Shown piece by piece: positions 1 through 64,000 of a DNA stretch of 64,000 nt; the first letter of the stretch is position 1; the number at the start of each line of letters is the position of its first letter. A program made the translations under genes and the position numbers. Under the pieces are notes generated by a model, which saw nothing but the letters and a program-made list of their open reading frames with translations, was not told the origin of the DNA and made no database searches. Origin of the DNA: Tessaracoccus sp. MC1679 (lineage in GTDB: Bacteria; Actinomycetota; Actinomycetes; Propionibacteriales; Propionibacteriaceae); the NCBI RefSeq assembly GCF_014164775.1, contig NZ_JACJGB010000001.1, positions 496,001-560,000 on the forward strand, in the 5' to 3' direction.

Positions 1-1089
1 CTGCCTGCCGGGTCCGAGGAGATCGCGGTGGCGCGGATGCAGTCCGGGTCCTCGGCCCGCACCCTGGATGCGGACGGCACCTCCTACCGCGTGGTGTCGG
101 TGCCGATGTCGGTGGACGGGGCGTTCTACGCCGTGATCTACGGGCGGCCCACCGTCGCACTGGAATCCACGCTCGGCTCACTGTGGGCCGCGCTGCTGGC
201 GGCCGGCGCGCTGGGCGTTCTGACCACCACGCTCGCGGCGCTGTGGGCGGCGCAGACGGTGCTCGCTCCCGTGCGTCGACTCTCGCAGGCCGTGAAATCC
301 GTCACGCAGACCGATCAGCTCAACCCCATCCGGATCTACGGTCGAGATGATCTGGGTGAGCTGACCAAGTCGTTCAACCTCATGCTGCGCTCGCTGCAGA
401 CGTCGCGGGAGCAGCAGAGCCAGCTGATCGCCGACGCCGGGCATGAGCTGCGGACCCCCCTCACGTCGATGCGCACCAACATCGAGCTGCTGCTGGCCGA
501 CGACACCTCCGGCATGCTCCCGGAGGGCGCCCGCTCGGTGATTTTGGGCGACGTCGCCGCGCAGCTGGGCGAGTTCTCCGCACTGGTGGGAGACCTCGTG
601 GCACTCACCCGCGACGACCACCTCCAGCGCCCGCACGAGCTCCTGGACATGGCGGAGGTGACGGAGTCCGCCATCGAACGCGCCCGCCGTCGAGGCCCCA
701 ACATCACCTTCGACGTCACCCTGGAGCCCACCCCCGTGATGGGGGATCCGTCGACGCTGGAGCGCGCGATCACCAACCTTCTGGACAACGCCGTGAAGTT
801 CTCACCCTCCTACGGCACCATCGTGGTCACGCTGGAAGACGGCACCCTCACCGTCGTCGACGAGGGCCCGGGCATCGCCGACGAGGACCTCCCGCTGATC
901 TTCGACCGCTTCTACCGCTCGGACCGGGCGCGGAACACCCCCGGCACCGGGCTGGGGCTTTCCATCGTGGATCACACGGCGCGGGCGCACGGCGGCTCGG
1001 TGCGCGCGGGCAACGACCCGGACCGCGGGGCGAAGTTCGTGCTGCGGCTGCCGGTGATCGCCGAGTCCGCGGAACAGTCTGTCCTGTGA
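1..1089 (+). CDS. Sensor histidine kinase, MprB-like, 5' end outside window
   Basis: This is the C-terminal part (362 residues visible) of a membrane sensor kinase that autophosphorylates on histidine and passes phosphate to a response regulator, presumably encoded upstream. The reading frame is open from base 1, so the gene starts before the window. An extracytoplasmic tail is followed by a membrane segment (about residues 57-84), a HAMP linker, a HisKA helix with HELRTP (His about 148), and an HATPase_c domain with the N box (NLLDNAVKF), DEGPGIA and GTGLGLSIV. The architecture is closest to MprB/TrcS-type kinases of actinobacteria. The next gene begins 10 bp downstream but encodes an unrelated exporter subunit. 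Confidence 0.93.
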   Translation: MPAGSEEIAVARMQSGSSARTLDADGTSYRVVSVPMSVDGAFYAVIYGRPTVALESTLGSLWAALLAAGALGVLTTTLAALWAAQTVLAPVRRLSQAVKSVTQTDQLNPIRIYGRDDLGELTKSFNLMLRSLQTSREQQSQLIADAGHELRTPLTSMRTNIELLLADDTSGMLPEGARSVILGDVAAQLGEFSALVGDLVALTRDDHLQRPHELLDMAEVTESAIERARRRGPNITFDVTLEPTPVMGDPSTLERAITNLLDNAVKFSPSYGTIVVTLEDGTLTVVDEGPGIADEDLPLIFDRFYRSDRARNTPGTGLGLSIVDHTARAHGGSVRAGNDPDRGAKFVLRLPVIAESAEQSVL

Positions 1090-1099
1090 GGTCAGTGGA

Positions 1100-1807
1100 G
1101 TGAGGGTGGCGCTGAGCCCCGCGCAGCGGCGCGGGCTGTCGGTGGGCGTCGCGACGGGGCTCTACGGGATCTCGTTCGGGGCACTGGCCGTGGCTGCCGG
1201 CCTGACGGTGGGGCAGGCATGCGTGCTCAGCCTGCTGATGTTCACCGGCGGCTCGCAGTTCGCGTTCGTCGGCGTCGTCGGCGGAGGTGGGGCGCTGGCG
1301 TCGGCGACCGCAGCCGCCTCGCTGCTGGGGGTCCGCAACGCGATCTACGGGGTCACCGCCAACGCCATGCTCCGCCCGCGCGGCTGGCGACGTTTCGTGG
1401 CCGCGCACCTGACCATCGACGAGTCCATCGCCACCGCGTCGGCCGCGGAGGACCCCGTCGAGGAGCGGCGGGGGTTCTGGGCTGGAGGTGTCGCGGTGTT
1501 CGTCCTGTGGAACCTGTTCACACTGTTGGGGGCCCTCCTCGGCGACGCCCTGGGCGACCCGAAGGCCTGGGGGCTCGACGGCGCGGCTGTCGCGGCGTTC
1601 CTGGGTTTGCTGTGGCCGCGGCTACGGAGCCGCGACCCGATCGCGATCGCGGTGATGGCCGCCGTGGTGACGGTGGCGGTGGCACCGTTCGTACCGCCGG
1701 GGATTCCGATCATCGTGGCGGCAGGTGTCGCGGTGGCGATGACTCTGGCCCAGCATCGCCGCGACTCGACGGTCGCGCCGGACGTCGATCGGAGTGTCCC
1801 ACGATGA
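1100..1807 (+). CDS. azlC: AzlC family branched-chain amino acid exporter, large subunit
   Basis: The protein (235 aa) is a hydrophobic permease of the AzlC/YgaZ family, which exports branched-chain amino acids or related compounds together with a small AzlD subunit. Several transmembrane segments are visible, and the family motif FTGGSQFA lies at residues 48-55, followed by a Gly/Ala-rich helix and the R-N-A-I-Y-G segment. The GTG start at 1100 follows the kinase stop by 10 bp. The stop codon overlaps the start of the next gene (ATGA), so the two are translationally coupled, as is usual for azlCD. The substrate cannot be fixed from sequence. Confidence 0.9.
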   Translation: MRVALSPAQRRGLSVGVATGLYGISFGALAVAAGLTVGQACVLSLLMFTGGSQFAFVGVVGGGGALASATAAASLLGVRNAIYGVTANAMLRPRGWRRFVAAHLTIDESIATASAAEDPVEERRGFWAGGVAVFVLWNLFTLLGALLGDALGDPKAWGLDGAAVAAFLGLLWPRLRSRDPIAIAVMAAVVTVAVAPFVPPGIPIIVAAGVAVAMTLAQHRRDSTVAPDVDRSVPR

Positions 1808-2115
1808 CGATGTGGCTCTGGATCATGGCCGCCTGCGCGATCGCGTACGTCACCAAGCTGGTCGGCTACCTGCTTCCCGAGCGATGGCTCGAGAATCCGT
1901 GGGTCGTGAAGCTCTCGCACGGGGTCACGGTCGGGCTGCTCGCCTCGCTCGTGGCCACCAACGCGTTCGTATCTGGCACTGCGGTGGCGCTCGACGCGCG
2001 CGCCGCGGCCCTGCTTGTGGCCGCCGTGGCCCTGGTGCTGCGCGCGCCATTCCTGCTCGTGGTGATTGCCGGGGCTGCCGCCGCCGCGTTGGCTCGCCTG
2101 GGTGGCCTCGCGTGA
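1804..2115 (+). CDS. azlD: AzlD family exporter, small subunit
   Basis: This is a small membrane protein (103 aa) with three to four predicted transmembrane helices and the usual length for AzlD/YgaH. It forms the exporter with AzlC. The ATG at 1804 overlaps the azlC stop by 4 bp, which decides the start. A much longer open frame begins upstream inside azlC but has no support. The gene stops 5 bp before a DnaA-box-containing palindromic element, so the element marks the end of this operon. Confidence 0.88.
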   Translation: MTMWLWIMAACAIAYVTKLVGYLLPERWLENPWVVKLSHGVTVGLLASLVATNAFVSGTAVALDARAAALLVAAVALVLRAPFLLVVIAGAAAAALARLGGLA

Positions 2116-2120
2116 TCTCT

Positions 2121-2166
2121 CCACAGCCTTATCCACAGCTGTGCACAGATTACGTCGGTGTAATTT
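2121..2166 (+). repeat. DnaA-box/palindrome element, copy A
   Basis: A CCACAGC half-site is followed by TTATCCACA (2129-2137, a perfect DnaA-box consensus) and then by the palindrome ATTAC-N6-GTAAT (2149-2164). The same order of motifs occurs at 48646-48690, with about 75 percent identity by eye. The element lies directly after azlD and before a toxin-antitoxin pair. Its function is unknown; it could be an element end, a DnaA-titrating site or an operator. Confidence 0.6.
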
Positions 2167-2340
2167 CGGCTCCTCGGGCCTGCGGCGAGGCGCCCCAGTC
2201 CGCCACCTCCGGAACCTGTGAACGTCCGAGCGGTCCGCGGCATGACCGGACGTTGCGCAGCTCTCGTTCAAGGGCCCTCTTGGGCCAGACCTCTAGTCGC
2301 AGGATCGATAGCTTCTCACCGGGGAGGTACGCGCACGCTC

Positions 2341-2368
2341 TTGCAATCTGCACAGATTCCTATACAGT
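2341..2368 (+). promoter_or_regulatory. Candidate promoter of the toxin-antitoxin operon
   Basis: A TTGCAA hexamer at 2341-2346 and TACAGT at 2363-2368 are 16 bp apart, and the antitoxin ATG follows 7 bp after the -10 box. A leaderless or very short-leader transcript would result. The CTGCACA and CTATACA half-sites around it could serve autorepression. Confidence 0.45.
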
Positions 2369-2375
2369 TCTTGTC

Positions 2376-2711
2376 ATGACCATCTTCGCTGACCTGCACC
2401 GCGAGCGGACTCTGTCCGTTACCGCAGCCTCCAGCCGCGGTGTCGCGGGCTTGGTCAAGGATGCGGAGCGTGGTGAGGACATCATCGTCGAGCGCCACGG
2501 GCGCGCGGTCGCTGCCGTTATCTCCGTTGAACAGTTCGACGAGCTTCACCGTGTTCGGGCTGACCTGATCGCCGCTTCCCTCGTCTTGTCGCGCGAGCTC
2601 TCTGACACTGGCAGCCGCACCGATCTGGACGACGCCATCGCGGCGTTCGGGTTCGACCGGGTGGAACTCGAGGCCGAGCTCGACGCTGACCTAGCCACCG
2701 GCCGCGAGTGA
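2376..2711 (+). CDS. Type II antitoxin, Phd/YefM-like
   Basis: The 111-aa protein resembles Phd/YefM antitoxins. An N-terminal DNA-binding half contains the typical ASSRGVAGLVKDAERGE-like stretch, followed by IIVERHGRAVAAVIS. An acidic C-terminal tail probably wraps the toxin. The ATG at 2376 is chosen because the preceding in-frame sequence has no family similarity and a promoter sits just upstream. The toxin gene follows after 39 bp. The protein is expected to neutralise that toxin and repress the operon. Confidence 0.8.
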   Translation: MTIFADLHRERTLSVTAASSRGVAGLVKDAERGEDIIVERHGRAVAAVISVEQFDELHRVRADLIAASLVLSRELSDTGSRTDLDDAIAAFGFDRVELEAELDADLATGRE

Positions 2712-2750
2712 CAACGCAACTCCGGTCCGGCCCCGGGCCAGCGGTTACGC

Positions 2751-3329
2751 ATGGTTGAAAAGAAGCACCCGGAAGTACCCGGGTGTCTAGTGCGCCTGAC
2801 CGGGGATGCGGTCGAGGACCTGGAGACCCTGTTCAAGGCCGACCCGCAGATCGTGCGCTGGGCCTTGAAAAAGATGATCCAGATCGAGCGCGACCCCAAC
2901 GCAGGCGCCCCCTTGCTGGGCGGTCTCATCGGCTACCGCAAGATCGCCGTCGGCGATCGTGACTGGCGCGTCGTATGGCGAGTCGTGCAGGACGACGCAG
3001 GAGACTTCCGAGTGGAGGTCGCGGAGGTCTGGGCAGTTGGGTACCGCAAGGACAACGAGGTCTACGAAGAGATCAGGCAACGCGTCGCTAACGCTGGCTC
3101 CTCACCGAAGACCAAGGCGCTCACGGAGGTTCTGGAGCTCTTCGCCAAGCAGGCAAGCGACCTGACCGCGACCCCGGAACCGGAGAAGCCTGAGCCAGTC
3201 CCGAGATGGTTGACCGACGCACTGCTCTACGTGGTGCACCTCCCGGCCTCCCAGGTCCAAGAGATGACACTCGAAGAAGCCGAGAGGGCTTGGACGGACC
3301 ATATTTCCGGTGCGGGTTCGGGAACGTAG
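2751..3329 (+). CDS. RelE/ParE-type toxin with long C-terminal extension
   Basis: Residues 1-107 look like a RelE/ParE-fold toxin. They contain AVEDLETLFKADP, a WALKKM helix, the LIGYRKIAVGDRDWRVVWRV strand pair and EVWAVGYRKDNEVYEE near the end of the fold. Family members usually have 85-110 residues; this one has 192. The extra 85 residues are Pro/Glu-rich at first and then form a helix-rich tail with PRWLTDALLYV and EEAERAWTDHI. The product probably acts on translation or on gyrase and is controlled by the antitoxin upstream. The target cannot be read from sequence. The gene ends 43 bp before the hairpin repeat. Confidence 0.75.
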   Translation: MVEKKHPEVPGCLVRLTGDAVEDLETLFKADPQIVRWALKKMIQIERDPNAGAPLLGGLIGYRKIAVGDRDWRVVWRVVQDDAGDFRVEVAEVWAVGYRKDNEVYEEIRQRVANAGSSPKTKALTEVLELFAKQASDLTATPEPEKPEPVPRWLTDALLYVVHLPASQVQEMTLEEAERAWTDHISGAGSGT

Positions 3330-3372
3330 CTGGGCCTCTGCTGAGGCTGCCCTCCCTGCCGGCTGCGCTCAT

Positions 3373-3580
3373 CGCGGCAGATCCGGTAGTTGTTCATCGC
3401 GTGCGGGCCGGAGTGGTATCCCGGCCGAACCCGCCCTCATGCGAGGAAAGACGGTCCCCCTGGTTTGTGTTTGTCTGCAACTTGCTACCCATAGAGCGGC
3501 ATCTGCGCATATATGCAGAAGCCGCCCTCTGGGTAGCAAGTTGCAGACCCCTCGTCGTCAACGACACCATTCCGGCGGCA
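3373..3580 (+). repeat. Dispersed repeat R1, copy 1
   Basis: About 205 bp are shared with 50846-51058 in the same orientation. The shared block starts at CGCGGCAGATCCGG, continues through TTCATCGCGTGCGGGCCGGAG and GCGAGGAAAG, and ends after CGACACCATTCCGGC. The last third is a large hairpin listed separately. No open frame is conserved between the two copies, so this is a noncoding element. The gap 3330-3808 holds nothing else recognisable; 3581-3808 is unassigned. Confidence 0.85.
3473..3548. other. 76-bp near-perfect hairpin in R1 copy 1
   Basis: The arms begin GTCTGCAACTTGCTACCC and end with its exact complement. Inside them are a GCGGC/GCCGC stem, TCTGC/GCAGA, and a GCATATAT core. Pairing is interrupted only by a few mismatches. 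The other copy (50949-51024) has different arm mismatches, and its inner stem pairs perfectly where this one does not. There is no trailing T-run, so a simple terminator is not the obvious reading. Confidence 0.85.
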
Positions 3581-3808
3581 TCAGCACCTCGGCAGGAGCG
3601 TGAAGCGCACAGTCCGGGGCTTCGACGGCGCTGGGCGCCACCTGAGCCACCGGGATGGCGTGTGTGGCTGAGCCCCACAGCGAACGCTCAGCTGTCTGAC
3701 GACAACCTAAGACCCCGACCCTTTGGGCCGGGACATCCACAAGACGCGCGTGGTCTTGGCGTTGCGGAGTTCCCGCCCATTGTCCGAGTGCGCTGCCATG
3801 ATGGCGCC

Positions 3809-4363
3809 ATGGCACTGATCGGTGAACCGCGCCGGATGAATCCGCTGCTGCGACTCGGGGTCAGGATCGCCGAGCGCACGACAGGGCGCCGGATGGAGCC
3901 CGCCCGGCTGCTCGCCTGGTATCCCAGGGCTGCGATCGGCTCCGGCCTGCTGGAAATGCTGGTGGCGCATCGCGAACCTTCCGAGCGGCTGCTGAAGCTG
4001 GTCCGCGTCACCGCGTCCATCACCGCGAACTGTGCGTTCTGTGTGGACATGAACAGCTACGAGCATGACCGCGCCGGGCTGAGCGACGCCGAACTGGCCG
4101 CGCTCGCCCGCGGCGACCCTGACGGCATCCAGACCTTCACCCACCGGGAGCGGCTGGCCATCGAGTGCGCAAGGCTGATCTCATCCACACCGCTGACGTT
4201 TCCCACAGAGCACCTGGCGCGGCTCAGGGCGGAGTTCAGCGAGCGTGAAATCGTGATCCTTGCCACCACTGCCGCCCAGGTGAACTACTGGGCGCGGGTG
4301 ATCCAGGCCCTCGGTGTTCCACCGGCCGGCTTCACCGAGGCGTGCCGGGTGCCGAACCCCTGA
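3809..4363 (+). CDS. AhpD-like carboxymuconolactone decarboxylase family protein
   Basis: The 184-aa protein belongs to the CMD/AhpD-like fold. The signature is CAFCVDMNSYEH, giving C75-x2-C78 and H86 in the arrangement of the peroxidatic redox centre of AhpD-type proteins. A likely role is thiol-dependent peroxide reduction or a related redox reaction, but many members have no known substrate. The ATG at 3809 is the first in-frame start that yields a family-like N-terminus; the longer open frame upstream runs through the R1 repeat. No AhpC gene is adjacent. Confidence 0.85.
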   Translation: MALIGEPRRMNPLLRLGVRIAERTTGRRMEPARLLAWYPRAAIGSGLLEMLVAHREPSERLLKLVRVTASITANCAFCVDMNSYEHDRAGLSDAELAALARGDPDGIQTFTHRERLAIECARLISSTPLTFPTEHLARLRAEFSEREIVILATTAAQVNYWARVIQALGVPPAGFTEACRVPNP

Positions 4364-4529
4364 GGTCCTCGCGACCGCCTCGGAGCTTACGCTCTGTGGT
4401 TCACACCCGGGCACGAGGCGTGACAAGAAAGCCAGGAGCGGCCTAGTCAGATCGACACCCGCGGCGACAGGGCTGGATACGATGGATGAGTCCAACGAAG
4501 GATTGCACCGAACACTTCGAGGAGCTGTG

Positions 4530-4748
4530 ATGGCATCCGTAGAGAACGACCTCGCCAGGATCAAGGGCATCGGACCGAAGTACGCGGAGATGCTCAAGAG
4601 CATCGGGGTGGACTCCGTCAAGGAGCTCCGGCACCGCAACGCGGCCAACCTGAAAGAGATGATCGAGACCCGTCACGGAGCGGTGATCGGGCTGTCGGTA
4701 GCTGAGTGTGAGGACTGGGTGACGCAGGCGAAGGCACTCGACGTCTGA
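4530..4748 (+). CDS. Small helix-hairpin-helix protein (DUF4332-like)
   Basis: The protein has 72 residues. The segment IKGIGPKYAEMLKSIGV (residues 11-27) is a classic helix-hairpin-helix, which binds DNA backbones non-specifically. A second hairpin-like stretch follows (LKEMIETRH). The start at ATG 4530 has a GAGGAG ribosome site. An upstream TACGAT box near 4477 may be its promoter. The gene is convergent with the epimerase gene, with 26 bp between them. The biological role is unknown. Confidence 0.75.
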   Translation: MASVENDLARIKGIGPKYAEMLKSIGVDSVKELRHRNAANLKEMIETRHGAVIGLSVAECEDWVTQAKALDV

Positions 4749-4774
4749 GTGATCGCTCAGGGTGGCTGCGCTCG

Positions 4775-5746
4775 CTACACCACCAGCGGCGCCGCGACCT
4801 CCAACTCTCCGTGCTCGATCAGCCACCTCACTGACTCGAGGATGGCCTCGTCCGGCTGATACCTGGGTTCGTACCCGAGCGCGTATCGCGCCTTCCCGAT
4901 GCTGAGGTAGTGGTTGCGCAGCAGGTGCTCCCAGCTGGCCTCTGCGGCGCCTTCGGCGGCGGACGCGCGGAACTCGTCCCAGCTCACCGAGCGCAGTTCC
5001 GCCGCCTGCCCGAACCATCCCGCCGCGATCCTCGCGTACCCCCGCACGTTCAACGCCGACGGAGCCACGACACTGAAGTCCTCCCCCGCGGCCGCGGTGC
5101 GGTGCACGATGGCCGCCTCGAAGGCCTGGGCCACATCGTCGGCGTGCACGTGATGGAGGAACTCGCCGCCGAGCCCGGGGATCTCGAGCGGTTGGCCGGC
5201 TGAGAGGGTGCGCCACACCGTCGGATCGACGTTGCCGAGCGGGCCGATCGGATGCCAGCCGGGGCCGACGATGTGGCCCGGATGCAGCGACGTGGTGACC
5301 AACCCGCCGGACCTCGTCTCCTCCTTCAGCATGGCCGCGATGGCGGACTTCGCGATCCCGTACTCCCCAGCCGGCGGCGTACCGCCATCCTCTGTGATCG
5401 GGAGGCGCTCGCTGGGGCCGTGACGCCAGATGGACCCGCAGTGCAGCAGGTGCCCAGTCTCCCCGCGGAGTCGCTCGACCAGCGCGGTGGCAGAGTCCAG
5501 CGTGAAGCAGATCAGGTCCACGACGACGTCGGGCCGGAGCGCAGCGACGCGGTCGGTGAACGTCCCCTCGCGCTCCTCGGCCTCCCGATCGGCGACCACC
5601 TGACGCACATCCCGCCAGGCCGGGTCCTCGACGTAGCTGGCTCGCTGACCACGGCTGATGCTGACCACGTCGTGCCCGGCCCGGACCAACCTCGGGACAA
5701 GGTAGCTCCCGATGTGCCCGCTTCCGCCGATGACAACGATTCTCAT
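4775..5746 (-). CDS. NAD-dependent epimerase/dehydratase family protein
   Basis: This 323-aa extended SDR has the nucleotide-binding motif GGSGHIG at residues 7-13 and an active-site Tyr129-x3-Lys133 (YGIAK). The middle holds a SLHPGHIVGPGW segment typical of sugar-nucleotide epimerase-like proteins of actinobacteria. It probably oxidises or isomerises a sugar or other hydroxylated substrate in the cytoplasm. It stands alone, divergent from the AlkD-like gene. The substrate is not predictable. Confidence 0.88.
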   Translation of the reverse strand: MRIVVIGGSGHIGSYLVPRLVRAGHDVVSISRGQRASYVEDPAWRDVRQVVADREAEEREGTFTDRVAALRPDVVVDLICFTLDSATALVERLRGETGHLLHCGSIWRHGPSERLPITEDGGTPPAGEYGIAKSAIAAMLKEETRSGGLVTTSLHPGHIVGPGWHPIGPLGNVDPTVWRTLSAGQPLEIPGLGGEFLHHVHADDVAQAFEAAIVHRTAAAGEDFSVVAPSALNVRGYARIAAGWFGQAAELRSVSWDEFRASAAEGAAEASWEHLLRNHYLSIGKARYALGYEPRYQPDEAILESVRWLIEHGELEVAAPLVV

Positions 5747-5817
5747 GTCGCCACATTAGGGCGCTTGCCCCGCCGCTGCCGACGTAGGCTGAATCCGCAC
5801 ATCACGAGGGAGACGAC

Positions 5818-6501
5818 ATGAGCGAGGCGGCGACCACCGCAGCGACGGCGGCCGAGCTGCTGGCCGAGCTTGCTGCGCTGGAGGACCCCAAGATCCGGGC
5901 CATCAACGAGCGCCACGGCGACGATCACGGGGTGAACCTCACGAGACTGCGGGCCGTGGCGAAGCGGGTCAGGACCAACCACGACCTCGCCGTCGAGCTG
6001 TGGTCCACAGGCGACTCCGCCGCCCGGCTGCTCGCACTGCTCATCTGCCGGCCGAAGCTGTACTCCCGCGACGAGCTCGACAGCATGCTCCGCGGGGCCG
6101 GCTCGCCGAAGGTGCACGACTGGCTCGTCAACTACGTCGTCAAGAAGAGCACCCACGCGGAGTCGCTGCGCCTGGCCTGGTTCGCGGACCCGGACCCGGT
6201 CGTCGCGAGCGCGGGGTGGGCGCTGACCAGCGAGCGCGTGGTGCGCAGCCCTGAGGGGCTCGATCTGGACGGGCTTCTGGACCTGATCGAGGCGCAGATG
6301 GCGGAGGCGCCCGAGCGGCTGCAGTGGGCGATGAACCATTGCCTGGCGCAGATCGGCATCGAGAACCCGTCGCTGCGTGAGCGCACCGTCTCGATCGGCG
6401 AGCGACTGGGCGTGCTGCGCGACTACCCGACGCCGCCCGGTTGCACCTCACCGTTCGCACCGATCTGGATCGCGGAGATGGTGTCGCGGCGGGAGACCTA
6501 G
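5818..6501 (+). CDS. AlkD-like DNA alkylation repair protein
   Basis: The 227-aa all-helical protein resembles the AlkC/AlkD HEAT-like DNA glycosylase superfamily. Landmarks are GVNLTRLRAVAKRV near residue 40, LWSTGDSAARLLALLI, KVHDWLVNYVV and WALTSERVV. Members excise alkylated bases, but the exact catalytic Asp/Trp set could not be verified here, so activity is inferred. A GAGGGAGACGAC ribosome site precedes the ATG. The stop codon overlaps that of the convergent kinase gene (6498-6501). Confidence 0.75.
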   Translation: MSEAATTAATAAELLAELAALEDPKIRAINERHGDDHGVNLTRLRAVAKRVRTNHDLAVELWSTGDSAARLLALLICRPKLYSRDELDSMLRGAGSPKVHDWLVNYVVKKSTHAESLRLAWFADPDPVVASAGWALTSERVVRSPEGLDLDGLLDLIEAQMAEAPERLQWAMNHCLAQIGIENPSLRERTVSIGERLGVLRDYPTPPGCTSPFAPIWIAEMVSRRET

Positions 6502-7847
6502 TCCACGTCTGGAGGGCCCACCGGAAGCGACACCGTCGCGCTCAACCCGCCCAGGTCAGACTCCCCCAGGGTGACCTCGCCGCCGTGGTCGCGGGCGATC
6601 TCCCGCGCGATCGCCAGGCCCAGCCCGCTGCCGCCGCCCTCGCGCTCACGCGCCTCGTCCAACCGCACGAAGCGCTCGAAGACCCGCTCGCGATCCCCAG
6701 CCGGGATCCCCGCCCCGTCGTCCTCGACGACCACCACCCCGTCGGACACCGTCACCCGCACCACACCACGGGCGTGCCGGGCCGCGTTCTCCACCAGGTT
6801 GCGCACAACCCGCCCGACGGCGGCCGCGTCCACCCACGCCCGGCCGGCTCCGCGCACCTCCACCGCGACACCCGCGCGCACGCCGGCCACAGCGTCACCG
6901 ACGAGGGCAGCCAGGTCAGCGTCGTCTCGCCGCGCCCCCGTCGCACCCACCCGCGCCAGCAGCAGCAGATCGTCGACGAGCGCCTGCATCCGCCGCACCT
7001 CCGGCGCAAGCTCGGCCGCCAACTCCCCGCTGGTGAAGGCCGCCGGGTGCGCCTCCGCCACCTCGACGGCGGCGCGCAGAGACGAGATCGGCGAGCGCAG
7101 CTCGTGGGCCGCGTCCTCAACGAACCCGCGCTGCCGAGCCGCGGCCCGGTCCAGGCGGTCCAGCATCTCGTTCAAGGTCCGCGCAAGCGCCCCGAGCTCG
7201 TCGTCGGCTGCGGGCACGGGCAACGCGCCCGGCCCGCCCTCGCGGGCCACCCGGGCGGCGGCCACCCTGAGCTGCTCCACCGGCCGCAGCGCCCGGCCGA
7301 GCGCCAGCCAGATGACGCCCGCGAGCAGCAGCGTCAACGTGGGCACCACCCCCACCAGCGACACCCGCAGCGCTTGCAGCACCCCCTCGACGTCGCGCAG
7401 CGGCAGCGCCACCACCACCGTCACCGGTGCCCCCCGCCAGTCCGCCGCTCGGGCCACCACCCGCGCCCGCGCGTCGTAGGCCGTCGGCATCGTCGCGGGG
7501 CCGGCTCCCGTGAGCGCCGGGAGCTCCGACGGCGCCACCACCGGCAGCGTCCGGCTCGCGTTGGCCGAGCTCGCCACCACCAGGCCGTCGCCGTCGAGCA
7601 CCTGCGCGATCTCCCCCGGCTCCGCCACCGGTAGCGGCTCGGGCAGCCGGTCATCGGCCACCAGCCGCGACACCGTCAGCGCCCGAGCCTCCGCCAGCTC
7701 GTCCAGCGCAATCACCCGGCTCGCGGACACCACCGTCGACAACGCGACCGCCCCCAGGGAGAGCCCCACCGCCAACAATCCGGCGGTCACCAGAGTCAGC
7801 CGCAACCGTAGTGAGAGCCCGCCCCACCGTCGCCCCTCGCCGGGCAC
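6498..7847 (-). CDS. Sensor histidine kinase of OmpR-type system
   Basis: The kinase has 449 residues. An N-terminal transmembrane helix (about 13-35), a roughly 130-residue extracytoplasmic sensor region and a second helix (about 165-190) are followed by HAMP. HisKA contains AAHELRSP (His248), and HATPase_c contains NLVENAARHA, EDDGAGIP and GSGLGLAIA. It is the second gene of an operon, 4 bp after the response regulator. The divergent neighbours are a lipoprotein-carrier-like gene and an ABC exporter, which may be its targets. Confidence 0.93.
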   Translation of the reverse strand: MPGEGRRWGGLSLRLRLTLVTAGLLAVGLSLGAVALSTVVSASRVIALDELAEARALTVSRLVADDRLPEPLPVAEPGEIAQVLDGDGLVVASSANASRTLPVVAPSELPALTGAGPATMPTAYDARARVVARAADWRGAPVTVVVALPLRDVEGVLQALRVSLVGVVPTLTLLLAGVIWLALGRALRPVEQLRVAAARVAREGGPGALPVPAADDELGALARTLNEMLDRLDRAAARQRGFVEDAAHELRSPISSLRAAVEVAEAHPAAFTSGELAAELAPEVRRMQALVDDLLLLARVGATGARRDDADLAALVGDAVAGVRAGVAVEVRGAGRAWVDAAAVGRVVRNLVENAARHARGVVRVTVSDGVVVVEDDGAGIPAGDRERVFERFVRLDEAREREGGGSGLGLAIAREIARDHGGEVTLGESDLGGLSATVSLPVGPPDVD

Positions 7848-7851
7848 GCCG

Positions 7852-8505
<654 letters not shown>

Positions 8506-8546
8506 GCCCCCATCCTGCCAGCGGGCCAGTGGCGGCGGGCGGGCGC

Positions 8547-8565
8547 TCTCAGCGTCCTCACAGCG
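8547..8565. promoter_or_regulatory. Direct repeats, candidate response-regulator site
   Basis: TCTCAGCG (8547-8554) and TCACAGCG (8558-8565) are direct repeats exactly 11 bp apart. They lie in the divergent promoter region, just upstream of the -10 box of the lipoprotein-carrier-like gene. One-turn-spaced direct repeats are the usual binding pattern of OmpR-family dimers. Confidence 0.5.
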
Positions 8566-8574
8566 ACGGCGGTC

Positions 8575-8580
8575 TACCGT
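8575..8580 (+). promoter_or_regulatory. -10 box of leaderless transcript
   Basis: TACCGT fits TANNNT and ends 6 nt before the ATG at 8587, so the mRNA probably begins at or next to the start codon. No Shine-Dalgarno sequence precedes the ATG. Confidence 0.5.
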
Positions 8581-8586
8581 GGGCGC

Positions 8587-9792
8587 ATGACCGAACGACG
8601 CTCTGCCCTCCGCACCCCCTGGATCGCCCCGATAGCCGTGGCCGGCGTTGTCGCCGTCGGCCTCCTCGTGCAGCCGCTGCTCGCCTCCGGCGAGTCCAGC
8701 AACCTGCCGGACCTCACCGCCGAGGAACTGGTGGCGCGGGTCCTCGAGTCCGAGCCCCAGGCGATGTCCGGCACCGTCGTGCACACCGCCCGCCTCGGGC
8801 TCCCCGAACTCCTCTTCACCGAGGCCTCCGGCGCTGATCCCATGTCTCTTCTCGGCGGCAGCTCGACGCTGCGTGTCTGGACCGACGGCGACGAGCGCGC
8901 CCGCGTCTCCCTGCTGGGCACCATGAGCGAGTACTCGATGGTGGCCGACGGCACGGACGTGTGGACCTATTCCAGCTCCGACGATGAGGTGGTCCGCTAC
9001 ACCGTCAGCGACGCGGACCGCGCCCGCCTGGAGACGATGAGCGACGAGGCCCGCGAGAAGGCCCTCGCAGGCCAGGACGAGCTGCCCACCCCGCAGGAGG
9101 CCGCGGCCAAGGTGCTGGCCAACGTCGAGGAGTACTCGACGGTGCGCGTGGACTCGCAGATCAGCGTCGCCGGGCGCGATGCCTACCAGCTCGTCGTCAC
9201 CCCTGACACCGACGGCACCCTCGTCGATCACGTGGTGCTGGCAGTCGACGGTGAGACCATGACCCCGCTGCGGGTGCAGACCTGGAGCACGCAGGACGAG
9301 GCGGCCCCCGCCGTCGAGGTGTCGTTCACGGACGTGGACTTCACCGCCCCCAACGAGTCCGTGTTCGAGTTCTCCACCCCCGCCGGCGCCACCCAGCGCG
9401 ACGTCGTGATCCCGATCCCCGCCGAGGGCACCGAGATGCCCGCCCATGAGGGCGACCACCAGAAGCCCACGGTGTACGGCACCGGCTGGGAGAGCGTGGT
9501 CGAGCTCACCGGCGTTGACGTCGCCGCGATGATCGCCCAGGATCCGGGCGCGATGAGCGGCATGCCCACCCCGTCGACCGGCTCCGATGAGGCGCAGGAC
9601 CTGATGGACGAGTTCAAGCCCGAGCATGGGCCGGGCATGGACCTCGACGCCGCCGCCCTCTACGAGCAGCTCACCACCGAGGTGCCCGAGGGTCGCCTGC
9701 TCACCTCCGCGCTGCTCAGCGTGCTGGTGACCGACGACGGTCGCGTCCTGGTGGGGGCGGTTCCCGCCGAGACCCTGCGCGCGATGGCGTGA
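8587..9792 (+). CDS. LolA/RseB-like (DUF2092-type) secreted or anchored protein
   Basis: The 401-aa protein has an N-terminal membrane segment (about 12-32) that serves as signal anchor or signal peptide. A domain of the LolA/RseB type follows, with LTAEELVARVLESEPQAMSGTV, a WTDGDERARVSLL strand and VVADG-type lipid-carrier strands, ending with EFSTPAGA. In actinobacteria such proteins sit outside the membrane and are thought to bind lipids or lipoproteins or to sense the envelope. The stop overlaps the start of the ABC ATPase gene (GTGA), so the three genes form one operon opposite the two-component genes. Confidence 0.75.
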   Translation: MTERRSALRTPWIAPIAVAGVVAVGLLVQPLLASGESSNLPDLTAEELVARVLESEPQAMSGTVVHTARLGLPELLFTEASGADPMSLLGGSSTLRVWTDGDERARVSLLGTMSEYSMVADGTDVWTYSSSDDEVVRYTVSDADRARLETMSDEAREKALAGQDELPTPQEAAAKVLANVEEYSTVRVDSQISVAGRDAYQLVVTPDTDGTLVDHVVLAVDGETMTPLRVQTWSTQDEAAPAVEVSFTDVDFTAPNESVFEFSTPAGATQRDVVIPIPAEGTEMPAHEGDHQKPTVYGTGWESVVELTGVDVAAMIAQDPGAMSGMPTPSTGSDEAQDLMDEFKPEHGPGMDLDAAALYEQLTTEVPEGRLLTSALLSVLVTDDGRVLVGAVPAETLRAMA

Positions 9793-10730
9793 GCGCCCCG
9801 GCAATCCGCACCGAGGGGCTCACCAAGCGATTCCGATCCGGCCAGGTGGCCGTCGACGGGATCGACCTGGTGGTGCCCCGCGGCGCTGTCTACGGATTCC
9901 TCGGCCCCAACGGGTCGGGGAAGACCACCACGATCCGGATGCTGCTCGGGCTGGTGAAGCCGACGGCGGGTGCCGCCTGGCTGCTCGACGAGGCCATGCC
10001 CGAGAGCGGCGGGTCGGTGCTGCCGCGGGTGGGTGCGCTGGTGGAGGGGCCGGCGTTCCAGCCGTACCTCAGCGGGCGGGCCAACCTGGTCCGCCTCGAC
10101 GCGTGCGACGCCACGGCAGACCCGGGCACCTCACGGTCCCGGATCGACTCGGCGCTCGAACGGGTCGGCCTCACCGCCGCCTCGGGGAAGCTGTACCGCC
10201 AGTACTCGCTCGGCATGAAGCAGCGCCTCGGCCTGGCGGCCGCCCTGCTGCGTCCGCGCGAGCTGCTCGTCCTCGACGAGCCCACCAACGGCCTGGACCC
10301 GCAGGGCACCCGCGAGGTCCGCCACCTGATCCGTGAGCTCGCCGCGGAGGGCTCCACCGTGCTGGTCTCCTCCCACCTGCTTGCCGAGATCGAGCAGGTC
10401 TGCACGCACATCGGCATCATGGGCCAGGGCAAGCTCCTCGCCCAGGCGGAGCGCCACGAACTGGCCGCAGACGACGATCCGCGCGTGGTTGTCACCACCA
10501 CCGTCGACGGCGTGGCCGAGGCCACCGAGGTGCTCGGCACCCTCGGCTTGGCCGAGGTGCGCGTCGACGGCGTGGAGGTCCAGGCGCGGCTCGGGGCCAC
10601 GCCCCCGGAGCGCGTGTCCGCCGCGTTGGTGCATGCGGGGGTGGACCTCGTCGGTCTCACCGTCCGCCGTCGCAGCCTGGAGCAGCTGTTCGTGGAACTG
10701 ACTGGGGAGGGCTTCGATGTCGCGCGCTAG
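9789..10730 (+). CDS. ABC transporter ATP-binding protein
   Basis: The ATPase subunit (313 aa) has Walker A GPNGSGKT at residues 39-46, the signature SLGMKQRLGLA and Walker B LLVLDEP followed by TNGLDP. The C-terminal 80 residues match the accessory domain of bacitracin/drug-type exporters. It energises the permease encoded next, whose start overlaps this gene by 14 bp. Together with the LolA-like protein it probably exports or extracts a hydrophobic compound at the membrane. Confidence 0.93.
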   Translation: MSAPAIRTEGLTKRFRSGQVAVDGIDLVVPRGAVYGFLGPNGSGKTTTIRMLLGLVKPTAGAAWLLDEAMPESGGSVLPRVGALVEGPAFQPYLSGRANLVRLDACDATADPGTSRSRIDSALERVGLTAASGKLYRQYSLGMKQRLGLAAALLRPRELLVLDEPTNGLDPQGTREVRHLIRELAAEGSTVLVSSHLLAEIEQVCTHIGIMGQGKLLAQAERHELAADDDPRVVVTTTVDGVAEATEVLGTLGLAEVRVDGVEVQARLGATPPERVSAALVHAGVDLVGLTVRRRSLEQLFVELTGEGFDVAR

Positions 10731-11550
10731 GGGTTCCTTCGGGAGGTTGCTGCGCAGCGAGCTGCGGCTGCTCTTCGGCCGGCGCCGCACGCTGGCGCTC
10801 CTCGTCGGGCTGGCGTTGGTGCCGCTGCTCCTCGCCGTCGTGCTGTTCATCGCGCAGGGTTCCGGGCTGGAGGGTCAGGGGCCGGGGTTCATCGGACGGG
10901 TCACCGGCAACGGGCTGTTCCTCGTCGTCGCGGCCCTGTTCATGTGCCTGCCGTTCCTGCTGCCGCTGACCATCGCCATCACCGCGGGCGACACGATCGC
11001 GGGCGAGGCCCAGGCCGGAACGCTGCGCTACCTCCTGACCCTGCCCGTCGCCAGGACGCGGCTGCTGCTGGCGAAGGCTCTGGTGGCACTGGCGTTCGCG
11101 GTGGTCGCGGTGCTGGTGATCGCCGTCATGGCGCTGGCCGCCGGGGGCGCGTTCTTCGGCTTGGGAGAGATGACTCTGCTGTCGGGCACCACCGTCTCCC
11201 TGGGGGCCGGGATGGCGCGGATGCTGGGTGTCGCGGGGTATGTCGCCCTGTCCCTGACGGGGCTGGTGGTGGTGGGGGTGTTCATCTCCACGCTGACCGA
11301 GGTCCCCGTCGGGGCGATGGCCGCGACGGTCGTGGTGGCGGTGGTGTCCACGGTGCTGGACTCCCTGCCACAACTCGCGGCCATCCACCCCTACCTGCTC
11401 ACGCACCACTGGTTCGACTTCGCCGAGTTCCTCCGCCTCGAGGTGGACTGGGGCGTGCTGGGATCGGGGCTGCTGGTGCAGGTTGGGTGGGTTGCGGTGT
11501 TCGCGTCGCTGGCGTGGGCGAGGTTCCGCTCCGCCGACGTGACGTCCTGA
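10717..11550 (+). CDS. ABC-2 type transporter permease
   Basis: The 277-aa integral membrane protein has six predicted helices. Residue stretches such as EAQAGTLRYLLTLPVARTRLL, just after helix 2, are typical of ABC-2 permeases. It is the membrane partner of the ATPase upstream. A GGGAGGGCTTCG ribosome site lies within the ATPase gene. The operon ends with a strong hairpin at 11557-11584. Confidence 0.9.
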   Translation: MSRARGSFGRLLRSELRLLFGRRRTLALLVGLALVPLLLAVVLFIAQGSGLEGQGPGFIGRVTGNGLFLVVAALFMCLPFLLPLTIAITAGDTIAGEAQAGTLRYLLTLPVARTRLLLAKALVALAFAVVAVLVIAVMALAAGGAFFGLGEMTLLSGTTVSLGAGMARMLGVAGYVALSLTGLVVVGVFISTLTEVPVGAMAATVVVAVVSTVLDSLPQLAAIHPYLLTHHWFDFAEFLRLEVDWGVLGSGLLVQVGWVAVFASLAWARFRSADVTS

Positions 11551-11556
11551 CGGGTT

Positions 11557-11584
11557 CCGCCGCGGCAGGACCCTGCCGTGGCGG
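11557..11584 (+). terminator. Hairpin after ABC exporter operon
   Basis: Two 12-bp arms (CCGCCGCGGCAG and CTGCCGTGGCGG) pair around a GACC loop with one G-U type mismatch, 6 bp after the permease stop. There is no T-run, as is common in actinobacterial terminators. Confidence 0.6.
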
Positions 11585-11636
11585 GTGCGGAAGGAGCGCG
11601 AGTTCGGCCCCCGTCGACCTCATCGGGGGTGCCGGG

Positions 11637-12062
11637 ATGGACACTGAGGAGGTGAACCTCTCTCTGTCCGGCGCGCTGCGTCTCTCAGCGAGCGGTCCGC
11701 TACGGGTGGACGAGGTGTGGGAGCGCTACACCCGGCCGGTGTGGTGGACCCGATGGGCGCCGCATCTGCGCGGCGTGGAGTACGCGGAACCGATGGTGAC
11801 GCCGGGGACGACCGGCCGGGTGACGGGCCTGGGCGGGATCGTTGCGGACTTCCGCATCGATGCGGTCGACGAGGCGGCGCGGACCTGGTCCTGGAGCGTC
11901 CGCAGCGGCCCGCTGAGGCTGTCCTTCGAGCACGGGGTCGACGCGGCGGCGCCCGGGTCGGGTCGCGCGAGTGTGGCGTGGCTCGTCGTGCACGGGCCGT
12001 GGCCGGTGGTCCTCGGCTATGCGCCCATCGCCCGCTACTCGCTCGGGCGGCTCGTCGGCTGA
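11637..12062 (+). CDS. SRPBCC/polyketide-cyclase-like protein
   Basis: The 141-aa protein fits the START-like SRPBCC fold. An N-terminal strand carries PLRVDEVWERYTRPVWW, followed by WAPHLRG, a central glycine-rich turn and a long C-terminal helix. Such proteins bind hydrophobic ligands in a deep pocket, but the ligand here is unknown. The ATG at 11637 has a GGGGG stretch 6 bp upstream; a GTG five codons later is an alternative. The gene is followed by arfB after 34 bp. Confidence 0.7.
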   Translation: MDTEEVNLSLSGALRLSASGPLRVDEVWERYTRPVWWTRWAPHLRGVEYAEPMVTPGTTGRVTGLGGIVADFRIDAVDEAARTWSWSVRSGPLRLSFEHGVDAAAPGSGRASVAWLVVHGPWPVVLGYAPIARYSLGRLVG

Positions 12063-12083
12063 GCCAGGCGAGGCGTAGCGGCC

Positions 12084-12089
12084 TACCCT
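12084..12089 (+). promoter_or_regulatory. -10 box of leaderless transcript
   Basis: TACCCT ends 7 nt before the GTG start of the ArfB gene at 12097, with no ribosome site between them. The gene is therefore probably transcribed as a leaderless mRNA from its own promoter. Confidence 0.5.
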
Positions 12090-12096
12090 GGACACT

Positions 12097-12540
12097 GTGA
12101 GCGAGCTGCGGATTGCACCGGGGCCGGGGCTGCCGGAGGGCTTGGTGGTCCCGGCAGGTGAGCTGACCGAGCGGTTCTCGCACGCGTCCGGTCCCGGCGG
12201 CCAGGGCGTGAACACCTCAGATTCGAGGGTGCAGCTGTCCTTCGATGTGGCCGCCTCCGCCGTGCTTGACGACGTCCAGCGGGAGCGGCTCCTGCACCGG
12301 TTGCGGTCCCGGCTTGCGGGCACCGTCCTCACCGTCGTGTCTGCCGAGTCCCGCTCGCAGCGCCAGAACCGGGGTGCGGCGCGGGAGCGTCTGGCTGCGA
12401 TGCTCCGTGAAGGGCTCGCCCCGCCGTCGCCGCCGAGACGCCGCACCCGCCCGACACGGGGCTCGGTTGAGCGCAGGCTGACCACCAAGCGCCGCCACGG
12501 GGAGATCAAGCGCGGTCGCGGACGCCCCGAGGACGCGTAG
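12097..12540 (+). CDS. arfB: Peptidyl-tRNA hydrolase ArfB (YaeJ-like)
   Basis: The 147-aa protein has the release-factor catalytic loop with GGQ at residues 34-36 (SGPGGQGVN) and a strongly basic C-terminal tail (KRRHGEIKRGRGR). That is the ArfB/YaeJ layout, in which the tail enters the empty mRNA channel and GGQ hydrolyses peptidyl-tRNA on stalled ribosomes. It lacks the codon-recognition domains of full release factors. The GTG start is supported by a leaderless -10 box. Confidence 0.9.
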   Translation: MSELRIAPGPGLPEGLVVPAGELTERFSHASGPGGQGVNTSDSRVQLSFDVAASAVLDDVQRERLLHRLRSRLAGTVLTVVSAESRSQRQNRGAARERLAAMLREGLAPPSPPRRRTRPTRGSVERRLTTKRRHGEIKRGRGRPEDA

Positions 12541-12665
12541 CGCAAGCAGGAACAGGCTGACCCCCGGGGTGTATTAGCGTGTGCCGGACAGCCTCCTGGT
12601 GAGTATCTGCTGGCGGATGGGCCGCGCAGCATGCGGAGGCCCACCGCGTACCCCAGGAGTCACGT

Positions 12666-13655
12666 ATGGCAGCCCCTGAGTCACACACCCAGTGCCCGGC
12701 GCGGGGCCATCGGCACCGCCTGACGGACCTGACCGGCCTGACCGCCGTCGTCACCGGCGGCGCGACGGGGATCGGCTACTTCACGGCCGAGGGACTCGCA
12801 GCCCTCGGAGCGCGCGTCGTGATCGCGGGGCGCAACGCCGACAGGTTCCGCGCAGCGCAACACGCGATCCAAGCCAGGATTCGGGGGGCGGAGGTCTCGT
12901 ACCAGCCACTGGACCTGGCTGACCTGTCGACGGTGCGTGCCGCGGCCGAGCGGCTGGCTGGCCTCCCCACGCTGGACCTGCTCGTGGCCAACGCGGGGGC
13001 GATCGGCTACCCCAACCACGTCAAGCCCGGGGCGGACAAGGGCATTCGCGGGCGGACGACCGCTGACGGTCAAGAGCTCTTCTGGGGCACCAACTTCCTC
13101 GGCCACTACGCGCTCGTCGCCCTGCTGTTTCCGCTGATCAACGCCTCGAACGGCCGGTGCGTGCTCGTGGGCAGCATCGGCGACCGGGGCGCACCGCTGG
13201 CGGCGGACGCGGTGCCGCGGCCCGACCTCCGCGCCTCGGACCTGGCGAAGTACGGCCAGTCGAAGCTGGCCACGACAACCCTGATGCACGAACTCGCCCG
13301 GCGTCTTGCCCGCCACGGCGGTGGCGCGGCTGCAGTGGGCGCACACCCGGGCACGGCCGTCGACTTCCTCTCCCCACCGCGGGCAGGGGTCGCGACCAAC
13401 CAGCCCGACGGTGCCCGCCTCCTGCGGGCGCCCGTGCGCCTCTTCGCCCACGGCAAGCACGACGGTGCGCTCCCGGTGCTCACCGCCGCGGCATGCCCCG
13501 AGGCGCGCAACGGCGACTACTGGGGCCCGCGCCGGATCACCAAGGGCCCGCCGGTGCTCGCCCGGTCCTCGCGGGCGACGCAGGACCCCGTGGACGCTGC
13601 TCGCCTCATGGACGCCGCAGCGGAGCTCACCGGCCTGACGCTTCCGCTGGGGTAG
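12666..13655 (+). CDS. Short-chain dehydrogenase, retinol/protochlorophyllide-reductase-like
   Basis: The protein has 329 residues. The cofactor motif TGGATGIG is at 30-37, NAG of the central strand is present, and Tyr196-x3-Lys200 (YGQSK) is the active site. Its length and the LATTTLMHELARRL helix after the active site are typical of the retinol dehydrogenase/protochlorophyllide reductase-like branch that uses NADP(H). The ATG has an AGGAG site 7 bp upstream. It is monocistronic and is followed by a MITE-like element. The substrate is unknown. Confidence 0.88.
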   Translation: MAAPESHTQCPARGHRHRLTDLTGLTAVVTGGATGIGYFTAEGLAALGARVVIAGRNADRFRAAQHAIQARIRGAEVSYQPLDLADLSTVRAAAERLAGLPTLDLLVANAGAIGYPNHVKPGADKGIRGRTTADGQELFWGTNFLGHYALVALLFPLINASNGRCVLVGSIGDRGAPLAADAVPRPDLRASDLAKYGQSKLATTTLMHELARRLARHGGGAAAVGAHPGTAVDFLSPPRAGVATNQPDGARLLRAPVRLFAHGKHDGALPVLTAAACPEARNGDYWGPRRITKGPPVLARSSRATQDPVDAARLMDAAAELTGLTLPLG

Positions 13656-13667
13656 GGCGGGCGTCGT

Positions 13668-13836
13668 CTAGGAGTGTGCTGAACAATGCTGTCTCCGGCG
13701 AGGACGCGCCGGGCGGGATGAGGTGGTGCCACTACATCTGGTGCGTGTACTTGACGTCCATATCCAGATGGAGGGGTGCCAGATCGCCCGATCCGGTGCG
13801 CCGCAGCCGAGGCATGATTGTTCAGCAGGCTCCTAG
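13668..13836. mobile_element. MITE-like element flanked by CTAG
   Basis: The ends are inverted: left GAGTGTGCTGAACAAT and right (complement) GAGCCTGCTGAACAAT, differing at two positions. Each is bordered by CTAG (13668-13671 and 13833-13836), which looks like a 4-bp target duplication. The 161-bp interior has no plausible gene. This is the pattern of a non-autonomous miniature transposable element; the parent IS family was not identified. Confidence 0.7.
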
Positions 13837-13872
13837 GGTCGGGGCATACGACGTAGACCGCAGGAGGCACCC

Positions 13873-14751
13873 ATGGCACACGTTCCCACCACCCCCGTCA
13901 CGCTCGGCGCGTCGCGCCTCGGCGAGCGTCCCGACGGCGAGGCCCTGGCTGACGCTCTGCTCGCGTCCCCGCTCGGCCATGTCGACACCAGCAACAACTA
14001 CGCCGACGGACGCAGCGAGCAGTTCCTCGGCGACGCGATCCGTCGGGCCGGTGGCGTGCCGTCGGGCAAGGCCGTCTTCTCCAAGGCGGACCGGGATCCG
14101 GCCACGGGGATCTTCGACGCCGCTCGAGTGCGGCGCTCGCTCGAGGAATCACTTGAACGGCTCGGTGTGGACCACCTGCCCCTGTACCAATTCCACGATC
14201 CGTTCACGATCACCGTCGACGAGGCCCTCGCACCTGGTGGCCCCGTCGAGGCGTTGATCGCGCTGCGGGACGAGGGCGTTATCGGGGCGATCGGGATCGC
14301 GTACGGATCACTGGCGGAGACGCGCGCGTATGTGGAAACGGGGCTGTTCGACGTGGCCCTCAACCACAATCGCTACACCTTGGTGGACCGCTCCGCGGAG
14401 GAGCTCTATGTGCGGGCGCGCGAGCTCGGCATGCAGGTCTTCAACGCGGCGCCCTTCGGCGGCGGAACGCTGGCCAACGGGGAGAGCACCTACGGCTACC
14501 ACAGCATGCCGGTGGAGTTCGCGGCGCACGTCGGCAGGGTCCGCGAGTTGGCGCGGGAGGCCGGCGTCGATCTGGCCGCTGCAGCACTGCAGTTCTCGAT
14601 GCGCAGCCCGCTGGTGGACACCACGGTCGTGGGCATCCCGTCGCTGGCCAGGCTCGACGCGCTGGCGGGGTTGATCGAGGCCGAGGTCGCGGACGAGTTC
14701 TTCGCCGCCGTCGAGGCGCTGGGCGCGCCTCCGGCCAGCGGCAACAACTGA
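13873..14751 (+). CDS. Aldo/keto reductase
   Basis: The 292-aa TIM-barrel oxidoreductase shows the AKR catalytic Asp/Tyr region (VDTSNNYADGRSEQFLG), an active-site Lys (FSKADRDP) and the QFHDPF strand in place of the usual Q/LHD motif. It should reduce aldehydes or ketones with NADPH. An AGGAGGCACCC ribosome site precedes the ATG, and a TACGAC box lies further upstream. The promoter region borders the MITE-like element directly. Confidence 0.88.
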   Translation: MAHVPTTPVTLGASRLGERPDGEALADALLASPLGHVDTSNNYADGRSEQFLGDAIRRAGGVPSGKAVFSKADRDPATGIFDAARVRRSLEESLERLGVDHLPLYQFHDPFTITVDEALAPGGPVEALIALRDEGVIGAIGIAYGSLAETRAYVETGLFDVALNHNRYTLVDRSAEELYVRARELGMQVFNAAPFGGGTLANGESTYGYHSMPVEFAAHVGRVRELAREAGVDLAAAALQFSMRSPLVDTTVVGIPSLARLDALAGLIEAEVADEFFAAVEALGAPPASGNN

Positions 14752-14776
14752 GTCGCCACTGACCGGAGGAGGGGCG

Positions 14777-15322
14777 TCAGGCCGCGGCGTCGTCCGAGGC
14801 GGCGGCGTCTGCGAGCTTGTCGGAGAGCGAGTGCAGCTCGGCGAGCTTGTCTGCGCCGGCCGTCACCCGACCCTCCATCGTGACATCGGTGTTGAAGATC
14901 AGTCCCGTGGTGCCCACAACGTCGGCCTTGAGGTTCTCCATCAGCTGAGTGAGAGCCTTCGTCGCGCGGCCACCGCCACCGAAGCCGTAGCCCACGAACG
15001 CGATGGGCTTGCCCTCCCACTCGGCGTAGAGGTAGTCGATGGCGTTCTTCAGCGGCGCGGGGAAGAAGCCGTTGTACTCAGGCGTGACGATCAGGACCGC
15101 GTCGGCGGCGTCGATCGCGGCCTTCCAGGCCAGCGTGTGGGGCTGGGTGTAGACGCCGGAGCCGGCGGGCGCGCCCTCGTCGATGAACGGGAGGTTGATC
15201 TCCGCGAGGTCGAGCATGGTGACGTCCCAGTGGGAGTCCAGGGTGTCGGCCACCCAGTCACTCACTGTGCCGCCGATGCGCTGGGGACGGGTGGACGAGA
15301 CGATGATCGCGAGATTGTTCAC
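14777..15322 (-). CDS. NADPH-dependent FMN reductase family protein
   Basis: The 181-aa flavodoxin-like protein has the FMN phosphate loop near the N-terminus (IIVSSTRPQRIGGTVSDWV) and a TPEYNGFFPAPLKNAIDYL segment, the hallmark of NAD(P)H:FMN reductases/azoreductases. It acts in the cytoplasm on quinones or other flavin-accepted electron acceptors. It is convergent with the aldo/keto reductase gene. No dedicated partner is visible. Confidence 0.9.
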   Translation of the reverse strand: MNNLAIIVSSTRPQRIGGTVSDWVADTLDSHWDVTMLDLAEINLPFIDEGAPAGSGVYTQPHTLAWKAAIDAADAVLIVTPEYNGFFPAPLKNAIDYLYAEWEGKPIAFVGYGFGGGGRATKALTQLMENLKADVVGTTGLIFNTDVTMEGRVTAGADKLAELHSLSDKLADAAASDDAAA

Positions 15323-15488
15323 GCCTCAACTGTGGCACGAGATTGCTTGACCTTTCAATTACGCTGTGGGCGGACGCGGCACCCCCCGTCCCCCATCGTG
15401 AACGACACGCCGTTCCGATGGCCACCCGGTGCCCAATGCGGACACGGCCTCGCACTCGGGCGGCGTTTCGTGCACGCGTTCCGTCCAC

Positions 15489-17351
15489 TCAGGGGGTGCC
15501 GCCGCGTAGGCCGGCGAGGATTTCACTCCACGCCCCCGCCAGGTCGCCGTCGGGGGTCCAGGGACCGCCGTCGGGGACGCCGAGGGGATCCAGCCGGAGC
15601 TGCAGGTCCTCGTCGATCAGGTAGGTGACCGGGTCGCCGTATTGGGTGAGCATCACCACGTACGGCCCGTCCTCCGGGATGTTCCATTGGTCATCCGGGG
15701 TGGCCGTGGCCTGGGAGATGGCCAGGACCAGGTCGCCCGGGAGCTCACGCTGCATCCATTCGTCCCCGACGGCGGGCTCCGCGGGAAGGCCGCACACGTA
15801 GCCGCGGTAGAGCGAGCCGCGCTCCACGGGGCCTAGCGAGTTGAGTCCGACGATCCCCGCGTTGTCGCTGCAGAGGGAGACCTCGTCGAGGAAGGGCTCG
15901 GGGTTCGCCTCGCGCTGGGCCGTCCACAGCGGGAGCAGGTCCTGGAGCAGCTGGGCGCCGCCCGCGCGGTTGCCCCAGCCGCCGACCCACTCGCAGTTGA
16001 CGGTCTCGGCGGAGACGACGCGACGCGTGCCGTCGGGGTAGTCGAGCACCACGTGGTAGGTGATCCCGCCCATCTCCCGGCACGCCTCGTAGTCGGGGCT
16101 GGGCAGCGCGTTGACGGCGTCGACGACGCGGTCCGGGTCCGTGGTCAGCGGTTCGATGGGGCCCACGCCGCCGAACGTCTCCCAGCGGTCGCCACACAGC
16201 CATGCCCTCGCTGCGCCGTCGGGGAGGTTCTCGGTGCTGGGGAGTTCCTCGGCCGCGAGGGCGCCGGTCTGGATGTCGTCGCACACCTGCGAGACCAAGC
16301 CGTCGCCACGCTCATCCGGGAGCACGACGGGGGTCGGGCTGGGCGACGGGACAGGTCCGCCGTCAACGCCCTGCGCCTCGACGATGCGCGCCTCGAGGGC
16401 AACGTCCAACGGCCCCCACATCCAGCGGGCCGTGCCGTCGTCCCACCAGTAGGTGGCGTCATTCCGGTGGAGCGAGACGGGATCGCCCGTGGGCGTGAGC
16501 AGGACCAGGGCCGGGAGCGGCGCCTCCCACCCCACCTCCGTGCTTGCCAGCGCGTCGCCGGACTGGAGCGCGGCGAGGAGATCGGCGGTGAGTTCGGCGT
16601 CCAGCTCGACCGCCGAGCCGTCCGCACGGCAGGCGACCGCTCGCGTCAGACCGTCCAACTCCAAGGGCCGGAGGACGGAGGCGTAGGAGGAGTCGCAGAG
16701 CGCCGCCCCCGTGAACTGGAACCCGGACTCCTCGCGCTCGGCCTTCCACAGCTCGCGGAGAGTGTTCAGGTAGCCGGCGCCGTCGGCTCGGAAGATGTCG
16801 AACATGCCGGTCGCGTCCCGGAGGTCGCCGCAGCCGGCGATCCGCACCGCCCGGTGCACGCCGTCGGCGTACTCCACCACGACGGTGTAGTCGAGCGGGT
16901 TCGGCATGCAGTCCAGCACGCCCACGGACTTCTCCAGCACGTTGAAGGCTTCGACGGCGGCACCAGCGCGCGCGACGAGCGGATCCGGCATGCCCACCAA
17001 CTCCAGCTCCGATCCGGTGTCGGAACGGCCACACAGCCAGACGCGGGTGGCGCCGTCGGGGAGGTCGTCGTCGACGAGGGGCTCGGCTCCGGGGAGGGGG
17101 TCGCGGCAGGGGTCGGGGACCAGTGGCGTCGCGGCGGGGGTGGGGCTCGGGGTGGCCAACACCACCGACGGAGGCGCGGTGAGCTGGAGCGCCAGCGGCG
17201 TGGCCATGCCCACGACGGCCACCACCGCGGCCGCAGCCACGCCCATTCGCCGCTTCCGCGCACGGTTCCTGGCGGCGGCCGCCCAGCCGCGAGCGCTCGG
17301 GCGGGGCGGGACGCCGTCGCGGAGGGCGTCGGAGAATTCCTGTTCGTTCAT
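15489..17351 (-). CDS. Membrane-anchored protein with duplicated Cys-rich domain, sigma-factor partner
   Basis: The 620-aa protein has a short cytoplasmic N-terminus (about 35 residues), one transmembrane helix (about 36-55), a Thr/Pro-rich linker and two related extracytoplasmic units. Each unit starts with a cysteine followed by LPDGA-x-R-x-WLCG, then a YxDG-x-R-x-V motif and another Cys, and ends in a GDPV strand. The ATG overlaps the sigma factor stop (ATGA), so the genes are coupled. By position and topology it is a candidate anti-sigma or sensor, although it shows no known anti-sigma domain. Confidence 0.7.
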   Translation of the reverse strand: MNEQEFSDALRDGVPPRPSARGWAAAARNRARKRRMGVAAAAVVAVVGMATPLALQLTAPPSVVLATPSPTPAATPLVPDPCRDPLPGAEPLVDDDLPDGATRVWLCGRSDTGSELELVGMPDPLVARAGAAVEAFNVLEKSVGVLDCMPNPLDYTVVVEYADGVHRAVRIAGCGDLRDATGMFDIFRADGAGYLNTLRELWKAEREESGFQFTGAALCDSSYASVLRPLELDGLTRAVACRADGSAVELDAELTADLLAALQSGDALASTEVGWEAPLPALVLLTPTGDPVSLHRNDATYWWDDGTARWMWGPLDVALEARIVEAQGVDGGPVPSPSPTPVVLPDERGDGLVSQVCDDIQTGALAAEELPSTENLPDGAARAWLCGDRWETFGGVGPIEPLTTDPDRVVDAVNALPSPDYEACREMGGITYHVVLDYPDGTRRVVSAETVNCEWVGGWGNRAGGAQLLQDLLPLWTAQREANPEPFLDEVSLCSDNAGIVGLNSLGPVERGSLYRGYVCGLPAEPAVGDEWMQRELPGDLVLAISQATATPDDQWNIPEDGPYVVMLTQYGDPVTYLIDEDLQLRLDPLGVPDGGPWTPDGDLAGAWSEILAGLRGGTP

Positions 17352-17869
17352 GGCCTGTCCTCCTGGGCGAGGTGGGGGGAGATGCGCAGGGCGGCGAGCC
17401 CGCGGCTGACGTGGGAGGTGACGGTCCCCTCGGGGATGCGCAGCAACTCGGCCACCTCGCGGGTGGGGCGGTCCTCGAAGTAGCGCAGCACGAGGCAGGT
17501 GCGCTGGAGTCGCGGGAGTGCGGCGAGGGCGCGGTGGACGTCGGTGCCGAGCGATGGTTCGCCTGCGTCCGACGGCCGGTCCGGCGGGCTGTCGGAGGGC
17601 ACCTCCGAGCGCCACTGGAGCCGGCGCCACCAGGAGATGAACGTGCGGTACATCGTCGTGCGGACGTAGGCCTCGAAGTGGTGGTCGTTGTCGAAGGAGT
17701 CGTAGCGGCTGTAGGTCTTGGACAGCGCCGTCTGGACGAGGTCCTCGGCGTGCTGCCGATCCCCGGTGAGCAGCCAGGCGGCCACCCAGAGTTCGCCACC
17801 GCGGGCGGCGACGTACCTGTCAAACCCGTTGGTCATCACCTCGACCGGGTGCTCCATCACAGCCTCCAT
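17348..17869 (-). CDS. SigE-family ECF RNA polymerase sigma factor
   Basis: The 173-aa protein contains sigma region 2 (ELWVAAWLLTGDRQHAEDLVQTAL, then FEAYVRTTMYRTFISWWRR) and region 4 with a helix-turn-helix (REVAELLRIPEGTVTSHVSRGLAAL). Size and sequence match the actinobacterial SigE-like ECF group, whose members often regulate themselves and envelope functions. The start at 17869 is the first ATG; a second ATG four codons on is possible. The gene downstream encodes the probable membrane regulator. Confidence 0.88.
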   Translation of the reverse strand: MEAVMEHPVEVMTNGFDRYVAARGGELWVAAWLLTGDRQHAEDLVQTALSKTYSRYDSFDNDHHFEAYVRTTMYRTFISWWRRLQWRSEVPSDSPPDRPSDAGEPSLGTDVHRALAALPRLQRTCLVLRYFEDRPTREVAELLRIPEGTVTSHVSRGLAALRISPHLAQEDRP

Positions 17870-18062
17870 ACCCTGTAGACGCGGTGAGTGGTCCGCTTCA
17901 CTGCACTGGGATCAGCGAACCAGACCCGACGTGCCCACACTGCTCCCGAGCCGCGACCCGCGATGCCTGTTCGGTGGATCTGGTGCCGACTACGCGCCCA
18001 GTCCCACCGGACAGCCAGAACCCGGAGCCAGAATCGGCCCACTCACGCGAGATGCCCAGCAG

Positions 18063-18245
18063 GGGCGACGGCGGGGTCGAGGGGCGAGGGTCCGGCAGGA
18101 CGCGTCGTGGCCCGCGAGGGTGGGGGACGACAGGGCGGCTGCACGCCGCGCTGCCCGCGAGGGCGACGGCGGGGTCGAGGGGCGAGGGGCGAAGGTCCGG
18201 CAGGACGCTGCGATGCCCGCGAGGGCGGGTGACGGCAGGGCGGCT
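18063..18245 (+). repeat. Two tandem copies of an ~80-bp GC-rich unit
   Basis: The unit beginning GGGCGACGGCGGGGTCGAGG and ending CAGGGCGGCTG occurs at 18063-18141 and again at 18161-18245. The second copy carries a short insertion. They lie in the 685-bp gap 17870-18554, which holds no supported gene. Codon-like open frames here run through the repeats on several strands and are not credible. Confidence 0.7.
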
Positions 18246-18402
18246 GTGCGTTGTGATGCCCAACCCGACGATCACCCAACTGGCATCCCGCCTGAGCAGA
18301 CCCGAGCCAGGGCCGCCTTGACGGCACACTCCCGGACTCGAGCACGCCACAGGGAAACGAGTGCAGGGAGCGCTGGCACGAGGCCCGGGCGGCCTCCACA
18401 AC
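18218..18402 (+). repeat. Dispersed repeat R2, copy A
   Basis: About 185 bp match 61850-62036 in inverted orientation. The best-conserved core, TGCCCAACCC-x-ACGATCACCCA and TGGCATCCCGCCT (about 18257-18295), is nearly identical in both copies. The flanks diverge to perhaps 70 percent by eye. The element overlaps the second tandem unit. No gene is supported. Confidence 0.7.
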
Positions 18403-18554
18403 TGAACCAACGGCCGGCCGGAGGCCGACGGGGAGGGCTGTGGACAAGGGGGCCGCCCGGGCATCGGGTCAGGGCTCCCTGCACCGGGCGCGGTTCGGTT
18501 TCGACGCGCGTTGCGCCGCTTCGCGGCTTGGCGCGGCTCAACCAGCGGGAAAGA

Positions 18555-20249
18555 TCAGGGAGCGGAGACGGCCCGTGCGGCGAGACGGTCGCGGACCTGC
18601 TTGCGCAGCACCTTGCCCAGCATCGACTTCGGCAGCTCGTCGACCACCACCACCTCGCGCGGCACCTTATAGGCGGCCAACCGCTCCCTGCACCACGTGC
18701 GCACTGCCTCCGGATGCACCGTGGCGCCCGGGCGCGGAACCACCTCCGCCACGACGCGCTCTCCCCCGCCCTCCAGCTTCAGGCCGACGACGGCGGCGTC
18801 GTCGATGTCCTCGTGCGCACGCAGGACCGCCTCCACCTCCGTCGGCGACACGTTGAAGCCGCCCGTGATGATCAGCTCCTTCACGCGGTCCACGATGGTG
18901 GTGAAGCCGTCGGCGTCAACGGTGACCAGGTCGCCTGTGCGCAGCCATCCGCCGGGCAGCAGCACCGCCTCGGTCTCCTCCGGCGCGTTCCAGTACCCCT
19001 GGAACACCTGCGGACCGCCCAGCAGAAGCTCACCACGCTCCCCCTGGGGCACCTCACGGGACGGGTCCTCCGGGTCCACCACGCGCATCCGGGTGCTGGG
19101 GAACGGGATGCCGATGGTGCCGGTGCGCCGCGACGGGTGGAACGGATTCCCCAGCGCCACGGGGGCGGTCTCGGTGAGGCCGTAGCCCTCGACGAGGAGC
19201 CCCCCGGCCACCCCCTCCCAGAGCTCGACGATCGGGTCGGTCAGGTTCATCGCCCCGGAGATGCAGAAGCGGGCCGACTTCAGGCTCACGCCACGCTCGA
19301 GGGCCCGTCGGGCGGTCTTCTCGTAGATCGGCGGGACCGCGCAGTACACCGTCGGCGGGGTGGTGCGGGCGGCGTCGAGGACCATGTCTGCGTCGAAGCT
19401 CGGGAACAGGACGATCCGGGCGCGCTTGAGGATGCCGAAGGTCAGGTACAGCGTCATGCCGAACGCGTGGAACATGGGCAGGACGGCGTAGATCACCTCC
19501 CGGTCGTCCACGGCGTCGTGCATCCATGCCGCGCCCTGCAGTGCGTTGGCGTAGAGGTTGCGGTGGGTGAGGATCGCGCCCTTGGCGCGGCCGGTGGTGC
19601 CGCTGGTGTACTGGATGACGGCCACGTCGTCGACCGCGGGGCGCGGATGCGCGGGTTCGAGGGCGGGCGCCCGGAGCAGGTCCTCCCAGGGCATGGTGCC
19701 GGGCGCCGGCTGGGTGAGGCGGTCGCGGGCGGCGCGCAGCTTCGGCACAGGCAACTGCAACGCCAAGCGCTTGACAAGGGGAAATGCCCGCAGCAGGTTG
19801 ACCGAGACGACATGCTCGACCTCGATGTCGCTCGGCTGCTCGCGGATCTTGCCCACGGCCGCGTCCCAGGCGACGACCACCCGGGCGCCATGGTCCTCGA
19901 ACAGGTGACGCAGCTCGCGCGCAGTGTAGAGGGGGTTGTGCTCCACGACGATCGCGCCCAGCCGCAGGACCGCGTAGAACGCGACGACGTGCTGCGGGCA
20001 GTTGGGCAGGATCAGTGCCACGCGGTCGCCTGCGCGGACGCCCAGCCTGCGCAGGCCCTCGGCGACGCGGGCAATCTGCTCCCCGAGACTCCGGTAGCTG
20101 GTCTCGCGGCCGAAGAACTGCAGCGCCACGCCGTCGCCGCCCTTGGCGACCGCCTCCTCACACATCTCCACCAGTGAGGTGGGCGGGGTGGCGATGTCTG
20201 CCGGGACCCCCGGCTGGTAGTGCTTCACCCAAGGGCGCTCGTCAGTCAT
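18555..20249 (-). CDS. fadD: Long-chain fatty-acid-CoA ligase (AMP-forming)
   Basis: The 564-aa adenylate-forming enzyme has motif YTSGTTGRAKG (from residue 214), the GYGLTETAP A5 motif, WLRTGD A7, and KELIITGGFNVSP with a C-terminal PKSMLGKVLRK lysine. It activates fatty acids to acyl-CoA with ATP, at the membrane or in the cytosol. The N-terminus (WVKHYQPGVPADI) is typical of actinobacterial FadD. The start is preceded by a CAGGAT box at 20256-20261, suggesting a leaderless mRNA. Confidence 0.92.
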   Translation of the reverse strand: MTDERPWVKHYQPGVPADIATPPTSLVEMCEEAVAKGGDGVALQFFGRETSYRSLGEQIARVAEGLRRLGVRAGDRVALILPNCPQHVVAFYAVLRLGAIVVEHNPLYTARELRHLFEDHGARVVVAWDAAVGKIREQPSDIEVEHVVSVNLLRAFPLVKRLALQLPVPKLRAARDRLTQPAPGTMPWEDLLRAPALEPAHPRPAVDDVAVIQYTSGTTGRAKGAILTHRNLYANALQGAAWMHDAVDDREVIYAVLPMFHAFGMTLYLTFGILKRARIVLFPSFDADMVLDAARTTPPTVYCAVPPIYEKTARRALERGVSLKSARFCISGAMNLTDPIVELWEGVAGGLLVEGYGLTETAPVALGNPFHPSRRTGTIGIPFPSTRMRVVDPEDPSREVPQGERGELLLGGPQVFQGYWNAPEETEAVLLPGGWLRTGDLVTVDADGFTTIVDRVKELIITGGFNVSPTEVEAVLRAHEDIDDAAVVGLKLEGGGERVVAEVVPRPGATVHPEAVRTWCRERLAAYKVPREVVVVDELPKSMLGKVLRKQVRDRLAARAVSAP

Positions 20250-20310
20250 GGGTCCATCCTGTCAGGGCCCGGCTCGGCTCCCACCAGTGGCCCCGTGCGG
20301 GCCTCGACCG

Positions 20311-20982
20311 TCAGCCGTCGAGGTCCATATCGCCGGCGAAGTGACGGAACTGCTCCTTCGTGGCGTGCATCTCCCAGAGCCGTTCGGCGAGCACCGTCGG
20401 GTCCTTGCGGGGGTGACCCTCGATGATCCCGCCGGGGATGATCAGCTGGGTGACGTGGATGTTGTCCGGCGCCAAGGCGTCGTGCAGCATCTGACCCAAT
20501 GCCGACTCCCCCGCGAACGCCACCGACGTGCCGGCGAATTTCGCCACCGGGCGCACCGCGCTGCCACCGTTGACGAGCAGGATCGTGCCGCCTCCGCGGA
20601 AGCGCATGTGCTGCATGACGTGATGGATCGCCACGAGCGGCCCGTAGACGGAGAACTCGATGGCCGGCTGCAGGTCCTCGACGGTGGTCTCCAGCACTGG
20701 GCGCAGGAATTCCTTCGCCGGCAGCGGGCTGTACTGCAGCACGTCGATGGGGCCGAGGTCAGCGGCCGCGTCGTCGAGCGCGGACCGCAGGGAATCGTGG
20801 TCGCGGACGTTTGCCACGTAGCCCCGGGCCGTGATGCCCTCTGCGGTCAGTTCCTCGGCGAGGGCATGGACGCGTTCGGCGGTGCGAGAGATGAGCGCCA
20901 CCGAGAAGCCCTCCTTGGCGAAGCGGCGGGCGACTGTTGCGCCGAGTCCGGCTCCGGCACCGATGATGGCAAGCGTGGGCAT
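20311..20982 (-). CDS. SDR-fold protein without the usual YxxxK
   Basis: The 223-aa protein starts with the Rossmann motif GAGAGLG (residues 8-14) and continues with a normal SDR pattern (SRTAERV, ANVRD, DVLQYSP). The catalytic Tyr-x3-Lys pair is not visible: the equivalent segment reads KFAGTSVAFAGESAL. It may be inactive, or may be a divergent reductase. The ATG at 20982 has a GGAGG site 6 bp upstream, which favours it over the longer frame. It lies between the FadD-like gene and the divergent CPBP gene. Confidence 0.8.
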   Translation of the reverse strand: MPTLAIIGAGAGLGATVARRFAKEGFSVALISRTAERVHALAEELTAEGITARGYVANVRDHDSLRSALDDAAADLGPIDVLQYSPLPAKEFLRPVLETTVEDLQPAIEFSVYGPLVAIHHVMQHMRFRGGGTILLVNGGSAVRPVAKFAGTSVAFAGESALGQMLHDALAPDNIHVTQLIIPGGIIEGHPRKDPTVLAERLWEMHATKEQFRHFAGDMDLDG

Positions 20983-21065
20983 GGTGATCCTCCCGTGGTC
21001 GTCGTTGACTACCCCACCGAGCCTACTCACCTCGACGGCGCGGGAGACGCCGGCCCCACTCGACA

Positions 21066-21138
21066 GCGCGGCTCATGGGTCCATTCATGAGCCGCGCGCC
21101 CCACCGTCGGGCGTCTCATGCGGAATGCTGGACCCATG
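21066..21138 (+). promoter_or_regulatory. Two overlapping inverted repeats before the CPBP gene
   Basis: GCGCGGCTCATG (21066-21077) pairs perfectly with 21086-21097. CATGGGTCCA (21074-21083) pairs perfectly with TGGACCCATG (21129-21138), which contains the chosen start codon. The two stems share CATG and exclude each other. This could be a transcriptional operator or an RNA switch controlling the start; no known riboswitch class is recognised. Confidence 0.4.
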
Positions 21139-21972
21139 GCCTCCCCACCGACGCCCCTCGCTCAGGACCCGTCGTCGGCTCAGGCATGGTCGGTGCGCGA
21201 TCTGATCCCCGCGGCGGGGGTGTCGATCTCTGCGGTCCTGTTGTTCGCGTTCCAGCTGGCCGGATGGGGGCACGCGCTGCTGCTACTGAGCCTGCTGGCC
21301 GCCTGTCTCGTGAACCGCGAGCTGGGCAGGGACCTGCTGCTGATCGGGGTGGGTGTGGCGATCGTCAGCGCCACCTCCGTCGAGGCCGACGTGAGCTGGG
21401 ACCGCTTCCTCATCATCGGAGCGGTGCTGATCCTCGCCGTCTCGGTGCCGCTGCTGATCGACCGCTTCGTCTACCGCCGCCGGGCAATCACGTTCCCCTG
21501 GCGAGGGGAACATCGATGGTCTCGGCTAGAGGTCATCTACGTGGTCGCGGTGCCGTTCCTGGGCTGGGCGATCCTGCCGTTCTACTTCATCCGCTCCGGC
21601 GCCTACCTCAACTGGCCGCACATCACCGACGCCAGTGAACTGGCGCGGTTCTTCGTCGGCGTCAACGCGGTGGGCACCTGGGACGAGCTGTTCTTCATCT
21701 GCACCTGCTTCGCCCTGCTGAGGCGGCACTTCCCGGTGTGGCTGGCCAACGCTCTGCAGGCCACCATCTTCGTCTCGTTCCTGTGGGAGCTCGGCTACCG
21801 CGAGTGGGGACCGCTCCTGACCATCCCGTTCGCACTGATCCAGGGCTTCCTGTTCGCGCGCACGGGCTCCCTGCTCTACGTCCTGGTGGTGCACCTGCTG
21901 TTCGACGCCATCGTGTTCATGGCCATCGTGCACGCCCACAACCCGGACATGTTCGCCTTCTTCATCTACTGA
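21136..21972 (+). CDS. CPBP-like intramembrane protein (degenerate ABI family)
   Basis: The 278-aa protein has about eight predicted transmembrane helices. The C-terminal half resembles the CPBP/Rce1 protease fold, with WDELFFICTCFALLRR in place of the usual EE-x3-R motif, and a late VVHLLFDAI helix that keeps the His-x3-Asp/Asn pair. The first glutamate is Asp here, so peptidase activity is uncertain. The ATG at 21136 is preferred; one six codons upstream is possible. The protein sits in the membrane; its role is unknown. Confidence 0.65.
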   Translation: MASPPTPLAQDPSSAQAWSVRDLIPAAGVSISAVLLFAFQLAGWGHALLLLSLLAACLVNRELGRDLLLIGVGVAIVSATSVEADVSWDRFLIIGAVLILAVSVPLLIDRFVYRRRAITFPWRGEHRWSRLEVIYVVAVPFLGWAILPFYFIRSGAYLNWPHITDASELARFFVGVNAVGTWDELFFICTCFALLRRHFPVWLANALQATIFVSFLWELGYREWGPLLTIPFALIQGFLFARTGSLLYVLVVHLLFDAIVFMAIVHAHNPDMFAFFIY

Positions 21973-21994
21973 CGACGACGGTCCTGCGTCGCGC

Positions 21995-22213
21995 TCACGC
22001 CGTGTGGTCCTCCAGGCGGAATCCGAGCTTCAGGCCCACCTGGTAGTGGGCAACCTGGCCGTCCTGGATGTGGCCGCGGATCTCGGTCACCTCGAACCAG
22101 TCCAGGTGGGACAGCGTCTGCGACGCCCGCGCGACAGCCCCATCGATGGCCTGCTGCAGGCCCTCGCTCGAGCTACCGACGATCTCGGTCACCTTGTAGG
22201 TGTGGTCAGTCAT
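21995..22213 (-). CDS. Dodecin family flavin-binding protein
   Basis: The 72-aa protein is a clear dodecin. It has YKVTEIVGSSSEG at the N-terminus, the AIDGAVARASQTL helix, LDWFEVTEIRG with the flavin-stacking tryptophan, and a GQVAHYQVGLKLGFRLE strand. Dodecins assemble as hollow dodecamers that store or buffer flavins. The length is normal. It is convergent with the CPBP gene. Confidence 0.93.
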   Translation of the reverse strand: MTDHTYKVTEIVGSSSEGLQQAIDGAVARASQTLSHLDWFEVTEIRGHIQDGQVAHYQVGLKLGFRLEDHTA

Positions 22214-22326
22214 GGCGAACTCCCTCGTTCAGGGTTGCCTTCCGCAACCAGGATCCCTCCAGGCTAAGCGACGGATCGCGGCTGCGAGCCTCCCCCGTCG
22301 ATCTCCTCATCGCTGGGCCGGCTCGC

Positions 22327-22722
22327 TCACACCCGCGCGTTTCCGGCCAGGCGACGAAGGGCCGCCAGGGCGTCGTCCAGCCGGTCGGCCGGGACCAGGA
22401 GGTGGTCGTGGTGGTACCCCGCGACGACGTTGCAGCTGATGCTCGCCTCCGCCAGCGCCGTGCTCACAGCCGCTGTCAGCCCGACGGCGGCCAGCGATGA
22501 CTGCACCGTGAGCGTGATCCACCCCGCGACGTAGTCGTAGTCCAACCCGAGCCGGTCCGCGTCCTCCTTGCGAAGCACCATGCTCAGACCTTCCGATTCG
22601 ACGACGCTGGCCAGCACCTCAGCCTCCACAGGCCCGGGGCCAACCACGAAGACGAAGGCCCCAGGGCACACGACGGGGGACATCGTCGCCAGCAGGGTGG
22701 TCAGCTCCGTCTCGCCGCTCAT
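22327..22722 (-). CDS. ACT-domain protein (DUF3388/Thr-deaminase-like ACT)
   Basis: The 131-aa protein has two tandem ACT-like units. The second reads ITLTVQSSLAAVGLTAAVSTALAEASISCNVVAGYHHDHLLVP, a pattern seen in small stand-alone ACT proteins with a conserved aspartokinase-like ligand surface. ACT domains bind amino acids. It probably senses a small metabolite, but the partner is unknown. The gene follows the MDR reductase on the same strand, with 4 bp between them, so both are transcribed together. Confidence 0.75.
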   Translation of the reverse strand: MSGETELTTLLATMSPVVCPGAFVFVVGPGPVEAEVLASVVESEGLSMVLRKEDADRLGLDYDYVAGWITLTVQSSLAAVGLTAAVSTALAEASISCNVVAGYHHDHLLVPADRLDDALAALRRLAGNARV

Positions 22723-22726
22723 GGCC

Positions 22727-23689
22727 TCAGCCTGCCTCATTGGGTTCGGGGATGAGCACGAGGTTGCCCACCTTGCGGCCGGAATCAACGCGCCGGTACG
22801 CCTCCGGCAGCCGGCCAAGCCCCTCGAACTCCTCGACGGCGGGGTCCAGCCGGCGCTCGGCGACGAGGGCCAGCAGGTAGGCGAAGTCCTCGGGCCGCTC
22901 GGGAGCTGGGCCGGCATGCACCCGGCCGCGCGCCCGGAGGGTGTCCCAGAGCCCGGCGACGGCGAGGACCAGAGCACCCTCCTGTGAGACGAGCCGGAGC
23001 CCCTCAGAGCGGGAGACGTTGCCGACTGCGTCGAACATCACGTCGTAGGTGCCGGTCAGCCGCGACACCGGCGTCTGCGAGTAATCCACCACCCTGTCCG
23101 CTCCCCACCGGGTCACGACGGCGGCGTTCGTCGCGCTGGTGACCGCCGTGACGTCCGCGCCCATGACCTTGGCCAGCTGCACAGCAGCGGACCCGACAGA
23201 TCCGGAGGCCCCGTTGACCAGCGCGGTCTGACCGGCCCGCAACCCGGCCCTGTCGCGCAGGAAGTACAGCGCCGTGGTGCCGCCGAACAGGACCCCGGCC
23301 GCCTCGGCGTGGGTGATGCCGGCGGGCTTCGGCACCATGCGGGCTGCCGGCACCGCCACGTACTGCGCGTGCGCCCCGAGGGCGCCGGACATGCCCGCCA
23401 CCTCGTCGCCCACCGCGAGCCCCGCGACCTCGGCGCCCACACCGACCACGACCCCCGAGAGGCTGCCGCCCAATACCCGACGGCGCGGCCCGCGCATGCC
23501 CAAACCCAGCCGGGCGAGTACCCCGAACCCGGCCGGGAACCGGCCGGCCCGCATCCGGGCGTCGCCGGAGGTGACGGCCACCGCCTCGACGCGGACGACC
23601 ACCTCGCCCTGGCCGGGCTGGGGGATGGGAACCTCGACGATCGCCACCTCCTCGGGGGGTCCGTAGCGGTGCACCACTGCTGCTTTCAC
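22727..23689 (-). CDS. Zinc-independent MDR oxidoreductase (quinone reductase-like)
   Basis: The 320-aa MDR-family protein shows an N-terminal GroES-like domain (GQGEVVVRVEAVAVTSGDARMR) and a nucleotide-binding motif, NGASGSVGSAAVQLA. It lacks the catalytic and structural zinc cysteines of true alcohol dehydrogenases. It probably reduces quinones or enones with NADPH. It is divergent from a TetR gene, with two operators between them, so it is the likely target of that repressor. Confidence 0.88.
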   Translation of the reverse strand: MKAAVVHRYGPPEEVAIVEVPIPQPGQGEVVVRVEAVAVTSGDARMRAGRFPAGFGVLARLGLGMRGPRRRVLGGSLSGVVVGVGAEVAGLAVGDEVAGMSGALGAHAQYVAVPAARMVPKPAGITHAEAAGVLFGGTTALYFLRDRAGLRAGQTALVNGASGSVGSAAVQLAKVMGADVTAVTSATNAAVVTRWGADRVVDYSQTPVSRLTGTYDVMFDAVGNVSRSEGLRLVSQEGALVLAVAGLWDTLRARGRVHAGPAPERPEDFAYLLALVAERRLDPAVEEFEGLGRLPEAYRRVDSGRKVGNLVLIPEPNEAG

Positions 23690-23696
23690 GACTCTC

Positions 23697-23744
23697 CTTA
23701 CGGGTGTAAGTCTGCTCGCTTCACTGTAGCCTTACACCTGTAAG
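23697..23744. promoter_or_regulatory. Twin TetR operators
   Basis: CTTAC-GGGT-GTAAG at 23697-23710 and CTTACA-CC-TGTAAG at 23731-23744 are related palindromes with dyad centres 34 bp apart. They lie in the intergenic space between the divergent MDR reductase and TetR genes. This is the expected layout for repression of both genes by the TetR protein. Confidence 0.75.
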
Positions 23745-23760
23745 AACACAAGGAGGAGCC

Positions 23761-24444
23761 ATGGAATCCCGCACGCCACTCAGCCTGGAGCGCATCGTCG
23801 AGGCCGCCGTCGCCGTCGCGGACCGCTCAGGACTCAGCGGGGTCAGCATGCGCACAGTGGGGCGGGAGCTCGGGGTGGAGGCCATGTCGCTGTACCACCA
23901 CGTGGCCAGCAAGGACGCCCTCCTCGACGCGCTGGCCGATTGGATCTTCTCCCGGATCGAGCTGCCGCTGGGCGGGGAGCCATGGCGCGCCGGGATGGTT
24001 CGCCGGGCCTCGTCGGCGCGAGCGGTGCTCGCCGCGCACCCGTGGACGTTGGGGCTCATCGAGTCGCGAACCAACCCCGGCGCGGCGCTGCTCAACCATC
24101 ACGATGCGGTGCTCGGGTGCCTGGTGGGCGGCGGGTTCCCGCCGAGGTTGGCATCTCACGCGTTCTCCGTGATCGACGCCTACGTCTACGGGTTCGCCCT
24201 CACCGAGCAGAACCTCCCGTTCGACTCCTCCCGCGCTGAGGGCGCCGAGGACTACGCGGCCGCGGTGGGATCGCTGCTTCAGCCCTACCCCCACCTGGCC
24301 GCGCTCATCGACGAGGTGGCGACGGGCTACACGTTCGCAGACGAATTCGGTTACGGCCTCGAGCTCATCCTCGACGGGCTGGAGGTTCGGCTGGCCACCC
24401 ACCGGCCCGCCGGATCCCCCACCCCGGGGGAAGGAAACCGATAG
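23761..24444 (+). CDS. TetR/AcrR-family regulator
   Basis: The 227-aa protein has an N-terminal helix-turn-helix (GVSMRTVGRELGVEAMSLYHHV, residues about 25-46) and a C-terminal domain of the TetR_C type (EFGYGLELILDGLE). It should dissociate from DNA on binding a small hydrophobic ligand. An AGGAGGAGCC ribosome site precedes the ATG. The divergent MDR gene and the two operators define a simple autoregulated switch. The ligand is unknown. The 166 bp downstream (24445-24610) show nothing recognisable. Confidence 0.9.
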   Translation: MESRTPLSLERIVEAAVAVADRSGLSGVSMRTVGRELGVEAMSLYHHVASKDALLDALADWIFSRIELPLGGEPWRAGMVRRASSARAVLAAHPWTLGLIESRTNPGAALLNHHDAVLGCLVGGGFPPRLASHAFSVIDAYVYGFALTEQNLPFDSSRAEGAEDYAAAVGSLLQPYPHLAALIDEVATGYTFADEFGYGLELILDGLEVRLATHRPAGSPTPGEGNR

Positions 24445-24610
24445 CCCCGGCCAGCGCCTCAGAGGCGACCAACCGCGACTCGGCCGGGCGCGGGGACGAC
24501 CGGCTCTCCGGCGAAGTCCACGGTGGTAGCCGTCCGTGGCGACGTTCTCGGGGACGCAAGGGACGGCCCGGCACTGGCGCGGCTGCGCTATCGAAGCCCC
24601 TCTTGACGCC

Positions 24611-25021
24611 TCAGGACTCGGCGTGCGCGGCCCGGACGGCCCGCACGTCGAGCCCCGCGATCCCCTCGAAGTCACGTGGGTTGGCCGTGTAGATCGGCAG
24701 CCCGCGTGACAGCGCAGTGGCCGCGATGAGCGCGTCGTACGCGCGCGCTGCAGGCTTTCGCCCCGCAGACCTCAGCGAGGCGGCCACCACCCCGAAGGCC
24801 CTCGCCGCGGCACCGTCGAACGGGATGGGGTCGAAGTCCGCCTCCGCCTGCTGCACCAGCGCCTGGCGGGCCGCACGTTCCACATCCGAGCGCGCAACGT
24901 GCGGCCCCACTGACAACTCCGCCATCGTGACTGCGGTGATCATGGGCTCGGCAGGCAGCGAGGCGGGTTCCAGGATGCCCAGGTCGATCACTGCGGAGGT
25001 GTCCAGAATCCCTTCACTCAC
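24611..25021 (-). CDS. vapC: VapC-type PIN-domain toxin
   Basis: The 136-aa PIN-domain RNase has the acidic residues expected of VapC: the first Asp in GILDTSAVIDL, a Glu in MAELSVG, an Asp in AYDALIAATAL, and the NPRDFEGI end motif. It should cleave tRNA or rRNA when freed from its antitoxin. The GTG at 25021 overlaps the antitoxin stop (GTGA), which fixes the start. The pair is complete and looks functional. Confidence 0.9.
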   Translation of the reverse strand: MSEGILDTSAVIDLGILEPASLPAEPMITAVTMAELSVGPHVARSDVERAARQALVQQAEADFDPIPFDGAAARAFGVVAASLRSAGRKPAARAYDALIAATALSRGLPIYTANPRDFEGIAGLDVRAVRAAHAES

Positions 25022-25254
25022 AGCGACGGATCCAGCACGGTGTCGATGTCTGCCTTGAGCGCTGCCGCATCCACCCGTGGCAGCGCCCTCCATCTGTCGA
25101 CCAGCTCGGCGGCACCTCGTGGACGACGCGGGAGCGGAACCACTGCCGCCACCGGCTCGCCGTCTCGCGTCACCGTCAGGCTCTCACCGCGAGCCACGCG
25201 CGCCAGCACATCCGCGCTGCGGTTGCGCAGGTCTCGCACCGTCACACTTCCCAT
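25018..25254 (-). CDS. vapB: VapB-type antitoxin of Phd/YefM fold
   Basis: The 78-aa antitoxin has the Phd/YefM pattern: VTVRDLRNRSADVLARVARGE, then LTVTRDGEPVAAVVPL. A C-terminal tail (LKADIDTVLDPSL) is likely to bind the toxin. It lies upstream of vapC in one transcription unit. A perfect 18-bp palindrome 9 bp upstream is its probable operator. Confidence 0.88.
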   Translation of the reverse strand: MGSVTVRDLRNRSADVLARVARGESLTVTRDGEPVAAVVPLPRRPRGAAELVDRWRALPRVDAAALKADIDTVLDPSL

Positions 25255-25262
25255 CTCCTCAC

Positions 25263-25280
25263 TGTATCACCGGTGATACA
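25263..25280. promoter_or_regulatory. Perfect palindromic operator of vapBC
   Basis: TGTATCACC-GGTGATACA is a perfect 18-bp palindrome 9 bp before the antitoxin start, where an autorepressor site is expected. Confidence 0.75.
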
Positions 25281-25321
25281 TCACCTTTGGCTGCCGCCTG
25301 GGAGCATCACCAAGCTGCGAA

Positions 25322-26134
25322 TCAGGCCGCGCGGACGTCGTCGGCCGAGATCTGGTTGTTCACCAGATCCTTGCGCAGGTTCTCGGCCAAGGGGAGAGCG
25401 TGCTTGCTCAGCTCATTGACCAGCCGGTGGGCGAGGAGCCACAGCCGGTGGCACTCGGCCTCGGCCGCGGCGGCCGCCTCGGCCCGGGAGGTGGGCAACG
25501 CCCCACACCAGCTTCTGATGATCTCCCCGGCGGGGGCCTCCTCATCGGCGTACCAGCGATAGTCCCGGCGGGGTGAAAAGTAGCCGGGGCGCTCGTCGTC
25601 GTAGTGGTCCGCGTAGCTGTCTCGCCCGCGCGCGATCTGCAGGGCCTCGGCCGGGTGCGCGACGCACAGCGCCATCGCGATCCTCTGGCCTCCCAGCGCC
25701 GACACCCGAAGACTGCTGCCTTCCGCAACCTGTCCGCACGCCGCCAGCAGGACATCCATCGGCAGCCCCGTCCGGGCAGCCAGCCGAGCAGTGTCGTGGA
25801 TGACGACCTGACCAGAGTGCTCCAACGTGGCCACCTCGCGCGGGACCAGCCGGAAGACACGTCGGATGGATCCTGACAGGCGGGAATCCGGGGCCTGATT
25901 CCGGATGAGCTCCTCCGCGGCCAGCTTCTCCTCGTAGGCCCGGGCGTCCTCCCATCTGCACTTGAGACGCGTCCGCGCGACCTCCCGCTCGCGGCCGTCC
26001 TCGAAGCGGATGAGGTAACGGTCCTTCTTGGGCCGAGGCACGATCTCCAGGATCTCGACTCTGCTCGCGTTGGGCCGGTAGTCGTCCGGGTAGTACGCCC
26101 AGACCTCGCCCACCTGCACGTCCATTGCTTCCAT
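25322..26134 (-). CDS. Unknown protein with SH3-like N-terminus
   Basis: The 270-aa protein was not recognised. Residues 4-50 (VGEVWAYYPDDYRP, then RVEILEIVPRPKKDRYLIRF and DGREREVARTRLKC) look like a small beta-barrel of the SH3/Tudor type. The C-terminal 60 residues are helical and alanine-rich. A central GSSLRVSALGGQRIAMAL segment is hydrophobic but not a clear membrane helix. The ATG at 26134 is preferred because AGAAGGG lies 8 bp upstream. It follows VapBC on the same strand, but the gap suggests separate transcription. Confidence 0.6.
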   Translation of the reverse strand: MEAMDVQVGEVWAYYPDDYRPNASRVEILEIVPRPKKDRYLIRFEDGREREVARTRLKCRWEDARAYEEKLAAEELIRNQAPDSRLSGSIRRVFRLVPREVATLEHSGQVVIHDTARLAARTGLPMDVLLAACGQVAEGSSLRVSALGGQRIAMALCVAHPAEALQIARGRDSYADHYDDERPGYFSPRRDYRWYADEEAPAGEIIRSWCGALPTSRAEAAAAAEAECHRLWLLAHRLVNELSKHALPLAENLRKDLVNNQISADDVRAA

Positions 26135-26208
26135 CTCCGTCGCCCTTCTCTCTGAGGTCGCCCCATCACAGCAGCCGCCGCGGCCGATTCGGGACTTCAT
26201 CGACCCCC

Positions 26209-26217
26209 TGTGGATAA
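26209..26217 (-). promoter_or_regulatory. Single DnaA-box-like site
   Basis: TGTGGATAA (TTATCCACA on the minus strand) lies between the unknown gene and the SNF2 gene. It lacks the adjacent palindrome found at 2121 and 48646, so it is treated as an isolated box. Confidence 0.35.
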
Positions 26218-26311
26218 CTTCCGACGACTGTCCCCAACCTGGTCGTTGTCCGGGATGAACGCCAGGAGCCGGGACACCGGCGACGCGGAGCGGGCGGGAG
26301 GCCGTAGCGGG

Positions 26312-26317
26312 TACCCT
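26312..26317 (+). promoter_or_regulatory. -10 box before the SNF2 gene
   Basis: TACCCT ends 8 nt before the ATG at 26326, and no Shine-Dalgarno sequence is present. A leaderless transcript is likely. Confidence 0.45.
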
Positions 26318-26325
26318 CGTCCGTT

Positions 26326-29300
26326 ATGGGCCCTGACGACGTGGAGTGGGTTCGGGAGTTCTCCGAGCCCGAGCTGAAACGGGTCTTCGGCGCATCCACC
26401 TACTTCCGCGGCAAGGGCTACTTCGACGCCGGGCACGTCCGCGACCTCACCGTCGCGCCCGACGAACTCGGGGCGCTGGTCACCGGCAGCGGGCGTCATG
26501 TTTACGAGGTCGAGGTCACCCGCAGTGGCCGGCGCCTCGACAACTGGTGCAGCTGCCCGATGGGCCGCTCCTGCAAGCACGTCGCCGCCGTGATGCTCGC
26601 GGCGCGCGCCCGGCTCCGCCAACGCCCCGCCAGCACCACGTGGGAGAGCCAGCTCGCGCACCTGATCAAGCTCGGCGACGCCTCCGCCACCGCCGGACGG
26701 GCGCTCGCCCTCGAGTTCTCCGTCCCCACCCTCCACTACGGCGCCGCCGTGTCGCGCATCACGCTGCAGCCCCTCCGCGAGGGCGCCCGCACCCCGTGGG
26801 TGAAGACCGGCGCCTCGTGGGGCGACATCACCCAACCGTGGCGGGCCGCGGAGCTGAACCCCGCGCATCGGGCGGCCCTGGCACAGCTGCACCTCCTCAG
26901 CCCCGACAACGCCTACTCCTACGGCGTCCCCGCGACAGTGGACCTCGCGAGCCTCGGCCCCCTCGCCTGGCCGCTGCTGCGGCGCGCGGTCTCGGCCGGC
27001 GTCGTCCTCCTCGCCGGCGAGGGCCTGCGGTCCGTGCGGATCGGCGACGACTCCGCCACGGTCGCGCTGGACCTCACGCGCTCGGCCGACGGCGGCATCA
27101 CCGCCCGGCCGCGCGTCTCCCTGGTGGATCCCGACGCCCCAGGACGGGTCCTGCTGTTCGGCAACCCGGCCCACGGGGTGGGGCAGCTCGACGGCGGCGC
27201 CCTGACTCTCTGGCCGCTCGCCGCCCCACCGGCCGAGGGGCTGGACCGGCTCCTCGCCGACGGGAAGGCGGTCGAGATCCCCGCCGAGGACGTCAATCGC
27301 TTCCTGACCCTCTATTACCCGGCCCTCGCTCGCACGGGAGCGGTGTCCACCTCTGACGGCACCGTCGAGGCCCCGGAGATCGTCCCACCCGTCCTGCACC
27401 TCACCCTCACGCACCTCCCCGGCCACGTCACGCACCTCAGGTGGGGGTTCGCCTATCCGTCGCCGGTGGCCGGACAGGGCCCCACCGTCGTCCCTCTCGC
27501 GCACGCCGCAGGGGATCCGCCGCGCGATGTGCCGGTGGAGCGGCGCCTCACCGAGGCGGTGGTCGCGCTGCTCAGCGTCGTGGGCGCCTCACTGCTGGAG
27601 GCCACCCCCCGCCCAGTCCTGATCGCCCACCACGAGCTGCAGGGCATGGCGGCCGCCGCGTTCCTCGCCGACGTCCTCCCCCACCTGCTCGAAGCAGGGG
27701 TGCAGGTGCAGGAGGAGGGCGACGCGGTGGCCTACGAGGAGGCCTCGGAGGCCCCCGTCGTGCTCCTCACAGCAGACGACACCGAGGACCGCGACTGGTT
27801 CAACCTCCACATCACCGTCTCCGTCGACGGCCAGGAGGTGCCGTTCGAGGAACTGTTCAGAGCCCTGGCCGCAGGGGACGACGCCCTGCTCCTGGACTCC
27901 GGCACCTGGTTCCGCCTCGACATCCCGGAGCTGCAGGACCTCCGACGACTCATCGAGGAAGCCCGCGAGCTCACCGACGGAAGCCCCAACGGCCCGCTTC
28001 GCATCGGCCCCTACCAGGCCGCCCTGTGGGAGGAGCTCGTCGAGCTGGGCGTGATCGCGCGCCAGAGCAAGCGATGGCTGGCCTCCGTGGAGCGCCTCCT
28101 CCCCGACGCCGACCGCCCGGCGCCCGCCCTCCCGGACGGGATCCGCGCCACGCTGCGCCCCTACCAGCTCCGCGGCTACGAATGGCTGGCCGCGCTCTGG
28201 GACGCGCGGCTGGGCGGGGTGCTTGCCGACGACATGGGCCTCGGCAAGACGCTCCAGACCCTCGCCCTGCTGGAGCGGGCGCGCGAGGCCGGGGAGCTGG
28301 ACGGCACGCCGGTGCTCGTCGTGGCCCCCGCCAGCGTGGTGGGAACCTGGGCCGACGAGGCGGCGAAGTTTGCGCCAGGCCTGAATGTCGCGGTGATCAC
28401 CGCCACGGGGAAGCGCCGGGGCGACACTGTCGCGGCGGCTGTCGCGGGCGCACACGTCGTGGTCACCTCGTACACGCTGATGCGGCTGGAGGACGCCGAG
28501 TACCGGGCGCTGCAGTGGAGCGGGCTGATCCTCGACGAGGCCCAGTTCGTGAAGAACCACCGCTCCCGCACCTACCAGGCCGCCCGACGGCTCGGCGCCC
28601 CGTTCACGCTGGCCATCACGGGCACCCCCCTGGAGAACTCGCTGATGGACCTGTGGTCCATGCTGTCGCTGTCGGCGCCCGGCCTGTTCCCGCGCCCGGA
28701 CCACTTCACCGAACGGTTCCGGAAGCCCATCGAGAACGAGCGCGACCTTCTGGCCCTCGAGACCCTTCGACGGCGGATCAAGCCGTTCGTGCTGCGCCGG
28801 ACCAAGCGCGAAGTGGTGCAGGAACTGCCGGAAAAGATCGAGCAGGTGCAACGCGTGGAGCTCACTCCCGCGCACCGCAGGGTCTACGACAAGTACCTCC
28901 ACCGGGAGCGGCAGCGGGTACTCGGCATGCTGGAGGACATGGACCGCAACCGGGTGGCGATCTTCCGTGCGCTCACGAAGCTGCGGCAGCTGGCGCTGGA
29001 CCCGGTCCTGGTGGACGCGGAGCACGCCTCGGGGGCGCCGTCGGCGAAGGTCGCCGCCCTGGTGGAGCAGGTCACCGAACTGGCGGCGGAGGGCCACCGG
29101 GCGCTGGTGTTCAGTAGCTTCACCGGCTATCTCAAGCTCGTGCGGGAGGCGCTGAGCGAGGCGGGCATCAGCCACGTCTACCTCGACGGCCACACCCGCG
29201 ACAGGCCGGCCCGCATCGCCGCGTTCCGCGAGGGCGAAGACCCGGTGTTCCTGATTTCGCTGAAGGCCGGCGGCTTCGGGCTGACGCTGACCGAGGCGGA

Positions 29301-29547
29301 CTACGTCTTCGTGCTGGACCCGTGGTGGAACCCGGCCGCGGAGAGCCAGGCCATCGACCGGACCCACCGCATCGGCCAGACCAGATCGGTCAACGTGTAC
29401 CGGATGGTCTCGGAGGACACCATCGAGGAGAAAGTGGTGGCGCTGCAGGAACGCAAGCGGGACCTGTTCACCTCCGTCATCGACTCGGGCTCCTTCTCCT
29501 CCGGGGCCATCACGGCCGCAGACATCCGCGGCCTCTTCGACGAATAG
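26326..29547 (+). CDS. SNF2-family helicase with SWIM zinc finger
   Basis: The 1073-aa protein begins with a SWIM zinc finger (C75-x-C77-x5-C83-x-H85). A middle region of about 500 residues is specific to bacterial SWIM-SNF2 proteins. The SNF2 motor has DDMGLGKT from about 635, DEAQ at 737-740, ITGTPLEN, and a C-terminal RecA lobe (SLKAGGFGLTLTEADYV, then DRTHRIGQTRSVNVYR). It translocates on double-stranded DNA and may remodel protein-DNA complexes, repair intermediates or RNA polymerase. The start is set by a leaderless -10 box. Confidence 0.93.
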   Translation: MGPDDVEWVREFSEPELKRVFGASTYFRGKGYFDAGHVRDLTVAPDELGALVTGSGRHVYEVEVTRSGRRLDNWCSCPMGRSCKHVAAVMLAARARLRQRPASTTWESQLAHLIKLGDASATAGRALALEFSVPTLHYGAAVSRITLQPLREGARTPWVKTGASWGDITQPWRAAELNPAHRAALAQLHLLSPDNAYSYGVPATVDLASLGPLAWPLLRRAVSAGVVLLAGEGLRSVRIGDDSATVALDLTRSADGGITARPRVSLVDPDAPGRVLLFGNPAHGVGQLDGGALTLWPLAAPPAEGLDRLLADGKAVEIPAEDVNRFLTLYYPALARTGAVSTSDGTVEAPEIVPPVLHLTLTHLPGHVTHLRWGFAYPSPVAGQGPTVVPLAHAAGDPPRDVPVERRLTEAVVALLSVVGASLLEATPRPVLIAHHELQGMAAAAFLADVLPHLLEAGVQVQEEGDAVAYEEASEAPVVLLTADDTEDRDWFNLHITVSVDGQEVPFEELFRALAAGDDALLLDSGTWFRLDIPELQDLRRLIEEARELTDGSPNGPLRIGPYQAALWEELVELGVIARQSKRWLASVERLLPDADRPAPALPDGIRATLRPYQLRGYEWLAALWDARLGGVLADDMGLGKTLQTLALLERAREAGELDGTPVLVVAPASVVGTWADEAAKFAPGLNVAVITATGKRRGDTVAAAVAGAHVVVTSYTLMRLEDAEYRALQWSGLILDEAQFVKNHRSRTYQAARRLGAPFTLAITGTPLENSLMDLWSMLSLSAPGLFPRPDHFTERFRKPIENERDLLALETLRRRIKPFVLRRTKREVVQELPEKIEQVQRVELTPAHRRVYDKYLHRERQRVLGMLEDMDRNRVAIFRALTKLRQLALDPVLVDAEHASGAPSAKVAALVEQVTELAAEGHRALVFSSFTGYLKLVREALSEAGISHVYLDGHTRDRPARIAAFREGEDPVFLISLKAGGFGLTLTEADYVFVLDPWWNPAAESQAIDRTHRIGQTRSVNVYRMVSEDTIEEKVVALQERKRDLFTSVIDSGSFSSGAITAADIRGLFDE

Positions 29548-29603
29548 GCCCCCGGCGCTGGGCCGCGTCGCTCCCGGCACGCAGAAGGAGGCGCGCAAAC
29601 TCC

Positions 29604-29631
29604 TTGTCTGGCACCGATCCCGTGCAAGGCT
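29604..29631 (+). promoter_or_regulatory. Promoter of the small acidic protein gene
   Basis: TTGTCT (29604-29609) and AAGGCT (29626-29631) are 16 bp apart, and the ATG lies 6 nt after the -10 box. This again suggests a leaderless mRNA. Confidence 0.5.
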
Positions 29632-29637
29632 GGGCGC

Positions 29638-29922
29638 ATGAGCATGGACGCGCAAGACGGCAGCATTGACGGACTCGAGCAGCTGGACGCCGAGGACGTC
29701 GCCGACGCCGAGCACCCCTACGGCGAGGTGACAGCCGAAGACCTCGGCACCGCTGACCTCATCGACGACGGCGCTGACGCCGCCTCGATGGTCCCGAACG
29801 ATCCCCAGACGCCGGTGGACTCGGCTCTCCACACCGACGACACCGATCACGACGAGACCATCGAGGAACGGCTGCGCCAGGAGGAGCCGGACCCGTCGTC
29901 GAGAATCACCTACGGCGGGTAG
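29638..29922 (+). CDS. Small acidic protein (DUF5709-like)
   Basis: The 94-aa protein is strongly acidic and has no membrane segment. It resembles the DUF5709 group of actinobacteria: DGLEQLDAEDVADAEHPYGE near the start and DETIEERLRQEEPDP near the end. Its function is unknown. The gene lies between the SNF2 and GHMP-kinase genes and is convergent with the latter. Confidence 0.7.
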   Translation: MSMDAQDGSIDGLEQLDAEDVADAEHPYGEVTAEDLGTADLIDDGADAASMVPNDPQTPVDSALHTDDTDHDETIEERLRQEEPDPSSRITYGG

Positions 29923-29938
29923 ACCGCCTCCCTCTCCC

Positions 29939-31135
29939 TCAATCGGCCAGAGCGTGAGCCGGCCCCGCGGGCCTGGTGACCAGGGTGGCGGCACGGCTTC
30001 CCGGCTCCGGGTGGGCCCGCACATAGCCGGCGAGCCATTCGGCGGCGAAGCTGTCGGCACCGTCGCGATCCACGAGCGCCCACACGCTGCCACCGAACCC
30101 GGCCCCGAAGGAGGAGGCGGCCACCGCACCGAGCCGTCGGCCGTCTTCGACCAGCGCCTCGGTCTGGGGGATCTGATTGTCGAGACCGTCGGCCGCCCAC
30201 CTCTGGGAAGCCGCGACCAACTCGCCCAGCGCGGCACGGTCACCGGCGCGAAGCGCCTCGACCGACGCCGGCACGATCCAGGTGGATTCGGCGACGAACT
30301 GGCGGAGGCGCGCGAGCAGTCGCGGCTCGTCCGCGACGAGCGACTCGATCACCGCTGCGGCCTCCGGGTCGGATTCGACGGCGGCGGCCAGGTTCGCGTC
30401 TCCGCGCCCGGCGGCGGCGTTCCAGCGGGCCAGCAGCTCAGCGACCCCGCGTGAGGCCTGGTTGTAGGCGTCCTTCGCCGCGCCGGTCTTCTCCGCCGAC
30501 ACGCCGCTCACCGCCACCACGAAGGCGAGGTCGTCCGGGAGCCGCACGCGCTCCACGAGCGCGGCCGGGTTGAAACTGAACAGTCCGAGGTGGTCGGCCT
30601 GGCTGCAGAGCATGGCCGTGTGATCCTCGGATCCCCCGAACGTGCCGACGCCCGCCCGTCCTGACAGCGCACCGAACGCGCTCCCGTTCTCGACGCAGGC
30701 CAGGTACCCGGCCAGCGCAACCTCGTCCCGGATCGCCGCGACCCAGGCCTCGGACTCGTCGAAGCCGTTGAACTGGGCCAACGCCATGGCTGACGCCACG
30801 ACCAGTGCCGAGGAACTGCTCATGCCGCTGGCCAACGGCAGGTCCGCGTCGATGGCAAGCCGCGCGGGGCGCAGGGGCCCGAAGTTGGCGCCCAGCCGGT
30901 CCACCACCACGTTGAGGTACTGCCCCCAGTGCCCGGCAGGAAGGCGCACCGCAACGCCCGGCTCCAGGGTGATGGCGTCCTCCTGCGCCGTGCTCCGCGC
31001 CTCGATCCCCCGTCGGCCCGGCTCCACCGTCGCGGTCACACCCCTGTTGACGGCGCACACCAGCACGTTGCCGCCGGCGTAGTCTGTGTGCTTGCCGAGG
31101 ACCTCGATGCGTCCGGGTGCGAACCAGCCGCTCAC
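29939..31135 (-). CDS. Galactokinase-like GHMP kinase
   Basis: The 398-aa protein has the three GHMP motifs: APGRIEVLGKHTDYAGG at the N-terminus, LASGMSSSSALVV, and a C-terminal GAGFGGSVWA. In true galactokinases the first motif reads GEHTDY; here the Glu is Lys15. The usual MDQ at the second acidic site reads EDH within GGSEDHTAM. It should phosphorylate a sugar or sugar alcohol with ATP, but the substrate may not be galactose. It is coupled (ATGA overlap) to a nucleotidyltransferase gene upstream. Confidence 0.82.
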   Translation of the reverse strand: MSGWFAPGRIEVLGKHTDYAGGNVLVCAVNRGVTATVEPGRRGIEARSTAQEDAITLEPGVAVRLPAGHWGQYLNVVVDRLGANFGPLRPARLAIDADLPLASGMSSSSALVVASAMALAQFNGFDESEAWVAAIRDEVALAGYLACVENGSAFGALSGRAGVGTFGGSEDHTAMLCSQADHLGLFSFNPAALVERVRLPDDLAFVVAVSGVSAEKTGAAKDAYNQASRGVAELLARWNAAAGRGDANLAAAVESDPEAAAVIESLVADEPRLLARLRQFVAESTWIVPASVEALRAGDRAALGELVAASQRWAADGLDNQIPQTEALVEDGRRLGAVAASSFGAGFGGSVWALVDRDGADSFAAEWLAGYVRAHPEPGSRAATLVTRPAGPAHALAD

Positions 31136-31980
31136 AACCGCACCGGACGGCTCGCGAGGGCTGCCGCCACCAGGGGCACATCGGTGCGCCCGGACATGTC
31201 CAGCACCCCTTCGGCCACCGGGACCACCGTGACGGGCTCGCCGGCCGCGATCAGCCAGCGGACGGCGTCGACGATCTCGTACTCGCCCCGCGCCGAGGGT
31301 CTGATGGCGTCGCAGGCGTTGAAGATGCTCGCACCGAACAGGAAGCAGTTCATGGAGATGCGCGCGTGCGGGCCGAAGCGCGCCACCACGTCGGCGGGGG
31401 GCTTCTCGATCAGGTCGACGAGGTAGCCCTCGGCGTCGGTGTCCAGGATCGCGAAGGCGGCGATCCTGTCGGCGGGGATGTTGGACCTGCTGACCATCGC
31501 AGCGGCGTCGAAGCCGACCGTGGCCGTCCCGGGCGCCCGCCTGAGTGCGCGGACGGCGTCGGCGGGATAGAAGTTGTCGGCGTTGACCATCACGAACCGG
31601 TCCCCTCCGGCGAACCCGCGGGCCGCCCGGACCGCGTCGGCCGTGCCGAGGGCCTCCACCTGGACGGCGAACGAGATCCGCACCCGCGACAGGTCGAGCG
31701 TCGCGTAGTAGTCGCGCACGAGGTCGTGCTCGGGGCCGATGACGAGGCAGATGTCGGTCAGGCCAGCGTCGGCGAGCTCGCTGATCACATGGTCGAGGAA
31801 CGGGTGTGCCGGTTGCCCTCCCCCGGAGGTGTCGCCGAGACCGACTGGCATCATCGCCTTGAGACCCAGTTCAGCCGCCCTGCGCTGATCCTCGTCGAGG
31901 TCGACGTCGGCCGCGCGGCGCATCCGGGTGCCGAGGCCGCGGGCAAGGATGACGGCCTTCGTGGGCATGGTCTCGTTCAT
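31132..31980 (-). CDS. Sugar-phosphate nucleotidyltransferase
   Basis: The protein (282 aa from the ATG at 31980) has the pyrophosphorylase signature with an unusual LARGLGTRMRR instead of LAGGxGTR. ALGTADAVRAAR and the catalytic MVNADNFYP segment follow, with a C-terminal GxYEIVDAVRWL. It should transfer NMP from an NTP to a sugar 1-phosphate. It is translationally coupled to the GHMP kinase downstream, so the pair could convert a free sugar to a nucleotide sugar. Starts at 31968 or 31989 are also possible. Confidence 0.8.
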   Translation of the reverse strand: MNETMPTKAVILARGLGTRMRRAADVDLDEDQRRAAELGLKAMMPVGLGDTSGGGQPAHPFLDHVISELADAGLTDICLVIGPEHDLVRDYYATLDLSRVRISFAVQVEALGTADAVRAARGFAGGDRFVMVNADNFYPADAVRALRRAPGTATVGFDAAAMVSRSNIPADRIAAFAILDTDAEGYLVDLIEKPPADVVARFGPHARISMNCFLFGASIFNACDAIRPSARGEYEIVDAVRWLIAAGEPVTVVPVAEGVLDMSGRTDVPLVAAALASRPVRL

Positions 31981-32150
31981 GGCCCTCATCCTAGGATCAG
32001 CGCCCGGCCCGGCTCCTCCTTCGCGCAGCCATTGTGCGCTTCCGCCCGCCCCACGGAGGCGGCGCCGTCGAGGAGGCGGGTCCGCTCAGGGGCACTGCGC
32101 AAACGCGCAATGGTCCTGCCCCGATGCTCCTCGCCGGGAGGCGGCTCAGC

Positions 32151-32156
32151 TACGGT
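32151..32156 (+). promoter_or_regulatory. -10 box of leaderless transcript
   Basis: TACGGT ends 6 nt before the ATG at 32163. No ribosome site is present. Confidence 0.5.
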
Positions 32157-32162
32157 GCGAGC

Positions 32163-33578
32163 ATGATCGAATTCGGCACGGGTGGCTGGCGCGCAATCAT
32201 CGCCGACGGCTTCACCAAGGAGAATGTCCGGCTGCTGGCCCAGGGTCTCGCTGACCGGATGAACGCCGAGGGGGTCGCCGGGCGCGGCACCGTCGTCGGC
32301 TACGACCGCCGCTTCCTCTCCTCCGACGCCGCGTGGTGGGCCACCGAGGTGCTGGTGGCCAACGGGATCCCGGTCACGGTGATCGACCGCCCGGCCCCCA
32401 CGCCCATGATCATGTGGACGGTGCGCAACAAGGGGTGCGCCTACGGGTTGGCGATCACCGCCTCCCACAACCCGGCCGTCTACAACGGCGTCAAGGTGTT
32501 CGTCGAAGGGGGTCGTGACGCGGACGTCGAGGTCACCGCCGCCCTCCAGGAGCAGATCAACGCACTGACGCCGGCAGACGTGCGGTCGGTGCCGGACTTC
32601 GAGGTGCGCACGCATCCGTTGGTGACCGTGCAGTTCTCGATGAACTGGTACATCGACGCCATCCTCGAGCAGCTCGACGTGGAGACGATCCGGCACCGTC
32701 ATCTGAGGGTGGTGCTCGACCCGATGTTCGGGGTGTCGCAGACCTGCATGCAGACCGTCCTGATGACCGCCCGCTGCGAGGTGGACGTGATCAACTCCCG
32801 CCACGACGCGATGTTCGGGGGGCGGCTCCCGTCCCCGAAGCTCGAGACGCTGCACCAGCTGCGGCAGACGGTCATGGAGAAGGGCGCCGACCTGGGCATC
32901 GCCACCGACGGCGACGCGGACCGGCTGGGCATCATCGACGACCAGGGCAACTACCTGTCGGCCAACCAGATCATGGTGCTCCTGTACGAGTACCTCCTGA
33001 CCGGCAAGGGCTGGACCGGGCCGGTGGTGCGCAACATCGCCACCACGCACCTGCTGGACCGGGTCGCGGCTGCCCACGGGCAGCAGTGCTACGAGGTGCC
33101 CGTGGGTTTCAAGCACATCAGCTCGAAGATGGCCGAGACGGATGCCGTGATCGGCGGAGAATCCTCCGGAGGGCTCACGGTCCGGGGCCACATCGCGGGA
33201 AAGGACGGCGTGTACGCCGGGTCGCTCCTGGTGGAGATGCTCGCGGCCAGCAACCGGAAACTCAGTTCGTTGTGGGCCGACGTCGTCGCCCGGTACGGCG
33301 ATGCCCAGATGGTGGAGAACGCGTACTCGTTCACCCCCGCGCGCCGCGCCGAGCTCGTCGCCACCCTTTTCGAGCGCCGCGAGCTGCCCGATTTCACCCC
33401 CGCCGTGGACCACACCAGCTACCTCGACGGCTGCAAGGTCTACTTCTCCAACGGCGGCTGGCTCGTGGTGCGCTTCTCCGGCACCGAGCCCGTCCTGCGG
33501 GTCTTCGCCGAGATGCCCACCCTCGCGGAGGCGGAGGCCGCCATCGCCGAGCTGGTGGACTTCCTGGGCCTCGGCTGA
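32163..33578 (+). CDS. Phosphoglucomutase/phosphomannomutase family enzyme
   Basis: The 471-aa alpha-D-phosphohexomutase has all four expected sites: TASHNP with the phosphorylated Ser101, the metal loop DGDADR, the sugar-binding GGESSG and the phosphate-binding RFSGTEP. It interconverts sugar 1- and 6-phosphates. It diverges from the nucleotidyltransferase/GHMP-kinase operon, so the three genes could form a short route to or from a nucleotide sugar. The ABC exporter gene follows after 60 bp with its own promoter-like TACTGT. Confidence 0.92.
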   Translation: MIEFGTGGWRAIIADGFTKENVRLLAQGLADRMNAEGVAGRGTVVGYDRRFLSSDAAWWATEVLVANGIPVTVIDRPAPTPMIMWTVRNKGCAYGLAITASHNPAVYNGVKVFVEGGRDADVEVTAALQEQINALTPADVRSVPDFEVRTHPLVTVQFSMNWYIDAILEQLDVETIRHRHLRVVLDPMFGVSQTCMQTVLMTARCEVDVINSRHDAMFGGRLPSPKLETLHQLRQTVMEKGADLGIATDGDADRLGIIDDQGNYLSANQIMVLLYEYLLTGKGWTGPVVRNIATTHLLDRVAAAHGQQCYEVPVGFKHISSKMAETDAVIGGESSGGLTVRGHIAGKDGVYAGSLLVEMLAASNRKLSSLWADVVARYGDAQMVENAYSFTPARRAELVATLFERRELPDFTPAVDHTSYLDGCKVYFSNGGWLVVRFSGTEPVLRVFAEMPTLAEAEAAIAELVDFLGLG

Positions 33579-33638
33579 GGCCCGCGGAGCCGCGCTGCGC
33601 GACCGGTACTGTGGCGAGCAGGCAGGAGGGGGACGAGG

Positions 33639-34523
33639 ATGCTGCAGCTCAGGGGCCTGACCAGGAGGTTCGGACAGCTCACCGCGGTCGACGACGTCTC
33701 CTTCGATGTCCCCGCCGGGCAGATGGTGGGATTCGTCGGCGGCAACGGCGCAGGGAAGACCACCACGATGCGGATGGTTATGGGAGTGCTGCAGCCATCT
33801 GCCGGCGAAGTCCTGTGGCGCGGCCGGCCGGCCGGGCAGCCCGACCGGGCGCGGTTCGGCTACCTGCCGGAGGAGCGCGGGCTCTACCCGAAGCAGCAGG
33901 TGCTGAGCCAGCTGGTGTACCTGGGGCGCCTCCACGGCATGCGGGCCGCCGCGGCACGGGAGCACGCCGAGGAGCTGCTGGTCCGCTTCGGCCTGGGCGA
34001 CCGGACCCGCGACAAGGTGGAGTCCCTCTCGCTCGGCAACCAGCAGCGTGCCCAGATCATCGCCGCCGTCCTCGGCGGCCCACAAGCCCTGATCCTCGAT
34101 GAACCATTCTCCGGCCTCGACCCCACGGCGGTGGACCAGATGGCGGCGTTGCTGCGGGAACACACCGCGGCCGGAGTGCCGGTGCTCTTCAGCAGCCACC
34201 AACTGGAGCTGGTCGAGCGGCTGTGCGACCGGTTGATCGTGCTGCACAAGGGCCGCGTGGTGGCTGATGGCACCGTCGACGAACTACGAAGCACGGCACC
34301 TGTCCGGTACCGGCTCGTGGTGGACGGGGACGTCGGCTGGGTGCATGCGGCCGGCGGCGTGCGGGTGGTGTCGTCGGGGGCGACGAGCGTGGTCGTCGAG
34401 CCGGAGAGCGACGAGGCGGTGCAGCGGCTGCTCGTCGACGCCGTCGGGCGGGGCCCGGTGAGGGAGCTGGCGCGGGTGGTGCCCAGCCTGAGCGAGATCT
34501 ACCGGGAGGTTGCCTCCGTATGA
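33639..34523 (+). CDS. ABC transporter ATP-binding protein, NatA-like
   Basis: The ATPase (294 aa) has Walker A GGNGAGKT (residues 36-43), the signature LSLGNQQRAQI and Walker B ALILDEP followed by FSGLDP. The C-terminal domain resembles DUF4162. It pairs with the permease downstream (ATGA overlap), as in NatAB sodium or drug exporters. The ribosome site is GGAGGGGGACGAGG. Confidence 0.92.
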   Translation: MLQLRGLTRRFGQLTAVDDVSFDVPAGQMVGFVGGNGAGKTTTMRMVMGVLQPSAGEVLWRGRPAGQPDRARFGYLPEERGLYPKQQVLSQLVYLGRLHGMRAAAAREHAEELLVRFGLGDRTRDKVESLSLGNQQRAQIIAAVLGGPQALILDEPFSGLDPTAVDQMAALLREHTAAGVPVLFSSHQLELVERLCDRLIVLHKGRVVADGTVDELRSTAPVRYRLVVDGDVGWVHAAGGVRVVSSGATSVVVEPESDEAVQRLLVDAVGRGPVRELARVVPSLSEIYREVASV

Positions 34524-35731
34524 ACAGGACCGACGCACGCCCCGCCCACGCAGAGCCGGGGAGGCGGACGCATCCATGGGCCCTGGTCACGGCCCGCGAG
34601 ATCAGCGTCAAGCTCCGCGACCGCAACTTCCTGCTCTCCACGGGCTTCAGCCTGGCCCTGATCGTCGGCCTCATGGTGGTGCAGTTCTTCCTCACAGCCG
34701 GGGCCTCCACCTACACGGTCGCGGTGACCGACAACGACGGGGCCCGCCTGGTCGCCGGCCTCGACGCGCGGATGCAGGCCGCCGATCCGGAGGCTCGTGC
34801 CAACGCCGTCCGGGTCACCGATGTCGCGGCGGGGGAACAGCAGGTGCGCGACGGGGACGCCGACGCCCTGCTGGTGAGAGAGGGCGGAGTCTGGACGTTG
34901 GCGACGGACGGGCAGTCGGGTCGGTTGCTGCAGCTGGGGCTCATCGAGCTCGTGTCCGCGTCGGCGCTCGAGGACAACGCGCAACGCCTGGGCGTCGGGG
35001 TCGATGACCTGCTCGCCGGAACCCAGTTGGCCACCCGTGACCTGAGCGGTGACACGGATCAGGGGCTGGTGGTCTACATCGTCGGCCTGATCTTCGCTGT
35101 GCTTTTCTACATGTCGTCGCTGATGTTCGGGATGGCGATCGCCACCAGCGTGGTGGAGGAGAAGCAGTCGCGGATCGTGGAGATCCTGGCCGCGGCCATT
35201 CCGGTGCGGCACCTGCTGCTGGGCAAGGTGCTCGGAAGCACGGCCTTGGCGTTGCTGCAGCTGGCGCTGATCGCGGGCGTGGGGCTGCTCGGGCTGCAGT
35301 TCATCGACCTCAACATCGAGCTTCCGGGGCTGGCCGAGGCGGTGGCCTGGTACCTGCCGTTCTTCCTGTTCGGCTTCCTCGCGCTGGCCTGCATCTGGGC
35401 CGCAGCCGGGTCGATGGCGTCGAGGATCGAGGACGTGCAGGCCACCTCGATGCCGCTGACGCTGATCCTCGTCGGCGTCTTCGTCCTGGGCATTAACCTG
35501 GACGGCCAGGCTCAGGTGACGGGTTCGTTCGTCCCCGTGATGTCCACCATCCTGATGCCGATGCGGATCCTGGCCGGCGAGACCACCTGGTGGGAGCCCG
35601 CGGTGGCGTTGCTGTTGACCCTGGCCTTCTGTGCGGTCACGATCCTGGCGGGGGCCAGACTGTACCGTCGCGCCCTCCTCCACACGACGGGGCGCCTGTC
35701 GTGGCGGAAGGCGTGGAGCGCCGGGGGCTGA
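34520..35731 (+). CDS. ABC-2 type permease, NatB-like
   Basis: The 403-aa permease has one N-terminal helix (about 42-62), a soluble extracytoplasmic domain of about 120 residues, and five further helices. The VVEEKQSRIVEILAAAIPVRHLLLGK segment is typical of the ABC2_membrane_3 family. With the ATPase encoded upstream it forms an exporter. The substrate is unknown. Confidence 0.9.
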   Translation: MNRTDARPAHAEPGRRTHPWALVTAREISVKLRDRNFLLSTGFSLALIVGLMVVQFFLTAGASTYTVAVTDNDGARLVAGLDARMQAADPEARANAVRVTDVAAGEQQVRDGDADALLVREGGVWTLATDGQSGRLLQLGLIELVSASALEDNAQRLGVGVDDLLAGTQLATRDLSGDTDQGLVVYIVGLIFAVLFYMSSLMFGMAIATSVVEEKQSRIVEILAAAIPVRHLLLGKVLGSTALALLQLALIAGVGLLGLQFIDLNIELPGLAEAVAWYLPFFLFGFLALACIWAAAGSMASRIEDVQATSMPLTLILVGVFVLGINLDGQAQVTGSFVPVMSTILMPMRILAGETTWWEPAVALLLTLAFCAVTILAGARLYRRALLHTTGRLSWRKAWSAGG

Positions 35732-35765
35732 GTGGGCAACCCGTCAGTCGGCCCCTCTGCCGCGC

Positions 35766-36740
35766 TCAGCCGTCGGCAAGCAGCGCGCGAGCGGTCCGCG
35801 AGTCGGTGATCAGAACGTCGCACCACCCGCCCACGAGCGCCGCTCGGATCGCGGCATGCTTCCGCTCGCCGCCGGCCACACCGATGCGCCGTGGGATGGC
35901 CTTGAGCGTTTCCTCGTCGATCCCCAGGGTGCGGTCCACCAGTTCGGTATCGACGTGCACGCCGTGCGCGTCGAAGAAGCGAAGGCAGACGTCGCCGACC
36001 GCGCCCAGCCGCGCGAGGGCCTCAAGATCGGCCTCCGGGAGAGTGTTACCGGAGGAGACGAGCAGCGCGGACGGCCGGACGCTCCCGATGCCCACGAGCG
36101 CCATCGTGAGCCCGGTCCATTCGTCGCGGATCGCCGCGATCTGGGGGTCCGACATCAACGACGCCCGCACCTCGGGGCTCGAAACCACACCGGGGGCGTT
36201 GAAGTAGTGGACCTCCGCGCCTGTGACCTGCGCCAGACGGTCCGCCAGCCGGGTGGCCTGCACCTGGGCCCGGGGGTCTCCGACGCCGCCGATCACCTGC
36301 ACGATGCGCTCGGCGGTCCGGGTGGTGCGGGGGGTCATGGCATCCACCACCGCCAGGAGCGACGCGGACCAGGATGACAGCCCTACCCGGTCGCTCGGAA
36401 GCATGGTGGACTCGAGGTAGCGTGCGCCCGCACTGCCGATGGCGCTGAGCAGGGCCGCGTCTGATTCGCCGGCCTCGTCCGGCCCTCCCGCCACCACGAC
36501 GTCACGCAGCCCGTAGGCGTCGCGCACCTGGTCCTCGAGCTCGGAGAACATACCCGGCGGCTCCACGACGATGGTCCGCACGATGCCCGCCTCGACGCCT
36601 TCCTTGAGCAGCCGCGACACCCGCGACTGGGACATGTTCAACCGCGCGGCGATCTCCGGCTGACGAAGTCCGTGCTCGTGATAGAGGCGCGCGACCTTGA
36701 CGACGAGGGGGAGCCGCTCGGGCGCAATGCGAATGGGCAC
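35766..36740 (-). CDS. SorC/DeoR-family sugar-binding regulator
   Basis: The 324-aa protein has an N-terminal helix-turn-helix (HGLRQPEIAARLNMSQSRVSRLLKEG) and a C-terminal sugar-binding domain with GxG-type phosphate loops. The SSGNTLPEADLEALARLGAVGDVC segment is the family hallmark. Such proteins respond to sugar phosphates and control catabolic operons. No sugar operon is adjacent, so its target lies elsewhere or is the gene itself. The 383-bp gap 36741-37123 holds its own promoter region and that of the next regulator; apart from the palindrome at 37088 nothing is recognised. Confidence 0.9.
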   Translation of the reverse strand: MPIRIAPERLPLVVKVARLYHEHGLRQPEIAARLNMSQSRVSRLLKEGVEAGIVRTIVVEPPGMFSELEDQVRDAYGLRDVVVAGGPDEAGESDAALLSAIGSAGARYLESTMLPSDRVGLSSWSASLLAVVDAMTPRTTRTAERIVQVIGGVGDPRAQVQATRLADRLAQVTGAEVHYFNAPGVVSSPEVRASLMSDPQIAAIRDEWTGLTMALVGIGSVRPSALLVSSGNTLPEADLEALARLGAVGDVCLRFFDAHGVHVDTELVDRTLGIDEETLKAIPRRIGVAGGERKHAAIRAALVGGWCDVLITDSRTARALLADG

Positions 36741-37087
36741 GCTCGGAAACTAGCACGGTCCTGAGCGGGCCGTCGACGCGACGGCATAACTGTTCGGGAG
36801 TGGCTAGATAGTCGGACGGTTGGCCGGGTGCCTGCGAGCTGGCTATCCCGCGGCAGCCCACATCCTGACATAGGCGTTCCTGAATGACCAGTTGGTGCCG
36901 CATAACTATGCACAGGTGCTGACGAATGGGCGCAAGGCGGGTGATCCGACCGCATCTCGTGGTCAGGGAATCGACCGCACCACTCCCCTGAACCCTGCCG
37001 GCCGCGGAATCGTGCCCGTAGCGACGGTCACCTCGACCTGGGCTGAGCGTGACCGGCGTCACTGGGGTCCCGACTCCGCGCCCGCCC

Positions 37088-37103
37088 ATACCCATCTGGG
37101 TAT
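37088..37103. promoter_or_regulatory. CsoR-like operator, site 1
   Basis: ATACCC-ATCT-GGGTAT is a palindrome whose right arm overlaps a candidate -10 (TATTGT, 37101-37106) of the response-regulator gene. The same 6-4-6 pattern occurs at 40655-40670. It resembles operators of CsoR/CstR-type repressors (copper or persulfide). Confidence 0.55.
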
Positions 37104-37123
37104 TGTGTGACCCAGGAGGCACC

Positions 37124-37819
37124 GTGGCACCCACCGTTCTCGTCGTCGACGACGCACCCGAGATCCGCACCCTTCTTCGGACCTACCTTGAGGCCGAAGG
37201 AATGGCGGTCCTCACTGCCGGCACAGGCGAGGAGGCAGTCCGGCTCGCCGGAGAGCAGCGCCCCGACGTGGTCCTGCTCGACCTCGGCCTCCCAGACCTC
37301 TCCGGCCTTGACGTCCTCGGCAGGATCCGCGCAAACTCGTCGGTCTACGTCATCGTGGTCACCGCACGGGCTGAAGAGGTGGACAAGATCGTCAGCCTCA
37401 GCCTCGGAGCCGACGACTACATCGTCAAGCCCTTCAGCCCCCGCGAGGTGGTGGCGCGCGTGCACGCCATGATGCGCAGGCCGCGCGGCGCCGACGAGGC
37501 ACCCGACGAGACTCTCCGCTTCCCGGGCCTCACGCTGGACCCGGCAGCCCGCGAGATCACGCTCGACGGCGAACCCGTGACGCTCAGCGCCCTCGACTTC
37601 GATCTCCTCCTCGCCCTCGCCCGTAAACCCGGCCGCGTCTTCTCCCGCGCGCAGCTGCTCGAGCAGGTCTGGGGCTACGCCTTCTACGGCGACGAGCGGG
37701 TCGTCGACGTCCACGTCCGCACCATCCGCGCGGCTCTCGGCGACGACGGCACCGTCGTCATCGGGACCGTTCGAGGGGTGGGCTACCGGTTTCTCAAGAC
37801 CCCTTCGGGGAAGCCGTGA
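37124..37819 (+). CDS. OmpR-family response regulator
   Basis: The 231-aa protein has a receiver domain (phospho-acceptor Asp53 in VVLLDLGLP, Lys in DDYIVKPFSP) and an OmpR winged helix (VWGYAFYGDERVVDVHVRTIRAAL, then GVGYRFL). The GTG at 37124 has an AGGAGG site 5 bp upstream. The gene overlaps the kinase gene by 4 bp. The promoter carries an ATACCC-N4-GGGTAT palindrome, hinting at metal- or sulfur-responsive control. Confidence 0.93.
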   Translation: MAPTVLVVDDAPEIRTLLRTYLEAEGMAVLTAGTGEEAVRLAGEQRPDVVLLDLGLPDLSGLDVLGRIRANSSVYVIVVTARAEEVDKIVSLSLGADDYIVKPFSPREVVARVHAMMRRPRGADEAPDETLRFPGLTLDPAAREITLDGEPVTLSALDFDLLLALARKPGRVFSRAQLLEQVWGYAFYGDERVVDVHVRTIRAALGDDGTVVIGTVRGVGYRFLKTPSGKP

Positions 37820-38895
37820 GGAGCCTGGCGGTGCGGCTGGCGCTGAGCCATGTCGCGGTGGTGGCGATCGGCGCTTTGGTCACGTTCCTCCTCTCGCGGG
37901 CGCTGGCCCCGGCCCTGTACGACCGCATGCAACAGCGCGGTCCCCACGCCGGCCAGGGGCAGGGCTTCCGGCAGCAGATCGTCGAGACGATGGACCTGGC
38001 GTTGCTCATCGGCACGGCCGCGGGGGTTCTCGTCGCCGCGACGCTCGGGATCCTCGTCGCCCGCCGCTTCATGCGCCCCATCCGCCAGCTGCAGGAGGCG
38101 GCTAGGCAGATGGCCGCTGGGCGCTACGACATCGCCGTCCCGGAGGCGTCCGAGCGGGAGCTCAGCGACCTCGGTTCCGACCTTCAGACGCTCGGCCAGT
38201 CCCTGGCCAGCACGGAAGCCCGGCGCGTCAGACTGCTCGGCGACGTCGCCCATGAGCTCCGCACCCCCCTCACCGTCGTGGGCGGGTACGTCGAAGCGAT
38301 GACCGATGGAATGGTTCCGACAGATTCCGAGCACCTCGGCCTCATTGGGCGCGAGGTGGAGCGGATGCGTCGTCTGGCCGACGATCTCGGGGCGCTGTCG
38401 AAATCACAGGAGGCGGGCACGGCGCTGCGGCTGGAGCGGATCGACGTCGGGGCCACTGCCGCCGAGGCCGCCGAGAGGCTGCGCCCTCAGGCGGTCGACG
38501 CGGGCGTCAGCCTCACAGTCGACTCCGAGGCCGCCTGGGCCGACGCCGACGCTCAACGCATCGGGCAGGTGGTGACGAACCTCGTGGGTAACGCGCTGCG
38601 GGCGGTGTCGCGGGGCGGGAGTGTCGCGGTGAGGTGCCGCGCGGAGTCCGGGCGGGTGGCGGTCACGGTCGCTGACGACGGGGTGGGCCTGGCGGCCGAG
38701 GACCTGGAGAAGGTGTTCGAGCGGTTCTACCGGGTGGATCGCCGGCAGGGGGATCAGCGGGGCGGAGGATCGGGCATCGGCCTGACGATCGCGCGGCAGA
38801 TCGCGCGGGCCCACGGCGGGGACCTGGTCGCGGCGTCTGCCGGCCCGGGTCGGGGCGCGACGTTCACCCTGACCCTCCCGATCACCCCCAGCTGA
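37816..38895 (+). CDS. Sensor histidine kinase
   Basis: The 359-aa kinase has two membrane helices (about 5-27 and 57-78) with only a 30-residue loop between them. HAMP follows, then HisKA with AHELRTP (His146) and HATPase_c with NLVGNALRA, DDGVGLA and GSGIGLTIA. The short loop suggests it senses through the membrane or through a partner rather than a periplasmic domain. It is coupled to the regulator upstream. Repeat R4 follows its stop. Confidence 0.93.
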   Translation: MRSLAVRLALSHVAVVAIGALVTFLLSRALAPALYDRMQQRGPHAGQGQGFRQQIVETMDLALLIGTAAGVLVAATLGILVARRFMRPIRQLQEAARQMAAGRYDIAVPEASERELSDLGSDLQTLGQSLASTEARRVRLLGDVAHELRTPLTVVGGYVEAMTDGMVPTDSEHLGLIGREVERMRRLADDLGALSKSQEAGTALRLERIDVGATAAEAAERLRPQAVDAGVSLTVDSEAAWADADAQRIGQVVTNLVGNALRAVSRGGSVAVRCRAESGRVAVTVADDGVGLAAEDLEKVFERFYRVDRRQGDQRGGGSGIGLTIARQIARAHGGDLVAASAGPGRGATFTLTLPITPS

Positions 38896-38936
38896 CGCGA
38901 GCGCCTGCGCCCATCCGGCTGAGACGCGATCCCCGA

Positions 38937-39143
38937 CGAACGCGAGCTGACAAGGTCACGTTCTATAGGCTTCGAGGCCGCTTCGCGGCACCTCAGCCAG
39001 CGGGATCAGCGCGAGCCCTCACCGCTGGCTGAGGCGCGAGGAGCGCAGCGACGAGCCTCGAAGCCTACGAAACGCAAGCTGACAAGGTCACGTTCTATAG
39101 GCTTCGAGGCCGCTCCGCGGCACCTCAGCCGGCGGGATCAGCG
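38937..39143. repeat. REP/BIME-like repeat cluster R4 (direct-inverted-direct)
   Basis: A 75-bp unit (containing CTGACAAGGTCACGTTCTA and GGCCGC-TTCGCGGC) is at 38937-39011 and is repeated at 39068-39143. Between them, 39012-39067 carries an inverted version (GCTGGCTGAGGC ... GCCTCGAAGCC). The cluster lies between the convergent kinase and DUF2202 genes, where REP-type elements commonly sit and may act as a two-way terminator. A shorter relative ends at 18554 beside the FadD-like gene. Confidence 0.75.
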
Positions 39144-39144
39144 A

Positions 39145-39882
39145 TCAGGCGTTGCCGCGGTTCATGCCACGACGCGGGGCGTCCTCGTTGCCGGTGCCGT
39201 CTCGCAGCTGATCGCCCGAGCCGTCACGCGGGGCGTCCGCGTTGCCGCGGTCGGTGTCTTCCATGCCGGTGCCGTCACAGACCGCGCTGCGCTCCGCACG
39301 GCGCGCCTCGTTCTGCTGACCCCGCATGCCCTGGCCCTGCTGCAGGCCGGTGGTGTCGCCGTTGGCCCAGGCGGTGAACGCCGCGAGATGGTTCTCGGAG
39401 CCGGCGAGCAGGCGCTCGTAGACGGCCTTGATGTCGTCGTTGTCGGTGGCCTTGATCTGCTTCTCGAGGTCGGCGATGTCGCGCTTCTCCAGCTCGATGG
39501 CGGCCTTGAACGCCTCGTCCTCGGACTTCAGGCCGTCCTCCAGCCATCCGTCGTACAGCTTCTGGAGCTGCTTGTCGTCGTACATGCCCGGCTCGTCGCC
39601 CGCTGTCGGGTCAGCGACGTCGAAGTCGGCGAGCAGCCGCCCGATGGCCTCGAAGTGGCGCTGCTCGCTGTTCGCGATGCGGTCCCACACGGCGCTGTCG
39701 TACTTCTCGCCGAAGGCGGTGTAGAGGTCGTGAGCCATCTTCTCCTCCTGGCGGCTGAAGGCGAGGGCCGACTGCTCCTTGGCGTCCGGGGCGTCGGTGT
39801 CGGCCGAGGCGAGGGTGGCCCCGCCGAAGGTGAGGGCGGCCACGGCCAGCCCTGCGGTGATGAGGGAAACGGTGCGCTTCAT
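39145..39882 (-). CDS. Secreted ferritin-like DUF2202 protein
   Basis: The 245-aa protein has a signal peptide (about 1-30, ending in ASA). A four-helix DUF2202 domain carries metal-type residues in EEKMAHDLY, NSEQRHFEAI, ELEKRDIADLE and SENHLAAF. A 40-residue Asp/Gly/Arg-rich tail with imperfect repeats follows. Ferritin-like members bind di-metal centres; the role here is unknown. The ATG at 39882 has an AAGGAG site. Its promoter carries three phased CTTCAC repeats, so a nearby OmpR regulator may control it. Confidence 0.85.
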   Translation of the reverse strand: MKRTVSLITAGLAVAALTFGGATLASADTDAPDAKEQSALAFSRQEEKMAHDLYTAFGEKYDSAVWDRIANSEQRHFEAIGRLLADFDVADPTAGDEPGMYDDKQLQKLYDGWLEDGLKSEDEAFKAAIELEKRDIADLEKQIKATDNDDIKAVYERLLAGSENHLAAFTAWANGDTTGLQQGQGMRGQQNEARRAERSAVCDGTGMEDTDRGNADAPRDGSGDQLRDGTGNEDAPRRGMNRGNA

Positions 39883-39941
39883 GGTGAGCTCCTTGTGGAT
39901 GTGATCACTGGTTGGTGATGTATCCAGTTCACCGCGCCGTC

Positions 39942-39980
39942 GTGAAGCTCCCGCCATGGGAATGTGAAGCTTTCGTGAAG
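39942..39980 (-). promoter_or_regulatory. Phased CTTCAC repeats, candidate OmpR-type site
   Basis: GTGAAGCT at 39942-39949 and 39964-39971 and GTGAAG at 39975-39980 are direct repeats 22 and 11 bp apart. They sit 60-100 bp upstream of the DUF2202 start, right after the stop of the PIG-L gene. The 11-bp phase is what OmpR/PhoB-family dimers bind. Confidence 0.6.
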
Positions 39981-40643
39981 TCAGGCGGGCAGGGTGAGCC
40001 GGAGATGCTCACGGTCCCCCAACAACTCAAGCCGGCGCCACAGCACGCTGCCCGGGACGGCCTGAGTGACATGCAGGTGCGCGGCGGCCACCTGCCTGCT
40101 GCGATCGACGGCCACGACGATGGGCAGCGCCGCCTCGTCGTGCCCGGTGAACCCTCCGCCGAACTCGTCCTGCAGCGTCGACGCCACGGACGCCGGCAGC
40201 CCCCACTCCAGCACCGACAACCCCTTCCTCCCAGCGACCGCGATGGCGGCCCGGCTGGCCGCCTCATGGTCCGGATGGCCGGTCACGCCGCCCTCGACGG
40301 CGAAGACGAGCAGGCCGTCGGGGTCTGTGGTGTCGAGGGCGTCCTCGATGTCGGCCACCAGTTCCGCCTCGCGGCCACCCAGCCCGCCGTCGGGATGGTT
40401 GAGCAGGGAGGTGGTCCGGCAGCCGAGCACCTCGGCCGCGGCCTCGAGTTCGAGCGCGCGTGTATGCGCGAGGTCGGGCGCGGCGCCGAGGGTGGACGCC
40501 TCACCGGCGGTGAGGCACAGGACGCTGACCTCGGCCCCCTCGTCGACGAGGCGACCGATGACTCCTCCCAATCCGAAGGACTCGTCGTCGGGCTGCGCCA
40601 CCACAACGAGGACGCGCTTCCATGGGGGCAGTTGGGTTTCCAT
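39981..40643 (-). CDS. PIG-L family LmbE-like deacetylase
   Basis: The 220-aa protein has the zinc motif QPDDESFG (residues 17-24, in place of the usual HPDDE) and GHPDHEAA further on. Family members deacetylate N-acetylglucosamine derivatives, such as MshB and Mca of the mycothiol pathway. Whether Gln in place of His keeps metal binding is uncertain. The promoter overlaps a CsoR-like palindrome. It is the gene upstream of DUF2202 on the same strand. Confidence 0.85.
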   Translation of the reverse strand: METQLPPWKRVLVVVAQPDDESFGLGGVIGRLVDEGAEVSVLCLTAGEASTLGAAPDLAHTRALELEAAAEVLGCRTTSLLNHPDGGLGGREAELVADIEDALDTTDPDGLLVFAVEGGVTGHPDHEAASRAAIAVAGRKGLSVLEWGLPASVASTLQDEFGGGFTGHDEAALPIVVAVDRSRQVAAAHLHVTQAVPGSVLWRRLELLGDREHLRLTLPA

Positions 40644-40654
40644 CCCCGTAGTTT

Positions 40655-40670
40655 ATACCCCCTAGGGTAT
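40655..40670. promoter_or_regulatory. CsoR-like operator, site 2
   Basis: ATACCC-CCTA-GGGTAT lies 12 bp before the ATG of the PIG-L gene and overlaps a TATAAA -10 box on the minus strand. The sequence matches operators reported for CsoR/CstR-type repressors. No such regulator gene is in the window. Confidence 0.6.
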
Positions 40671-40675
40671 CCTTC

Positions 40676-40909
40676 TCAGCTGGTTCGACGGCCCCATCGC
40701 AGGTAGGTGCACGGCAGCAGGCCCATGGAACTCACCACGGCCAAGGCGGGAACCCAGACCGCCTTGGATCCGTTGATCTCATCCTCAGGGCGCCTGGCCA
40801 CGTCGACCAACGCGTACACCCGCAGCGCCGCATCCGCCATCCCGCCCAACGCCAGCGCAGCGCGTAGCCAGGGCGGCAATTTGTCCCACTTCTTCGTCGC
40901 ATGCTTCAT
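40676..40909 (-). CDS. Small membrane protein (PLDc_N-like)
   Basis: The 77-aa protein has two predicted helices joined by VDVARRPEDEINGSKAVW. It ends GLLPCTYLRWGRR, the pattern of the phospholipase-D N-terminal membrane domain found as a free-standing protein in many actinobacteria. The ATG at 40909 has a GGAGG site 6 bp upstream. The function is unknown. It reads away from the diadenylate-cyclase-like gene. Confidence 0.7.
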   Translation of the reverse strand: MKHATKKWDKLPPWLRAALALGGMADAALRVYALVDVARRPEDEINGSKAVWVPALAVVSSMGLLPCTYLRWGRRTS

Positions 40910-40985
40910 TGCAAGCCTCCTGTCCCCCAGCGTACGCCCGCCCCCGCAGGTACGTTGGGGTGGAACGAGAGGGAAGGGGCGTGCA

Positions 40986-42749
40986 TTGTTCATCGATGAG
41001 TGGACGTGGGACGATCCCAACGTGAACGCAGAGCTGTGGGAGGGCCAGGCCACCTACCGGCGCTCCCTGGAACAGGTGGCCAACGATGTCCTCGACGCGG
41101 CCGGGACGGGCCTCGACGCCCGCGCCTTCGTCGTCGGGATCCCCCTGGACCGGGACGCCGGCGTGGTCGTGGAGCCCGCGCGCGGCCACTTCGACCGTGC
41201 CATCGTCGCCCAGTCCACCCACCTGGCCACCCGACGGTTCAACAAGCTTCTCCGCGACGACGACGCCGCGGAGATCTCCCCCACCTATCTGGCCGCGCTC
41301 GAGGCGCGCACCAGGAGGCGCGCCGTCGCGGACAAGCTGGACGCCGCCGCCCGCGCCGGCGGGCGCATCCACTTCGTGGGCGTGGGCGTGACGATCGGCG
41401 ATCACACCGTCTTCCCCGTCCTCGCCCTGCAGGAGGACCAGTGGAAGGAGCTGCCCCAGCTTCCCGACGACGCCGGAGACGACTTCCTCACCGCCCGCTC
41501 GTTCCAGGAGGCGGTGATCAACAGCGTCCTCGACGTGGCCTCCCGCGAGCTGGACCGGCAGATCCCCGGCTCCCTGGTGCGGATCGACCCAGAGTTCGTG
41601 CTGCGTTCCGCCGCGGACCTGTTCGTCTCCGCCGTCGTGGCCAGAACCGGGCAGGAGTTGGCCTTCGGGGCCCTCCAGGCGTTCGACGCGGTCTCCGCGC
41701 AGCCCTACGAGGGGCGGGCGGGCAAGGGGTCCCTCCTCCTGGCACCTCACGGCGGGGAGGGGACCACGACGGTGATGTCGCTCGAGCACCCGGTACCCAT
41801 CGGCCGGGCCCAGTCGCTGCGCAAGGTGCTGGAGCTGTCCGCCGGGGACCTGCACCTGCTGTGCGACGGCCGCGAGGTCTACGGCTTGGGCAAGCTGGAG
41901 GAGGGCGCCTCCCGCGAGCACACCTTCGTGGCGCGGATCTCCGGCAACGGGTCCTGGGAGCTGTGGGACGGCGACGTCCCGTTCCTGCGGGTCGACAACG
42001 GCGTGGCCGCGATGCCTCGCGAACTCCTGGACGAGGACGAGTTCTCCGTCACCGTGGACCGCGTGTTCCCCGAGGTGTCCGCCCGCAACGCCCGCTACCT
42101 GTGGCAGATCGCCCGTGCAGCACTGCAGCAGCCGCACGGCACCATGCTCGTGGTCCACCCCGAGGCCGAATCAGAGGCGCAACGCCTCCTACCCCAGGCC
42201 TACGCCATCACCCCCAGCCGGCTGGGCCCCGAGGCGCTGTCGGCCGCCACCGGCATCGACGGCGCCGTCCTGGTCTCTCCGGACGGCAAGTGCCACGCCG
42301 TCGGCGTGATCCTCGACGGGCTGGCCACCGGCACCGGGGACCCGTCGCGCGGCTCCCGGTTCAGCTCCGCCATCCGCTACCTCGCGGGCGCGGGCAGGGG
42401 CGCCATGGTGATCATCGTGTCCGAGGACGGCAAGATCGACCTGCTGCCCAAGACGAAGCGGCGGGTCCGCCGGGCGACGGTGCAGAGAGCGGTCGACAGG
42501 CTCGTCGCCGCGGCATCCGACGGCGAGGACGGCGACCGGTTCCTGCGCGCCGACAAGGCGGTGGAGGCCATCGAGTTCTACCTCAACCAGGACCAGTGCG
42601 ACGCCGTCAACGCCGCCCGGGAAGAGGTTGAGGGCCGACAGTGGGACCAGGCGCGGGTACGTCGTCAGTACGTCCCCATCGCCCCCGACCCGGCGATGGA
42701 CGACTCCTACTTCGTCGATCGCGCCCACGACCCCGACGCCGAGTCCTGA
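40986..42749 (+). CDS. Protein with C-terminal diadenylate-cyclase (DisA_N) domain
   Basis: The protein has 587 residues, starting at a TTG with AGGGAAGG 8 bp upstream. The C-terminal part (about 400-510) resembles the DAC domain that makes c-di-AMP, with DGA at 425-427 and VSEDGKIDLLP. The second catalytic motif, RHR in active enzymes, reads Arg458-Phe-Ser. The 33-residue spacing matches the family. The long N-terminal region (1-400) is unassigned and may be a sensor domain. It has no membrane helix. It may be an inactive sensor or a variant cyclase. Confidence 0.75.
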   Translation: MFIDEWTWDDPNVNAELWEGQATYRRSLEQVANDVLDAAGTGLDARAFVVGIPLDRDAGVVVEPARGHFDRAIVAQSTHLATRRFNKLLRDDDAAEISPTYLAALEARTRRRAVADKLDAAARAGGRIHFVGVGVTIGDHTVFPVLALQEDQWKELPQLPDDAGDDFLTARSFQEAVINSVLDVASRELDRQIPGSLVRIDPEFVLRSAADLFVSAVVARTGQELAFGALQAFDAVSAQPYEGRAGKGSLLLAPHGGEGTTTVMSLEHPVPIGRAQSLRKVLELSAGDLHLLCDGREVYGLGKLEEGASREHTFVARISGNGSWELWDGDVPFLRVDNGVAAMPRELLDEDEFSVTVDRVFPEVSARNARYLWQIARAALQQPHGTMLVVHPEAESEAQRLLPQAYAITPSRLGPEALSAATGIDGAVLVSPDGKCHAVGVILDGLATGTGDPSRGSRFSSAIRYLAGAGRGAMVIIVSEDGKIDLLPKTKRRVRRATVQRAVDRLVAAASDGEDGDRFLRADKAVEAIEFYLNQDQCDAVNAAREEVEGRQWDQARVRRQYVPIAPDPAMDDSYFVDRAHDPDAES

Positions 42750-42778
42750 CCCTGCGCCCATGACCGGCTCCCGCCCCC

Positions 42779-42897
42779 CTCCGGGTGGGGGGTGAGTTGA
42801 GCAAATGGCAGGGTTCGCGGAACCCGCCCCGCGTGACCTGAGCGCGCGACCCACCGCGACCCTTGCCATTTGCTCAACTCCACCCCCCCACCCGGAG
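42779..42897. repeat. Large inverted repeat, 36-39 bp arms
   Basis: The arm starting CTCCGGGTGGGGGG and containing GTTGAGCAAATGGCA lies at 42779-42814. Its complement is at 42859-42897, with 44 bp between. Only small gaps interrupt the pairing. It sits between the DAC-like gene and the SulP gene, both on the plus strand, so it may be a terminator or a miniature element. No target duplication was found. Confidence 0.7.
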
Positions 42898-42994
42898 ACT
42901 GGCCGAGCCGATCGTGCTCGCGGCCCTGGCCACCCCGGAACACACCGAGGCCCGCTGGGGCGAGGAATCGCAGCAAACCTCTGACGCGGGACAC

Positions 42995-43000
42995 TAGATT
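42995..43000 (+). promoter_or_regulatory. -10 box of leaderless transcript
   Basis: TAGATT ends 6 nt before the ATG at 43007, and no ribosome site is present. Confidence 0.5.
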
Positions 43001-43006
43001 CGGTCC

Positions 43007-44779
43007 ATGGACCCGTCGACGACGACGCCCGCAGCCTGGGAGCGCTACCTCCCCGGGGTCGCGGTGCTGCGCCGCTACGAGCGCCGCTGGCTGCGCGGCG
43101 ACACTGTCGCGGGCGTGACGGTGGCCGCCTACCTCATCCCCCAGGTGATGGCCTACGCCGTCATCGCCGGCCTCCCCGCCGTCGTCGGCCTGTGGGCCAT
43201 CCTCGCTCCGCTGCTGCTCTACGCCGCGCTGGGATCGTCGCGGCAGATGTCCGTGGGCCCGGAATCGACGACGGCGCTCATGACGGCGGCCGGCGTCGGT
43301 GCGCTGGTGGCCGCGGCGGGCGGCCCCGAACAGTATGCGGAGGTGGCTGCCCTGCTCGCGATCGCCGTCGGCCTGGTGTGCCTGGTGGGATGGCTCGCGC
43401 GGTTGTCGTTCCTGGCGACGCTACTGTCGCGGCCTGTCCTCGTCGGATACATGGTGGGGATCGCGGCGCTGATGATCGTCAGCCAGTTCGGCAAGGTGGC
43501 CAAGCTCGAGATCGAGGCCGAGTCCACGCTGGGCGCAACCTGGGAGTTCGTGACGCGCCTCGGGGAGGCCCACCTCCCGACGGTGGCAATGGCCGCGGTG
43601 GTGCTCGTGCTGCTGTTCGTGGCGAGGTGGTTGGCCCCGAAACTCCCCAGCCCCCTCATCGTGCTGCTGACAGCGGCCGGGGTGGTCGCGTTCTTCGGGT
43701 TGGAGCGCTACGGCCTCGACATCGTCGGCGACGTACCGTCCGGGCTGCCCGCGCCCAGACTTCCCGGGCTCGCCGACGTGTCGCTGCTCGCGCTCCTCCC
43801 CTATGCCGCGGGCATCGCCGTGGTGGGCTACTCGGACAACGTGCTCACCGCCCGCGCCTTCGCGGCGAAGCGGCGCCAGAACATCGATGCGGGACAGGAA
43901 CTGTTCGCCCTCGGTGCCGTCAACGTCGCGACCGGCCTGCTGCAGGGGTTCCCGGTCTCGTCCAGCGGGTCGCGGACGGTGTTGGGCGACGCCGTCGGGT
44001 CACGCACGCAACTTCACTCGCTTGTGGCACTGGCCGCGGTGGTCGCCACTCTGCTGTTCGCCGGTCCGGTCCTCTCCACTTTCCCGATGGCGGCCCTCGG
44101 CGCGCTGGTGATCTACGCCGCCACCAGGCTGGTGGATGTCGCGGAGATCCGACGGATCGCTAGGTTCCGGTGGAGCGAGCTCGCACTGACGGCCGTGACC
44201 ACGGTCTCCGTCGTGGTGTTCGGGGTGCTCGGCGGCATCGGAATCGCCATCGCGCTGTCCCTGCTGGATCTCATCCGGCGGATGGCCCACGCGCACGATG
44301 GGGTGCTCGGCTACGCGCCAGGCGTCGCGGGCATGCACGACATCGACGACTATCCCAACGCCACCCAGGTACCCGGGCTTGTGGTGTACCGCTACGACTC
44401 CCCGCTGTTCTTCGCCAACTCCGACGACTTCCTCAGCCGCGCCGAGGCGGCCGTGGACCGCGCGCCCCAGCCCGTGCGGTGGTTCCTGCTCAACGCCGAA
44501 GCCAACGTGGAGGTGGACCTCACGGCCGTCGACACCCTCGAACTCCTCCGGGAGCGGCTCGCGGCCAGGGACGTCATCTTCACCATGGCCAGGGTCAAGC
44601 AGGACCTCCACGATCAGTTGGCCGCCGCGGGCTTCGTCGACAAGGTGGGCGACGGCCGCATCTTCGCCACGCTGCCGACGGCGGTGCGCGCCTACGCAAG
44701 GTGGCACCGCGATGAGCTGGGAGAGACACCTGATGGGTTGCCACCGGAGATCCTCCGCCCCACCGAGCCGCCCGCCTGA
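43007..44779 (+). CDS. SulP family inorganic anion transporter
   Basis: The 590-aa transporter has an N-terminal SulP signature (AYLIPQVMAYAVIAGLPAVVGL), about eleven helices and a C-terminal STAS domain (VVYRYDSPLFFANSDDFLSR, then LNAEANVEVDLTAVDTL). It moves sulfate, bicarbonate or similar anions across the membrane. It is monocistronic, and its stop is 5 bp from the convergent response-regulator gene. The substrate is not resolved. Confidence 0.93.
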   Translation: MDPSTTTPAAWERYLPGVAVLRRYERRWLRGDTVAGVTVAAYLIPQVMAYAVIAGLPAVVGLWAILAPLLLYAALGSSRQMSVGPESTTALMTAAGVGALVAAAGGPEQYAEVAALLAIAVGLVCLVGWLARLSFLATLLSRPVLVGYMVGIAALMIVSQFGKVAKLEIEAESTLGATWEFVTRLGEAHLPTVAMAAVVLVLLFVARWLAPKLPSPLIVLLTAAGVVAFFGLERYGLDIVGDVPSGLPAPRLPGLADVSLLALLPYAAGIAVVGYSDNVLTARAFAAKRRQNIDAGQELFALGAVNVATGLLQGFPVSSSGSRTVLGDAVGSRTQLHSLVALAAVVATLLFAGPVLSTFPMAALGALVIYAATRLVDVAEIRRIARFRWSELALTAVTTVSVVVFGVLGGIGIAIALSLLDLIRRMAHAHDGVLGYAPGVAGMHDIDDYPNATQVPGLVVYRYDSPLFFANSDDFLSRAEAAVDRAPQPVRWFLLNAEANVEVDLTAVDTLELLRERLAARDVIFTMARVKQDLHDQLAAAGFVDKVGDGRIFATLPTAVRAYARWHRDELGETPDGLPPEILRPTEPPA

Positions 44780-44784
44780 ATGGT

Positions 44785-45447
44785 TCAGCCGCCCGGCTGG
44801 ACCAACCCGTGCTCGTAGGCGATGATCACGAGCTGGGCGCGATCCCTGGCGTCGAGCTTGGTCAACAGCCGGCTGACGTGGGTCTTGGCCGTGGCATAGC
44901 TGATCACCAGCCTCTGCGCGATCTCCGCGTTCGACAGTCCGGCCGCCACCGCGGCCAGCACCTCCGCCTCGCGGTCCGTGAGGGCGTCAAGCGCCGGCCC
45001 GACGGGGACCATCGGTGGCGCGCCGCGACGGAACTCCTCGATCAGGCGGCGGGTGGCGTGAGGCGCCAGCAAGGCCTCCCCCGAGGCAACCACGCGTAGC
45101 GCCTCCAGCAGCCGCTCGGGTTCGGTGTCCTTGGGCAGGAATCCGCTCGCCCCCGCCCGGAGCGCGGCGAAAACGTTCTCGTCGTGATCGAAAGTGGTCA
45201 GCACGAGCACCCTGCAGCCGTCTGTGGACGGGTCGCCGACGATCCGCCGCGTAGCTTCCAGCCCGTCGATCCCCGGCATCCGGATGTCCATCAGCACCAC
45301 GTCGGGGCATTGCTCGCGCACCAGCGAGACGGCCTCCAACCCGTCGCCGGCCAGACCCGCGACCTCGAAGCCAGGCTCGTGGCGAAGCAGTAGCGCCAAC
45401 CCGCTCCGGACCAGGGCCTCGTCGTCTGCGATGACAACCCGGATCAT
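44785..45447 (-). CDS. NarL/FixJ-family response regulator
   Basis: The 220-aa protein has a receiver domain (DDE at residues 8-10, Asp54 in VLMDIRMPG) and a LuxR-type helix-turn-helix (LTDREAEVLAAVAAGLSNAEIAQRL, then AKTHVSRLLTKL). It is coupled to the kinase upstream by an ATGA overlap. It belongs to the DesR/LiaR-like group common in actinobacteria. Confidence 0.93.
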   Translation of the reverse strand: MIRVVIADDEALVRSGLALLLRHEPGFEVAGLAGDGLEAVSLVREQCPDVVLMDIRMPGIDGLEATRRIVGDPSTDGCRVLVLTTFDHDENVFAALRAGASGFLPKDTEPERLLEALRVVASGEALLAPHATRRLIEEFRRGAPPMVPVGPALDALTDREAEVLAAVAAGLSNAEIAQRLVISYATAKTHVSRLLTKLDARDRAQLVIIAYEHGLVQPGG

Positions 45448-46595
45448 GCGTCGGCCTCCTGTCGCGGCAATCTGGCCACCACCTCGTAGCCACCCTCGTC
45501 GCGTGGTCCCGCCTCGAGGCTGCCTCCCCACATCGTGACCCGCTCCCGCATTCCGAGCTGACCGGAAGCCGGGCCGACCCCCGCCGAGGTGCCACGTCCG
45601 CCGTCGATGATCCGCAGCACGAGCTCCGCCGGGGCGAACGCGACCCGGACGGTTGCCCGACCGGTGCCGGCATGCCGGACCACGTTGGTCAGCGACTCCT
45701 GCAGCACGCGGTAGACGGCCGTCTCCATCGACGCCGGCATCGGCCACGGCTCACCGCTCTGCTCAAGATCGACCCGCAGCCCCGCGTCAGCCAGTGAGGC
45801 GACCAGCGCGGGGATGGCCGTCAGACCCGGAGTCGGGTCCGCGACATCCAAGGGCTCCCGCACGGTGGCGAGGATCTGGCGGACCTCGCGCAGCGAGTCC
45901 CGGCTGCGCTCGGCGATGGCCAGCAGGGCAGCCTTCGCCTCGGCTGGATCCGAGTCCACGACCCGCGCCCCCACGCCCGCCTGCAGGGCGATCACGCCGA
46001 GGGAATGCCCCACCACGTCGTGCAGCTCCCGTGCGATCCGCAGCCGCTCCTCCGTGAGCGACGCTCTCGCCTCCTCGCGCTGGATCCTGACCGTGAGCTC
46101 CGCCCGCACAGCGGCCAGCACTGCGGCGTCGCGCCGCAGCCGCATGGCCCGCCCGAGCACGAACGACCCGGCGAACAGTGCCAGGTTGGTCACGGCCTCC
46201 CCGAACGGCATCCGGTCCGGGAAGGCGGCGGAGACCACCACCACCAGGCACGTCGCGAAGACGGCCCCGACGACGGTGGCGGCCCGCGAGCCGTGCGCCG
46301 CGACCGTGTAGGCGACGAGGAACAGCCCCGCCCCGACGACCGCCGTGCCGAAGCCGAGCCCGATCATCGCAACCACCAGTGCACCGGAGGCCAGCAGGAC
46401 TGGGAGAGGGGCGGCCCGCCGGGCGGCGTAGAGGGCGGAGGTGGCCACCGTCAGCCCGAGCTGGAGCGGTGGAATGGACCCCGTGGTGGCGCCCGCGGCA
46501 AACAGCGAGGCTGCGAGCAGGCCCAGCGCGAAGGCGGTGTCCAGGACCCAGGGTCGGGCCTGGTCCACTCGGCGGAGGCTCGCCCAGATGCTCAC
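45444..46595 (-). CDS. NarL-type sensor histidine kinase
   Basis: The 383-aa kinase has five to six predicted membrane helices in residues 20-165, then HisKA_3 with RIARELHDVVGHSL (His192) and a short HATPase_c domain (LQESLTNVVRHA, GQLGMRERV). The GTG at 46595 is chosen because the longer frame upstream encodes a basic segment unlike the family. It phosphorylates the regulator encoded downstream. The divergent hydrolase gene may be a target. Confidence 0.9.
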   Translation of the reverse strand: MSIWASLRRVDQARPWVLDTAFALGLLAASLFAAGATTGSIPPLQLGLTVATSALYAARRAAPLPVLLASGALVVAMIGLGFGTAVVGAGLFLVAYTVAAHGSRAATVVGAVFATCLVVVVSAAFPDRMPFGEAVTNLALFAGSFVLGRAMRLRRDAAVLAAVRAELTVRIQREEARASLTEERLRIARELHDVVGHSLGVIALQAGVGARVVDSDPAEAKAALLAIAERSRDSLREVRQILATVREPLDVADPTPGLTAIPALVASLADAGLRVDLEQSGEPWPMPASMETAVYRVLQESLTNVVRHAGTGRATVRVAFAPAELVLRIIDGGRGTSAGVGPASGQLGMRERVTMWGGSLEAGPRDEGGYEVVARLPRQEADA

Positions 46596-46759
46596 CTCAG
46601 CAACGTAGCCCGACGGGAGGGGCCCCGACAACGGTCTACAGATGTATCTCCGCCTACATCTCCAGCGAAATCGTCTTCCGGTGTGCCCCCTCAGGAGGAT
46701 GCAGGAGACCAGTCCTCCGCCCGACGCGGCACCCACTCCGCGTCGGCGACGCTGATGCC

Positions 46760-48235
46760 ATGACACACGGTGATGCACTGACAGCTCCACTCCACTCGTC
46801 CCGCTGGGCTCGCCTGGCGCTGGCGCACCTGACCGCCGCGGGAGGCGGCGCGATCGCGGGGCTCATCCAACCCGTCGGGCCGGTGACGGCGGCAGGCGGG
46901 ATCGCACTGATGGCCGCCGCGCTCGCCGTCGGCCTGCTCGCCGGCGCGCTGGCCCGCACCCGCTGGGTCCTGCCCCTGGCTCCGGTGGCCTGGATCCTGG
47001 CCTTCGAGGTCGCCCGGGCCGGCGCGGGGCTGGCGACCACCGGGCCCCTGGACCTGGGCACCGCGTTCGGAGCCATCGCCTTCGCCCTCGGCCGGGTCGC
47101 GGCCTGGGGCCTGGCCGGGCTGGCTCTCCTCGTCGGCGCGGCGTGGGGAAGCCGTCGCGACGCCGGGGCACGGCGCCCGGTGGTGTTGGCGCTCGCCACG
47201 GGCCTCGTCGCGCTGCTGGCGCTCTCGCTGCTGCTGCCCCCGACCTCACCGGCGCTCCGGGGACCCGACGGCGTCCCAGTCGACGGCGCGGTCTCAGAGC
47301 TGGTGCAGGTGGAGCTGGGCGGTCACGAGCAATGGATCCAGGTGCGCGGGGCGAATCCGGACCTGCCGGTGCTGCTCTACCTGAGCGGCGGCCCCGGTCA
47401 GAGCGACCTTTCCTACTCTCGGGTGCTGCTGGAGCCGCTCACCCAGGACTTCCTCGTGGTGGGGTGGGACCAGCGCGGGACCGGCAAGTCCTATCCCAGC
47501 CTCGACGCAGCCACGCTCACGCTCGAGCAGGCGGTGGCCGACACCGTTGAGTTGTCGCGCTGGCTGGCGGATCGCTACGGCGAGGAGCGGATCTACCTGC
47601 TCGGCGAGTCGTGGGGGACGCTGCTCGGGGTGCTGGCCGTGCGCACCGCGCCGGAGGTGTTCCACGCCTACCTCGCCAGCGGGCAGATGGTGGACCCGCT
47701 CGAGACCGACGAGGGCATCTACCGCGACCTGGTGACCACGGCCCTGGGCAACGGCGACGGCACGCTGGTGGCCGACCTGGCCGCGATGGGCCCTCCCCCG
47801 TACGGCGACGTCTTCGACTACGCGATGATCATGGCGCACTACCCCCTCCTGGAGGAGGGATACATCCCACCAGAGGCCTACCGGCAGCGCGGGGAGGCCA
47901 GCGGCGTCGGCCCGTGGGGGGTCCTCGGCCAGGAATACGGGCCGCTCGAGAAGCTCAGCGTGGTGCGCGGCGTGATGGACATGTTCGCCGTCATGTATCC
48001 CCAGCTCCAGGACCTCGACCTGCGCCGCGACGCACCCCGCCTGGAGGTGCCGGTCTACCTGCTGGTCGGTGAGCACGAGCTGGCCGCCCGCGTGGGGCCG
48101 GCGAAGGAATGGTTCGACCTCCTGGAGGCGCCGGAGAAGCGCTGGTACAGCCTGCCCGACGCCGGCCATTCGGTGGCCTTCGAGCAGGCCGATGAGCTGC
48201 ATCGGATTCTGCTGGAGGACGTGCGCCCGGCGTGA
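46760..48235 (+). CDS. Membrane-anchored alpha/beta hydrolase (peptidase S33-like)
   Basis: The 491-aa protein begins with four or five hydrophobic helices (about 18-165). An alpha/beta hydrolase of the proline iminopeptidase type follows, with the oxyanion-type motif SGGPGQSD, GWDQRGTGKS, the nucleophile in GESWGT and a C-terminal His in DAGHSVAF. It is likely a membrane-bound hydrolase with the active site outside the cell, acting on peptides or esters. It diverges from the two-component operon. Confidence 0.85.
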   Translation: MTHGDALTAPLHSSRWARLALAHLTAAGGGAIAGLIQPVGPVTAAGGIALMAAALAVGLLAGALARTRWVLPLAPVAWILAFEVARAGAGLATTGPLDLGTAFGAIAFALGRVAAWGLAGLALLVGAAWGSRRDAGARRPVVLALATGLVALLALSLLLPPTSPALRGPDGVPVDGAVSELVQVELGGHEQWIQVRGANPDLPVLLYLSGGPGQSDLSYSRVLLEPLTQDFLVVGWDQRGTGKSYPSLDAATLTLEQAVADTVELSRWLADRYGEERIYLLGESWGTLLGVLAVRTAPEVFHAYLASGQMVDPLETDEGIYRDLVTTALGNGDGTLVADLAAMGPPPYGDVFDYAMIMAHYPLLEEGYIPPEAYRQRGEASGVGPWGVLGQEYGPLEKLSVVRGVMDMFAVMYPQLQDLDLRRDAPRLEVPVYLLVGEHELAARVGPAKEWFDLLEAPEKRWYSLPDAGHSVAFEQADELHRILLEDVRPA

Positions 48236-48252
48236 CGCGATCTGCTGCGAGG

Positions 48253-48618
48253 TCAGCGATCCCGTAGCCGGTCAAGGTCGCGGCGCTCCCGCTTGGTGGG
48301 TCTGCCCGCGCCGCGATCGCGGACCGCCACCCGGCCCACCATCTCCGGGATCGGCGGCGGCTTCTCGGGTGTCCGGTCGAGGTAGGCGGCCTGGGCGATC
48401 GGCGCACCGACCCGCTTCTCCAGGTTCGGGTCCACCACCTGGATCAGCTTCTCCTCCTGCTCGCGACGCACCCTGATCACCTGCCCGGGCATGACGTGCT
48501 GCGACGGCTTGGCGAGCTTGTCGTCGACCCGGACGTGCCCGCCGCGCACCGCGGCCGTGGCGGACGAGCGCGTCTTGTACATCCGCACCGCCCACAGCCA
48601 GGAGTCGAGTCGAGCCAT
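48253..48618 (-). CDS. S4-domain RNA-binding protein (Hsp15-like)
   Basis: The 121-aa protein starts with an S4 domain (ARLDSWLWAVRMYKTRSSATAAVRGGHVRVDDKLAKPS) and ends in a basic tail (RDRGAGRPTKRERRDLDRLR). It resembles Hsp15/YrfH-type proteins that bind ribosomal RNA or stalled 50S subunits. The length is slightly below that of E. coli Hsp15. It reads toward the hydrolase gene. Confidence 0.9.
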   Translation of the reverse strand: MARLDSWLWAVRMYKTRSSATAAVRGGHVRVDDKLAKPSQHVMPGQVIRVRREQEEKLIQVVDPNLEKRVGAPIAQAAYLDRTPEKPPPIPEMVGRVAVRDRGAGRPTKRERRDLDRLRDR

Positions 48619-48645
48619 GGCCCGATCCTACGCGGACCAGGTTGC

Positions 48646-48690
48646 CCACAGCGTTATCCACAGCTGGGGAAAACTACGCGCGTGTAATTC
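48646..48690 (+). repeat. DnaA-box/palindrome element, copy B
   Basis: CCACAGC is followed by TTATCCACA (48654-48662) and the palindrome AACTAC-N6-GTAATT (48672-48689). Order, spacing and orientation match copy A at 2121-2166. It lies upstream of the S4 gene and marks the left side of a lower-GC islet. The rest of the gap 48619-48851 (48691-48851) shows nothing recognisable. Confidence 0.6.
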
Positions 48691-48851
48691 AAGTGAAGAA
48701 CGCGCGGTTGGTGGCAGGTGTCCGTTTACCACGAGCCGCAGCTACTTTTTATAAACGGGCCAGGGTCGGGAGCTTCTCGGCTCGTTAGCATTCTAGGGCC
48801 CCGTAACCGCACCCCGGCTGTGGCCTCCGAGGGGCCGCAGCAAGACCGCCA

Positions 48852-49133
48852 CTACCGCGCCTCGCCCTCGCGGGATTGAAGGTGGTGATGAACCGTCGCC
48901 TCTTCGAGCGTGAGTCCCTGGATCACCGACTCCATGAAGCCCCAGTCAAGCCCCAGGTCGTTGCCAATGCTCGGCGACATATCCTCACTTCGAGCTAGCT
49001 CCTGCAACTCCGCATAGGCCCCACCAGCAGCATCCAAGTGCTCGTTCAATCGGCGGGCCGCAGACTGCATGGCGAGCAGGGTCTCCGGAGACGGCGCGCG
49101 ATGCCTCCCAAAAGGGGGGAAGGGTTGCGTCAT
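48852..49133 (-). CDS. Orphan small protein, partner of secreted protein
   Basis: The 93-aa protein was not recognised. It is soluble, with helices around HLDAAGGAYAELQELARSEDM and LGLDWGFMESVIQG, and acidic. Its ATG overlaps the stop of the secreted-protein gene by one base (TGATG), so the two are translated together. Codon use and lower GC differ from the flanking genes. Confidence 0.55.
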   Translation of the reverse strand: MTQPFPPFGRHRAPSPETLLAMQSAARRLNEHLDAAGGAYAELQELARSEDMSPSIGNDLGLDWGFMESVIQGLTLEEATVHHHLQSREGEAR

Positions 49134-49777
49134 CAGCTCACCTTGAAGTTGCAGGCAAGCTTGACGTTGTCACTCTTGACCACGCCCATCTTTTTGCTCT
49201 TCAAGGTCACCTCTGCCTGGATCTGAAATTCCTTGGTGTAGGTGGTGTCACACTTCTTGACTCGATGCGCCGTCACAACCTTGCTCGAGACAGATTCCAA
49301 CGGGCTCATAGCGGTTTCCTGCTTGGTCTTCTGGAACGCAAACGCTCCCGTCTGCATCCAGAGTTGCGCCGAGATTGAACGCACATAGGTCGAGGCAGAG
49401 CCGTAGACATTGCAGTCATTCCATGCACCCCACTCGACATTGGAGTTCACCTTCTTGGGCAGGAAAAACCCCCCCTTGCAGATGCCTACACCAAATTCGA
49501 TATTCATCGGAGATGCGGCGCTGCCACTCCCGCTCTCTGTGATTGTCCAGTTCTGCCCATCGGAAACCAGTGTGTACTCGCCGAGGGGCTGGATATTGAC
49601 CTCCGCCCCCCGCACCCCGGCCCTCTCCAACAAACTCCGTTCGCTAGGCGGCAACTCCGACTGGAGGACCGTGGCCCCCTCGTCCTTGCCGTCCTCGTCG
49701 GCCATCACTGGCCCAGTAGACATCCCGACCAGGGATGCGGCCAGGACGGCCGCCATCAACATCTTCTGGGTGCGCAT
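49133..49777 (-). CDS. Orphan secreted protein with four cysteines
   Basis: The 214-aa protein has a signal peptide (about 1-29, cleavage after VMA) and a mature part of beta-rich character with four cysteines (GICKGG, NDCNVYG, KKCDTT, KLACNFK). No known family is recognised. It is followed by the small partner gene. The start at 49777 gives a normal signal peptide; the open frame upstream does not. Base composition is lower in GC than in neighbours, suggesting acquisition by transfer. Confidence 0.65.
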   Translation of the reverse strand: MRTQKMLMAAVLAASLVGMSTGPVMADEDGKDEGATVLQSELPPSERSLLERAGVRGAEVNIQPLGEYTLVSDGQNWTITESGSGSAASPMNIEFGVGICKGGFFLPKKVNSNVEWGAWNDCNVYGSASTYVRSISAQLWMQTGAFAFQKTKQETAMSPLESVSSKVVTAHRVKKCDTTYTKEFQIQAEVTLKSKKMGVVKSDNVKLACNFKVS

Positions 49778-49903
49778 CTCGACTCCTGTCGCTGTACCTG
49801 GCAATGACGCTAGCCACCGGATGCGGTGGCGGTACCCATCGGGCATCGAATCCCCGCCAAACGCTCATTCACCCTGAGTGGCGCAGTTCCCGCCCGGTCC
49901 ACA

Positions 49904-50130
49904 GTCACTCGCGACGGGGGCAGGACGAGACAGAGACTCAAGGCCAACGGATCGCGACGACGCTCCATCCGCGCGCGTACTCGCCGAGGAGACTCACTGC
50001 GCGATCTGTGGCCAGTGGATAGACAAGGGGCTCAAGACCCCCGATCCGATGAGCCCCGAGGTCGATGAAGACATCCCTCGAGCACGAGGCGGGATCTCAA
50101 TACGACCGGACTCGCCCGCCCTACATTGAA
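49904..50130 (+). pseudogene. Frameshifted HNH endonuclease remnant, phage type
   Basis: Three frames together spell a phage-type HNH protein: RTRQRLKANGSRRRSIRAR (to about 49975), then VLAEETHCAICGQWIDKGL and PDPMSPEVDEDIPRARGG (49977-50091), then SQYDRT in the third frame. Only the first zinc knuckle (CAIC) and the central EVDEDIP remain. At least two frameshifts are needed, so it is inactive. 50131-50470 is a further low-coding stretch without recognisable content. Confidence 0.55.
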
Positions 50131-50470
50131 CGAGTCGCCACCATCAACTCGTATTTTCAAACTAGAGACCGGGATCTCATTCAAACTAGAGCGCGTCTCG
50201 ACAGGTGTCGAGGGAGCCGCAACCTAGAGATGCCCCCAAGCCCCCCGATAGCCTGGGACATCAAGACCTCAATTCACAGTTGAGTCGTTCATCGAGGGTG
50301 TCTCTGTTCCCGCAGCGGCGCCCTCACTTCATGTCAGGACGCGCGCCTTCAACACCACAGCACCTTGGGGGCCACCCGCCACCGCCTCACAACCAAGCGG
50401 GCCCGGGAAGCGTCCGCGCGGTCCGCGGCAGTTCCGTGCGTTGAGTCTGCCTGGGACAACCTGCGCTAGC

Positions 50471-50845
50471 GTGCATCAAGCCCGCCGCCCAGGTTGGCAG
50501 GTGATCCTGGTGGCATTGGTCGGGCTGTGGGGGCTGTTGCTCATTGTTCTCACAGCGTTCCTCCTCGCGATGTCTACCGTCGGACAAGAGTTCAGCGTCA
50601 CAGCCCTCGGGACGGGGATCGCCGTGGGCATCGGCGCGATCATCACCCTGCTGCCCGTGCTCGCCTGGCTTCGCGATCACGGCGCCAAGCGACTGTGGCC
50701 CACGGTGGCCCCCGATCTGGTTTCGCGGCATGGATCCGCTCAGACGGGCGGGGTGTTTCCAGCCCAGCCGGCCCGACGTGTCAATGGGGGCCTGCAGCGT
50801 CTACACCTTCCGTCTACCCGAAGTCGGAGCAGGTTCTCGGTGCCA
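50471..50845 (+). pseudogene. Membrane ORF fragment running into repeat R1
   Basis: From a GTG at 50471 the frame encodes VHQARRPGWQVILVALVG and two hydrophobic helices (to about residue 70), then a hydrophilic stretch. The frame continues into R1 and only stops at 51085 inside the next gene, so the native C-terminus was probably lost. No ribosome site is seen. Confidence 0.35.
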
Positions 50846-51058
50846 CGCGGCAGATCCGGTAGTTGTTCATCGCGTGCGGGCCGGAGGGGGATCGATCCCA
50901 GTCGAACCCACCCCTCGTGCGAGGAAAGGACGGTCCCCCTGTTTGTGTGTCTGCAACTTGCTACCCATAGAGCGGCATCTGCGCATATATGCAGAAGCCG
51001 CTCTATGGATAGCAAGTTGCAGACCCCCTCGTCGACGACGACACCATTCCGGCAGGAT
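50846..51058 (+). repeat. Dispersed repeat R1, copy 2
   Basis: This is the second copy of the ~205-bp repeat described at 3373-3580, in the same orientation. The 5' block (CGCGGCAGATCCGG ... GCGGGCCGGAG) and the hairpin are the best conserved. The block around 50890-50915 differs most. It ends 8 bp before the Lon-N gene start, so it also occupies that gene's promoter region. Confidence 0.85.
50949..51024. other. 76-bp near-perfect hairpin in R1 copy 2
   Basis: The hairpin has the same length and outline as the one at 3473-3548. The inner ATAGAGCGGC stem pairs perfectly here; the outer arm has one mismatch (CCC against ATC). The loop is again GCATATAT-like. Confidence 0.85.
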
Positions 51059-51065
51059 CGCTGTC

Positions 51066-51722
51066 ATGACCGGCGCAACGCGTGAGCTACCGATGTTTCC
51101 GCTCGGCTCTGTGCTGTTTCCGGGCATGCCGTTGCAGCTGCGGGTCTTCGAGCCGCGCTACGTCGCGATGCTGTCAACGGTTCTCAGGGAAGCCGAGCAC
51201 GAGTTCGGGGTGGTGCTGATCGAGCGAGGCTCCGAGGTGGGGGGCGGCGACGCGCGGTTCGGGGTGGGCACCGTAGCGCGCATCGTGTCGATCGAGCCCA
51301 GCGAGGACTCGATTCTCCTACTGGCCTCCGGCGCCTCCCGCTTCGAGGTGGTGCGCTGGTTGCAGGACGACCCGTTCCCGCGGGCCCTGGTGCGCGACCT
51401 CGCCGCTGTGGAGCTCGACGACTCCACCGCCTCTGCGCTCAGCGAAGCCGAGTCCCTGGTGCGCGCCACCCTCTCCAGGGCGAGCGAGTTCGTGGAGCTC
51501 CCCTGGCCGGCCGACATCGAACTGTCGCCGGAGTTGGCGCAGCGCATCTGGCAGGTCTCCGGCATCGCACCGCTGAGCCCGATGGACCAGTACGCGCTGC
51601 TGCGCTCGGGAACCGCCTCCGAACTGCTGGCCCGGCTGGTTGAGGACACGCAGGGGGCCGACGTCCTCTTCTCCGCCGGGTGGGGGTCCGGCCTACCCGA
51701 CGCCGGCGGCCTGCCCGAGTGA
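51066..51722 (+). CDS. Lon-N (LON substrate-binding) domain protein
   Basis: The 218-aa protein is a stand-alone Lon N-terminal domain. It has LPMFPLGSVLFPGMPLQLRVFEPRYVAML at the start, EFGVVLIERGSEVGGGD, and a helical C-terminal half. It lacks the ATPase and protease parts of Lon. Such proteins may bind protein substrates, but their role in actinobacteria is not established. The ATG at 51066 lies 8 bp after repeat R1. Confidence 0.88.
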   Translation: MTGATRELPMFPLGSVLFPGMPLQLRVFEPRYVAMLSTVLREAEHEFGVVLIERGSEVGGGDARFGVGTVARIVSIEPSEDSILLLASGASRFEVVRWLQDDPFPRALVRDLAAVELDDSTASALSEAESLVRATLSRASEFVELPWPADIELSPELAQRIWQVSGIAPLSPMDQYALLRSGTASELLARLVEDTQGADVLFSAGWGSGLPDAGGLPE

Positions 51723-51784
51723 GGCCCCAGCCGTCCGCGACCCATCCGCGATAGCCACTGGATCCCGTCGGGAGTAAAGGATCC

Positions 51785-52618
51785 TCATCTGATCCGATCA
51801 AGGATCTCTGCTCCCACCACCTCCGGCCGCTTCTCAGGAAGCCAGTGGCCGGCGTCCATCTCGACGAACCGGTAGTCACCGGTGCAGTACCGCGCAGTGT
51901 CCTCAGCCGCCACGCGGCCAAGGTAGGGGTCGCGGTTGCCCCACAGGTACGTGATGGGCACCGACACCGGGGTATCGAGCTTCACAGCCTCGGCGCCGGC
52001 CGTCGCGAACAGCCCTCGGTACGGGCCGAGCATCCCGCGCACCGCCTCAGCATCGCTCATCTGGGCGGCATAGGCGGCCGAGAGGTCCGCGGGGACCCCG
52101 AGGCGCCGGAGACCCTCCTTGCGCACCAGCCGCGACAGCTGCATCTCGGGCAGTGCGGGCACCTGCATGGCCAGCATGTACCAACTCTTCAACCCCTGCG
52201 ACGAGCGCAACACGGCCCGTCGGATCGCCGCTGGATGGGGCGTTGACAGCACCGTCAGGCTTCGCACCCGCTCCGGCGTCGTCATGGCGGCGGCCCAGGC
52301 CACGCCACCTCCCCAGTCGTGACCCACGACGTGGGCCGAATCGAGGCCTGCCTGGTCCAGCAGCGCGAACACGTCTCCGACGAGGCGTTCGATCCGGTAG
52401 GCGCTCCGCCCTGGGGGCCGCGCGTTCGCGGTGTAGCCGCGCAGGGACGGCGCCAGCGTGCGGACCCCGGCCGCGTGTAGCAGCGGCGCCACCGCGTCCC
52501 AGGCCGCGGGCGACTGGGGGAATCCGTGGAGCAGGACGACGGTGTGGTCGGAGTCAGCCCGTCGGGGGCCAGAGTCGCGCACCTCGAACGTCAGCCCGTC
52601 ATTGGCAAAAGTCTCCAT
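51785..52618 (-). CDS. Alpha/beta hydrolase (epoxide hydrolase-like)
   Basis: The 277-aa protein has the HGFPQSP oxyanion motif, the nucleophile elbow GHDWGG (Asp, as in epoxide hydrolases and haloalkane dehalogenases), WGNRDPYLG with an acid residue, and a C-terminal DAGHWLPEKRP. It is probably a cytoplasmic hydrolase. The ATG at 52618 is preferred, with GGAGGGAG about 11 bp upstream. It is monocistronic. Confidence 0.88.
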   Translation of the reverse strand: METFANDGLTFEVRDSGPRRADSDHTVVLLHGFPQSPAAWDAVAPLLHAAGVRTLAPSLRGYTANARPPGRSAYRIERLVGDVFALLDQAGLDSAHVVGHDWGGGVAWAAAMTTPERVRSLTVLSTPHPAAIRRAVLRSSQGLKSWYMLAMQVPALPEMQLSRLVRKEGLRRLGVPADLSAAYAAQMSDAEAVRGMLGPYRGLFATAGAEAVKLDTPVSVPITYLWGNRDPYLGRVAAEDTARYCTGDYRFVEMDAGHWLPEKRPEVVGAEILDRIR

Positions 52619-52733
52619 GGGCCCAAGTCTCCCTCCGTGCATCGTCGCTGGGGTCGTTCGGTGCTGAAAAAGGCGGATCTGTCCTAGCCACAAAATTGTT
52701 ATGGAACTGCAACTAAATGTTCACGCTCTTTCC

Positions 52734-52765
52734 TTGACAGCGATGAAGCCGCGCAGGAATATTTA
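52734..52765 (+). promoter_or_regulatory. Candidate promoter of the sugar-binding protein gene
   Basis: TTGACA (52734-52739) is followed by the AT-rich AATATTTA (52758-52765), 18-20 bp away. The transcript would have a 130-bp leader before the ATG at 52896. The AT-rich stretch contrasts with the surrounding DNA. Confidence 0.4.
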
Positions 52766-52895
52766 GTACTGGAGAGAGACAAAGTTGTCGGTCATGGAGA
52801 CTCGCGACCATCGGGCTGCTCATGCGCATCTCCCGCTTCACAGAAACACGGGTCTGGGCAGCACTCAGATCCCTTGACGTTCTCAGGAGGAACGA

Positions 52896-54050
52896 ATGAA
52901 GATGACCACACTCATGACCGCAGCCGCGGGCATGGTGCTCACCGTCGCCCTCACCGCGTGCGGTGGCGGCGGCGCAGGCAGCACCACGGACCCCACCACG
53001 TCCGGCGACGCGTCCGCCACCACCAGCGCACCTGCGGGCGAGGCCGGCGGTTCCGTCGGCGTGTCGATGCCCACCCAGACCACCGAACGCTGGATCGCCG
53101 ACGGCGAGGCCGTCAAGTCCCAGCTCGAAGAGGCCGGCTTCGACGTCGACCTCCAGTTCGCCAACGACGACATCCCCACCCAGGGCCAGCAGATCGACCA
53201 GATGATCACCCAGGGCGTCAAGGTCCTCATCATCGCCGCCATCGACGGCACCGCACTCGCCCCCCAGCTGGAAAACGCCGCCGCCCAGGGCATCAAGATC
53301 ATCTCCTACGACCGCCTGATCCGCGACAGCGCCAACGTCGACTTCTACGTCTCCTTCGACAACTTCAAGGTCGGCGTCGCCCAGGGCCAGTCCCTCATCG
53401 ACGGCCTCGAAGCCCGCGGTGAAGGCCCGTTCAACATCGAGCTGTTCGCCGGCTCGCTTGACGACAACAACGCCCACTTCTTCTTCAACGGCGCCATGAG
53501 CGTGCTGCAGCCCAAGATCGATGACGGCACCTTCACCGTCGTCTCCGGCCAGACCGACATCGAGCAGGCAGCCACGCTCGGTTGGCAGCAGGAGGCCGCG
53601 CAGAAGCGCATGGAAGACCTCCTCACCGCCAACTACCAGGGCGACGCCAAGGTGGACGGCGTGCTGTCGGCCAACGACGGCCTTGCACGCGGCATCATCA
53701 CGGCGCTTCAGAACAACGGCTACTCAGGCACCGTCGCAGACGGCTTCCCGATCGTCACCGGACAGGACGCGGAGATCGCCTCGACGAAACTCATCCAGGA
53801 CGGCATCCAGTACTCGACCATCTTCAAGGACACCCGCCTGCTGGCCGAGCAGGCCGTCACCGCTGCCCAGGACCTCCTGGCCGGCAACGAGCCCGAGGCC
53901 AACAACACCGAGGATTACGACAACGGCGTGAAGGTCGTCCCGTCCTACCTCCTCGATGTTGTCACCGTCACGCAGGACAACCTCACCGAGGCCCTCGTCG
54001 ACACCGGCTACTGGACCCAGGAGGAGATCGACGCCGGCGTCATCTCCTGA
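52896..54050 (+). CDS. Sugar ABC transporter substrate-binding lipoprotein, ChvE/XylF-like
   Basis: The 384-aa lipoprotein has a lipobox LTAC with Cys22 and a Ser/Thr-rich linker. The periplasmic-binding type 1 fold has VSMPTQTTERWIADGEAVKSQLEEAGFDVDLQF, DGTALAPQLENAAAQGIKIISYDRL and a VTGQDAE strand. These match multiple-sugar binding proteins of the ChvE/GguC type (xylose, glucose, galactose). An AGGAGG site precedes the ATG. The ATPase and permease genes that usually follow are absent; instead a terminator lies 15 bp downstream. Confidence 0.92.
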   Translation: MKMTTLMTAAAGMVLTVALTACGGGGAGSTTDPTTSGDASATTSAPAGEAGGSVGVSMPTQTTERWIADGEAVKSQLEEAGFDVDLQFANDDIPTQGQQIDQMITQGVKVLIIAAIDGTALAPQLENAAAQGIKIISYDRLIRDSANVDFYVSFDNFKVGVAQGQSLIDGLEARGEGPFNIELFAGSLDDNNAHFFFNGAMSVLQPKIDDGTFTVVSGQTDIEQAATLGWQQEAAQKRMEDLLTANYQGDAKVDGVLSANDGLARGIITALQNNGYSGTVADGFPIVTGQDAEIASTKLIQDGIQYSTIFKDTRLLAEQAVTAAQDLLAGNEPEANNTEDYDNGVKVVPSYLLDVVTVTQDNLTEALVDTGYWTQEEIDAGVIS

Positions 54051-54064
54051 CCACTCGCCCAACA

Positions 54065-54097
54065 GATGGCCCGGTCCCCACGCGGGGCCGGGCCATC
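54065..54097 (+). terminator. Strong hairpin after sugar-binding gene
   Basis: GATGGCCCGG and CCGGGCCATC pair perfectly, with an inner CCCC/GGGG stem. It lies between the convergent sugar-binding and cupin genes, so it probably ends both transcripts. Confidence 0.75.
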
Positions 54098-54149
54098 GCA
54101 CGCCCAGGACCCGTTGAAGAGAGTCCGCAGGGACGCGGATCAAGGGCTA

Positions 54150-54491
54150 TCAGCCACCAACGTCGACCATCACCAGGCTCATCCGGCACGGCTCGAGCGC
54201 CACCAGGGCGTGCCGCTCGTTCGGCGCCAGATACACCACGTCCGCTGGGGCGAGGGTGACCTCGTCGTCGCCGACCGTGAAGCTCATCCGCCCCTCCAGC
54301 AGCTGCACCACCACCGCACGCGGGGACGTGTGCTCGGTCAGCATCTCCCCCTCGTCGAAGGTGAACTCGACCACGCGCAGCAGGGGATTGTTGTGGATGA
54401 CGCGCGAGGTGGTGGACTCCTTGACGACGGGCACCTCGGCCGCGACCCCCGTGTAGTGGGCCGATTGGGACAGGGGCTTGGGTTCCTTCAT
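54150..54491 (-). CDS. Cupin domain protein
   Basis: The 113-aa protein is a single small beta-barrel. The first cupin motif is weak (EHTSPRAVVVQLLEGRMSF) and the second reads VVYLAPNERHALVAL, keeping one His. It may bind a metal and a small ligand, or serve as a regulator. The ATG at 54491 has a GGAGGAG site 4 bp upstream. It is monocistronic. Confidence 0.8.
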   Translation of the reverse strand: MKEPKPLSQSAHYTGVAAEVPVVKESTTSRVIHNNPLLRVVEFTFDEGEMLTEHTSPRAVVVQLLEGRMSFTVGDDEVTLAPADVVYLAPNERHALVALEPCRMSLVMVDVGG

Positions 54492-54613
54492 GTCTCCTCC
54501 TCCGGTGACGCAACGTTCAGACTGGACCCAGCTCAGCACACCCCTCGCGCTACCGGGCGCAATCGCGTCGACCGGCGCCCCGCCCGGATTCTCACGCTGC
54601 GCGCGCGGGACCA

Positions 54614-54619
54614 TACGAT
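54614..54619 (+). promoter_or_regulatory. -10 box of leaderless transcript
   Basis: TACGAT ends 6 nt before the GTG start at 54626, without a ribosome site. Confidence 0.5.
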
Positions 54620-54625
54620 GGCCCG

Positions 54626-55864
54626 GTGACCCCACGCCCGACGACGCGCTCCAGATGGCTCGGCGTGCTGATGATCGTCGCCGCTGCGGTGATCTCCGCC
54701 TACGCCGTCGTCTACGGCCGCCCGGGCGAGGTGCCGTTCCTGCCCGAGCGGTTCAAGCTGACGCCCCCCTACCGGATCGACCTCGATGTCTACCGGCTCG
54801 GCGCCGAGACCCTGCTGCGCGGCGGCGACCTGTACGGCACCCTTCCGGACACCGAAATCGGCGCCAACCTCCCCTTCACCTACCCGCCCATCGCGGCCAT
54901 GCTGTTCGTGCCTCTCGCGCTGCTGACGATGCGCGACGCCAACCTGCTGTTCTCCTTCGGCACCCTCGGGCTGCTAGTCGTGGTGATGGTCCTCGTCATC
55001 CGCGAGCTCACCGACGTCCGGGGTCAACGGCTGCTGCTGGCGGGCTTGGCGGCCGGAACCATCGGCTTCTGGCTGGAGCCGGTCCGGGAGACGGTGGAGT
55101 TCGGCCAGGTCAACGTGGCCCTGATGGCGCTGGTGGTGGTCGACGTCGTGGTCGGTCGCGGGAAGCGCTGGCAGGGAGCGCTTACCGGCCTCGCCATGGC
55201 GATCAAGCTCACCCCTGCGGTGTTCCTCGCCTACTTCCTCGTCAAGCGCGAGTGGCGCGCCCTCGCGACCGCCGTCGCCTCGGCGCTCCTGTTCACCCTG
55301 CTCGGATTCCTCGTGGCCTGGGAGGAGTCAGTCCGCTACTGGACGGGGACGATCACGGACCCGGACCGAATCGGCGGCCTGGCCTACGTGTCGAACCAGT
55401 CGATGAACGGCGTCCTGCTCCGGCTCGGCCTCGACGGCGGGGAGGCCACGCTCACCTGGTTCCTGCTGTCCGCCGTGCTGGGGCTGTCCCTGCTGGTGCT
55501 GATGGCCCGCCTGTTTCAGCGAGGACACAACCTCGCCGCTGCGTTGACCATGGGTGTCTACGCGCTCCTGGCCTCACCGGTGTCCTGGTCCCACCACTGG
55601 GTGTGGGTGGCGCCGGCCCTCCTCATGCTGGCCATCTGGGCGAGGCGTTCGGGAAGCCCCTGGGCCTGGGCGCTGGCCGGCAGCGGGGTGGTGATCTTCG
55701 TCACCCGCCTCATCTGGGACCTGCCGGACGAGCACCTCGAGGGAATGGGGTGGACGTGGCAGGAGCAGCTGACCGGCAACGCTCAGGCCGCCTGGGCGCT
55801 GGCCTTCCTCGCCTTCCTGGGGTTCGGCTCCCCCGCCCGCGACACCACCAGCCCTGACGCCTGA
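54626..55864 (+). CDS. GT87-family (DUF2029) mannosyltransferase-like membrane protein
   Basis: The 412-aa protein has about ten predicted transmembrane helices. An early DLDVYRLGAETLLRGGDLYG segment holds the Asp pair typical of polyprenol-phosphate-dependent GT-C enzymes, followed by FTYPPIAAMLFVPLALL. It resembles PimE/MptC-type alpha-mannosyltransferases of actinobacterial envelopes. It probably adds a mannose or arabinose unit outside the membrane. It is convergent with the next glycosyltransferase gene. Confidence 0.85.
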   Translation: MTPRPTTRSRWLGVLMIVAAAVISAYAVVYGRPGEVPFLPERFKLTPPYRIDLDVYRLGAETLLRGGDLYGTLPDTEIGANLPFTYPPIAAMLFVPLALLTMRDANLLFSFGTLGLLVVVMVLVIRELTDVRGQRLLLAGLAAGTIGFWLEPVRETVEFGQVNVALMALVVVDVVVGRGKRWQGALTGLAMAIKLTPAVFLAYFLVKREWRALATAVASALLFTLLGFLVAWEESVRYWTGTITDPDRIGGLAYVSNQSMNGVLLRLGLDGGEATLTWFLLSAVLGLSLLVLMARLFQRGHNLAAALTMGVYALLASPVSWSHHWVWVAPALLMLAIWARRSGSPWAWALAGSGVVIFVTRLIWDLPDEHLEGMGWTWQEQLTGNAQAAWALAFLAFLGFGSPARDTTSPDA

Positions 55865-55882
55865 CAGCCGAAGCCATCTGGG

Positions 55883-57199
55883 TCACGCGGTGATCAACCC
55901 AAGCCGCGCCATCACCTCGATCGTTGCGCCCACGCCATCCTCACCGCGGATCGTCGCGGCCACCTCGCGGGCGCGCTCGCGGTAGCGGGCAGCGTCGGGT
56001 CCCTCGACCAGGTCGTGGATCAGCCGCGCCAGCCGCCCAGCGTCGAGGTGACGGAAGGGCACCGGCGAGGGCCCCACCCCCAACGCGGCGAGCCGCGCGC
56101 CGTGGTACGGCTGGTCAACCCCGAACGGCACCGCCACCGACGGCCGCCCGGACCGCAGCCCGGTGTGCGTACTGCCCGCGCCGCCGTGGTGGATCACCCC
56201 AGCCGTGTGGGGGAACAACGCCTCGAAGGGCACGTCGGAGACGGCGTACACCTGACCGTCTCGGGAGCCGACGTGGGCGGCCGTCGGCGCGAGGGTCACG
56301 ATCCTCCGCCCGGATAGCCGGGCCGCCTCCGCCAGGATCGCCAGGCCCCTGTCGCCGGTTGTCGAGGCGAGGCTGCCGGCGCCCACGAAGACCGGCGGGT
56401 CGCCTGCCGCCAGGAAGGCTGTGAGGTCCTCCGACAGCGGAGCGTCCTCGTCCGGTGGGTTGAGATACCCCGTCTGGTGCGCCGTGGGCCGGAGATCCGG
56501 CGGCGGTGGGGCAAGCGTCGGGCTGGCCGCCACGAGCACCGGGTGCCGGTCCAGGGCGGCGACAACGGGCTCGTACCTGGCGAGAGCACCTAACCGGCCT
56601 CGTAGGCCGGTCTTCGGCTCCGCACCCGGCCCACGACGGCCGCGGCGGCCGACCCGCCGCCGCACCTCTGCCGCGAGCGGGGCCCCCAGCGAGGCCGCGA
56701 CACTCCAGCTCAGTCCCGTCCCCCACCTGTTGTACGCGTCCCAGGGCCCGAACCAGCTGGCGAAGCAGTGGCTGTCGCGGTAGACCGTGGGCAGCTGGGC
56801 CGTGAACAGCACCGTCGCCGCCCGGCCCCCCAGCCCCTCAGCTGCGGCCACCGCAGCTCCGGCCCCCAGGATCCCGCTGAGCAGGGAGTCACCCGGGCGC
56901 GCGGCCGCGAGCACCGCGTCGGCCACCGGCCCTGCCACCTCGGAGACCCAGCGGCGCAACAGCCATCCCTGCCCGAACGCCGTGCCAGCCACGAGAGGAT
57001 ACCGCCTGGCCGTCTCCAGGGCCGACGTCAGATCCGCCCGGATGGGCACCGCCTCCGCGCCGTAGCGCCCGGCCAGATCGGCGTACTCCGCCAGCGCCAC
57101 CACGCGGGCCTCGACGCCGCGGCGCGCCAACTCGCCACCCAGGACCGCCATCGGCTGGACATCGCCCCTGGATCCCAGCCCGATCAACACCACCGCCAT
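55883..57199 (-). CDS. GT1-family UDP-glycosyltransferase (MGT/sterol-type)
   Basis: The 438-aa protein starts with VVLIGLGSRGDVQPM, the N-terminal motif of sterol and macrolide glycosyltransferases. A C-terminal nucleotide-sugar-binding motif, VIHHGGAGSTHTGL, follows, then VPFGVDQPYHGARL. It should transfer a hexose from UDP-sugar to a lipophilic acceptor. The ATG at 57199 has a GGAGG site. It is divergent from the double-GNAT gene. Confidence 0.9.
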   Translation of the reverse strand: MAVVLIGLGSRGDVQPMAVLGGELARRGVEARVVALAEYADLAGRYGAEAVPIRADLTSALETARRYPLVAGTAFGQGWLLRRWVSEVAGPVADAVLAAARPGDSLLSGILGAGAAVAAAEGLGGRAATVLFTAQLPTVYRDSHCFASWFGPWDAYNRWGTGLSWSVAASLGAPLAAEVRRRVGRRGRRGPGAEPKTGLRGRLGALARYEPVVAALDRHPVLVAASPTLAPPPPDLRPTAHQTGYLNPPDEDAPLSEDLTAFLAAGDPPVFVGAGSLASTTGDRGLAILAEAARLSGRRIVTLAPTAAHVGSRDGQVYAVSDVPFEALFPHTAGVIHHGGAGSTHTGLRSGRPSVAVPFGVDQPYHGARLAALGVGPSPVPFRHLDAGRLARLIHDLVEGPDAARYRERAREVAATIRGEDGVGATIEVMARLGLITA

Positions 57200-57232
57200 C
57201 GCAGCCTCCTCTCCCTCAACCGTATCCGCGCG

Positions 57233-57238
57233 TAGCGT
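57233..57238 (+). promoter_or_regulatory. -10 box of leaderless transcript
   Basis: TAGCGT ends 7 nt before the ATG at 57246. No ribosome site is present. Confidence 0.45.
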
Positions 57239-57245
57239 TGGCACC

Positions 57246-58277
57246 ATGCCAGACGACGACGCCGCCCTCCGCGGTCTCGCCCACTCCCCGCTCCAGACGC
57301 ACCGCCTGAGCCTCACCCCGCTGACAGTCGACGACGCGGCCGCCATGGCCGAGGTCCTCGCCGATCCGTCGATCCACCGCTACACCTTCGACAGCCCGCC
57401 GTCCGTCGAGGAGCTTCAGCGGCGCTACCGGGCTCAGGAGGCCGGGCCGCCCCCTCCGTCGACGGCGGTGTGGGGCAACTGGGCCGTCCGGCTGCCCGAC
57501 GGCACCGCCATCGGGTTCGTTCAGGCCACCGTCGATCCGCCTACCTCCACCGCGACACTGGCCTGGGTGATCGACACCCGGCACCAAGGCAGCGGCTACG
57601 CAACCGAGGCGATGCGCGCGCTCAGCTCCGCGCTGCGCGGGGCCGGAATCCGCCGCTTAGTCGCTTTCGTCCACCCCCGCAACGTCGCATCGCGACGGGT
57701 GGCGCAGAAGCTCGGCCTCGCCATGCCCGCCCCGCACCGCCCGTTCGACGGCGAGGACGAGTGGGTCTGGGACGAGGCGGCGCCGCTCCCCATGGCGGAC
57801 CGGCTCGTCTTCCGCCGGATGGGGCACGCGGACCTCGACGCCATGGCCGGCCTCCTCGGCGACCCCGAGGTGATGACCTACTACCCCCGCCCCAGGACCC
57901 GCGACGAGGCGGCCGAGTGGATCGAGTGGAACGTCCGCAACTACGCCCGAGATGGTCTGGGCCTCTGGATCATCAGCACCCCCGACGGCGAGTTCGTCGG
58001 AGACTGCGGCCTGACCTGGCAGCTCATCGACGGCGTCGAGGAGCTGGAGGTGGGCTACCACGTCATCCCGAGGCTCCAGGGGCGGGGCTTCGCGACGGAG
58101 GCGGCTGCCGCCTGCCGCGACCTTGCGCGCTCGCTCGGCCACCGTCGCCTCGTCTCGATCATCCATCCCGAGAACGTCGCCTCCCAGCGGGTCGCGGAGA
58201 AGAACGGCCTCTGGCTGGACCGTGAGACGCTCAGCCGCAGCGGCGTCCCGGTGCGGATCTACGCGGTGGACCTCTGA
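57246..58277 (+). CDS. Two-domain GNAT acetyltransferase
   Basis: The 343-aa protein carries two complete RimJ-type GNAT domains (about 10-165 and 180-335). Each shows an acetyl-CoA-binding segment (GSGYATEAMRAL in the first, GRGFATEAAAAC in the second) and HPRNVASRRVAQKLG or HPENVASQRVAEKNG. It looks like a tandem duplication and fusion of one ancestor. Substrates could be proteins, antibiotics or small amines. It is followed by the ArsR gene after 54 bp. Confidence 0.9.
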   Translation: MPDDDAALRGLAHSPLQTHRLSLTPLTVDDAAAMAEVLADPSIHRYTFDSPPSVEELQRRYRAQEAGPPPPSTAVWGNWAVRLPDGTAIGFVQATVDPPTSTATLAWVIDTRHQGSGYATEAMRALSSALRGAGIRRLVAFVHPRNVASRRVAQKLGLAMPAPHRPFDGEDEWVWDEAAPLPMADRLVFRRMGHADLDAMAGLLGDPEVMTYYPRPRTRDEAAEWIEWNVRNYARDGLGLWIISTPDGEFVGDCGLTWQLIDGVEELEVGYHVIPRLQGRGFATEAAAACRDLARSLGHRRLVSIIHPENVASQRVAEKNGLWLDRETLSRSGVPVRIYAVDL

Positions 58278-58295
58278 AAAAACTCCTCCGAACCC

Positions 58296-58328
58296 TTGAC
58301 AACCTATAACCAAACGGTTGAACATAGT
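58296..58328 (+). promoter_or_regulatory. Promoter and operator of the ArsR operon
   Basis: TTGACA (58296-58301) is followed by AACC-AAAC-GGTT (58309-58320), a palindrome of the kind bound by ArsR-type repressors, and by CATAGT near the ATG. The operator between the two boxes fits autorepression. Confidence 0.5.
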
Positions 58329-58331
58329 TCC

Positions 58332-58688
58332 ATGACAGTGATCGACGAGGAACGGACAGACGCCCTGTTCCACGCACTCGCGGACCGCACCCGCCGCGAC
58401 ATCCTGCGCCGCGTGCTGGCCGGCGAGCAGTCGGTCACCGCGCTGGCGGCCCACTACGACATGAGTTTCGCCGCCGTCCACAAGCACATCACGGTGCTCG
58501 AGAGGTCCGCTCTGGTCTCGCGCCGACGGCAGGGGCGCGAGTCCCTGGCCAGCGGCAACGTCGAGGCGGTCCGGTCTGTGGGCAGCCTGCTCACCGAGCT
58601 CGAAGGCATCTGGCGCGGCCGCGTGTCGCGCATCGACGATCTCATCGCCGCCACACCACCACCCACCCCCACCACACCCCAGGAGTGA
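58332..58688 (+). CDS. ArsR-family winged-helix regulator
   Basis: The 118-aa regulator has a typical winged helix: ALADRTRRDILRRVLAGEQSVTALAAHYDMSFAAVHKHITVLERSALV, then RRRQGRES. It lacks the metal-binding cysteines of true ArsR/SmtB sensors. It belongs to the group encoded next to SRPBCC/AHSA1 proteins, which are usually co-transcribed. The stop lies 2 bp before the next start. Confidence 0.9.
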   Translation: MTVIDEERTDALFHALADRTRRDILRRVLAGEQSVTALAAHYDMSFAAVHKHITVLERSALVSRRRQGRESLASGNVEAVRSVGSLLTELEGIWRGRVSRIDDLIAATPPPTPTTPQE

Positions 58689-58690
58689 CC

Positions 58691-59179
58691 ATGCCCGTCA
58701 TCGACGTCCAGAAGGACCTGGACAACCGACGCCTCATCATGACCGCGCAGTTCGCGGCCCCCGTGGAACGCATCTGGCAGCTCTACGCCGATCCCCGCCA
58801 GCTGGAGAGGGTCTGGGGCCCGCCCACGTACCCGGCCACGTTCGTGGACCACGACCTGACCCCGGGCGGGCGGATGACCTACTACATGACCGCCCCCGAC
58901 GGTCAGAAGTACTGCGGGTTCTGGAACGTGAAGGAGGTCGACGAGCCGCGCAGCTTCACCTTCGAGGACGGCTTCGCCAACGAGGACTTCACGCCGGACA
59001 CCTCCCTCCCGGTGGGGATCAACACGTACTCCTTCAGCCGCCACGACGACGGGACCCGCGCGGTGTACGAGGCCGTCTACCCCTCCATCGAGGCGCTGCA
59101 GCAGGTGCTGGACATGGGCATGGTCGAGGGCGCCACCGGTGCCATCAACCAGATCGACGCCCTCCTGGCCGAGGGTTAA
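58691..59179 (+). CDS. SRPBCC (AHSA1-like) protein
   Basis: The 162-aa protein shows the AHSA1-type fold: FAAPVERIWQLYADPRQLERVWGPP, DLTPGGRMTYYMTAPDG and a C-terminal helix with MVEGATGAINQIDALL. It binds a hydrophobic ligand or acts in a stress response. The ATG at 58691 has an AGGAG site. It is in an operon with ArsR, 2 bp upstream. Confidence 0.9.
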   Translation: MPVIDVQKDLDNRRLIMTAQFAAPVERIWQLYADPRQLERVWGPPTYPATFVDHDLTPGGRMTYYMTAPDGQKYCGFWNVKEVDEPRSFTFEDGFANEDFTPDTSLPVGINTYSFSRHDDGTRAVYEAVYPSIEALQQVLDMGMVEGATGAINQIDALLAEG

Positions 59180-59227
59180 TGCAGAGGAACCCTGGCAATT
59201 GTCGCGGTGGGGTGGCACGGTAGCGCG

Positions 59228-61588
<2,361 letters not shown>

Positions 61589-61592
61589 ATAC

Positions 61593-61735
61593 CGCTCCCT
61601 GAGGAGGGCCGCCCGCGGAGCGGCGTGGTACGTCCCATCGCTCCCTGAGGAGGACCGCCCGCGAAGCGGCGTGACCCGTCCCTTCGCTCCCTGAGGAGGG
61701 CCGCCCGCGAAGCGGCGTGGCCTGTCTCGAAGGGT
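61593..61735. repeat. Tandem 46-bp repeat array R3
   Basis: Three units start with CGCTCCCTGAGGAGG at 61593, 61639 and 61685 (period 46). Each contains GCCGC-CCGCGAA-GCGGC-type dyads. A fourth, solitary unit is at 62124-62170. The unit may be a REP-like element or terminator. The gap 61589-62241 contains only R3 and R2 copies and no credible gene. Confidence 0.75.
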
Positions 61736-61849
61736 CGTGACTACCACCTTCACGCGATTCTTCTGGTCGGGTGCGGTGAGCCGTAAGTCGATGCCCGGGC
61801 GGCCGTTGTCCTTGGTCTGAAGGTGGCTACCGGTGTGGTCGGTGGTCGG

Positions 61850-62036
61850 GTTGTTGAGGCCGCCCGGGCATCGTCTCCCGTCTCCCCGCACTCGGTCCTC
61901 CTGTGGCGTTGCCAGGTCAAGGTGCGGGCCGGCAGGGCGGCGTTGTGGCCGGGTCTGCTGAGGCGGGATGCCAGCTGGGTGATCGTAGGGTTGGGCACCG
62001 CTGCGCAGTGCCGCCCTGCCGTCCAGCACCCTCGCT
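61850..62036 (-). repeat. Dispersed repeat R2, copy B
   Basis: This is the inverted counterpart of 18218-18402 (see there). It lies between the R3 array and the solitary R3 unit, suggesting nested repeat insertions. No gene is supported. Confidence 0.7.
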
Positions 62037-62241
62037 GTCAGCCGTGGTTCTCGACCCTTCGAGACTTCCCCGGTCGCTTCGCGACGCGGGACCCTCACCG
62101 ACCGAGCTTGGCCGCCCCTGTTTCGCTCCCTGAGGAGGGCCGCCCGCGGAGCGGCGGCGGCCGTCTCGAAGGGTTGTAACTCCAGCTGACAGGCAATCTC
62201 TGGATCGCTGGGGCCGCTCCCCCCTTGCATCCGCGGGCTGG

Positions 62242-63267
62242 TCAGCCGAGGTCGATCGACCGGCCCTCGAGGGCGCTCTGACGCGCGGCGTCCAGAACCT
62301 CCAGGGTGCGGATTGCGTCGGCGCCAGTGACCGGCATGGGCCCCTCCCCTGCCACGGCGCGCGCGAACTGGGAGTAGAAGTCCTGGTAGGCGCCGCGCTC
62401 CGACGGCATCCGGCGCTCGCCCGTCGCCGTGCGCAGCGCGCCCCAGCGCTCCTCCGCCTCGTACCCCCAGCGGTCACCCTCGTCGACCGGGCGCCGTCCG
62501 GAGAAGACGGCGGCCGCCTGCACGTCGCTCATCTGCGACTCATAGCTTCCCGCGCTCCCGTAGACGCGCAGCTCGCGGGCGACGAGGTGGTTGGCCTTGC
62601 TCGCACGCATCGTCGAGCTCACCCCCGAGGCGTGGCGCAGGACCACGGAGAAGCCGGCGTCTGTGCGCCCCTGCGGCAGATCGATCCAGTCCAGCTTGGC
62701 GTAGACCTGCTCCACGGGGCCGAAGAGCCACAGCAGCTGGTCCGCCAGATGCGTGCCAAGGTCCCGCAGGAGTCCGCCCGTCGGCCCCGGGTCGAGGGTG
62801 GAGGGCTCGTCGAGATCGAAGCGGGACTCCACCCGCCACGGCGTACCCAGCTCGCCGGCATCGAGGAGCGCCTTGAGGGTCCGCACGTCGGTGTCCCACC
62901 GCCTGTTGTGGAACACGGCCATCGGGGCTCCGAGGCGTTCGACAGCGGCGACCAGCTCGCGGGCATCCTGGGCGCTGGGGGCGAAGGGCTTGTCCGCGAC
63001 GATCCCGACGCCCCGCCCTGCCGCCTCGAGCACGAGCTCCCGCCTCGTCTCCGGCGGGGTGGTGATGGTGACGGCGTCGACGCCGGAGTCCAGCAGGGCG
63101 CTCATCGAGTCGAACACCGGGACGCCTGGAAGGTCAGCAGCGACCTCCGCGCGGCGTTCCGGGCTGCGCGTCACCACGCCTGCGAGCTCAAGTCCCCCTG
63201 CCGCCTGAATAAAGGGGGCGTGGAAAATCCTGCCGCCCATGCCGTAGCCCACCACGCCGATCCTCAT
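62242..63267 (-). CDS. Gfo/Idh/MocA-family oxidoreductase
   Basis: The 341-aa protein has an N-terminal Rossmann motif GYGMGGR and a conserved ADKPFAPSAQDA segment (EKP motif variant), followed by the C-terminal catalytic beta-sheet domain with FHNRRWDTDV and HLADQLLWLFG. These enzymes oxidise or reduce sugars or cyclitols with NAD(P). The length is normal. It is monocistronic. Confidence 0.92.
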   Translation of the reverse strand: MRIGVVGYGMGGRIFHAPFIQAAGGLELAGVVTRSPERRAEVAADLPGVPVFDSMSALLDSGVDAVTITTPPETRRELVLEAAGRGVGIVADKPFAPSAQDARELVAAVERLGAPMAVFHNRRWDTDVRTLKALLDAGELGTPWRVESRFDLDEPSTLDPGPTGGLLRDLGTHLADQLLWLFGPVEQVYAKLDWIDLPQGRTDAGFSVVLRHASGVSSTMRASKANHLVARELRVYGSAGSYESQMSDVQAAAVFSGRRPVDEGDRWGYEAEERWGALRTATGERRMPSERGAYQDFYSQFARAVAGEGPMPVTGADAIRTLEVLDAARQSALEGRSIDLG

Positions 63268-63309
63268 GGCGGCAGTATGCCCGGTCCATCCCCGCGACGG
63301 TGGGCGGGC

Positions 63310-64000
63310 TCACGTGGATGCGTCGGCGCCGGCGCGCGCCCAGCGCCCCACCCTGCTCTCCGGCGTCAGCGACCATCGGACCACGGCCGTGGCGAACCGC
63401 CCGCACGGCAAGCCCACCAACCTGTCGAACCAGCGGCTGGCCGGGAGCCCCAGCTCCCGGCGCGCCCACACCGGCAGAGTCGAGATGGCGCCGGCCGCCA
63501 GCATCCAGTACCCGGGACGGGCCGGCCATGGGATGGGTGGGTGACGCAGCAGGAAGGTGACGGTGTCGACGGCGGCCGCGGAGGCGCGCAACTCGGGGCG
63601 ATACCGCTCGAGGGCCGCGAGCAGGTCGGCCTCGGTCCGAGGGAGGTCGACGGCGCCGAGGAGTTCACCGACGGGGGCGGCCTGGGCCACGTACTCGTCG
63701 GCCTCCCCCCGGCTGAGCCGCCGGTCCCCGAAGTGCTGGAAGCTGGCCAGGAAACTCTGCGTCTCGGTGAGGTGCACCCACTCGAGGAGGTGCGGGTCAG
63801 ACGCCCGGTATGGAGTGCCGTCGTCGGTCTTGCCCCTGACGCGTTCGTGGACGGCCTTGACCCGCTCGATGAGCGCCAGCGCCGACGGGATGGGCCCGTA
63901 GGTGGTCATGGCGATGAACTCGGAGGTGCGCTGCAGGCGGCCCCACGGGTCCGACTTGTAGCCGGAGTGCCCCGCGACACCCGCCATGGCCGCGGGGTGC
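63310..64000 (-). CDS. MpaB/DUF2236-family oxygenase-like protein, 5' end outside window
   Basis: The frame stays open to the window edge and reads HPAAMAGVAGHSGYKSDPWGRLQRT at its start, the conserved heme-site region of the DUF2236/MpaB family. The C-terminal part follows (EWVHLTETQSFLASFQHFG, then RPGYWMLAAGAISTLPVWAR). 230 codons including the stop are visible, so the gene begins outside the window; the internal ATG at 63987 is not the start. Family members include the latex-clearing protein and MpaB. The substrate is unknown. Confidence 0.85.
   Translation of the reverse strand, partial: HPAAMAGVAGHSGYKSDPWGRLQRTSEFIAMTTYGPIPSALALIERVKAVHERVRGKTDDGTPYRASDPHLLEWVHLTETQSFLASFQHFGDRRLSRGEADEYVAQAAPVGELLGAVDLPRTEADLLAALERYRPELRASAAAVDTVTFLLRHPPIPWPARPGYWMLAAGAISTLPVWARRELGLPASRWFDRLVGLPCGRFATAVVRWSLTPESRVGRWARAGADAST

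Follow-up and report, generated by a model that had tools for sequence, protein, structure and literature searches.

The two accessory islets of the window (the whole 64,000-nucleotide stretch of DNA analysed, G000:C9:496001-560000) are very probably stray cassettes of an integron-like chromosomal cassette-shuffling system of Actinobacteria. Their true borders are copies of a 28-bp core site, in which the six bases (T/G)CGGCA lie between inverted arms and which is recognised at five places in the window (Table 1). The same CGCGGCA site begins both the repeat R1 and the unit at 50424, and it recurs in relatives in runs of one orientation. The preliminary description of this DNA had proposed a cassette-like unit with differing cargo and without a transposase of its own, and this was borne out: islet 1 holds a Phd-like/ParE-like pair, and islet 2 holds ORFs without a Pfam match.

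Table 1. Features of the two islets and of their flanks, in window positions
Feature	Positions	Strand	Remarks
Presumed azlD-like gene left of islet 1	1804..2115	+	reading frame; kept beside left element 1 in G022 and G019
Left element 1 (DnaA box and GTAAT motif), putative ancestral chromosomal element	2121..2165	+	kept beside azlD in relatives
3' tail of lost upstream cassette	2199..2235	+	copies in L119, L120 and L127; at sites in L141 and L144
Core site 1, overlap GCGGCA 2237-2242	2226..2253	+	27.5 bits, refined matrix
Toxin-antitoxin cassette, 1137 bp	2237..3373	+	copies in G019 and G007
Phd/YefM-like antitoxin	2376..2711	+	PF02604 at its cut-off, 29.8 bits
ParE-like toxin	2751..3329	+	PF05016, 24.5 bits (cut-off 23)
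Core site 2, overlap GCGGCA 3374-3379	3363..3390	+	25.8 bits; left flank matches L120/L121, right flank does not
R1, 215-bp cassette without recognised gene	3374..3588	+	begins at core site 2
76-bp imperfect palindrome inside R1, dispersed repeat	3473..3548	strandless	second window copy 50949-51024
Weak core site 3, overlap TCGGCA 3589-3594	3578..3605	+	13.8 bits
S4-domain gene flanking islet 2	48253..48618	-	PF01479; conserved in relatives
Left element 2, upstream element of S4 gene	48646..48690	+	S4-gene matches end at 48690 / 48689; partial alignment with L076 and L100
Transposon-like unit with passenger ORFs, without transposase	48723..50203	strandless	GGTGTC at 48717-48722 and 50204-50209
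Core site 4, overlap GCGGCA 50425-50430	50414..50441	+	26.3 bits
Decayed cassette	50425..50846	+	longer relatives in G000 C4/C6 and G019 C67
Core site 5, overlap GCGGCA 50847-50852, good right arm, poor left arm	50836..50863	+	12.4 bits refined matrix, 23.6 seed matrix
R1 copy 2	50847..51059	+	right end decayed, no site called there

Islet 1 appears to be a toxin-antitoxin cassette followed by R1. The cassette tail ahead of its first site also stands in front of an array site in G015, G019, G028 and G061, four further genomes. Contigs C27 and C10 of G019 contain copies of the toxin-antitoxin cassette at 99% identity, with neighbours that differ on both sides; there the identity starts and stops at CGCGGCA, and the sequence outside is unrelated. 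The copy in G007 is 96% identical over 1107 bp (window 2248-3354) and has lost the sites at its ends. A megablast search of plasmids returned no match to the cassette, and PADLOC gave no match for five proteins.

R1 had been described as the shared right end of the islets. The repeat itself is real (3373-3582 and 50846-51059; two plus-strand copies with 89% identity) but appears to be a small cassette, not a right end. In the copy at L004, the sequence is common up to TCGGCA and divergent beyond. Among the scored candidates (40 of 49), the R1 hairpin gave 37 match rows at no fewer than 19 distinct places in G000; only the two window copies are near full length, a larger part of R1 is also present at C9:137335, C10:366018 and C13:6440, and the other places share little beyond the palindrome. 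Windows of 141-146 nt around the palindrome fold 7.1 to 8.5 standard deviations below shuffled sequences. A comparison of 25 distinct copies finds Watson-Crick pairing in 725 of 850 arm pairs and at least two pair types in 17 of 34 columns; these compensatory changes indicate that the palindrome is maintained. The window gave no Rfam match at the gathering score, and R1 was rejected as an RNA family. The palindrome, which is REP- or terminator-like, is present in G019 too. Further short tandem or dispersed repeats in the window lie at 61591-61742, 62122-62181 and 38939-39143 (46-bp spacing, 73-bp units).

Islet 2 is ordered as the S4-domain gene with its upstream element, a transposon-like unit, a short stretch, a decayed cassette, R1 and a gene with a Lon domain. 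It reads as a decayed cassette plus R1, lying beside an unrelated transposon-like insert. This insert contains two reverse ORFs and a segment that we take to be an HNH-like fragment, and contig C58 of G015 presents a 99.7% identical copy with sharp edges and without the GGTGTC duplication. Right ends related to the same unit are also seen in G003 and G015. The short stretch ends in a tail, CGTCCGCGCGGTC, which is found ahead of array sites elsewhere as well. The weak points in the window are site 3, with its low score, site 5, with its poor left arm (the seed matrix ignores the left arm of the core site), and the second copy of R1, which has no right site.

The DnaA box and GTAAT motif, which the preliminary description placed at the start of each islet, are present there on the plus strand, but they look like a conserved element kept by descent beside the azlD-like and S4 genes and not like an end (the azlD family assignment is our assumption). 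The sequence TTATCCACA occurs three times in the window (2129 on the plus strand, 48654 on the plus strand and 26209 on the minus strand), against an expectation of 0.05, and both plus-strand copies are followed by the GTAAT motif. Throughout the genome there are 14 TTATCCACAG sites, and the motif follows only the two at the islets. The match covering azlD extends through the left element to window position 2173 in G022 and 2165 in G019, while the match covering the S4 gene reaches 48690 in G019 and 48689 in G022; parts of the left element also align in L046, L076 and L100. The combination of DnaA box and GTGTAATT adjoins different genes in Tessaracoccus (2121-2165 and 48646-48690 in the window; L046, L076 and L100), and the same query stretch has short matches in another family (G039 and G051).

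Two matrices were used to locate the core site, a seed matrix built from 23 seeds of this genus only, including the window's own strong sites, and a refined matrix of 31 positions. With the seed matrix only four places in the window reach 14 bits, all of them islet borders; because the strong sites of the window were among the seeds, the weight of this result is that nothing else scores. With the refined matrix, the best match outside the islets has 11.3 bits. A loose 18-base pattern gave 110 matches in 39 genomes of the genus against 210 for the pattern read backward, so it is uninformative by itself, and 17 of these genomes had no match or one; what stood out in this search was the clustering of sites on the same strand. 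In the phylum a strict pattern was found in 5 of 396 genomes, with five matches in the window's own genome and five in the other 395 together, compared with 15 for the backward control; these counts come from a pattern that is too strict and from a sample of mostly distant lineages, and they yield no prevalence figure.

When 222 distinct sites are pooled, a left arm, CGCnC(G/T)(C/G)A, emerges where the seed matrix had no positions. Its sequence reverse-complements that of the right arm, and the two are symmetric about the middle of GCGGCA, so that the core site is built like the double-stranded sites of tyrosine recombinases, with an overlap of 6 bp. Inverse matching between the arms amounts to 4.68 of 11 positions, compared with 3.04 for an upstream control. 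Left arms permuted among sites match equally well (4.64 +/- 0.08), which means that left and right arms do not co-vary and that the symmetry is only that of the consensus. In the 28 Tessaracoccus loci that were scanned, the arrays lie on one strand, apart from a single stray weak site in L147 and another in L149, whereas both orientations are found at a few loci (L224, L237, L238 and L254). Tandem runs of a 34-bp unit, each unit holding one core site without cargo, were observed at L252:14314-14897 (17.2 copies) and L258:12518-13152 (18.6 copies), about 4 kb and 2 kb from the recombinase, respectively. These runs could be docking arrays, and they could be mistaken for CRISPR.

Clustering of the open frames of the array loci retrieved a tyrosine recombinase. 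In G028 the gene is intact, whereas in the window's genome (G000) only fragments of it were found, next to arrays. An intact copy of Tessaracoccus oleiagri lies at L127:16957-17877. Of 8000 candidates that were scored, 7032 are homologs of the recombinase at an E value of 1e-20. It was matched at an E value of 1e-30 in 6 of 39 genomes of the genus and at 1e-70 in 13 of 394 genomes of the class, the window's own genome included; plasmids gave no match at 1e-40. The protein has 306 amino acids, matches PF00589 at 93.5 bits and has XerD as its closest solved structure, with which (1a0p) it aligns over residues 41-285. The R-K-HxxR-H-Y catalytic domain is present, and these residues presumably have their usual catalytic roles in the array recombinase.

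The sites are linked to this recombinase. A scan of genome contigs gave 192 relatives, from which 80 loci were kept, chosen by the protein alone; all are labelled Actinobacteria except one metagenome-assembled genome labelled Acidobacteria, and three are from Tessaracoccus, among them L172, from which the query and some seeds were taken. At 17 bits, over 1.27 Mb, the seed matrix found 148 sites on the strand opposite to the recombinase and 16 on the same strand, compared with a mean of 1.4 (maximum 5 in 30 shuffles) for column-shuffled matrices and 4 for the reversed matrix. Control loci contained one site in 204,772 bases, with eight loci that overlapped arrays or the window left out. The refined matrix, which was partly trained on these 80 loci, found 513 opposite and 61 same-strand sites (shuffled mean 10.65, largest of 20 shuffles 53); with it, opposite-strand sites are present at 79 of the 80 loci, with at least two at 75 and a median of 6. 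At 38 loci the recombinase match has a site no more than 150 bp before it, at 35 loci no more than 100 bp after it, and at 10 loci in both places. At 25 loci there is a site within 150 bp before and another within 1 kb after, and therefore the recombinase is bracketed like a cassette in at least a quarter of the loci.

This linkage is specific to one clade. Thirteen further loci at class level formed a held-out set, from which L254 was excluded because of an exact 200-base match to the training set. Among the remainder, all eight new loci (seven genomes) whose recombinase is 71-77% identical carry 2 to 32 opposite-strand sites, with two same-strand sites in all, whereas none of the four loci at 47-54% identity (61.6 kb) has any site. 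The contrast of 8/8 with 0/4 shows that the site goes with one recombinase clade.

The 23 Tessaracoccus array loci contain 78 cassettes, defined as stretches of 150-3000 bp bounded by sites scoring 15 bits or more, with a median length of 970 bp; 66 are unique. One best-scoring open frame was picked per cassette, and it is in sense orientation in 42 and antisense in 24. By inspection, we take the cargo to include Doc-, RelE/ParE-, VapC- and Phd-like, GNAT and metallo-beta-lactamase-fold proteins, along with many unknowns. Sixteen pairs of cassettes are full-length duplicates, 14 of them spanning different genomes. In five comparisons, two flanks that adjoin in one locus are separated in another by an insert of 676-3613 bp, as in L147 versus L148 (676 bp) and L202 versus L206 (694 bp). 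At L119 (2703-3167), a remnant gene, presumably of an IS110-like transposase, lies ahead of the first array site. The sequence next to it is also found in L120, L127, L141 and L144, and this recurrence of the same 3' context suggests an insertion sequence that targets cassette tails.

Cassette borders fall at the overlap. In 34 site pairs with only the right flank in common, the common stretch begins at or before overlap base 1, and in 33 pairs with only the left flank in common it ends at or after overlap base 6; both patterns would be expected if exchange occurs inside the overlap, with the qualification that the pairs are not independent and that an apparent break can spread outward because the arms are alike by consensus. 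Ordered pairs among 677 sites comprise 26 with both flanks in common, 324 with only the left and 1180 with only the right, the last number being inflated by families of related cassettes. The prediction that overlap base 1 matches between neighbouring sites failed: it is the same in 256 of 427 adjacent sites, compared with 263 +/- 7 in within-locus shuffles, and this lack of excess over chance counts against the model, since strict identity of the overlap would predict an excess.

In the proposed mechanism, a cassette would run from the right arm of one site to the left arm of the following one. The XerD-like tyrosine recombinase, mostly antisense to its arrays, would recombine two direct sites within the 6-bp (T/G)CGGCA, the excised cassette would form a circle carrying one complete site, and this circle would insert at another site by the reverse reaction. 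We infer by comparison of loci that the cassettes are mobile, and further that such circles form, that the reaction is reversible and that this recombinase is the enzyme. The window's genome presumably can no longer move its cassettes without help; because it holds only recombinase fragments, the islets of the window are probably fossils or need help in trans. A separate cassette system would help to explain the trade in toxin-antitoxin and many unknown genes, and the site signature lets further cassettes be sought. The system may also yield a compact tool for recombination, and one gene with two short sites would be enough to test it directly.

It is hardly credible that the islets are transposon-like units bounded by a DnaA box on the left and a hairpin on the right, even though both elements occur at both islets in the same order and orientation. 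The preliminary description had treated the left element and R1 as a pair and had named mostly unpaired copies as evidence to the contrary; within the window's own genome the elements are in fact mostly unpaired, the left element at 12 of 14 places and the R1 hairpin at 17 of 19 (a lower-bound set). Moreover, the left elements stay put in relatives, G019 and G022 retaining them without R1 (no R1 match was found in G022), and where the cassette occurs elsewhere, its ends are at CGCGGCA and not at this element. The unpaired copies and the conservation in place rule out the left element as a cassette end. The suggested analogies to IS91/Helitron and IS200 units are not supported either, as the enzyme linked to the sites is a tyrosine recombinase and other cassette copies end at CGCGGCA. 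No clean empty site was found for the two islets of the window, their flanking genes matching separate contigs where both were matched (G019 for islet 1, G022 for islet 2). A reading of the GCGGCA sites as a shared regulatory or terminator motif, with the shuffling due to homologous recombination between repeats, is highly improbable. The sites are short repeats and some have longer common flanks, as this reading has it, but the breakpoints bracket the 6-bp overlap and the sequence beyond it is unrelated, the arms have inverted symmetry, and the sites are linked to a recombinase.

The cassette-shuffling system works like an integron yet fails two defining integron features. The likeness comprises arrays of direct repeats, small cassettes, toxin-antitoxin cargo and a recombinase that is mostly antisense with a site near its start; a direct-repeat cassette array with an antisense integrase, as in integrons, is thus found, with both orientations at few loci. 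Moreover, IntI-like genes above the model cut-off are present in 3 of 39 genomes of the genus (G003:C1:3176653, G018:C103:52529 and G001:C1:1387066). Nonetheless, it is decidedly unlikely that the arrays are ordinary or degenerate integrons with an IntI and drifted attC boxes. The array recombinase scores 50 bits against TIGR02249, whose cut-off is 265, and is therefore not an IntI; in its alignment to XerD no insertion separates the catalytic lysine from HxxR, and integron integrases carry an insertion in the catalytic domain (excerpt of PMC8138268). Its sites are double-stranded with inverted arms, whereas integron sites are folded attC. Folding of the attC kind, assessed at 110 of the 222 sites with single-base shuffles, gave a mean z of -0.41, compared with -0.22 for an interior control of shorter length, and the integron boxes GTTRRRY and upstream RYYYAAC occur at 5 and 7 of 222 sites (17 when shuffled for the latter); this lack of excess folding and of boxes rules out folded attC. 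Four fetched IntI-like loci (3.6-3.8 kb; three over the cut-off) contain no site of 12 bits or more. Integrons have a dedicated attI distinct from the cassette sites; the site near the recombinase start, present at the 38 of 80 loci mentioned above, is of the same type as the other array sites. The array recombinase can have sites on both sides, unlike the integron layout. IntegronFinder 2.0, as excerpted, reports no complete integron in Actinobacteria.

The resemblance to dif/pdif modules lies in the 28-bp site with its 6-bp centre, the small accessory modules and the toxin-antitoxin cargo. Action of the host XerC/XerD on the sites, as in the dif modules of Acinetobacter, would suit the inverted arms and the XerD-like character of the array recombinase, and the geometry of the sites fits the XerC/XerD plan, their arm sequences being unlike the pdif sites given in the excerpt of PMC13141974. 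This too is very unlikely. In the same excerpted text, dif modules use the host XerCD, have varied spacers, alternate in site orientation and move in pairs, whereas the array sites have one near-constant overlap, are nearly all direct repeats and track one recombinase clade (8/8 versus 0/4); the Tessaracoccus arrays do not alternate. Such modules come mainly from Acinetobacter plasmids, chromosomal ones being reported as well (excerpt of PMC12907356).

Phage records matching the recombinase number 108 (59 from Gordonia and 47 from Arthrobacter), one of them in the 60-80% identity band, and among the matches listed, 15 in number, the identity is 45-46%. The arm-less integrases of actinobacteriophages (Brujita type) are likewise tyrosine integrases of about 300 amino acids; they are simple and move one prophage, and we know of no cassette arrays for them. 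Recombinase-in-trio elements are similar in having tyrosine recombinases without a DDE transposase, but they carry three different recombinases per element, whereas here one seems to serve many cassettes. In the manner of such an element, three tyrosine recombinase genes overlap one another in L144 (101-2956 of the reverse complement), on the same stretch as cassette sites. A literature search, with preprints and most subscription journals outside its reach, returned no description of a system like the one proposed here. We consider it probable that the cassette-shuffling system is a platform of the Actinobacteria's own, independent of integrons, in which a XerD-like recombinase itself travels as a cassette, a near-constant 6-bp overlap would make cassettes exchangeable in principle across the phylum, and empty 34-bp runs of 17-19 sites may serve as docking stations.
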